Shown here: in pieces, positions 1 through 29,181 of the stretch | Position numbering within the stretch: position 1 is the first letter of the stretch | Layout of the letters: each line of letters begins with the position of its first letter | Origin: a virus | Strand: one strand, 5' to 3' | IMG/VR virus record: IMGVR_UViG_3300044858_005132 | Location: 1 to 29,181 of that record | Length of the DNA stretch: 29,181 bases | Notes under the pieces: model-generated | The model's input: the letters and a program-made list of their open reading frames with translations, nothing else | Databases searched by the model: none | What the model was told of the DNA's origin: nothing | Position numbers and translations under genes: made by a program

Positions 1-23
1 CGGTAAGAATAGGCTTTTTCCAT
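1..23 (-). CDS. tnpB: TnpB (IS200/IS605 family), first codons only, cut by window edge
   Basis: Reading leftwards from the ATG at 21-23 gives MEKAYSYR, which matches the usual opening of cyanobacterial IS200/IS605 TnpB proteins (MxKAYxYRFYPT). TnpB is an RNA-guided nuclease that accompanies these transposons. A plausible minus-strand leader, with TATGCTAAAATG a few bases upstream of the start, precedes it. Only seven to eight codons are visible, so the call rests on the N-terminal motif plus the adjacent hairpin. It is moderate in confidence, and intactness cannot be judged. Confidence 0.6.
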
Positions 24-130
24 GTCTCACATTTTAGCATATATTTCGTAAACGATGCTCATATTTAACAGTAAAGCCGTCGTAGAACGACGGGGTTTCA
101 GACCCAAAATTTTCCATGATGCTCCTTGAT
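1..130 (-). mobile_element. End of an IS200/IS605-type element with subterminal hairpin
   Basis: A perfect 7-bp hairpin (CCGTCGT, loop AGA, ACGACGG) lies at 77-93, upstream of the tnpB start. IS200/IS605 elements carry such subterminal hairpins, which their Y1 transposase recognises. The element runs out of the window to the left. Its exact cleavage site cannot be set, but it should lie just outside the hairpin, around 95-130, because the coding trace of another transposase resumes there. Confidence 0.5.
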
Positions 131-218
131 GTGATAATTTTAATCCAGGGATACCTCGGTCTCCAAACTGAGTTTTCCATTTACCAATAAAACTTAGAGA
201 GACATTGAGTATGGGGGC
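114..218 (-). pseudogene. IS630-type transposase fragment (N-terminal HTH)
   Basis: In one minus frame the translation reads NVSLSFIGKWKTQFGDRGIP and then GLKLSHQGAS. This resembles the N-terminal helix-turn-helix of IS630/Tc1-mariner transposases in cyanobacteria (xVSxSFIxKWKxxxxxxGIxGLxLxxxG). The fragment runs straight into the IS200/IS605 hairpin region and has no catalytic DDE part. The likely history is a decayed transposase interrupted by the neighbouring element. The match is from memory of the family consensus. Confidence 0.4.
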
Positions 219-337
219 GGTCGCCGGTTAAGATACAAGGTTTTTGAGTCACCAGCTTGAAAATCCTACAGCTGCTTGGCCAAACAGGCCGCTAAACCCC
301 TTACCTTGTCTATACACATTTATTCAGCCAACCCTAC

Positions 338-1096
338 TTAAATCTCTGCAAAAATTGCCCCTCGTCGAATTAAATCCTGTTTTTGTTCAGGAGTGATTCC
401 CGTTGCATCGATAAAAATAGCGTTTTCAACGTCAGCCCAACTCAGGTCAGCCCCACTTAGGTTAGCCTCATTCAGGTTAGCCCCTCTCAGGTCAGCTCTA
501 TTTAGATTAGCCTCAATCAGGTTAGCCCCTCTCAGGTCAGCTCCATTTAAATTAGCCTCAATCAAGTTAGCCCTTCTCAGATCAGCCCCACTCAGGTCAG
601 CCTTACTCAGGTTAGCCTCACTCAGGAAAGCCTTTCTTAGGTCAGCTTTACTCAGGTCAGCCTTAATCAGATCAACCTCATTCAGGTCAGCCTCATTTAG
701 GAAAGCCCCCCACAGAATAGCCCCTCTCAGAAAAGCCCCCCACAGAATAGCCCCTCTCAAGTTAGCCCCACTCAAGTTAGCCTCACTTAGGAAAGCCTTT
801 CTTAGGTCAGCTTTACTCAGGTCAGCCTTAATCAGGTCAGCCCCACTTAAATCAACTTGTTGTAGAGTTGTTTTATCTATTGTTCCCTCTCGAATTGCCT
901 TAATTAATTCGGCTTTTTCAATAACTCTTGCATCTGTAGTGAACTCTGCTTTTGTGACGACAATTTCATGTATATCACATGATTTAAGTTCATTGAGAAG
1001 GGCTTGCAATTCCCCCGATTGATACAAATCCGCTAGACGCTGTAGTCCATCTTCTGAACCTTCTAAAAATAACCGAATACTGCCTTTAAGTTTCAT
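338..1096 (-). CDS. Pentapeptide-repeat protein A
   Basis: 252 aa. Residues 1-80 form a non-repeat N-terminal domain (MKLKGSIRLFLEGSEDGLQR onwards), followed by about 30 A(D/N)LxxADL-type pentapeptides. These are predicted to fold into a right-handed quadrilateral beta-helix. The function is unknown; members of the family include DNA mimics and cyanobacterial proteins of unassigned role. A paralogue with the same N-terminal domain and more repeats lies at 21765-22820, so the two copies are about 20 kb apart and differ in repeat number. The long antisense open frame is a by-product of repetitive composition. Confidence 0.9.
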   Translation of the reverse strand: MKLKGSIRLFLEGSEDGLQRLADLYQSGELQALLNELKSCDIHEIVVTKAEFTTDARVIEKAELIKAIREGTIDKTTLQQVDLSGADLIKADLSKADLRKAFLSEANLSGANLRGAILWGAFLRGAILWGAFLNEADLNEVDLIKADLSKADLRKAFLSEANLSKADLSGADLRRANLIEANLNGADLRGANLIEANLNRADLRGANLNEANLSGADLSWADVENAIFIDATGITPEQKQDLIRRGAIFAEI

Positions 1097-1294
1097 AATA
1101 AAAAATCATTCCTTTTTGCTCTGTTTGTAAACTTGGTTTGACCAGTTTAGCATTCATCTGGACGGTGCTCCTGTCTCTGGCCCAGCTCGAGCTGAGCCCA
1201 ATTAATTAACCTTACCTTGGCTTCTATAGGGGCTGCTCTAGGTGTTAGTTAGTAACTTTAGAGCTAGGTGAATGTTCTTGTAATCTTCTTCAGA
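1097..1294. other. Non-coding gap with short palindrome
   Basis: There is no convincing gene in this stretch. It holds a perfect 12-bp palindrome, CAGCTCGAGCTG (1183-1194), which is GC-rich and could act as a weak terminator hairpin. It also contains a partial copy (about 1217-1240) of the 3' end of the gene at 1666-2067. Confidence 0.5.
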
Positions 1295-1618
1295 CTACTC
1301 TCCTCCAGACGCCTGGCGGGCTTCCTTTAGCTTTCGTCCGCAGTAACAACAGTAAACCATACCGTTCTCTGAAGGGGGGCTGTTGTTAACGACAAACTGG
1401 TGAATACATAAGGTATTCCAAGCCCCTTCTTCCTCCCAAGTCCAAGTACAATAAGGCACTTCTTTCTCAAACTCTATAGCTTCTTCTACTGTCTTAAAGG
1501 GTCCGTGGAAGATGACCGTATCTTCTTCTGCCTCGGACTTATCAGACTCTGTTAGTAGTTGAATATTAAATCTGTTGAGGTACTCTGTTGTGTACCAGTG
1601 TGGTTGGTCGTTAATCAT
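1295..1618 (-). CDS. Small protein with C-terminal CxxC, function unknown
   Basis: 107 aa, starting MINDQPHWYT. The N-terminal 70 residues are acidic (FHGPFKTVEEAIEFE). Near the C-terminus is CCYCGRKLKEA, a knuckle typical of the small zinc-ribbon proteins that phages carry, although only one clear CxxC pair is seen. I do not recognise the family. The gene sits between two partial copies of the 3' end of its upstream neighbour (1217-1240 and 1659-1691), which suggests it was inserted there. Confidence 0.7.
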   Translation of the reverse strand: MINDQPHWYTTEYLNRFNIQLLTESDKSEAEEDTVIFHGPFKTVEEAIEFEKEVPYCTWTWEEEGAWNTLCIHQFVVNNSPPSENGMVYCCYCGRKLKEARQASGGE

Positions 1619-1625
1619 CAGAAAA

Positions 1626-1643
1626 ATGGGGCTGAAACCCCAT
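1626..1643 (-). terminator. Intrinsic terminator after the 133-aa gene
   Basis: On the minus strand ATGGGG-TTTCAG-CCCCAT forms a perfect 6-bp stem followed by TTTTT. It lies 23 bp past the stop of the gene at 1666-2067 and just before the start of the 107-aa gene. It would separate the two transcripts, or act as an attenuator. Confidence 0.55.
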
Positions 1644-1665
1644 CCTTTAGCTATTACTTTGGCTT

Positions 1666-2067
1666 CTATAGGGCAGCGAGGCGCTGCTCTAATTCTTCGA
1701 TACTCTCTTCAGCGAGGAGATCATTCTTCTTACGCTCAATGAGGGCTAGTAAGTTCTGCCGATTCTCCTCTCTAGCGAGGGCCTGCTTAGTGGCCTCAGC
1801 ACGATTCTTAACATGAGCAATGACAAATTTGACTATGTCGAGCTTTCTTTGTAAGATAATAATCTCGTTGCTATCATCGACGAAGTCTACGCCACCGCAG
1901 GCTATGATACGCTTGTTAAGCTCAATAGCAACACTATTAAGAGAGGGCGTATTGGGTGATTTAGACCTGAGGTTAAGACAGAATAGATCCTCAAGCGTGA
2001 GGTCACCGCTAACAGAGGGAAAGCGGTACCGACCAACGAGAGCACCAATAATGATATTGAGTTCCAT
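1666..2067 (-). CDS. Conserved phage protein with coiled-coil C-terminus
   Basis: 133 aa. The opening MELNIIIGALVGRYRFPSVS and then GDLTLEDLFCLNL matches a small protein family that I recall in many tailed phages (IIGALVGRxRFPSVxGxLTxEDLW...). No biochemical function is known to me. The second half (about residues 75-133) is a charged heptad-like helix ending SIEELEQRLAAL, predicted to be a coiled coil. It is one of the clearest phage markers in the window. It lies 7 bp downstream of the large phage protein and is probably co-transcribed with it. Confidence 0.75.
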   Translation of the reverse strand: MELNIIIGALVGRYRFPSVSGDLTLEDLFCLNLRSKSPNTPSLNSVAIELNKRIIACGGVDFVDDSNEIIILQRKLDIVKFVIAHVKNRAEATKQALAREENRQNLLALIERKKNDLLAEESIEELEQRLAAL

Positions 2068-2074
2068 AGTTCCT

Positions 2075-4096
2075 CTAGAATGTGACTTTGAAAATACGTT
2101 TACGTGTGGAGCTATCCCCCACGCGACATGTGAAACTAGCGCGAGTGGTGCTAGAGAAGCCTAGGCCAGCAAGTCCATTAGGAGTACTGTTGACTGGTAC
2201 CATGCTACCTAGTAATTCGAACACGCGCTTGTGATCTCGTAGTAGATCAGCGCGAATAAACTCATTAAAGAAGGGACGGATGGGCCCCTCGGATACAGCC
2301 TTATCTAAGAAGAGAAAGAAGTGTAGGTTACCGTGCTGTGTATCCCCCCAGTGATTAGGACTGGTAGTAATGATGCGGACCTTCTGCCACTGATTAGTGC
2401 CCATACCCCACGTAGTAAGAGAGCGGCCTGTAGCACTAGATGGTTTAAGTAAACCACTATCTGTATCTAATTTTAGCACGCCATTAACCATACTGAAGCG
2501 GGCTACGTTTACAGTTTTTCCAGTAGGCATCAGAGTCTTATACGTGAAGGTGTAGAACTGGCCCCCCTCCGTCTCGATATCTACCTGGAAGCCGATATCA
2601 ACGCTACTGCGTCTATTAAACTGATTAACGGACAATAGATACGTAGCATTAGGTGCCTTATTGGCAAATGCTATATTCTCAACGGGGGTATTAGTAAAAG
2701 AACTGGCGTTAGCATCTACATCGAGCTCACCGCCACAGGCCCTCTTACTTCCGTAGTAGATTTCATTGCCGTTAAACTTAAGATAAAGGTCTAAGTCATC
2801 AGTATTATACCACATCAATCGGCAGCACAGGGCCCCATCTACCTTACCGCCAGCAGCCTTGACACGCTGACGACTACTATCAGCTAACTGATTATTGTAG
2901 CTCCAGCCCATACCATTAGGCCACTGGAAGAAGCTAGGGGTATCCGTATCTACAGGGGCCGTCATAGTAACTAAATTATTTATCAGCTTATCTTCAAATA
3001 GGATCTCCATAGATGTGATATGGGGTACTACGCTGCTAAGGAACTCGCTGAAGCTAATATTCTGCGGAGTCGTAGGCGGGCGGGAGACTACAAGCATATT
3101 GTCGAAGAAGTCAGTCTCGTATATTCTTTTTGGTAGTCTATCAACATATAACCACTGGTCAATAGGGACATCATCGATAGTAGCCTGACGACGTTCTAGA
3201 CTAGACTGACTGAAGCCCATAGCGAGAAAGTCAGCCCGGGCTCTAGCCTTCATATTCTCAGTAACGATGGCAGTAGGACGACGATAGTTCTCGGGGGCCA
3301 CCTTACTCTCATAAGATGTAACAGCCTTATCTAGATCGCGGCCCTCACTAATATCAGTCAGCAGAGTACCGATGGCTGTATTGCGAATATGGCTAAATTT
3401 AGCAGACATGACCCAGCAGAAGGTTTTATACTGCTCCTCTTTAGGATTACGCAGGCGATTCAGGCGATTGGCCTCTTGTAGGGCAAGAAACTTAGTTAAC
3501 AGGGGCTTAAACTCAGTACCGCGATAGAGAGCACCTTGATTGATGAGTTCGAGGACAGTATTCACTGAGTCAATAGATATCTCTTCTAGATCTCTCTTGA
3601 GGCCCGCCGCCCTATTACGGGCATCACTCTGACTACCATTTACATCACTGGAAGCATAGGCTGTAGGAAACTTATAGTATAGATGGTGCCACTTAATAGT
3701 GCTGCCGTCCTCTAGACGCTGCAAGTCACTTGCGTGCCCTACGGTCAATTCACTACGGTCTAATAAGAACGTGTCTCGAATGCTGGCTCCTGTCACTAGA
3801 GCATTGAGCTTATCAACTACTCCCTGTAAGTAACCTGGGGCAGTTATATTCCACATACTGATGAGATTATAATTCTCATCTGGTTTAACGAGGCCCCCCG
3901 CCTTCTTAATGAATTGTCGACAGGCCATACAGTTATGCGCCTGTCGCTCGTGTGGGGGGAAGGCATCGAGGTAGGTCTGCCAGAGCACATCTCCTGGTAC
4001 GTCGACAACAAATAAGGGCTGCTTATCCTTACACATATTGTCTAGCTGTTTAACGCATGCAGCCTGGATATCACGGAAATCAATTGTAGTAATCAT
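2075..4096 (-). CDS. Large phage protein with C-terminal DUF2135-like domain
   Basis: 673 aa from the ATG at 4096 (MITTIDFRDIQAACVKQL). An upstream in-frame GTG at 4162 would add 22 low-complexity residues and overlap the small gene before it, so I prefer the internal start. Residues about 50-130 contain HNCMACRQFIKKAGGLV, a Cys-rich motif I associate with phage proteins of unknown role. Residues about 390-540 contain NTDDLDLYLKFNGNEIYYGS, then GGELDVDAN and PVENIAF, which is the signature of a DUF2135-like beta-sandwich. A virion or host-interaction role is plausible but not shown by the sequence. Confidence 0.8.
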   Translation of the reverse strand: MITTIDFRDIQAACVKQLDNMCKDKQPLFVVDVPGDVLWQTYLDAFPPHERQAHNCMACRQFIKKAGGLVKPDENYNLISMWNITAPGYLQGVVDKLNALVTGASIRDTFLLDRSELTVGHASDLQRLEDGSTIKWHHLYYKFPTAYASSDVNGSQSDARNRAAGLKRDLEEISIDSVNTVLELINQGALYRGTEFKPLLTKFLALQEANRLNRLRNPKEEQYKTFCWVMSAKFSHIRNTAIGTLLTDISEGRDLDKAVTSYESKVAPENYRRPTAIVTENMKARARADFLAMGFSQSSLERRQATIDDVPIDQWLYVDRLPKRIYETDFFDNMLVVSRPPTTPQNISFSEFLSSVVPHITSMEILFEDKLINNLVTMTAPVDTDTPSFFQWPNGMGWSYNNQLADSSRQRVKAAGGKVDGALCCRLMWYNTDDLDLYLKFNGNEIYYGSKRACGGELDVDANASSFTNTPVENIAFANKAPNATYLLSVNQFNRRSSVDIGFQVDIETEGGQFYTFTYKTLMPTGKTVNVARFSMVNGVLKLDTDSGLLKPSSATGRSLTTWGMGTNQWQKVRIITTSPNHWGDTQHGNLHFFLFLDKAVSEGPIRPFFNEFIRADLLRDHKRVFELLGSMVPVNSTPNGLAGLGFSSTTRASFTCRVGDSSTRKRIFKVTF

Positions 4097-4121
4097 AAAA
4101 ATACGGGGTCCACCCCCGTTG

Positions 4122-4283
4122 TTATAGTTTCCACGTCTCTCCTTTGAAATATTTTGATGCACAAATAGGAAAATTGGCCCTGATTATTTCTAGAGCTATA
4201 TTTAAGCATTGTTCATCACTATACAAAGGTTTTTCTTCTTTAATTGAATTAATTAAAAATTCAATTATGGTAATCTCTTCCAT
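4122..4283 (-). CDS. Small protein, 53 aa, function unknown
   Basis: The translation begins MEEITIIEFLINSIKEEK and ends ASKYFKGETWKL. An ideal ribosome-binding site (AGGAGA, seven bases from the ATG) supports it. The gene ends 25 bp before the start of the 673-aa phage protein, so the two are probably co-transcribed. Composition is normal for a real small acidic/amphipathic protein, and I see no recognisable domain. The plus-strand frame covering 4144-4410 is its shadow. Confidence 0.7.
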   Translation of the reverse strand: MEEITIIEFLINSIKEEKPLYSDEQCLNIALEIIRANFPICASKYFKGETWKL

Positions 4284-4350
4284 AGCTATCTCCTGTGTAT
4301 TTGTGGTAGAGAAGCTCCTTCAAATGGAGGGGGCCCTGCGTGATAAATAT

Positions 4351-4382
4351 TTTACACCAGAATTAAAAACCTGTGCTATAAT
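4351..4382 (+). promoter_or_regulatory. Sigma70-like promoter for the structured RNA / HNH unit
   Basis: A perfect TATAAT -10 box lies at 4377-4382. A possible -35 (TTTACA, 4351-4356) is 20 bp upstream, which is longer than ideal. Transcription would start near 4389, exactly where a run of stable hairpins begins. It points away from the minus-strand phage genes and so gives the plus-strand island its own promoter. Confidence 0.5.
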
Positions 4383-4387
4383 AATAG

Positions 4388-4815
4388 AAGGAATGGCTAA
4401 GGTTCCTTAAACCGCCTATCGGCGGTACCGATGACCTCCTATTTACCGCCCTCTCATTTGCCTTAATCAGTTGATTGATGTAGGCATCAGAGAGGGGCCG
4501 GTATCTATAAACTAAAAGACACAGTGAGCCGTGAAGTCCGAGCGGGACAGGGTAAACCCATACGCTTCACCTCCGCACGCCGTGCCCCGCTAAGTAGTAA
4601 TACTGAGTAAACAAGATAGGGCTAAATGTACAAGACTTGGCATCGGTTACGTCAAGCGCGGTAGGTTAATTCTGACTCTAGTGGACGCCGCCAGCGAGTA
4701 GGACGGAGGGAAACATCCTCCGTTACGCTGGTGCGCCAGACCTATTGTGTCTCTGGGGCAACTCAGTTCTGATCTACATTAATCTAAGCCGGGTTGTAGA
4801 ACCACGGCTGTATTA
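4388..4815 (+). ncRNA. Long structured RNA upstream of HNH endonuclease
   Basis: About 425 nt with no good open frame but dense perfect helices: 4388-4393/4403-4408; 4411-4416/4421-4426, which competes with 4421-4427/4444-4450; 4449-4456/4490-4498; 4531-4536/4565-4570, enclosing GGGTAAACCC; 4541-4546/4586-4591, which crosses the previous helix and so forms a pseudoknot; 4691-4696/4726-4731, stacked on 4703-4709/4717-4723; and 4787-4790/4806-4809, stacked on 4792-4795/4800-4803. It ends about 30 nt before the HNH start. The layout resembles HEARO / OMEGA-type RNAs, which precede HNH-nuclease genes and are common in cyanobacteria, but the adjacent protein is not an IscB. A group I or II intron is less likely because no plus-strand gene is interrupted. 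Confidence 0.6.
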
Positions 4816-4845
4816 TTGTATCTATTCACCTAACAGACATTGACC

Positions 4846-5481
4846 ATGTTCAACCAAATACGGTACGTAAACAAGGCAGCGTTGAAGGCACTGAAGTCAA
4901 TCCTGCGAGATAAGGCCTATCAGGCTTCTAAACAGGGGGATTACCTAGTTCTGCGCGCGGCCCGTAATTCTCACTTATATCAGCTATTACACCTAGTCGG
5001 ATTCTTTGACTTTCACGTTACGAATACCCAGCGATTCATCGTTGGCCTCCATCAGGTTGTCGCATACGCTTACTGGGGGTGGAAGGCCTACCGCAATGGC
5101 TTCCTTGCTCGTCGAGGAGAGGTAGAGGTGCACCATATTGATGATAACCCTCTCAACAACCATCCCCGTAACCTTATCTACGTTTCGCCGATGGAGAATT
5201 GCCTTGTGGCTCAGGCAATCCGTAGTGAGTGCGGTAGCCGTGTTCTCCATGGTAAGACTATTCCATTCAACCGGCAAGGACGCCTCGTTAAGAACCCCAT
5301 CGCGTACTTTGTAAGTATTGTTAAGTTGAGCATCGAACGCACCTTCGCTACACTCGGTCTACAGGTGGACGCAGTGAATGTGCTACTCGAGCTGCCCCGC
5401 GACTTCGGCATCGCTCGAGTGAGCTGGGCCCCCCACTTCTTCGTTAACGCCCTCCGTAAACTCGGGTGGCAATACGGCTAG
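4846..5481 (+). CDS. HNH endonuclease, phage/homing type
   Basis: 211 aa from the ATG at 4846; a TTG two codons earlier is also possible, and neither has a clear Shine-Dalgarno. Residues about 65-115 hold the HNH fold: LHQVVAYAYWGWKAYRNGF, then EVEVHHIDDNPLNNHPRNL. The HH, D/N and N residues fit metal and DNA binding. There is no RuvC domain, so it is not a full-length IscB or Cas9 relative. Such stand-alone HNH proteins in phages are usually mobile homing endonucleases. It follows the structured RNA on the same strand. Its last ~99 bp overlap the 3' end of the convergent PD-(D/E)XK gene. Confidence 0.8.
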   Translation: MFNQIRYVNKAALKALKSILRDKAYQASKQGDYLVLRAARNSHLYQLLHLVGFFDFHVTNTQRFIVGLHQVVAYAYWGWKAYRNGFLARRGEVEVHHIDDNPLNNHPRNLIYVSPMENCLVAQAIRSECGSRVLHGKTIPFNRQGRLVKNPIAYFVSIVKLSIERTFATLGLQVDAVNVLLELPRDFGIARVSWAPHFFVNALRKLGWQYG

Positions 5482-5982
5482 GCTCTTAAAGTCCTCTATA
5501 TCCATAGTAACGACGCTTCGATTATTATGAGTAGTGATGAATAGACGGCACCCCTGCGCCTGAGCAGTAGCCCACTCATCTTCAGTAGGGCCTAGTGTAT
5601 TACGTCGGGCCACCCGTGTCTTATGCTCTATACGCCAGGTCTCCCCATCTATAACAAGAGAGCCATCCCCGTCTCCGAAGATGGCTCCACTGGCCACTGT
5701 TGCTCTTGCACCTAGATTCCGTAACACGCGTCTCTCAGTAGCGCGTCCTATCTTCGATGCAGTGTTATTCTGCTGCGATGCAGTGTTAGTCTGCTGTGAT
5801 GCAGTGCTAAGTTGCTTGCGAGGGGGCAGAGGGGGCTTCTTATATGCAGGGTGACTCTTAATAGAGGGGCTACCAGCCAGTGGTAAATAGGCCAGCTCAC
5901 CCTCTCCTATCTCAGCTCTACATTTATGACATGCTATATCCAGATTACGGCAGGCCTGCTGCCACTCTAGTGGACAGATCAT
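5383..5982 (-). CDS. PD-(D/E)XK-type nuclease, phage
   Basis: 199 aa. The N-terminus has several cysteines (MICPLEW, ACRN, ACHKC) that could bind zinc. Residues about 58-77 contain a threefold TASQQTN repeat linker. The C-terminal core has E83 (GRATERRVLRNLG), SGAIFGDGDGSLVIDG with the acidic pair, and WRIEHKTR (the E-x-K element), which is the order expected of a PD-(D/E)XK nuclease such as a phage Holliday-junction resolvase-like or restriction-like enzyme. Substrate and role are inferred. The 3' end overlaps the convergent HNH gene. The next upstream gene (5979-6338) overlaps it by 4 bp (ATGA), so the two are translationally coupled. Confidence 0.65.
   Translation of the reverse strand: MICPLEWQQACRNLDIACHKCRAEIGEGELAYLPLAGSPSIKSHPAYKKPPLPPRKQLSTASQQTNTASQQNNTASKIGRATERRVLRNLGARATVASGAIFGDGDGSLVIDGETWRIEHKTRVARRNTLGPTEDEWATAQAQGCRLFITTHNNRSVVTMDIEDFKSLAVLPPEFTEGVNEEVGGPAHSSDAEVAGQLE
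5753..5815. repeat. Three tandem 21-bp repeats
   Basis: Units at 5753-5773, 5774-5794 and 5795-5815 share the core GATGCAGTG(T/C)TA. They stay in frame and encode the TASQQ(T/N)N linker of the nuclease. Copy number could vary without a frameshift. Confidence 0.85.
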
Positions 5983-6338
5983 GCCACGCCGGCGTATACT
6001 AACTGTAGCGGTACGGGTGCAGTGCCTACGGCTACTAGTTGTATCCTAGCATCGACTATGTCTACGTTATTAAAGTGATAGGAGCCAGCTACTACTTTTG
6101 GTAGATTAATAATAGTGCTACCATTATTGATAACACTGAGGTTAACAGAACCTGTCTCACACGAGAGACCTACTAACTGTAGCGCAGTAATATCGATTAG
6201 ATCAATCGATACTGTTGCGCCGGGGCTCAGGGTTAGAGTAACCGTGCGGGGCAGCGTGGTATCTGTAAATGTGTGACTAGCAAAAAGCTGTGTATACAAA
6301 CTACCACGTTTACCCTTAAATTCAACTGTATAATGCAT
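5979..6338 (-). CDS. Beta-rich small protein, probably phage structural
   Basis: 119 aa (MHYTVEFKGKRGSLYTQL onwards). It alternates hydrophobic and Thr/Ser residues throughout, for example TVTLTLSPGATVSIDLIDI, with no helix-forming stretch, which suggests a beta-sandwich. Closely spaced neighbours (4 bp after the 78-aa gene, ATGA overlap with the nuclease) place it in a phage operon. A decoration or tail-associated role is a guess from fold and context. I do not recognise the family. Confidence 0.65.
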   Translation of the reverse strand: MHYTVEFKGKRGSLYTQLFASHTFTDTTLPRTVTLTLSPGATVSIDLIDITALQLVGLSCETGSVNLSVINNGSTIINLPKVVAGSYHFNNVDIVDARIQLVAVGTAPVPLQLVYAGVA

Positions 6339-6342
6339 TAAT

Positions 6343-6579
6343 TTAATCCTTTATGCAACATCCAACGTATAATCTCGGCATCTCATTAGCACTAACTCGA
6401 TAGAGCCGACTAACATATAAATCGTATCCGTCCTCCATCTCGTAGTTAGTCCTTAGGCCACTATTAGGACTAAGGACTATACCATTTAGGTGGTGCCAAT
6501 CACTATATATAGTGATTGGCACCTGATAGGGATTTGCTATATCCACCTGCCATACCTTTCTACTCACCGATACCTCCAT
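6343..6579 (-). CDS. Small phage protein, 78 aa, function unknown
   Basis: It reads MEVSVSRKVWQVDIANPYQ and ends RLYVGCCIKD. Predicted mostly beta. It is the first gene of the minus-strand unit that continues into the 119-aa protein and the nuclease. A perfect 32-bp palindrome lies within it (6492-6523). Its first codons share the sequence TATCGGTGAGTA with the start of the divergent collar gene. No domain recognised and no clear Shine-Dalgarno seen. Confidence 0.55.
   Translation of the reverse strand: MEVSVSRKVWQVDIANPYQVPITIYSDWHHLNGIVLSPNSGLRTNYEMEDGYDLYVSRLYRVSANEMPRLYVGCCIKD
6492..6523. repeat. Perfect 32-bp palindrome
   Basis: Arms GGTGCCAATCACTATA / TATAGTGATTGGCACC meet without a spacer and without a mismatch. 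It would form a very stable hairpin in RNA or a cruciform in DNA. It lies inside the 78-aa gene and about 110 bp upstream of the collar-fibre start. Because of it, both strands can encode VPITIYSDWH. Confidence 0.9.
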
Positions 6580-6660
6580 GCTTACAGTACGCCATACACC
6601 GATAGTATAACCAAATTAACCACTAGCTACAGTTCTATGCCAATTATACTATCGGTGAGT
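6562..6660. promoter_or_regulatory. Divergent control region with three CACCGATA half-sites
   Basis: CACCGATA occurs at 6564-6571 and 6597-6604 and inverted at 6650-6657. The second and third copies belong to perfect 14-bp arms (6597-6610 and 6644-6657) that flank the collar start codon. The first and third form 11-bp arms (6562-6572 and 6650-6660). The two pairings exclude each other. Lying between divergent genes (starts 6579 minus, 6637 plus), this fits an operator or an RNA switch; part of the similarity may simply reflect shared first codons. Confidence 0.45.
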
Positions 6661-7911
6661 AAGGGAAGTCCCCTTACTTGTGCTGAACTCGACAATAACT
6701 TTCTAGAGGCTGCTAATCGCGCCAATCATACGGGAACACAGGCAGCCAATACTATATACGACCTATCTGACACAGTGCGGGCGTTTGCATTTATTGCTGA
6801 CATGCTGGCTGATATAGCCACTCTAGAGAATGAACTAGAGGAATTACGCGACGACTTATTCGGCGATGGTGAATTACAGCAGATCATCAATAACATACAG
6901 CAGTTAGTCAATGATCTAATTAATAACCTAGCTGCTGCCGTAGGTGAGTTAACTATAATTCAGAACCTACAGACATGCTGCGATACTAACACAACTGCTA
7001 TCAGTGGTTTACAGACTCAATTTACTACATTGAGTAACCAACTAACTGCTCAGATAGCCACCATCAATGCTACGATTAACGCTTTAGACGACAAGCTTGA
7101 CCTAGAGATACCCAAGATAGTAGCATTACAGAATACTGTAGGTAGTCTACAGACACAAGTAACTAGTCTATCGAGTACTAAGGCTAATATAGATAGTCCT
7201 TACCTAACAGGCAATCCCCGCACTGTATGGCCCCCTGCTACTGACAGTATAGCTCGAGTAGACTGGGTTAACCAGGCCATAGCGGCTAGCTTCGGCCAGG
7301 CGGGCCCCCCAGTAGGTTCTATAATCATGTGGGCGGCATGGAGCTACCCTACTAATTGGATACCACTGGATGGGCGGGAGATCAGCAGGACGCAATACCC
7401 AGTACTATTCTCGATGATAGGTACTGCATACGGTAATGGTAATGGTTCTACTACCTTCAACCTCCCTAATATGCAGGCCCGCTTCCCCTTAATGATAGGT
7501 AATGGTAGGACTCAGGGATGGCTGGGTGGTGAGGAGAATGTTACTCTCAATGTTAACCAGATGCCTAATCACGGTCACGGAGTTAATGACCCTGGGCACA
7601 ATCATATAATCAGCGACAATGGCCACGAGCATAATACGGAAACCCACAGACACCGGCACGATTTCCTAACCCATACAGTAGGTAGCGAAGAAGCAACACG
7701 TCAACCTAAGAGTGGTAGCGGTGAGGACCGCCCCACAGGAACCCGTCAGACTAGTGAGGCTGAGGTTAACATTCGAGTATTCCGATCTAATGCTAACATT
7801 GGAATCAATCCCAGTGGAGCTAATATCAGTATACAGGGAACTGGAGGCGGTCAGGCACACAATAACATGCCGCCATTCATGGTTGTCGTATTCCTAATAC
7901 GCGCGCTCTAA
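6637..7911 (+). CDS. Phage tail-collar fibre protein
   Basis: 424 aa from the ATG at 6637 (MPIILSVSKGSPLTCAELDN). The in-frame start at 6490 lies inside the palindrome and would add unrelated residues. Residues about 60-190 are a long heptad-rich helix (trimeric fibre shaft: LENELEELRDDL, ISGLQTQFTTLSNQL). Residues about 226-300 form the tail-collar domain (PPVGSIIMWAAWSYP, then WIPLDGREISRTQYPVLFSM and FNLPNMQARFPLMIG), followed by a His-rich tip (NHGHGVNDPGHNHI). Collar proteins trimerise and bind the host surface. Bacterial microcystin-dependent proteins share the domain. It is transcribed against most of its neighbours. Confidence 0.9.
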   Translation: MPIILSVSKGSPLTCAELDNNFLEAANRANHTGTQAANTIYDLSDTVRAFAFIADMLADIATLENELEELRDDLFGDGELQQIINNIQQLVNDLINNLAAAVGELTIIQNLQTCCDTNTTAISGLQTQFTTLSNQLTAQIATINATINALDDKLDLEIPKIVALQNTVGSLQTQVTSLSSTKANIDSPYLTGNPRTVWPPATDSIARVDWVNQAIAASFGQAGPPVGSIIMWAAWSYPTNWIPLDGREISRTQYPVLFSMIGTAYGNGNGSTTFNLPNMQARFPLMIGNGRTQGWLGGEENVTLNVNQMPNHGHGVNDPGHNHIISDNGHEHNTETHRHRHDFLTHTVGSEEATRQPKSGSGEDRPTGTRQTSEAEVNIRVFRSNANIGINPSGANISIQGTGGGQAHNNMPPFMVVVFLIRAL

Positions 7912-9383
7912 CGACTCAGGAACTCATCTCGACCATTCTCGACTACACGTATGATGTGTGTGAGGTCGAATAGTGGATTAACGTCAGCTATACTATTGGC
8001 CCACTCATTAGCTATCACACGATAGTTGATATGCCCCCCTACTCGAGAGCGAAGCTGGCATACATAGGCCATATGCTTATGTGTGCCACCTATACAGTAT
8101 CGTATATTATGGGCTAGTGGTATACGATACTGTATAGCAGGGCCATCTAGTGTCTCGTAATATTTATCCAGCACCTCCTTATAACGCTCAGCTATAGGGA
8201 GGTCTTCTATATAGAGTGGTAGAGTATAACCAGTATCTCCCCCTAATAGCTCTACATTAGTTAGAGCAGGAAAGTACCGCCATATACTACGGTGACGATT
8301 GAAGTCGCGGGCCGCACCCACATCCATATAACCACTCATGTACATATGCGGTGCATTAAACTGAGTGGGTAATCTATCGTAATGCCGCCACTTAGTCAGC
8401 TCTTCTCGCAGCGTAACTAGTCGTCTTATACTAGTAGATAGGACTAGGCCCGGCCGATACACATCATTCTGGAGTAATAGAGCTAGGTTACCAATGATAT
8501 CGCAGTCTGGCTCCTGTACAATTACTAGCTTCGAGCTATAATACTCGCCATCTATACTAGCAATGAAGGGTGACTGAGCCGCCCGCGCCATATTGACTAG
8601 ACTAGCGCTTAGGTCATGCCGGGCCTCTGCGTGACGTATGAGCCCAGGGGCGCCTGCTACGTAGCCCTGGGCCTCTAGCTCAGGACAACCACCCAGCAGC
8701 TGCTTCAGCATGTGCCCTATAGTACTGTATAACTCATCGGGCCCCGAGTTAAATTGATTACTCAGTAGATCACTGATGAATCGACTCCACGTCTCGGCAT
8801 CCGATGTGATACCCACACTAGTGCGGGCTCCCATAGGTAATAGATAACGCGTACAGTCCAGCGTACGGGCATCCAGCGCCTGTACCTGGCGTTTATCGCT
8901 CATGTCTACGCTGTAAGCGCGGGCCAATGCCTCTCGAGTGGGCTCATAGAGCTCTTCATATGCGCTGAATAGATAGTCCATTGACTCATCATAAGACTCA
9001 TTACCCACTCTATAGTAATCCCCTATCTTCTGATAACGAGTACTGCGTTCTTGCCCTGCTCCTAGAGGCATAGTATTGAACAGATAGAACGCAAACCATA
9101 GGGGAATACCTTCAAAGCACACCGATAACGTGGCCAGGCCCTGTACACTACCGTGACCATAATTATAGAATATATTATGAAGACGTTTATCCGCATCTAC
9201 TCCCCGCGCCTCATCGAGTAGATTCTCTACTGACTCAGCGCTGCGAGAATATCGTGCCATAGTATAGGCTATAGTGGCCTCATACCTCTGCCCCGGGCGG
9301 GCCACAGGACAGAATACCTTAATATTACGCTCAGTATCAGTAATACAGGCAAGTCCTAATTGATTATCATAATTATAATTCAC
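7908..9383 (-). CDS. thyX: Flavin-dependent thymidylate synthase, double-length ThyX
   Basis: 491 aa, about twice a normal ThyX (220-250 aa). GTG start at 9383 with an AGGA eight bases upstream. It looks like a tandem of two ThyX folds. The N-half has GHGSVQG (76-82) and QERSTRYQKIGDYY (111-124), then LPMGARTSVGITSDAETW (182-199). The C-half has RDFNRHRSIWRYF (359-371), then IPLAHNIRY and CQLRSRVGGH. The classic RHRxxSxNxxSxRY motif is divided: SxRY is in the first half and RHR in the second. ThyX makes dTMP from dUMP with FAD and methylenetetrahydrofolate, so in a phage it would feed DNA synthesis. Its 3' end overlaps the convergent collar gene by 4 bp. Confidence 0.85.
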   Translation of the reverse strand: MNYNYDNQLGLACITDTERNIKVFCPVARPGQRYEATIAYTMARYSRSAESVENLLDEARGVDADKRLHNIFYNYGHGSVQGLATLSVCFEGIPLWFAFYLFNTMPLGAGQERSTRYQKIGDYYRVGNESYDESMDYLFSAYEELYEPTREALARAYSVDMSDKRQVQALDARTLDCTRYLLPMGARTSVGITSDAETWSRFISDLLSNQFNSGPDELYSTIGHMLKQLLGGCPELEAQGYVAGAPGLIRHAEARHDLSASLVNMARAAQSPFIASIDGEYYSSKLVIVQEPDCDIIGNLALLLQNDVYRPGLVLSTSIRRLVTLREELTKWRHYDRLPTQFNAPHMYMSGYMDVGAARDFNRHRSIWRYFPALTNVELLGGDTGYTLPLYIEDLPIAERYKEVLDKYYETLDGPAIQYRIPLAHNIRYCIGGTHKHMAYVCQLRSRVGGHINYRVIANEWANSIADVNPLFDLTHIIRVVENGRDEFLSR

Positions 9384-9440
9384 CTACAAAGTCCTCGTGA
9401 ATAAATATAAAACTAGAAGCACTTAAACACTAACTTAAGA

Positions 9441-10169
9441 ATGTATTTAAAGGCATTAATTAATCTGAAGGATGCCCCATTAAACATGAATGTACCACAG
9501 AATGATAAGGCCTACACTATTCACTTAGCTCCGCACACTCTGGTTAAAGAAGCTATACCGCAGGTCACTGATTTCCTATGGCAGAACACGTTTAGTCTGA
9601 CTCTATTTATTATAATCTTTATTGGGCGATGGATATTCCGCAATCAGATAGAGCGTAGGTACGCTATACAAGATCTGATACGCCATGTTAGCACTATAGA
9701 TAAGGACATCTATATCCTTGATCTACTCAACCAGATACGGATTACAACGGCGGCCGATAGAGTCTTACTCCACCAGTTCCATAATCCTGGTCGCAGTATA
9801 TCTGGTCTTAAGTTTCTCAAGATGACGTGTACTCATGAGAGTCTAGCCCCTGGTATTAGCAGTATAGCTAATCTCTATAGGCAGGTATTAATTAGCGACC
9901 ATTGCTATGACCTGCCTACTCTAGTGCAACACGCTAGTAGCCGATCCTTCATGAAGACTGATGCTAACTCTACACTGCTTAGCTTTAAGCAGCGGGCCCA
10001 CCTAGATATCATAGGAGTGCGGCATCTATACCAGCAACTACTATTAGATGAGGATAGCCCTATAGCTATCATTAGCGTTCACTTCATAGGGGAGGGGGGT
10101 ACAGCTATGGATACCACGCAGGTGAATGATATAGTTAATATAGTGACCTATAATCTACTTGCTATCTAA
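9441..10169 (+). CDS. Membrane-anchored GAF-like phage protein
   Basis: 242 aa. A single membrane helix (FSLTLFIIIFIGRWIF, about residues 51-66) is followed by a basic stretch and a soluble domain with AADRVLLHQFHNPGRSISGL (about 103-122). That motif resembles the GAF-like, membrane-tethered proteins I recall from phages (ADRVxLxQFHNG). Ligand and role are unknown; it sits near possible lysis or membrane genes. An alternative start at MNVPQN (9486) would keep the helix. It is divergent from thyX across 57 bp. Confidence 0.6.
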   Translation: MYLKALINLKDAPLNMNVPQNDKAYTIHLAPHTLVKEAIPQVTDFLWQNTFSLTLFIIIFIGRWIFRNQIERRYAIQDLIRHVSTIDKDIYILDLLNQIRITTAADRVLLHQFHNPGRSISGLKFLKMTCTHESLAPGISSIANLYRQVLISDHCYDLPTLVQHASSRSFMKTDANSTLLSFKQRAHLDIIGVRHLYQQLLLDEDSPIAIISVHFIGEGGTAMDTTQVNDIVNIVTYNLLAI

Positions 10170-10319
10170 TAAACGTTGCTGTTTCTTCTCAGCGAGCCGC
10201 TGTTGGGCCTTCAGCCCACCTCGACGACCTATCTCTCTCATATGTTCTTTATTCTGGGCTGTCTTCTCACCACCGCGGCGCCCCATACTAGACGCTGTAT
10301 CTGAATTAAACTTAGCCAT
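10155..10319 (-). CDS. Small basic KGG/RGG-motif protein
   Basis: 54 aa starting MAKFNSDTASSMGRRGG, with a second GRRGGLKAQQ unit after a short spacer. It resembles the small stress-related or DNA-associated KGG-motif proteins found in bacteria and phages (repeated G(K/R)(K/R)GG). It is very basic and may bind nucleic acid. The 3' end overlaps the convergent GAF-like gene by 15 bp. No strong Shine-Dalgarno precedes the ATG. The twin motif and the spacing to its neighbour support it as a real gene. Confidence 0.6.
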   Translation of the reverse strand: MAKFNSDTASSMGRRGGEKTAQNKEHMREIGRRGGLKAQQRLAEKKQQRLLDSK

Positions 10320-10377
10320 AGTTATCTAATTAATGTGATTAGGTAGGTAGCCAGAATCAAATATAGGATAAACGTAG

Positions 10378-10400
10378 GTTGGGCTTCATGTCAGCCCAAC
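10378..10400. terminator. Stem-loop in the 10.32-10.53 kb gap
   Basis: GTTGGGCT-TCATGTC-AGCCCAAC is a perfect 8-bp stem. No U-tract follows on either strand, so it may be a rho-independent-like pause site or processing hairpin rather than a full terminator. The rest of the ~210-bp gap shows nothing I can name. Confidence 0.4.
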
Positions 10401-10531
10401 ACTCGTGTAAGCTAATCGCTAACCTATCATACAAATAATTGTGCCCCCTACCTAAGTAAATTACTATGACTGTGAACATGGCATTATGTGGGCGACTTCC
10501 TAATTAGGCTCACTAAGTGCCAAGCCAGTTG

Positions 10532-10891
10532 TTACTTATCGCCTAGTCCTTCAGTTTTGGAATTAATAGAAGTTGATGGATTATTAACTAGGCCTATTAG
10601 CCGAACCAAGTCTAATCCTTCAGTTTTGGAATTAGAGGTTGATGGATTAGTCGGTGGACTAACTAATTGAGTAATTGGTGATACGAGGTCTGCGATAGCC
10701 CGCCACGCGTGCCACAGGCCCAACACACAGAGTACATCGCCGAGGCCCAACACCCCCGCTGCGTAAACAAGGCGGCCAACAATAACCGCCAGACTATAGA
10801 CTAATAACAAGCCGATAGTTACAAGCAGTGTACGGAACTGCACCTTGCCGAGTTTTTCCAATAGATAATTGATGATATCCATAATAGTCAA
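10532..10891 (-). CDS. Two-helix membrane protein, holin candidate
   Basis: 119 aa. Two hydrophobic segments (FRTLLVTIGLLLVYSLAVIV, about 19-38, and GVLGLGDVLCVLGLWHAWRA, about 46-65) are followed by a soluble tail containing two copies of NPSTS-NSKTEGL. Size, two membrane helices and location in a phage module fit a class II holin, but no endolysin gene is next to it, so this is only a suggestion. The C-terminal repeat is a recent DNA duplication. Confidence 0.5.
   Translation of the reverse strand: MTIMDIINYLLEKLGKVQFRTLLVTIGLLLVYSLAVIVGRLVYAAGVLGLGDVLCVLGLWHAWRAIADLVSPITQLVSPPTNPSTSNSKTEGLDLVRLIGLVNNPSTSINSKTEGLGDK
10543..10651. repeat. Imperfect direct repeat in the membrane-protein tail
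   Basis: Two ~35-bp copies share CCTTCAGTTTTGGAATTA and GTTGATGGATTA, about 70 bp apart and in frame. They encode the repeated NPSTS-NSKTEGL segment. They appear young because the shared blocks are identical. Confidence 0.75.
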
Positions 10892-10922
10892 TAAGTTGTA
10901 ATTGTGGTTTACGGGAACAATA

Positions 10923-11729
10923 CTATTCTACAAGCTGGATTACTGCTTCTAGCTGTGATTCTACTAACTCAGCGTGTTCTAGTTGCTTTAACTTCTTCGC
11001 TATGTATAACTGACCTTTAGCCGTTATAACAGTAACGCTATCAAAGATACCAGGTTGATGGGGGCGCTCCTTACGGAACACCTCTGCTCTAGTAGCTAAT
11101 ATATGCCGCTGATAGGGTAACCGACTTGGCTTCATCATAATAAAGCGAATGTCACGCAACATATCGAAGAACGTTGTACGACCTACACCATAGGCTATAG
11201 CTAAATCTCCTATTAGGACAGCATCGGCGTCGCTGACTGTCAACGTCTCTGCTAATTTAACCAGTGGGGCCTGTTCTTCTAAGGTAGCACTAACTTGCTC
11301 TAAGGTAGCATTAGTTTGTTCTAATTCTAAGGCCAGACGCCCCGCCTCTAATAAGGCCTCACCATAAGTAGTAGGAATGTTGTTAACAGAATAGCGGCCA
11401 GTCTTGCGAATGGTGGGTATTACCTCTTGCACTATCCAATCCTGGAATGACTCTGCCTGTGGTTTACGACTGGTAAGTACTAATCTATATAAGCCAGATT
11501 CTGAAATGGCTGCTATATATTGGTTTGAGACTGACCCTAAGTATTGTTTAGGGTCAACTAATTGTTTTTCATACTCCTTTAACCGACCTAGAGCAACCGA
11601 TGTATTAGTGTGTTCGAGAACAGCGCAAACGTCGGCTGCTATAAACCAGGGCTCATTATCAATGATTATAACGCGGATTCCCTGGTTGTTAAAGTTAAAG
11701 GTAGGTAATTGAGTCTGGCTGCATCTCAT
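10923..11729 (-). CDS. BRO-N / ANT phage antirepressor
   Basis: 268 aa. Residues about 12-110 are a BRO-N domain (IRVIIIDNEPWFIAADVCAV, then ISESGLYRLVLTSRKPQAES and FQDWIVQEVIPTIRKTGRYS). A short coiled linker follows (LEQTNATLEQVSATLEEQ). Residues about 155-268 are a KilA-C/ANT-type domain (SDADAVLIGDLAIAYGVGRT onwards). Proteins of this build are phage antirepressors or DNA-binding regulators of the lysis-lysogeny choice. The start overlaps the stop of the 61-aa gene (ATGA), so the two are coupled. Confidence 0.9.
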   Translation of the reverse strand: MRCSQTQLPTFNFNNQGIRVIIIDNEPWFIAADVCAVLEHTNTSVALGRLKEYEKQLVDPKQYLGSVSNQYIAAISESGLYRLVLTSRKPQAESFQDWIVQEVIPTIRKTGRYSVNNIPTTYGEALLEAGRLALELEQTNATLEQVSATLEEQAPLVKLAETLTVSDADAVLIGDLAIAYGVGRTTFFDMLRDIRFIMMKPSRLPYQRHILATRAEVFRKERPHQPGIFDSVTVITAKGQLYIAKKLKQLEHAELVESQLEAVIQLVE

Positions 11730-11911
11730 TTTTGATCCTGTTGCTGTTGATAATGATCAAAGTTTTGGGCTAAATCTTTTGGTAGTTTTGCCCATTCTTC
11801 ATTGGGAATTTTAGCAGAAAGTCGAGCCGCTAATTCCCAGATTGGTTCTGCATTATAGTCAAATTTAATATTCGCTAAATAGAAACTCTCGATAGGTGTT
11901 TGATTATTCAT
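11726..11911 (-). CDS. Small acidic protein coupled to the antirepressor
   Basis: 61 aa (MNNQTPIESFYLANIKFDYN to YQQQQDQK). Its stop overlaps the ATG of the BRO-type gene by four bases, so they form a two-gene unit. No recognised domain. The C-terminal QQQQDQK suggests a flexible tail. A small partner or regulator of the antirepressor is possible but unsupported by any motif. Confidence 0.55.
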   Translation of the reverse strand: MNNQTPIESFYLANIKFDYNAEPIWELAARLSAKIPNEEWAKLPKDLAQNFDHYQQQQDQK

Positions 11912-12029
11912 ATGCTTCGTGCTTTGCAGGCAACTGCCTTCACCATTACTGGTGATGCCATACCTAATATATATTTACTCGGTAATGGATAAATTTAAGA
12001 AGGTTAAATGTTGCACAATAAGTTAATAA

Positions 12030-12048
12030 CCCCGCACGGAACACGGGG
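12030..12048 (-). terminator. Intrinsic-type terminator after the phosphatase gene
   Basis: On the minus strand CCCCG-TGTTCCGTG-CGGGG is followed by TTATTAACTT. It lies 25 bp past the phosphatase stop. The U-tract is imperfect. The remaining ~120 bp up to 11911 hold the leader of the 61-aa gene. Confidence 0.5.
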
Positions 12049-12072
12049 CTATATTAATAACAGCGTATGCGA

Positions 12073-13227
12073 CTAGGCTAAAGCCTTAACCAGATGAGGC
12101 ACGTTTCTTCTAACGCTACTTTTTGTATTTTGTATCGCAGACGCAATGGGATTAAGGCGCATAGTATTACGCGCGGAGTTCACATTCTCTGTGGATATGA
12201 ATTGACAGGTAGAGCCCATGACATGAGCTGCTGTTAGATAACAGCCTAGGAAGGCCCCTGTATCAATCATGGCGCGATTATTAATTAGTAGCGGATGCTT
12301 AGTAGTGACATGACCATTAACAACTAATGGCCAGTTGGGCTGACCATTGAAGTACGGATATAGTACCTCGTCTACGCTGGTATTCTGCTTATCGGCCTGA
12401 CCTCGAATACTGGGTAGGTGAATCTGTCTCTGTATAGAGATAGGGTCAGACTTGCCTACATACTTATAGTCGCAAGGAGAGTGGTGAACAGCAGAGGTAC
12501 GACTATGGGATACGAGGTAGGGCACACTCTCTTTATAGATTGCAATAAACATATTACGCTGCATGCGATTAGCCCTAACTGTAGGGAGATAATCGAAGTA
12601 GCGACTATTAGGCTTCACATCATCTATGTGCTGCATAATATATAGTTCGTGATTACCTAGTACGACCTTGAAGTCAGGGTGACCTAGGTTAGAGTACACG
12701 AATCTAATAACGTCAGCAGAGCTGGGGCCCTTATTCACTAGGTCTCCGTTGAGCACTAATTGCATAGGGTAATAAGTAATCTCATCCCCTGCAAATAAGA
12801 AGCCCGCCTTTCTAAGTAGTGCACGCAGATGGCCGTAACAACCATGAATATCCCCTACTACTAGGGCCTCATCATTCATAGTGTAGTGAGGCACTTGCTC
12901 TACACTAAGCGCTATATCTTCCTGCTGTTCTATAAGATGACTGAGCTCAACCCCTGTGCTGCTCTCGGCATTGAATAGTATTTCTCCTACGCCGTAGTGA
13001 TGGCAGCCCGCCATCATTATAACCTGATAGGCCTCTTCTTGATTCTTAATTTCTACTAGCACATGGTGCGCTGAGAGAGAGCCAGGATACGATATCGTAT
13101 TCTCTAGTAGATGAGGGCCCTCTACATAAAGGGCCCCTACTTCATGAGCGGCCCTCATTAATATCTTCTTCTTTTGTGAATATGGCCTCACAACCATATA
13201 TACGGTGTGAGCCTTCATGTTAATCAT
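12073..13227 (-). CDS. Calcineurin-like metallophosphatase with extra N-terminal domain
   Basis: 384 aa. Start at 13227 is supported by GGAG eight bases upstream. Residues 1-115 are an unknown alpha/beta domain (VYMVVRPYSQKKKILM). The catalytic PPP-type core follows: GDIHGCYGH (125-133), GDLVNKGP (161-168), GNHE (191-194), and NGHVTTKHP toward the end. These supply the di-metal ligands. It resembles phage lambda-type Ser/Thr phosphatases and ApaH/PrpE enzymes. The substrate could be phosphoproteins or dinucleotides. The N-terminal extension is unusual for the lambda type and may give specificity. Confidence 0.85.
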   Translation of the reverse strand: MINMKAHTVYMVVRPYSQKKKILMRAAHEVGALYVEGPHLLENTISYPGSLSAHHVLVEIKNQEEAYQVIMMAGCHHYGVGEILFNAESSTGVELSHLIEQQEDIALSVEQVPHYTMNDEALVVGDIHGCYGHLRALLRKAGFLFAGDEITYYPMQLVLNGDLVNKGPSSADVIRFVYSNLGHPDFKVVLGNHELYIMQHIDDVKPNSRYFDYLPTVRANRMQRNMFIAIYKESVPYLVSHSRTSAVHHSPCDYKYVGKSDPISIQRQIHLPSIRGQADKQNTSVDEVLYPYFNGQPNWPLVVNGHVTTKHPLLINNRAMIDTGAFLGCYLTAAHVMGSTCQFISTENVNSARNTMRLNPIASAIQNTKSSVRRNVPHLVKALA

Positions 13228-13302
13228 GGCTATACTCCAATTGTGTGATTGATCTTGTGTACCACAGAAAGTCGCCTGATAGTGAGGTTAATATTAATTT
13301 GA

Positions 13303-13659
13303 CTAACGCCCCTCGGCCGACTGCACAGTTAATGCTTTTTCAAAATAAAGCTCATATTTCTTCAAGGCTTTTGCCAATTTTGACTCCACCAGCTTCTCAG
13401 CATAAAATTCGGCAGCTTGAGTAACCAGAGATATATAAGCAGATTTACTAATTTCGCCTGTAGTATATAAGCGTCTAGAATAAGACAAAAAGCCTTTTAA
13501 GAAATGCCAATCTATCTCCTCAATTTTGACGTCAGATAAAGACTCTAGGTGTTGGCGAAAAGCCTCTTCCTGCATAAGCAAGTCATAATATGCGAGTCTT
13601 GACTGAGCCTCGCAGGACACTTTTTCTAACAATAATTTCCTTTTGTCTTTAGAAGACAT
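13303..13659 (-). CDS. Helical protein, function unknown
   Basis: 118 aa from the ATG at 13659 (MSSKDKRKLLLEKVS). This start is chosen because GGGAGG lies seven bases upstream; a start five codons earlier would overlap that site. Almost fully helical and charged (EEAFRQHLESLSDVKIEEID, ESKLAKALKKYELYFEKAL). No domain recognised. It lies in a stretch where neighbouring genes are duplicated or broken. Confidence 0.55.
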   Translation of the reverse strand: MSSKDKRKLLLEKVSCEAQSRLAYYDLLMQEEAFRQHLESLSDVKIEEIDWHFLKGFLSYSRRLYTTGEISKSAYISLVTQAAEFYAEKLVESKLAKALKKYELYFEKALTVQSAEGR

Positions 13660-13758
13660 AATAATCCCTCCCATTCTCGCTAGGTTATTTAGTATTAAAG
13701 AACTGTTTAGTGACAGTAATTCTTATTTCAATACCTCAAGGCCCGTGACAACTTAAAG

Positions 13759-14028
13759 CTACGACTCTTTTGTCAAGGGGCTTTGAGGATAATGGTAGAT
13801 GCTACTTAGGCGATTACTAACGTATAGATATAGATAGTTATCAATATGTCTAGGAACATTATCTACATTGTGCATAATTTTGCAAGTATAAGATAACATT
13901 GCATATTCACTCTTCTTGATACGAGGTTCTATACCTGGGTACCTATGGTATATTTCTTGCATGGCTTTAATCACAGTTTACATATCTAACAAATCAAGCA
14001 ATATTAATTGATGGGTCGTGTAATTCAC
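13759..14028 (-). pseudogene. Broken copy of the 109-aa gene
   Basis: This stretch repeats the coding sequence at 14211-14540. Compared with that copy, the codon CAA after LLDLLDM is TAA here, a nonsense change that separates THQLILLDLLDM from the downstream VIKAMQEIYHRYPGIEPRIK. The 5' part (about the first 40 codons) is missing, and the 3' end differs (YLYLYVSNRLSS). An open frame of 71 codons remains from an internal start, but it is unlikely to be a full protein. Confidence 0.65.
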
Positions 14029-14092
14029 TAGACTTCTTACAGAAGTCTTAAGTCGATCCTTGTACGGCAACATTTTTGAAGATTATCAACTA

Positions 14093-14205
14093 CTAATAAA
14101 CCCAGCAAGCTAGTTGTTTACTCACTTCTACACCTTCAATAGTGGCAGCGAACAGTTCACTTGCAATATTAAACGTATAGATAACCCCCACATTCAAAGT
14201 AAATA
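14093..14205 (-). other. Gene fragment or unlisted small ORF
   Basis: A minus frame reads QIDQLFTLNVGVIYTFNIAS and continues ELFAATIEGVEVSKQLACWV before a stop. It looks protein-like but has no ATG; the nearest Shine-Dalgarno (AAGGAG) lies about 10 bases before VIQQIDQL. It could be the remnant of a gene that once followed the 109-aa gene. Confidence 0.3.
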
Positions 14206-14210
14206 ATTGG

Positions 14211-14540
14211 TCAATCTGTTGTATAACGTAAACTCCTTAGATAGTTACCAATATGTCTAGGAACATCATCTACATTGTACATAATTACACACAATATATA
14301 AGATAACATTGCATAGTCACTCTTCTTGATACGAGGCTCTATATCTGGGTACCTATGGTATATTTCTTGCATGGCTTTAGTCACAGTTTGCATATCTAAC
14401 AAATCAAGCAATATCAATTGATGGGTTGTGTAGCCCATTGTATCAATAATCTTAATACCGTGGATGCTCTTTCTAACTATTCTATAATTAGGGGCCTCGT
14501 CAGGCCTGACTAAATAATCAATAGCCTGTATATATTTCAT
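14211..14540 (-). CDS. 109-aa protein, function unknown (intact copy)
   Basis: Starts MKYIQAIDYLVRPDEAPNYR and contains MQEIYHRYPDIEPRIKKSDY. No domain recognised. The ATG overlaps the stop of a duplicated 3' end of the 163-aa gene (ATGA at 14537-14540), which shows that this gene once directly followed the 163-aa gene. A damaged second copy lies downstream at 13759-14028. Confidence 0.6.
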   Translation of the reverse strand: MKYIQAIDYLVRPDEAPNYRIVRKSIHGIKIIDTMGYTTHQLILLDLLDMQTVTKAMQEIYHRYPDIEPRIKKSDYAMLSYILCVIMYNVDDVPRHIGNYLRSLRYTTD

Positions 14541-14549
14541 AGTAGGATG

Positions 14550-14597
14550 TCAAGTAATGTATTGATGCCCTCAATGATGCAGCTGAGGGCATCGGCC
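14550..14597. repeat. 48-bp direct repeat, copy 1 (duplicated 3' end of the 163-aa gene)
   Basis: It matches 15598-15645 at 43 of 48 positions. On the minus strand it encodes ADALSCIIEGINTLLDI, the end of the 163-aa protein, though the gene itself lies a kilobase upstream. Together the two copies bracket the FGE pseudogene. Confidence 0.85.
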
Positions 14598-14643
14598 ACC
14601 TAATTTTTGCAAGTCTGTTGGCACTAAGTTAAATTCCTTTTTG

Positions 14644-15588
14644 CTACAGAGCTCTCCCAGCACCGCACACCACCCGAAAACCGAAGCTGCTGTTGAGGCC
14701 GCCGCGGCTGTCGCTATTGCTGCGGTAAGCAGAACGGCAGCGACAAGAATAGCTGAACCAAGAACCGCCCCGCCGAGGAGGATCCCCATTTTCTATCCAG
14801 GCACTGCCATCCGTCGGCGCACCGTAGTTATCGTGCCAGGTATCGGCGCACCACTCCCAGACATTGCCGTGCATATCGTACAAACCGAAGGCATTGGGCG
14901 GAAACTGTCCCACGGGAGTCGTGTGTTTTAGATATTATACTTTGGGTTAATAAGCGTAGGTTTTGCTGGCATCATAGTTAGCCAATTCCCCTGTAATGAT
15001 TTCCCCAAAGTGAAAGGCGGTTGTTGTCCCCGCTCTACAGGCATATTCCCATTCTGCCTCACTCGGTAGTCGGTATTCCCCTCCTGTTAGTTTCGATAAT
15101 CTCGCACAAAATTCGACGGCATCGTACCAGTCGATTTGTTCCACAGGTTTATCCCGGCGCGTGGATGATCCCCCCCTATCCTTAAAGTGAGAGGGATCAG
15201 GATCAAGATCTTTTTTTACTTTCAAATCCGTGCGAGAGGCAACTACTCTCCACTGTGCCTGGGTGATAGGATACTTGCCCATGAAAAAGGGGGGAACGTT
15301 AACCTCATGTTGAGGACGTTCATCATCGTAACTATCTTTCTCGTCTTGCGGTGAACCCATCGTGAATGTCCCCCCCGGTATAGCAATCATCTCTAAGGTG
15401 ATGCCGTTGCCCAAATCTTCGCTGAAATATTGGGACTGTTTCGACTCTTTTTTGATTTGCTCACCCTTCTCATTTACTCGCACCACCTCAAAGTTAAATG
15501 ATAACAATTCTAACTTTTGCAACGGTTTAACTGAATCTGGATTAACTGAGACTGGAACCTTCTTTGATTGCGTATTTTGATGTTTCAT
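14644..15588 (-). pseudogene. FGE-fold protein with DGR-like variable region, interrupted by two stops
   Basis: The first part (to 14947) has the FGE-sulfatase/C-type-lectin-like fold: EMIAIPGGTFTMGSPQDEKD, MGKYPITQAQW, and [20 protein letters not shown]. Two in-frame TAA codons (14947-14949 and 14935-14937) stand where homologues read a Gly/Lys-rich loop. The same frame then continues with [25 protein letters not shown], and a C-terminal variable region (about 14674-14770) ending GFRVVC. Variable codons there are nearly all NNC (TTC, AGC, TGC, TAC, GAC, GGC, CTC), the footprint of AAC mutagenesis. A GTG at 14913 could restart translation. The gene is flanked by duplicated 3' ends of its upstream neighbour. 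Confidence 0.8.
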
Positions 15589-16076
15589 AATAATATATCA
15601 AGTAATGTATTGATGTCCCCAATAGTGCAGCTGAGGGCATCAGCCTCTATAAAGCGTATCTCTCCACCTACACGATGAAAGGCCTGGGCATTCTCCTTAT
15701 CGAGGGGCCGCTCCTTATTAGTAAAGACTACCTGCTCTGTCTCCTGCTGTAGTGCGTAGTTGATAGCCGTACGATAGAGGTCCTGGTCTATTACGTAGCG
15801 GAGGGCCGTTTCGTTAGGGTTAAGCCCATCTGTCACGTAACGGCGGCCCACTACTAAGAAGGGACTGTTCTGATAACGCACTACCAGAACAGTCCAATAC
15901 ATAGTGCCATAGCGTGTGCCCTGGGCCCACGGACTAGTAGCCACTACGTTGATAGTGATGTTAGGAATAGCATCCTCTAGACTCAGGAGAGTGTAGAGGG
16001 ATAACTCTGGGAAGACAAAGGGTAGTGCTGTTCTGTCTTGTCTAATGGCGGGCAGCGCCAATACAGTCTCAAGCAA
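15585..16076 (-). CDS. 163-aa protein, function unknown
   Basis: TTG start at 16074-16076, supported by AGGAGA six bases upstream and by overlap with the stop of the BRO-like gene. It reads METVLALPAIRQDRTALPFV-like (TTG as Met, then LETVL) and has a mixed alpha/beta centre (YGTMYWTVLVVRYQNSPFLV). No domain recognised; the size and strand pattern are compatible with a small nuclease-like fold, but I see no catalytic motif. Its stop overlaps the ATG of the FGE gene (ATGA). Its 3' end is duplicated at 14550-14597. Confidence 0.65.
   Translation of the reverse strand: MLETVLALPAIRQDRTALPFVFPELSLYTLLSLEDAIPNITINVVATSPWAQGTRYGTMYWTVLVVRYQNSPFLVVGRRYVTDGLNPNETALRYVIDQDLYRTAINYALQQETEQVVFTNKERPLDKENAQAFHRVGGEIRFIEADALSCTIGDINTLLDILL
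15598..15645. repeat. 48-bp direct repeat, copy 2 (native 3' end of the 163-aa gene)
   Basis: It encodes ADALSCTIGDINTLLDI at the end of the 163-aa protein. Its partner at 14550-14597 lies beyond the FGE pseudogene. Both copies end in the same ATGA stop-start overlap with the next gene. Confidence 0.85.
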
Positions 16077-16665
16077 TGTATTCTCCTGCTATCTCGTAGC
16101 ATATTGTTAACGCGTCCTCGTGCATAACCTTGCCCTTTATATCGATGTGTGTATCAGAGAACGCTACTATAAGAGGAGGATGAGGATGGCCGCGCTCTTT
16201 CAACTTATTCTCTATCTGCTGATATACATACAGACTGGCATCATATCTAGTTATACCGTCCTTATACTGCCGTGTTGCGATTAGTTGATTAACTATGCGG
16301 GACAACTTAACAGCATCGGGGGCATCCATAATATCTTTGAGGATACGACGAGCTTTCATGTAATTACTCATACGCAACATCGACTCCTTAGCAACAGCTA
16401 GCGCTTCGTCGCTGTACCAGTCCCAGAAGTCTATCTCATCATTAATAAAAACCAGCTGATATACACCAGCTGGTTCTAGCACCATTGTTGAGTTCTTCAT
16501 AAGCTTATTATGACTAGTGACCTGTTCTAGGGCATCGTCAGAGAGATTGAGGGCTCTGAGAACATCCTTAGCGCTAACATAAACATCAATGAATTCTATG
16601 GGCAAGTTATTGTATTGTTGAATCAAGGCACACGCCCCCCTTGTATGGATATTAATTACTATCAT
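16069..16665 (-). CDS. BRO-N-like regulatory protein
   Basis: 198 aa from the ATG at 16665 (MIVINIHTRGACALIQQ). A start at 16815 would run 150 bp into the polymerase-like gene in another frame and is unlikely. Residues about 20-110 resemble BRO-N: LPIEFIDVYVSAKDVLRALN, then LEPAGVYQLVFINDEIDFWD, the same pattern as the antirepressor at 10923-11729. The second half (YMKARRILKDIMDAPDAVKL and beyond) is unassigned. It overlaps the upstream gene by 14 bp and the downstream gene by 8 bp, so the three are probably one operon. Confidence 0.6.
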   Translation of the reverse strand: MIVINIHTRGACALIQQYNNLPIEFIDVYVSAKDVLRALNLSDDALEQVTSHNKLMKNSTMVLEPAGVYQLVFINDEIDFWDWYSDEALAVAKESMLRMSNYMKARRILKDIMDAPDAVKLSRIVNQLIATRQYKDGITRYDASLYVYQQIENKLKERGHPHPPLIVAFSDTHIDIKGKVMHEDALTICYEIAGEYIA

Positions 16666-18124
16666 CGGCACTGAGATTTGATGTATCAGCGCTATTATCT
16701 GACCTACTAATGGTATTCTTATGGGGGGTGGGGGCCCAGTCTCCGTATCCTGTTGTGGCCTGGAGCCGAGTTCCCGCACCCATGATGATATCCGCGATGT
16801 TGGCGCACTCCGCATTGAATGGTATGATCTCGATCTGGCGACCGCACACGGTGATTGACTCCTCTGGGTCGGGTGAGGAGATGGGTTTGGGATGTATGTT
16901 TAGGTATCCGGTCGATACCTCGTTGATGTTGATGGAGTTATGAATCAGGGCACCGTCGTGCTGGTTGTTAGATGCGAGGTCGTGGATATCTCGCAGGCTG
17001 TCTACCTCTATACGTTGTAGTAGAGCCGACATGGCGGCTATCTTCTCGTGCTTGGGTATCAGTTTAGACCACTTCGTTATGCTGGTAGCTATGCCCTTAA
17101 GGTATCCTACTAAGCTAGCGAGGGCCCGCGTCTTAGTGGATACGTCCTTATCAGCTAGGAGCGGCTCATCTAGTACTAGGCGTGGTATAGCAAAGCGACT
17201 ACTGAGACGCTTAACGAGCCGGGCCCCATTGATTACTGCTAACACAGCTGTCTTCACAGTGCCTACAGACAGTAGGGGATCCGGAGAGCTCACACGGCCC
17301 GATAGCATCTCATCCAGGTGGGAGCTAATACCCAGCTTCTCCATCTCATGGTGAGCAATCGTCGCGTGGCACTTCACGGCGTCGTAGTTAATGACAGGGC
17401 TGGATATTAGCAGCACCTCTCTGAAGTTCCGACTAGCACCCTGGAGGCCGCCCCCCTTCTCGTACACGCGGAGCCCCTCGTGAGGCTGGGTCAGCTCCTG
17501 CGAATACTCTGCCTGACGTTTCGTGTAGTCGATACTCGTCACGCGCTCGAGTATACCTTGATAGCAGTTCAGGTTGTGAAGGTAGCGAGCTCGTTTACTA
17601 GCCAGCTCAGTCTCACTCAGGCTATCGCGAGTACGCTCTATTCTATCTCGTTGTCGTATCAGCCACGCGATGCCATAGCCCAAATCAACCTGAGTCGGCG
17701 GTGCACTACTAAGCGGCCTATTAAGCTTAGGAAGCGGGCGGCCATCTACATTAACGAACCACTGATCCTGTAGTCGAGAGGGGCTCAATAGTAAATCCTC
17801 TCCCTTCTCGATGAAGGAATCGATGATGTGCTCATGGATACGGTAGCGGAAGCAGATCCCCTCCTTAGCGTAGTAGGGGGCTCGCGTCATGAACAACTTT
17901 ACACTCTCCCAGCTATAGTTTCTGCAGTAGACGTGAATGAAGCTCTTACGAGGCAGGGGCACACCCTTCCACGCGTGGTAATCAGACTTAGCACGCATCT
18001 GGCGCTGGCACAAAAACGTGTGGATGAATAAACGCCGACTATCACTATCCATGCCAGCTGTTAGCTCGCGCAAATAATGATACTGACTAATAGTGAGTTT
18101 TAGATTAGTTTGGATGTACGGCAT
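16652..18124 (-). CDS. Divergent palm-domain polymerase candidate
   Basis: 490 aa from the ATG at 18124, with GGAGA five bases upstream. GLRVYEKGGGLQGASRNFRE (217-236) is followed by VINYDAVKCHATI (motif A-like, D248), VKTAVLAVINGARLVKR (motif B-like, K291, NG299-300), and NNQHDGALI (motif C-like, HDG 389-391). The order and the K...NG / HDG elements fit single-subunit palm polymerases (family A / T7-like) or their shortened relatives in plasmids and large viruses. There is no exonuclease motif. It could be a DNA polymerase, a primase-polymerase or an RNA polymerase. The Ser/Asp-rich C-tail (SRSDNSADTSNLSADDSN) is likely disordered. It leads the operon with the BRO-like gene. Confidence 0.55.
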   Translation of the reverse strand: MPYIQTNLKLTISQYHYLRELTAGMDSDSRRLFIHTFLCQRQMRAKSDYHAWKGVPLPRKSFIHVYCRNYSWESVKLFMTRAPYYAKEGICFRYRIHEHIIDSFIEKGEDLLLSPSRLQDQWFVNVDGRPLPKLNRPLSSAPPTQVDLGYGIAWLIRQRDRIERTRDSLSETELASKRARYLHNLNCYQGILERVTSIDYTKRQAEYSQELTQPHEGLRVYEKGGGLQGASRNFREVLLISSPVINYDAVKCHATIAHHEMEKLGISSHLDEMLSGRVSSPDPLLSVGTVKTAVLAVINGARLVKRLSSRFAIPRLVLDEPLLADKDVSTKTRALASLVGYLKGIATSITKWSKLIPKHEKIAAMSALLQRIEVDSLRDIHDLASNNQHDGALIHNSININEVSTGYLNIHPKPISSPDPEESITVCGRQIEIIPFNAECANIADIIMGAGTRLQATTGYGDWAPTPHKNTISRSDNSADTSNLSADDSN

Positions 18125-18189
18125 AAATTCTCCACTTAATTTAATTTTAGCATGATATAGCAATTTAAACAAGCTGGCAAAAAAGCTGT

Positions 18190-18213
18190 AAATTAGAATT
18201 ATCTATATTGACT
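18190..18213. promoter_or_regulatory. Shared motif TAGAATT(A/T)TCTATATTGA, copy 1
   Basis: TTAGAATTATCTATATTGA occurs just upstream of the polymerase-like gene's leader. The same motif, as part of a perfect inverted repeat, lies at 18711-18731. Two occurrences 520 bp apart suggest a regulator site or promoter element, but this is not tested. Confidence 0.35.
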
Positions 18214-18267
18214 CCTTGTTCGACGGACGACACCCAAAGATGCCGCCCATCAAACAAACACCAAAGA

Positions 18268-18549
18268 CTACAGCGAAACGAGCTTTCGTCCGCCGTTGAT
18301 GTCTTCTGCAATCTTGACACCTGAAACAAACGTCAACGCTTCAGCCACATTGTCGCCCTGCTGTGTCGTCACTTGCACGACGCATCCACCTGGTGTCTCC
18401 ATTGCTTTACACGACTTCATCCAACCTTGTTCCTTGCTGCTGGCTTTAAAGAGAAGCTGGAATGCATCACAGTTGCCAACAACTTTGATGTCCGAAACCT
18501 TACCAGTTTGTGCGTCTGCAACGCTGGTCACATCCAATGCCTTACTCAT
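18268..18549 (-). CDS. 93-aa conserved cyanobacterial-type protein, function unknown
   Basis: MSKALDVTSVADAQTGKVSD at the start; GGAG lies six bases before the ATG at 18549, so the earlier in-frame ATG and TTG are rejected. It is a compact beta-rich protein with three cysteines (NCDAFQ, SCKAMETPGGCVVQV). It looks like a stand-alone cyanobacterial protein rather than a phage core gene, but I cannot assign a role. It has its own leader and is flanked by a GC-rich stem-loop. Confidence 0.65.
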   Translation of the reverse strand: MSKALDVTSVADAQTGKVSDIKVVGNCDAFQLLFKASSKEQGWMKSCKAMETPGGCVVQVTTQQGDNVAEALTFVSGVKIAEDINGGRKLVSL

Positions 18550-18583
18550 AGTCATCTCCAAAATCGCCGTCGAATAAAATGGT

Positions 18584-18604
18584 TAGCCCCTCATTGACGT
18601 GAGG
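18584..18604. terminator. Stem-loop GCCCCTCA / TGAGGGC
   Basis: GCCCCTCA-TTGACG-TGAGGGC lies upstream of the 93-aa gene, followed on the plus strand by an AT-rich stretch. It may stop read-through or act in the 5' leader of the minus-strand gene. Confidence 0.35.
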
Positions 18605-18798
18605 GCATTAATATTGTACCACACTTCCCTCACTTTAGCAAGGGCTTCGGTCGTGAGCTCAGCCGAACAGTCTTTACCCTGACATTCAAGATAATTAAAT
18701 GTTTTCCAATATAGAATTTTCTATATTGAGACTACTACTAAGTTTACTATTAGGGCCCGCCCATCTGTCAGCATAATTATATCTAGTCAACAACATAA
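18605..18798. promoter_or_regulatory. Regulatory gap with inverted repeat
   Basis: No gene is seen. CAATATAGAA-TT-TTCTATATTG (18707-18728) is a perfect 10-bp inverted repeat, typical of a dimeric repressor site, and overlaps the second copy of the motif found near 18193. It lies about 70 bp before the plus-strand gene at 18799 and about 160 bp before the minus-strand gene's start, so it could control either. Confidence 0.45.
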
Positions 18799-19035
18799 AT
18801 GAAGAGAACTAAGAAGGGCAATGTGACGGCAGAAGCGCGGGCTGAGTACGGCACAGTAGGAGATAGATTCCCTATATTCGATAAGCGCAGTGCATTGAGT
18901 GCTCTTAAACTGCGAGGCCACGGGAATCTATCTAAGCAGGAGAGGGCCCGTGTTATTAACAAGGCCGCTAAGTTTATTCCTGAAGCAGCTCGGGCTGCTC
19001 GAGAGGTAGATCAGCGCCGCTCTCGTCGTAGTTAG
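18799..19035 (+). CDS. Small basic phage-type protein
   Basis: 78 aa starting MKRTKKGNVTAEARAEYG, containing FPIFDKRSALSALKLRGHGN and an Arg-rich end (DQRRSRRS). I recall similar short proteins beside structural genes in phages (FPIFDxxSAxxALxLRGHG), always without known function. Very basic, so nucleic-acid binding is possible. Its 3' end overlaps the convergent 80-aa gene by about 60 bp, which is long for two real genes. Both have sensible composition. Confidence 0.65.
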   Translation: MKRTKKGNVTAEARAEYGTVGDRFPIFDKRSALSALKLRGHGNLSKQERARVINKAAKFIPEAARAAREVDQRRSRRS

Positions 19036-19216
19036 AGAGAAGGAAGGTGTTAATCCAGTCTATATTGCTCTGGGTTAACTCTCTACCAGTCTCCTCGTAG
19101 TATTCTGGAAGGGCCAATACGCTTTGTATCCAATCGAGTTCTTTATCTGATACGCCCTGGAGGTCATCTAGGATCCAATTATTGTCGCGTAGTCTCTGAA
19201 TTTGTTCTGGGGTCAT
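18974..19216 (-). CDS. Small acidic protein, function unknown
   Basis: 80 aa, MTPEQIQRLRDNNWILDDLQ onwards. Two similar Trp-containing helices (ELDWIQSVLALPEYYEETGR and QSNIDWINTFLLSNYDESGA) look like an internal repeat. It overlaps the upstream gene by 38 bp. It is the last gene of a minus-strand unit that starts at 20226. No domain recognised. Confidence 0.55.
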   Translation of the reverse strand: MTPEQIQRLRDNNWILDDLQGVSDKELDWIQSVLALPEYYEETGRELTQSNIDWINTFLLSNYDESGADLPLEQPELLQE

Positions 19217-19553
19217 GGTGATCTAGTCGGCTTATAGGGAAGAGAGCCTTACCATCTATAATATCAGTTATACTGCCGATTAATAAAGAAGGGTCGCCCT
19301 CTTCATCAATTCTATCACAAGCGACAATTACATCTCCATTAGTAGCTAGGAAAATAGAGACATCTACATTACCATGAATATATGATAGGAAGTACATATC
19401 GCCATCATTATCATCAGGCCGGTCTTCTCTAGTATTGTTGCTTACTACGTAACTAGATCGATTGACATGAACTACAATAAATTTATTATTGGAATCTAGG
19501 CCTAGATTCTGATAGGCCCACGTCTTCACGATATCAATCGCGTTATCTTGCAT
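19179..19553 (-). CDS. 124-aa protein, possible immunity-like fold
   Basis: MQDNAIDIVKTWAYQNLGLD begins it. The centre (DMYFLSYIHGNVDVSIFLAT, NGDVIVACDRIDEEG) is predicted alpha/beta with many acidic residues. It overlaps both neighbours slightly (11 bp with the 227-aa gene), which supports co-translation. The small acidic fold recalls SMI1-like or DUF-type accessory proteins, but no motif settles it. Confidence 0.55.
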   Translation of the reverse strand: MQDNAIDIVKTWAYQNLGLDSNNKFIVVHVNRSSYVVSNNTREDRPDDNDGDMYFLSYIHGNVDVSIFLATNGDVIVACDRIDEEGDPSLLIGSITDIIDGKALFPISRLDHHDPRTNSETTRQ

Positions 19554-20226
19554 TTTGTCTACTCTCTTGTTTAAGTCTACCTATTTCGAGAGCGTCGCTG
19601 CTCGTGATGTGGAGCTCCTTATTGCTATTAAGCAATAAGTGTCGCGTTCGTGCGCCGGGCCAATAATAGTAATCGCCCCACTTTATCAACAGGCCTGTCT
19701 CGAGTATAGGCTCTATATCGTTTACTACTAATTGCATCTCCTCCTTAGTCATACCGAACTCACCATGGTTATGGCGGTCATAACTATCGCGCCGATAATG
19801 CTGAGTGCGACGGGCCCATACTCCATTAACGGATTCAGAGTTAGTTATCATAGCCAGCTGGCAGTAATAACGTAGATTACCACCCGGCATATTGAGAGGG
19901 GTGCTCTCAACAAGGCGGCGTATAGTAGGGCTATAGTAGTGAATACGCCATTGGTCCACTGAATTCTTATCATTATAGAAGTCGGCCCCCCATGCGGCTA
20001 TACCTAACTCGAGCACATTAGTTAGGTAGTATTTATTAGAGTTATCCTGACCACCACTCATCCTAGCATGTAACCGCGTATAGTTAATGTGGGGCTCCAT
20101 ATCCTCGAACCAGAGTTGGATAAAGCGGCCCGCTTCCTCAGGGGTAGGTTTGTATAATGATAGGAACTGGTAGTCTGTCGCTTGCCATATAATGTTGGAG
20201 ATCTGCAATGTTTTAGCTAGGTACAT
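19543..20226 (-). CDS. 227-aa phage-region protein, function unknown
   Basis: Starts MYLAKTLQISNIIWQATDYQ. It is rich in aromatic and polar residues (LWFEDMEPHINYTRLHAR, YYCQLAMITNSESVNGVWAR). The C-terminal part (MTKEEMQLVVNDIEPILETG, then LLIKWGDYYYWPGARTRHLL) looks like a small winged-helix-like region, unproven. Codon use resembles the phage module. It overlaps the genes on either side and so belongs to a four-gene unit. No catalytic motif seen. Confidence 0.6.
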   Translation of the reverse strand: MYLAKTLQISNIIWQATDYQFLSLYKPTPEEAGRFIQLWFEDMEPHINYTRLHARMSGGQDNSNKYYLTNVLELGIAAWGADFYNDKNSVDQWRIHYYSPTIRRLVESTPLNMPGGNLRYYCQLAMITNSESVNGVWARRTQHYRRDSYDRHNHGEFGMTKEEMQLVVNDIEPILETGLLIKWGDYYYWPGARTRHLLLNSNKELHITSSDALEIGRLKQESRQNAR

Positions 20227-20626
20227 TAGAATTGTAAGTTAGTGCATGATATCTTTCTTTATAATCACCCTCTACTACAAAATTAGAGGCTATTGCTATA
20301 GAAAGCATAAACAAGTTAGCATCTTTTTTCAACTGTTTAGGGGTAGAAACGCCTGTTAAAAATGTGACAACAAATAACCAAGCTTTAAAAGCTACAAACG
20401 AAATCCAATCTATTTTGACATCATTAGCATCATTGACATTATTGTATTTTAATTGTACGAATGTATCCATTACACTGTCTTTAATTGAGGCTTCATAGAA
20501 TTGTTCTAAGTATTTTGACTTAGGATTCTGTTTTGCTTCTAATACTAAAGCATCAACGTATTGTTTAGCCTCGGTAGGTAAACTATCATATTGTTTCTGA
20601 ACTTGCATTGCGCGTTGAATGTCCAT
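20213..20626 (-). CDS. Paralogue family P, member 1
   Basis: 137 aa with AGGAGTAAAA directly before the ATG. A hydrophobic stretch (WISFVAFKAWLFVVTFLTGV) is followed by STPKQLKKDANLFMLSIAIA and VVEGDYKERY. The last 50 residues align with two neighbours at 20681-21091 and 21148-21546 (pattern TGVxxPxxLrKxxxLFxxSxxxASxFxVE). Function unknown; the hydrophobic segment suggests contact with a membrane. It marks the switch from phage-like to AT-rich composition. Confidence 0.65.
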   Translation of the reverse strand: MDIQRAMQVQKQYDSLPTEAKQYVDALVLEAKQNPKSKYLEQFYEASIKDSVMDTFVQLKYNNVNDANDVKIDWISFVAFKAWLFVVTFLTGVSTPKQLKKDANLFMLSIAIASNFVVEGDYKERYHALTYNSNVPS

Positions 20627-20680
20627 TTTTACTCCTGTTTTAGGTTATTTTTACCTGTTTTACTTTATGTAGTCCCAGTT

Positions 20681-21091
20681 TTACTCCTTAGTTGTATTGT
20701 CGGTTATTTCTTTATACCAGCTTTTTTCTACTAGAAAGATTGACGCTAGTGTCAGAGATTGTCTAAAAAGATGTGGATATTTTCTGAGAGAAGGGGGAAC
20801 AGTAACTCCTGTACACACAGGCATAATAATAGTTGTAAAACACCAAAGTATAAACTGGTTAAGAAAGGAAAGATTACACTTTTCACTAGATAAATACGGA
20901 TAGATGTGCCCTTGCTGTATATCTCCTTTCCACCACCAGATTAGTATATCATTAGTTATTTGGTTAGTTTGAGATGCTTTTAACAAATCATTGATCCAAT
21001 CTCGTGACTCAAGGGATAGCTCAAGATACTTATTTTTAATCATGAGCTTGAATAGTCGATCTTTGAATTGAGGATTAATGTTAATGTTCAT
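20681..21091 (-). CDS. Paralogue family P, member 2
   Basis: 136 aa, AGGAGTAAACCA before the ATG. FLNQFILWCFTTIIMPVCTG then VTVPPSLRKYPHLFRQSL and VEKSWYKEI. It is closely related at DNA level to the broken copy at 21148-21546, including the intergenic leader, so the pair arose by a recent tandem duplication. Function unknown. Confidence 0.65.
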   Translation of the reverse strand: MNININPQFKDRLFKLMIKNKYLELSLESRDWINDLLKASQTNQITNDILIWWWKGDIQQGHIYPYLSSEKCNLSFLNQFILWCFTTIIMPVCTGVTVPPSLRKYPHLFRQSLTLASIFLVEKSWYKEITDNTTKE

Positions 21092-21147
21092 TGGTTTACT
21101 CCTGTTTTAGGTTATTTTTGTTTGTTTTACTTTATGTAGTCCCAGTT

Positions 21148-21546
21148 TTACTCTTTAGTTGTATTGTTGATTATTTCCTCATACCAGCTTTTTTCTACTA
21201 GAAAAATTGACGCTAGTGTTAAAGCTTTTCTAAAAAGATCAAAGTCTTTTCTAAGAAGAGAAGGAATAGTAACTCCTGTACATATAGGTATAAGAACAGT
21301 TATAACCCAAAATTTAATCCGATTAATAAAAGAAAGATTCCATTTATCATCGGATAAGTACGCGATGTTTCCTTTTTGTATATCCCCTTTCCATCACCAG
21401 ATTAATATCTCATTAGTTACTTGGCTAGTTTCAGATGCTTTCAATAAATTATCAATCCAATCTTGTGTCTCAAGAGATAGTTCGAGATATTTATCTCGAA
21501 TTATAATTTTGTACAGTCGCTCTTTATAATTATGGCTAAGGTTCAT
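21148..21546 (-). pseudogene. Paralogue family P, member 3, nonsense-mutated
   Basis: The minus frame from the ATG at 21546 reads MNLSHNYKERLYKIIIRDKY and aligns along its whole length with member 2. Where member 2 has ILIWWWKG, this copy has TGG TGA TGG, so one Trp codon became a stop. The rest (VITVLIPICTGVTIPSLLRK, then EEIINNTTKE) remains open. A recent loss is likely; the plus-strand frame here is a shadow. Confidence 0.7.
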
Positions 21547-21566
21547 TGGTTTACTTCCTAATTGTG

Positions 21567-21765
21567 TTAGTTTTTTTTATCTGTTTGATCCATCATTATT
21601 AATGTAAAAAGGTCAAAAGCATCTTGGTTACTTTGTCTTAATGCTATTAACTCTTCTGGGTTATATTTCATGAAAAGACGTAAATTAAGAACCACGATAG
21701 ATAAAGCTTTAACTTGTCGCTCTAAACTCTAATCTTTCATTAATTCTTTCTTTCTGATGTGTCAT
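21567..21765 (-). pseudogene. Small gene coupled to pentapeptide protein B, split by a 7-bp duplication
   Basis: The ATG overlaps the pentapeptide gene's stop (TAATG). It reads MTHQKERINERLE, then hits a stop. In the next frame the protein continues ERQVKALSIVVLNLRLFMKY, NPEELIALRQSNQDAFDLFT, LIMMDQTDKKN. The join contains TTAGAGT-TTAGAGC; removing one seven-base unit restores a single 60-65-aa frame. So it is either a recently broken gene or one that could switch by gain and loss of the unit. Confidence 0.65.
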
Positions 21766-22820
21766 TAATCTACTCCTTGTCTAATTAAATCCTGTTCTTG
21801 TTCAGGGGTGATCCCCGTTGCACCGATAAAGATAGCGTCTTCAATGTCAGCCCCTCTCAGGTTAGCTTTACTCAGGTCAGCCCCTTTTAGGTTAGCCTCA
21901 ATCAGAATAGCTGCATTCAGGTCAGCCCCACTCAGGATAGCCCAACTCAGATCAGCCCAACTCAGAATAGCATCACTCAGAATAGCATCACTCAGGATAG
22001 CCTTAATCAGTTTAGCCCCACTCAGGTCAGCTTCTCTCAGGTCAGCTTCACTTAGGATAGCTTCACTCAGTTTAGCTTCTCTCAGGTCCGCTCCACTAAG
22101 GATAGCCCCTCTCAGATTAGCCCCTCTCAGGATAGCCCCACTCAGGTCCGCTTCACTTAGGATAGCCTTAATCAGCTTAGCCCCACTCAGGTTAGCCCAA
22201 CTCAGGTCAGCCCTTCTCAAGTTAGCCTCAATCATTTTAGCCCAACTCAGGTCAGCCCAACTCAGGTCAGTCCTTCTCAGGTTAGACCTTCTCAAGTCCG
22301 CTCCACTCAGCTTAGCCCCACTCAGGTTAGCCCAACTCAGGTCAGCCGCGCTCAGGTCAGCTCTTATCAGTTTAGCCCCACTCAGGTCAGCCCTTCTTAG
22401 TTTAGCCCCCCACAGGTTAGCCTCACTCAGGTCTGCCCCACTTAGGTCAGCCTTAATCAGTTTAGTCTCACTCAGTTTAGCCCCTCTCAGAATAGCCCCA
22501 CTCAGTTTAGCTTCTCTCAGGTCCGCCCCACTCAGGTCAGCCTTAATCAGGTCAGCCCCACTCAAATCAACTTTATATAGAGTTGTCTTATCGATTGTTC
22601 CCTCTCGAATTTCCTTAATTAATTCGGCTTTTTCAATAACTTTTACATCTGTAGTGAACTCTGCTTTTGTGACGATAATTTTGGGTATATCGTCTAATTT
22701 AACATTGAGAAGGGCTTGCAATTCCCCAGATTGATGTAAATCTGCTAGACGCTGGAGTCCATCTTCTGAACCTTCTAAAAATAATCGAATACTGCCTTTA
22801 AGTTGCGGTTTAATGTTCAT
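21765..22820 (-). CDS. Pentapeptide-repeat protein B
   Basis: 351 aa, AGGAGTAAACCA before the ATG. The N-terminal ~85 residues (LKGSIRLFLEGSEDGLQRLA) are nearly the same as in protein A at 338-1096. About 48 pentapeptides follow (LSGADLSEANLWGAKLRRAD style) and the end GATGITPEQEQDLIRQGVD matches A as well. The two differ mainly in repeat number, as expected from slippage or recombination between repeats. It is translationally coupled to the small broken gene after it. Role unknown. Confidence 0.9.
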   Translation of the reverse strand: MNIKPQLKGSIRLFLEGSEDGLQRLADLHQSGELQALLNVKLDDIPKIIVTKAEFTTDVKVIEKAELIKEIREGTIDKTTLYKVDLSGADLIKADLSGADLREAKLSGAILRGAKLSETKLIKADLSGADLSEANLWGAKLRRADLSGAKLIRADLSAADLSWANLSGAKLSGADLRRSNLRRTDLSWADLSWAKMIEANLRRADLSWANLSGAKLIKAILSEADLSGAILRGANLRGAILSGADLREAKLSEAILSEADLREADLSGAKLIKAILSDAILSDAILSWADLSWAILSGADLNAAILIEANLKGADLSKANLRGADIEDAIFIGATGITPEQEQDLIRQGVD

Positions 22821-22865
22821 TGGTTTACTCCTGATTAATTACAAGAACTGATTGTTAATTTTGCA

Positions 22866-23099
22866 TTAATCCAACTTAGACAACAAAGCTTTAATTGTAT
22901 TTAATGCAGTACCTTCTGGTGTATATCTTGGTACAGATGCTATGGTTAATAGCTCTTCAAGCATCTGACCAAAAAATTCTAATTGCTCTTCTTTATCAGA
23001 AAAAGGAAAAACTAAATTACCGACTGTATCTGTTAACTTATTTGACATCAGTGGAATCTGATGTTCTGTGCGTGCATGATAGTGAATTTTTTGGCTCAT
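22866..23099 (-). CDS. 77-aa protein, function unknown
   Basis: MSQKIHYHARTEHQIPLMSN begins it; the C-terminal half is helical (EEQLEFFGQMLEELLTIASV, GTALNTIKALLSKLD). No motif recognised. It overlaps the 3' end of the next upstream gene by 62 bp, so one of the two boundaries may be wrong. Confidence 0.5.
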   Translation of the reverse strand: MSQKIHYHARTEHQIPLMSNKLTDTVGNLVFPFSDKEEQLEFFGQMLEELLTIASVPRYTPEGTALNTIKALLSKLD

Positions 23100-23244
23100 T
23101 GATTTTCTCTAATTTATTAGGGTGACTGTACCAATGTGATATAGCATAACCTTTGCATTCGGTTATTAATAATAAAGTATGTCCTGTTATTAATTTATCA
23201 TTCCAGTAGAATTTAATCATTACTCTAAAAGTTTGACTGGACAT
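23038..23244 (-). CDS. 68-aa protein, function unknown
   Basis: The start may be at 23244 (MSSQTFRV) or at MIKFYW (23220). The first 45 residues look like a real fold (MIKFYWNDKLITGHTLLLIT, YAISHWYSHP) and may be distantly related to the 62-aa protein at 23355-23543 (LLIxxxxxxAIxHW). The last ~20 residues overlap the next gene and look less protein-like. Confidence 0.45.
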   Translation of the reverse strand: MSSQTFRVMIKFYWNDKLITGHTLLLITECKGYAISHWYSHPNKLEKINEPKNSLSCTHRTSDSTDVK

Positions 23245-23407
23245 AGCTCACGACGGCATTGTGAATAAACCTTAAGTCTGTAGTTATGGTTGTTTGATCG
23301 CCATAGTTTTTATTGTTAATATGCAGAATGACGATAAATTTTCGACAAAGATAATTAGTCGTTAGTCCATCTATAACACCAAACGATACCAGAGGTACTA
23401 ATATCAA
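23225..23407 (-). CDS. Possible small ORF, doubtful
   Basis: 60 codons; GLTTNYLCRKFIVILHINNK and RFIHNAVVSYVQSNF look protein-like, but the ATG lies inside the upstream gene and both ends overlap neighbours. The true start may be internal and non-ATG. Kept because otherwise a 110-bp gap would be unexplained. Confidence 0.25.
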   Translation of the reverse strand: MILVPLVSFGVIDGLTTNYLCRKFIVILHINNKNYGDQTTITTDLRFIHNAVVSYVQSNF

Positions 23408-23543
23408 TGCGTTCTATTTCGACTGGGTTGTCATTTTTGCCACTAAAATAATTACACCAATGCCAAATAGCCTCTGGTTCGGATTTTGATGCGATAAGCA
23501 GACTAAATGATGTGACTGAGTCTTTAATTAGGTATAAGTTCAT
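23355..23543 (-). CDS. 62-aa protein, function unknown
   Basis: MNLYLIKDSVTSFSLLIASK then SEPEAIWHWCNYFSGKND. A compact alpha/beta pattern with repeated Trp, seen in small cyanobacterial accessory proteins. No motif. The gene lies between the antitoxin and the doubtful small frame. Confidence 0.5.
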   Translation of the reverse strand: MNLYLIKDSVTSFSLLIASKSEPEAIWHWCNYFSGKNDNPVEIERIDISTSGIVWCYRWTND

Positions 23544-23572
23544 AAATCCTCGTTAATAGTCGTAAAAATATC

Positions 23573-23851
23573 CTAATCGATTTGATTTGCTAGAGATTCT
23601 CGGTAAAGTCTTTCACGATCTATCCAGAAACGAGCAGTAGGTACACCTAAAGCTAATTCCATTTTGTAGGCAATACGAATGGTAATCTCCACTTTACCTT
23701 TTATTAGTTGATTGATAGTCTTTTTTGGCAACCCCATGCGCTGGGCAAATTCACCTCTAGTTATTTTTCTCTCTTTTAGGATGTCAGCAAGGGTTTCTCC
23801 TGGTGGGGAGACCCAATCGGGCGCATATCTGTTCTCAGTAGTATTAGTCAT
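23573..23851 (-). CDS. higA: HigA-type antitoxin (XRE-family HTH)
   Basis: 92 aa from the ATG at 23851 (MTNTTENRYAPDWVSPPGET). The HTH (ITRGEFAQRMGLPKKTINQL, then IKGKVEITIRIAYKMELALG) has the HigA/VapI pattern, with the typical GETLADILKE lead-in and ARFWIDRERLYRE tail. HigA proteins bind and neutralise the HigB mRNA-cleaving toxin and repress their own operon. No HigB reading frame is adjacent, so this is either an orphan antitoxin or is paired with the 181-aa gene five bases upstream. Confidence 0.85.
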   Translation of the reverse strand: MTNTTENRYAPDWVSPPGETLADILKERKITRGEFAQRMGLPKKTINQLIKGKVEITIRIAYKMELALGVPTARFWIDRERLYRESLANQID

Positions 23852-23856
23852 GGGTA

Positions 23857-24402
23857 TTAATAGTTGCAAAAAAAATCATAAACAAAATAATTGACAACCT
23901 TGACCGCTTCCTTGACTCTTGGAATAAAGTCAATATCTAAGTTAATAAAAATAAAAGGCTCTTCTGTTTGTTTTGTGTTTTTTAGTTTATGATAACACGA
24001 AATATCTAGTAATAAAATATCTCCCGCTTTTAAGACTAATTTTTGAGTATCTTTTCTTGGGACTAATAAAGAGTTTATTTGATCATCCCTACTTTTAAAG
24101 GGAGTATAGTTTTTCAAGAGTTTTTCTAAAGTATTATTATCTATTGTAGAAGCGTAAAGTTCATAATTGTCGCTTGAAACAACTAAAATAATTGAATATT
24201 TTTTATCTTCATCAATGTCGTCAGTGTGCCATTCTACCCCCAACGTCCACCATAGAGAATAAGGATCAAACAAGTCTAAAGGATTGTTAATCCAATTGTG
24301 TTTTGCTCTTGTAGAAAAGGTAGTAGAACCGCAAATCAATTCTATTATTTTGTTCAACTTTTCTAAATTGCGATATTTGCCTAATTTATGCAGAGGTTTC
24401 AT
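23857..24402 (-). CDS. 2OG-Fe(II) oxygenase-like protein
   Basis: 181 aa. A double-stranded beta-helix pattern is suggested by GVEWHTDDID (H59, D61), a strand-rich middle (KKYSIILVVSSDNYELYAST), and AGDILLLDISCYHKLKNT with H138, giving an HxD...H metal triad. A 2-oxoglutarate-binding Arg downstream is not clear (FIPRVKEAV is a candidate). Substrate unknown; prolyl-hydroxylase-like proteins have this size. It ends 5 bp before the HigA-like gene, so the two share a transcript, and an unusual toxin role cannot be excluded. Confidence 0.45.
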   Translation of the reverse strand: MKPLHKLGKYRNLEKLNKIIELICGSTTFSTRAKHNWINNPLDLFDPYSLWWTLGVEWHTDDIDEDKKYSIILVVSSDNYELYASTIDNNTLEKLLKNYTPFKSRDDQINSLLVPRKDTQKLVLKAGDILLLDISCYHKLKNTKQTEEPFIFINLDIDFIPRVKEAVKVVNYFVYDFFCNY

Positions 24403-24455
24403 TTTTTTTGTTTGGTTGATGATTGTTTACTGATAACTAATAACTGATCGATAAA

Positions 24456-24908
24456 TTAAGTAAACAGTCTTGATGCAGTTGCTAACAGATACACCCATTC
24501 TTCTTCAAGCATTAATTCCGTTTTGGAACCGGCTATATCGAACAAACAAAAGTTAACTTCGTCTATGGGATTACCATCGTAGAATAACTCAATATCAGTA
24601 TATGGGAATACTGTCATAAAGCTAAACTTAAAGTCGGCATTTTGGCGATTTTCGCAGGTTAGTGTAGCAGAATGATCTGAATTTATTTTTAGTTTCCAGT
24701 CAATAATTAAAGGGAAATCTTCTGGCTCTTCGTTACCCTTTATCCATTTATCAATTTCATCTATTATTCGTCTTTGACCCTTTTGAATAAAATAGTAAAT
24801 GCCTTCCGAATATCGAAATGGGAATAACTTTGTTTTGTACCACTTTAACTTAAAGTCTTGTGGCTCTGAGTCAATTTTAGGGAATTGTCCTATATCCATC
24901 ATTGTCAT
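24456..24908 (-). CDS. 150-aa protein, function unknown
   Basis: Starts MTMMDIGQFPKIDSEPQDFK, with AGGAGTAAAACA before it. Aromatic and acidic, predicted mostly beta (IIDWKLKINSDHSATLTCEN, SFMTVFPYTDIELFYDGNPI). No domain recognised. The leader and downstream spacer are the array's standard type. Confidence 0.6.
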   Translation of the reverse strand: MTMMDIGQFPKIDSEPQDFKLKWYKTKLFPFRYSEGIYYFIQKGQRRIIDEIDKWIKGNEEPEDFPLIIDWKLKINSDHSATLTCENRQNADFKFSFMTVFPYTDIELFYDGNPIDEVNFCLFDIAGSKTELMLEEEWVYLLATASRLFT

Positions 24909-24958
24909 TGTTTTACTCCTAAGTAATTTGTTTACTGATAACTGATACCTAGCTAAAA

Positions 24959-25183
24959 TTAATCAAAAATTGAGCAGATTATTTCTTCCATTTTTTCCGT
25001 GTAATTACATACAGGACGGCAATTTAATTGTTTATGGCAAAGATCGTAAAATTTAGCTTTACTGCCTGCTTTTTCCCATATCCAATGAAGCATCTCACCG
25101 TCAATTCCTTGATTATATGCCCACATATCCGCTTCAATTTTCTCAGATTCATCTTTCCAGTTAGAATTTTGTTGCTGTGTCAT
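24959..25183 (-). CDS. 74-aa protein, function unknown
   Basis: MTQQQNSNWKDESEKIEADM then AYNQGIDGEMLHWIWEKAGS. Helical with two cysteines near the end. It directly follows an FGE-fold gene. The same opening (MTQQQN) and leader reappear after another FGE gene at 27026-27071, but there only the first codons survive. Confidence 0.55.
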   Translation of the reverse strand: MTQQQNSNWKDESEKIEADMWAYNQGIDGEMLHWIWEKAGSKAKFYDLCHKQLNCRPVCNYTEKMEEIICSIFD

Positions 25184-25207
25184 GATACTTAACTCTTAGT
25201 GGTTTTT

Positions 25208-25238
25208 ACTGACAACTGACAACTGACAACTAATAACT
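25208..25238. repeat. Heptamer repeat, ACTGACA x3 plus ACTAATA
   Basis: Perfect tandem seven-base units between two genes. The same type (ACTGATA, ACTAATA) occurs at nearly every gene junction from 24.4 to 28.6 kb and is a known class of short tandem repeat in cyanobacteria. Confidence 0.9.
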
Positions 25239-25244
25239 AATTCA

Positions 25245-25778
25245 TTAATCACAAACTACCCGAAAACCAATATTACGCCAGCAAGAGTTTTTAAAATAGT
25301 AACTGAGTTGATGTTGTGCAGCACAACATCCATAAGAGTAGGTGTCGAATCCGCCCCCACGGGGAACGTTTTGACACAATTCCCAGACGTTGCCGTGCAT
25401 ATCGTACAATCCCCAATTGTTAGGTAATTTCTGACCCACAGGATGAGTTATAAGTCCAGAATTATCTTCGTACCAAGCGTAATCTTTTAGCTGATCGAAA
25501 TCATTACCAAAGCTAAATAGGGTTTCAGTTCCTGCCCGACAGGCATATTCCCATTCTGAATTTGTAGGTAGGCGATAGTTTTTACCAGTCTTTTTTCTTA
25601 GTTTTTGGTAAAAAGCTATAGCGTCGTTATAGCTAACACTTTCTACCGGATTTTGAGGTCTGTTTATAAAATAAGAGGGGTTAATTCCCATTACCGCCTC
25701 ATATTGTTCCTGAGTGACTGGATATTTTCCAATTTTAAAGGTTACGCCAGGAATCTTTACCATTTCAATCTCAATCAT
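25245..25778 (-). CDS. FGE-fold protein B, short form
   Basis: 177 aa, starting MIEIEMVKIPGVTFKIGKYP. It carries the usual fold marks: [75 protein letters not shown], and GFRVVCD at the end. FGE-fold proteins in cyanobacteria are often display or binding proteins rather than sulfatase activators. The catalytic cysteine pair of true FGE is not evident. The C-terminal segment (25255-25365) has fewer NNC codons than the other copies (AAA, GGA and CAA occur), so it is either an old, drifted variable region or is not under diversification. Confidence 0.85.
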   Translation of the reverse strand: MIEIEMVKIPGVTFKIGKYPVTQEQYEAVMGINPSYFINRPQNPVESVSYNDAIAFYQKLRKKTGKNYRLPTNSEWEYACRAGTETLFSFGNDFDQLKDYAWYEDNSGLITHPVGQKLPNNWGLYDMHGNVWELCQNVPRGGGFDTYSYGCCAAQHQLSYYFKNSCWRNIGFRVVCD

Positions 25779-25833
25779 TGTCTTACTCCTAATAGTTTTT
25801 TACTGATAACTAATAACTGCTATTCAGAATTCA

Positions 25834-26124
25834 TCAAAATAAATTCGCTTTATAAAATTGGTTTGCAGGAGGTTCATGCCCTTGACCACCAAGCTGCTCA
25901 TCAATCCATTCTTTTATTCCTGGTGACAACTCAGACACCGTAATGATCGGAGGCAGATCTAAGTCAGGATAAAACATCACATAGTATTGTCGCTGAATGT
26001 TAAGCGCTGGACAAGGCAGTATATCTTCGTAAACAGTTAAAACTGTTAGTATGTGTTTTGAATCAACAACAAGAGCAATTCTGCCTCCGTTTGGAGAGAT
26101 ACCTTCGATGCGAATACCTTTCAT
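25834..26124 (-). CDS. MKGIRIEG family, member 1
   Basis: 96 aa, AGGAGTAAAAAA before the ATG. It opens MKGIRIEGISPNGGRIALVV and has QYYVMFYPDLDLPPIITVSE then LSPGIKEWIDEQL. It is the first of three paralogues (with 26170-26457 and 26805-27026) that share MK(G)IRIEG, SKHILxVLxxYEDxLP, a QYYVxF strand and an ELSPxxxEW helix. Function unknown; the small alpha/beta fold and multicopy nature suggest accessory partners. Confidence 0.65.
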   Translation of the reverse strand: MKGIRIEGISPNGGRIALVVDSKHILTVLTVYEDILPCPALNIQRQYYVMFYPDLDLPPIITVSELSPGIKEWIDEQLGGQGHEPPANQFYKANLF

Positions 26125-26169
26125 TTTTTTACTCCTAATAGTTTTTTATTGATAACTGATAACTGCTAT

Positions 26170-26457
26170 TTAGTCAGGAATACTATCCTCATCACCATAC
26201 CCAGTCCAAACTCGACCAACGATTTGTTTATCAATCCATTCTTTTAGCCCTGGTGACAATTCAAATGTCGTAATGGCTGAATATGATGCAATTGGATCAT
26301 CGAAAATTACATAATATTGTTCAGTGTTTTCAATTTGTGAACAAGGTAATAAATTCTCGTAAGTATCTAAAACACATAGTATGTATTTCGTACTGACAGT
26401 AATAGCAATTCTGCTGCCTAATCTCACAGAAAAACCTTCGATGCGAATACCTTTCAT
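26170..26457 (-). CDS. MKGIRIEG family, member 2
   Basis: 95 aa, MKGIRIEGFSVRLGSRIAIT. Clear paralogue of the two neighbours: YILCVLDTYENLLPCSQIEN, EQYYVIFDDP, FELSPGLKEWIDKQI. Its acidic tail (GYGDEDSIPD) differs from member 1, so the C-terminus is the variable part. AGGAGTAAAAA leads the ATG. Confidence 0.65.
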   Translation of the reverse strand: MKGIRIEGFSVRLGSRIAITVSTKYILCVLDTYENLLPCSQIENTEQYYVIFDDPIASYSAITTFELSPGLKEWIDKQIVGRVWTGYGDEDSIPD

Positions 26458-26524
26458 TTTTTACTCCTAAATAATTGTTATTTTGACGTGGTTCCGAGCC
26501 AAGTTAAAATCTAATCATCACTAC

Positions 26525-26753
26525 TCACTTTAGTTTAATGATTTGACCAGTTTTAACGTCTATAGCCTCAAAATACAATAAATCGTCTCGTTGATTGTAA
26601 TATTCAAAAATTTCAGTAACATCAGCTTCTGTATTTATATTGTGGGAATACTTTAGTTTTTCCTTTCTTATCGCGTATAATAGCGACAACAGTAGAAGTC
26701 TGATTCTTAGGATTGCCATTCTCATCTTTTTCTGCAAAGCTTAAGTGAAACAT
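26525..26753 (-). pseudogene. Small gene broken by a frameshift
   Basis: From the ATG at 26753 the frame reads MFHLSFAEKDENGNPKNQTS, TVVAIIRDKKGKTKVFPQYK, YRS, then TGA at 26622. In the next frame the protein goes on without a gap: EADVTEIFEYYNQRDDLLYF, EAIDVKTGQIIKLK. One indel near 26630 joins the two. The open frame that starts at 26737 mixes a shadow N-terminus with the true C-terminal part. There is no slippery sequence typical of programmed frameshifting, so recent decay is most likely. Confidence 0.65.
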
Positions 26754-26781
26754 AATTACCTCTGTTTATTTGTTGATGATA

Positions 26782-26802
26782 ACTAATAACTGATAACTGA
26801 TA
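26782..26802. repeat. Heptamer repeat ACTAATA-ACTGATA-ACTGATA
   Basis: Three tandem seven-base units in the spacer just after the third MKGIRIEG-family gene. Same class as 25208-25238. Confidence 0.9.
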
Positions 26803-26804
26803 AA

Positions 26805-27026
26805 TTAACTGTTCCATTGACGCAATTCAGGTGATAACTCAAGCGTAGTTATAATTGGCTGCAGTTGAATAATGGGATCAAAAACTACATAGTACTGCTT
26901 TTCCGTATCCAATTGTCGCGAAGGCAATACATCTTCATAAATATAAGCCACGTACAGTATATATTTTAAGTCGATAACTATACCGACTTTACTGCACCCA
27001 CAAATACCTTCAATACGAATCTTCAT
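26805..27026 (-). CDS. MKGIRIEG family, member 3
   Basis: 73 aa from the ATG at 27026 (MKIRIEGICGCSKVGIVIDL), with AGGAGTAAAA upstream. A start at 27071 would add MTQQQNNQNDYLGVK. That prefix is the remnant of a gene start like the one at 25183 and contains this gene's Shine-Dalgarno, so it is rejected. The protein is shorter than its paralogues, ending ELSPELRQWNS. Function unknown. Confidence 0.6.
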   Translation of the reverse strand: MKIRIEGICGCSKVGIVIDLKYILYVAYIYEDVLPSRQLDTEKQYYVVFDPIIQLQPIITTLELSPELRQWNS

Positions 27027-27111
27027 TTTTACTCCTAAATAATCGTTTTGATTGTTTTGTTGCTGTGTCATGACAGTTAACTACTAATAGTTTTTACTGA
27101 TAACTGATTGA

Positions 27112-27756
27112 TTAATCACAGACTACTCGAAAACCGAGAGTGTTGAAGCTGTTGCCATAGCCGTAGTCGTCGCTAATTGCGGAACGGCAGAAATAAGGAA
27201 TGTCGCTCCAGGAACCGCCCCGCTGACACTTATCAATACACCATTCCCAGACGTTACCGTGCATATCGTACAATCCCCAGGCATTGGGTAACTTTAATCC
27301 TACGGGATGAGTTGTACCCTCAGAATTTCCGCAATACCAAGCGTAATCTTCTAACTGATGACAATCATTACCGAAATAATAGTTAGTAGTAGTCCCTGCT
27401 CGACAAGCATACTCCCACTCTGATTCTGTGGGTAAGCGGTAATTCTTACCAGTTACTTGACTTAGTTCTTGACAAAAAGTTATGGCATCGTTATAGTTAA
27501 CTTGTTCTACTGGATTTTGAGGATTGCTTTGAAAATGGGAAGGATTAGTTCCTATTACTGCTTGATACTGTTCTTGAGTCACTGGATATTTTCCTATTGC
27601 AAAAGTTGCGTCAGGAACTTTTACCATTTCAATCTCAATTGCAATTTTAGGGTCTAAACCCGCAAGTTTAGCTAACTCAACCAGATCATCTGTATCTGCA
27701 TTAGCAAGACGCAGGTACAGTTCTTCAACTTCTCGAATAAAATCTGCATCACTCAT
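27112..27756 (-). CDS. FGE-fold protein C with DGR-like variable region
   Basis: 214 aa. An N-terminal helical segment (MSDADFIREVEELYLRLANA) is followed by the FGE/C-type-lectin-like fold: [56 protein letters not shown]. The variable region (27128-27222) lies between RGGSW and LGFRVVCD. Its codons run AGC GAC ATT CCT TAT TTC, then ATT AGC GAC GAC TAC GGC TAT GGC, so almost every variable codon ends in C or T. This is the pattern left by a DGR, which copies a template RNA with errors at A. Solvent-exposed ligand contacts would thereby be diversified. Confidence 0.85.
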   Translation of the reverse strand: MSDADFIREVEELYLRLANADTDDLVELAKLAGLDPKIAIEIEMVKVPDATFAIGKYPVTQEQYQAVIGTNPSHFQSNPQNPVEQVNYNDAITFCQELSQVTGKNYRLPTESEWEYACRAGTTTNYYFGNDCHQLEDYAWYCGNSEGTTHPVGLKLPNAWGLYDMHGNVWEWCIDKCQRGGSWSDIPYFCRSAISDDYGYGNSFNTLGFRVVCD

Positions 27757-27818
27757 TTTTTTGCTCCTAAATAATTGTTAGTTGACAACTAATAACTGAT
27801 AGCCAAGCGAACACAGAG

Positions 27819-28520
27819 TTAAGAACTGTAATCATCTATGTGATCCAGAGACGTTTGAAAACCAGACCAGTATATAGCGGTCAGAAGCTTTCCTCTTTCC
27901 TCTTTAGTCTGTAGAGTCTCTAGGTATTCTACTACTTCAGATAAAATCATATCTTTGTGAGGTTCAGATAACTGTGCTTCCCACATCTCCTCAGCTAATA
28001 GTGTTGGTCTAATAGTTTCTGCCACTCGAAAACCGATACTGTCGTAGCGGCTACCGCGGCGTATGTAGTCGATGCGAAGCGCGGAACGGAAGTTAAGAGG
28101 ATCGGTGCAGTAGGAACCGCCTCGTATTACAACCTGCTGGCACCATTCCCAGACGTTGCCGCGCATATCATAAAGTCCCCAAGCATTGGGCTTCTTTTGT
28201 CCTACAGGATGAGTTGTCTGCTGAGAATTTCCTTTATACCAAGCGTAATCTCCATAATAGTCGTCCGCACGACAGGCATATTCCCATTCCGCTTCCGTTG
28301 GTAAGCGATATTGTTTTCCTGTTGCTTTACTTAATTTCTGGCAAAAAGTTTCAGCATCATCATAGCTGACATTTTCTACTGGATTTTGAGGATTATCTTG
28401 AAAGTAAGCGGGATTAACTCCCATTACTGCTTTATATTGTACCTGAGTCACAGGATATCTGCCAATCCTAAAACTTTTAATTTCTTGACTCGCTGGTATC
28501 TCTACCATTGTAATTGCCAT
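27819..28520 (-). CDS. FGE-fold protein D with DGR-like variable region and C-terminal extension
   Basis: 233 aa. Fold marks: [54 protein letters not shown]. The variable region (28026-28122, from IRGGS to GFRVA) has TAC TGC ACC GAT CCT CTT, CGC ATC GAC TAC, CGC TAC GAC AGT ATC. Compared with gene E, 22 of 26 aligned codons keep the same third base while the first two differ widely. After it comes a 60-residue helical extension ([20 protein letters not shown] onwards), shared with gene E, that would place the display domain on a scaffold or partner. Confidence 0.85.
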   Translation of the reverse strand: MAITMVEIPASQEIKSFRIGRYPVTQVQYKAVMGVNPAYFQDNPQNPVENVSYDDAETFCQKLSKATGKQYRLPTEAEWEYACRADDYYGDYAWYKGNSQQTTHPVGQKKPNAWGLYDMRGNVWEWCQQVVIRGGSYCTDPLNFRSALRIDYIRRGSRYDSIGFRVAETIRPTLLAEEMWEAQLSEPHKDMILSEVVEYLETLQTKEERGKLLTAIYWSGFQTSLDHIDDYSS

Positions 28521-28586
28521 TTCTTACTCCTAAGTGCTTTATTTTTAACAACTGATAGCTAACTTTTTGGGAGGGGCCTTATAATT

Positions 28587-29181
28587 TTAGTCATCCAGGC
28601 ACGCTTGAAACCCTGACCAGTATATAGCAGTTATAAACTTCTCTTTTTCCTCTTTAGTTTGCATAGTCTCTAGATATTCTACTACTTCAGATAGGATCAT
28701 ATCTTTATACGGTTCAGGCAGCTGTGCTTCCCACATCTCTTCAGCTAATAGTGTTGGTCTAATAGTTTGTGCTACCCGAAAACCGACATTGTTGAAGCGG
28801 AGCCCGCGGGGGGGGCTGCTGTCGCGATTTGCGGAACGGCAGCAATAAGGAGGGTCGTTCCAGGAACCGCCCCGCAGCCACTTATCAATACACCATTCCC
28901 AGACGTTGCCACTCATGTCATAGAGTCCCCAAGCATTAGGTAATTTTTGCCCTACAGGATGGGTTATCAGCCAAGCATTAGGTGATTTTGCTGCGCCTAC
29001 AGGAAAGGTTATCAGCCCAGAGTTGTCTTCGTACCAAGCGTAATTTCCTAATTGATTAGCATCATCTCCAAAATAATAATCAGTAGTAGTCCCCGCACGA
29101 CAGGCATATTCCCATTCCTCTTGTGTGGGGAGGCGATACTTATGGCCAGTCATTCCATTTAATTTTATGCAAAAGGCTTGA
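28587..29181 (-). CDS. FGE-fold protein E with DGR-like variable region, cut by window edge
   Basis: The frame is open to the right edge ([20 protein letters not shown]), so the ATG at 29153 is internal and the true start lies beyond. It has [20 protein letters not shown] and [18 protein letters not shown] tandem duplication gives [15 protein letters not shown] and then [14 protein letters not shown], where relatives have a single copy. The variable region (28776-28872) has AAC GAC CCT CCT TAT TGC, AAT CGC GAC AGC AGC, TTC AAC AAT GTC. The C-terminal helix extension ([20 protein letters not shown]) matches gene D. Confidence 0.85.

Follow-up and report, generated by a model that had tools for sequence, protein, structure and literature searches.

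How does a run of genes in a lytic phage come to carry DGR-type variable regions (VRs) when the stretch of DNA around them holds no sign of the rest of a DGR? This is the question raised by the window, by which we mean the whole 29,181-nt IMG/VR contig IMGVR_UViG_3300044858_005132. The contig belongs to a Ma-LMM01-like Microcystis phage (Fukuivirus), of whose genome of about 160-180 kb it covers about 29 kb; the host, Microcystis, is a bloom-forming cyanobacterium. The assignment follows from nucleotide similarity, with MaMV-CH01 covering 62% of a 24.7-kb window query at 89% identity and LMM01 covering 54% of it at 90.5% identity, and from a gene order shared with Ma-LMM01, with which the window is colinear. 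Genes annotated in the relatives include a tail collar protein, ThyX, an antirepressor, a phosphoesterase and pentapeptide genes. Since the whole contig is colinear with Fukuivirus, its FGE cluster lies inside a lytic phage genome and not in a cellular region, and the "phage module 12 kb away", which a preliminary description of this DNA had treated as a separate part, is no such thing, the entire contig being phage. Two pentapeptide-repeat genes (338-1096 and 21765-22820) share a 102-nt stretch that is 94% identical at a distance of 21.7 kb.

The window contains five FGE genes (A-E), all on the minus strand. Gene C (27112..27756) encodes a 214-aa FGE/CLec protein of the DGR-type variable kind (PF03781, E=1e-35), for which the best PDB match is Treponema denticola Variable Protein 1 (2y3c, E=2e-28); its VR (27124..27222) measures 99 nt, one codon below the host template TR1 introduced below, the gene having one codon fewer than D and E. 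Gene D (27819..28520) encodes a 233-aa FGE/CLec protein (PF03781, E=3e-33) with a 102-nt VR at 28023..28124, and gene E (28587..29181; PF03781, E=5e-25), an FGE/CLec gene whose 5' part is lost at the contig end, has a VR of 102 nt at 28773..28874; both D and E continue past the VR with a tail of about 65 aa. These three VR-bearing genes had already been recognised in the preliminary description, with VR coordinates within 1-4 nt of those given here, and the fourth target which it placed 12 kb off is indeed a VR-bearing FGE gene. This is the host-like FGE/CLec gene A (14644..15588), with a 102-nt VR (14671..14772) of the TR2/TR3 lineage, though it is broken in the window by two in-frame TAA codons inside its PF03781 match (14668-15393); intact alleles are found in contigs L009, L010, L046 and L078.

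Gene B (25245..25778) is an FGE paralogue without a DGR signature and served as an internal control. As a candidate DGR target it was rejected for its lack of A bias, its indels and its diverged third positions: against TR1 it shows 26/66 non-A mismatches, and 14 of 29 third positions in the VR region are mismatched. Its family (RGGGFDT...CRAA...NIGFRV; also in L039, L042, L047, L048, L051 and L055) varies strongly at the C-terminus, including indels, without the adenine signature. Three small paralogous ORFs of 88-96 aa lie between the FGE genes (25834-27071, minus strand), and the one of the three that was tested (26170-26457) has no Pfam match. Repeated TTATCAGTTATTAGTTATCA-type motifs (repeat families D10 and D13) occur in the intergenic sequence of 24410-27801, upstream of genes of the FGE cluster.

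A comparison of D with E over 30 codons gave 13 mismatches at first, 16 at second and 4 at third codon positions, which agrees with the earlier count of 22 of 26 codons that keep the third base. The differences between D and E affect 24 of the 29 positions at which the host template reads A and 12 of the 73 elsewhere (Fisher p = 5e-10). At codon positions 1 and 2 alone the bias is kept, with 23/28 A against 6/40 non-A positions (p = 3e-8), and it is thus more than a product of codon structure.

As for the machinery, the 29-kb window has no match to the RT family PF00078, as had been noted before from its reading frames. The idea that the rest of the DGR lies beyond the right edge did not hold up, as six complete relatives lack both RT and template. 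In these Fukuivirus genomes we found no template, no RVT_1 match even at E<=1, and nothing resembling the RT protein of Microcystis aeruginosa FD4, a query that recovers its own plasmid p1FD4 at E=1e-244. Each of the six carries 2-4 FGE genes, and the template-like places in complete phages are 75-80% identical and all fall in FGE genes, except for one 70-nt stretch of LMM01 (29002-29071; L179:3002-3071). As a template this stretch was rejected, being the remnant of a broken FGE gene and not AAC-rich; the remnant, with its VR fragment, sits at the position of window gene E. RVT_1 is likewise absent from 44 IMG/VR records in which FGE relatives occur. A relative of the Microcystis DGR RT turned up in just two IMG/VR contigs, at 47% identity and neither of them Fukuivirus, and a degenerate TR pattern retrieved two unrelated contigs from IMG/VR and nothing else. 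With most of the phage genome unseen there is some room for an RT and template encoded elsewhere in it, outside the window, but these searches have already largely refuted that explanation and we consider it very improbable. Of a complete DGR cassette, the window and the six complete relatives have no RT and the phages no TR; both occur in Microcystis. The preliminary description had named the absence of RT and template from the replicon as grounds for abandoning a DGR; that absence does hold for the genus Fukuivirus, but with the template located in the host, the DGR origin stands.

The template was inferred from the VRs of related IMG/VR contigs by placing A at variable columns, prior to any use of host sequence. 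The inferred template was found in 96 of the 390 cyanobacterial genomes searched, with a DGR-type RT motif within 1.5 kb at 21 of the 30 loci fetched from that search; among 50,697 phage records it matches 9 Fukuivirus records and no others. Its best plasmid match is p1FD4 of Microcystis aeruginosa FD4, at 94.1% over 102/102 nt. There the template TR1 (L227:16692-16793) lies 25 nt downstream of the stop codon of an intact RT and upstream of an FGE target, and upstream are the genes for Avd, for a MoxR ATPase and for a GUN4- and FGE-domain protein of 1238 aa. The p1FD4 DGR comprises Avd, RT, TR and two FGE targets together with a MoxR conflict system. The VR of the FD4 target departs from TR1 at 14/29 A and 0/73 non-A positions, and it is this restriction of differences to adenines that validates the p1FD4 cassette.

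Other Microcystis genomes, which were found via an IS element of p1FD4 (a genome scan seeded by gene C had no Microcystis among the 80 loci retained), vary in what they retain. An intact RT of the FD4 type is present in 4 of 12 Microcystis species genomes, with fragments in others, and template and RT occur on the p1FD4 plasmid and in three other Microcystis genomes. On plasmid p1 of NIES-2481, an 89% copy of the template comes right after a DGR RT (L228:9191-10101; plasmid 36425-37335) with one in-frame TGA, and this locus is a decayed host DGR. Fragments of DGR RTs were also seen in the FD4 chromosome, G627:C15 and G592:C84. For NIES-843, only group II intron RTs and no DGR RT are on record (PMC8934634), so that many hosts would be unable to supply the function. 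A chromosomal Microcystis FGE gene (L236-L241, L245 and L246) has a near-identical VR, SWGYNP[TN]YCRSAIRYDYYFRRVNRINNYGFRV, in 8 of 12 species, and this VR is frozen across the genus. The IS607-type transposase of LMM01 had no plasmid match.

When the phage VRs are compared with these host templates, mismatches concentrate at template adenines. Against TR1, the VR of gene E differs at 18/29 A and 6/73 non-A positions (p=5e-8), that of D at 16/29 and 8/73 (p=7e-6), that of C at 15/29 and 8/70 (p=4e-5), and that of LMM01 gp062 at 18/29 and 3/73. The VR of gene A, compared with TR2, differs at 19/31 A and 7/71 non-A positions (p=2e-7); its non-A mismatches number 7/71 with the TR2/TR3 lineage versus 12/73 with TR1. 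Overall, the phage VRs are 75-80% identical to TR1 across about 100 nt, most alleles have a conserved 3' anchor GGTTTTCG.GTAGTCTG at the VR, and several features of a remote DGR target are present: a VR near the 3' end of a CLec/FGE gene, at least 50% identity to the TR and, for C, D, E and A, the adenine-centred mismatches. As C, D and E fit TR1 and A fits TR2/TR3, the phage bears the imprint of two or more host template lineages. Of the earlier proposal of a single template, the part concerning C, D and E is retained, but gene A is better explained by the other lineage; the broader claim of A-directed mutagenesis from AAC/AAT-rich templates, acting on several targets that belong together, is borne out by the A-site bias. 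Judged by these alignments, the VRs are shown to derive from Microcystis-type templates.

The age of the VRs relative to the genes that carry them was assessed with 24 host genes from 12 genomes. Third codon positions in the gene bodies of C, D and E match the nearest Microcystis gene identified at 60-64%, whereas the non-A third positions of their VRs are about 90% identical to TR1 (mismatches 122/322 in bodies versus 10/98 in VRs, p=3e-8). The phage gene in L073 (locus II, below) has 72% in the body versus 100% in the VR, and control gene B exhibits no such contrast. Because the VR is closer to the host than the body is, VR sequence entered these genes after their bodies had diverged from the host genes seen.

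Variation among phage alleles is clearest at locus II, which corresponds to LMM01 gp062 and to contigs L050, L054, L067, L069, L073 and L074, all colinear with Fukuivirus. Two main VR alleles exist among the last five of these contigs, each recovered from two or more independent metagenomes. L069 and L074 are identical over 300/300 nt upstream and differ within the VR at 11/29 A and 0/73 non-A positions (Fisher p=2e-7, remaining at about 1e-5 after multiplication by 65 pairs, with such values to be read as a guide since related alleles are not independent). Likewise, L054 and L074 are identical upstream (300/300) and downstream (150/150) and differ in the VR by 11 A and 1 non-A changes. Between LMM01 and MaMV-DC, the gp037-type VRs differ at 17/29 A versus 5/73 non-A positions, with flanks that are 90% (upstream) and 97% (downstream) identical, and the gp062-type VRs at 15/29 A and 7/73 non-A positions. 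On the other hand, 48 of 65 pairs with <=5% upstream divergence have <=2 A-site differences and are in this sense frozen. Several contigs carry near-identical versions of the window's C, D and E, genes that show no sign of recent change and whose VRs look frozen; the A-restricted variation across strains that the preliminary description called for is hence found at locus II but not at these three genes. Diversification is episodic, as expected if just some hosts carry the DGR.

What process could bring host-templated sequence into phage genes? We think it probable that the phage FGE genes are phage-borne remote targets of a host-encoded DGR. In DGR-positive hosts such as M. aeruginosa FD4, the host RT would make A-mutagenised cDNA from the TR, its sequence would replace the homologous stretch in the phage FGE genes, and the free-standing phage CLec proteins would thereby acquire new binding surfaces. 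Such overwriting would take place in trans in the infected cell, through retrohoming or annealing of the cDNA, and two observations argue for it: exchanged tracts limited to about 44 nt with identical flanks, and old gene bodies combined with young VRs. Retrohoming in trans is harder to reconcile with the position of the tracts. The 11 differences between L069 and L074 lie in the middle of the VR, with the mutated 3' codons (TAC TTC CTT) common to both, and gene D of L013 has kept the 3' end of its VR; as canonical homing is primed at the TR 3' junction (PMC12875486) and so starts at the 3' end, these tracts bear a closer resemblance to patch recombination. Annealing of a cDNA patch to phage DNA during its replication could account for both the short tracts and the spared 3' ends.

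The same spared 3' ends are compatible with a process of capture only, in which the DGR acts on host genes alone, no phage gene is a target of retrohoming, and phages pick up FGE genes or VR segments, already diversified, when their DNA undergoes homologous recombination with that of the host or of a co-infecting phage. Gene A of L009, which combines the VR type of the FD4 target with that target's 3' flank (3' UTR) beyond the TR, is a case of host-gene capture; furthermore, linker, VR and tail were swapped as a block between L050 and L054, phages that are otherwise 97-98% identical, and LMM01 has a UvsX/RecA-like recombinase with middle-phase expression (PMC5780444). As both trans overwriting and capture leave A-restricted differences, the adenine signature is shared by the two. 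What speaks against capture as the sole process is that the exchanges between L069 and L074 and between L054 and L074 are limited to the VR, too short for ordinary gene exchange, and that third positions in the C, D and E bodies show 36-40% divergence from the nearest host gene identified, with VRs near the TR. We regard it as a possibility to be taken seriously, if a somewhat doubtful one. There is next to no chance, in our judgement, that no DGR is involved and that the pattern arose by ordinary positive selection acting on the surface of a lectin fold whose framework codons are conserved. Many non-DGR FGE proteins, the gene B family for example, also have conserved CLec frameworks (RGGSW..CRSA..GFRV), but variable codons keep their third positions, near-identical phages differ at template adenines only, and a real template beside an RT matched the one predicted in advance, a match by which this reading is refuted.

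If phage genes are indeed targets of a host DGR, their function deserves attention. LMM01 gp062 (L179:15682-16515; 41679-42509) is annotated as a "kinase", yet it is an FGE/CLec-fold gene and, to judge by its alleles, the most variable DGR target of Fukuivirus seen here. It falls within gp054-gp063, the early block of Ma-LMM01 associated with host takeover, and gp037 belongs to a separate expression cluster, gp037-gp041; early genes of this phage were reported to be without database homologues (PMC5780444). Since this hot target sits in the early host-takeover block, its role would most likely be interaction with host factors rather than virion adhesion. DGR-diversified FGE domains have been proposed as sensors in MoxR systems (PMC7159879, PMC10907252), and early, free-standing relatives of such a sensor domain in a phage hint that they may act as decoys or interfere with the system. 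That they are decoys against a host immunity armed with DGRs is speculation, and it seems to us rather unlikely that a lytic phage keeps its CLec proteins as passive targets of the host DGR, with the machinery that diversifies the host's immune sensors diversifying at the same time early phage proteins that function as decoys or dominant-negative subunits of the host's FGE-bearing MoxR systems. If true, the DGR would act across replicons, and a single mutagenic template would serve both sides of an arms race.

The implications extend to how such systems are found. DGR surveys seek a VR next to an RT, and according to one large survey remote targets would be missed (PMC8144416); phage genes templated in another organism are invisible to searches of this kind. 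If phages use host DGRs, hypervariable phage proteins may outnumber current counts, and the first interaction of a major bloom cyanophage with the infected cell would involve host-made diversity. Additionally, the system offers a concrete test case for whether DGR-diversified cyanobacterial conflict systems act against phages, because the phage carries relatives of the conflict-system sensor domain, one of them expressed early. In the open-access literature searched, we came across no description of a host DGR that serves targets in a phage, and claim no priority on that basis.

Remote VRs within one genome are known from cyanobacteria (PMC7517822), nanoarchaea (PMC4372165) and gut prophages (PMC12629997). 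A close likeness is to the cyanobacterial DGRs of Vallota-Eastman et al. 2020 (PMC7517822), which have the same CLec/FGE targets with VRs near the 3' end, likewise many scattered targets per RT, and the same template architecture; there, however, remote targets and RT reside in one genome, whereas here a lytic phage holds the targets, and RT and TR belong to a replicon of the host, either plasmid or chromosome. The conflict systems described by Kaur et al. 2020 (PMC7159879) and Dore et al. 2024 (PMC10907252) share their ternary-system context with p1FD4, whose DGR adjoins a MoxR ATPase and a large GUN4/FGE protein as in those systems, but their sensors are cellular and the phage copies are free-standing FGE proteins without MoxR or effector partners. 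In gut prophages, a distal second VR has been reported near counter-defence genes (PMC12629997); the likeness lies in the distal VR, and unlike here, RT and all VRs are in one phage genome. Bordetella phage BPP-1, finally, is the established case of a phage-borne CLec target (Mtd), also subject to A-directed mutagenic retrohoming (PMC3240598). In BPP-1 the phage itself provides RT, Avd and TR, and the diversified product is a tail-fibre protein, whereas Fukuivirus has no RT or TR and its most variable target is an early gene.
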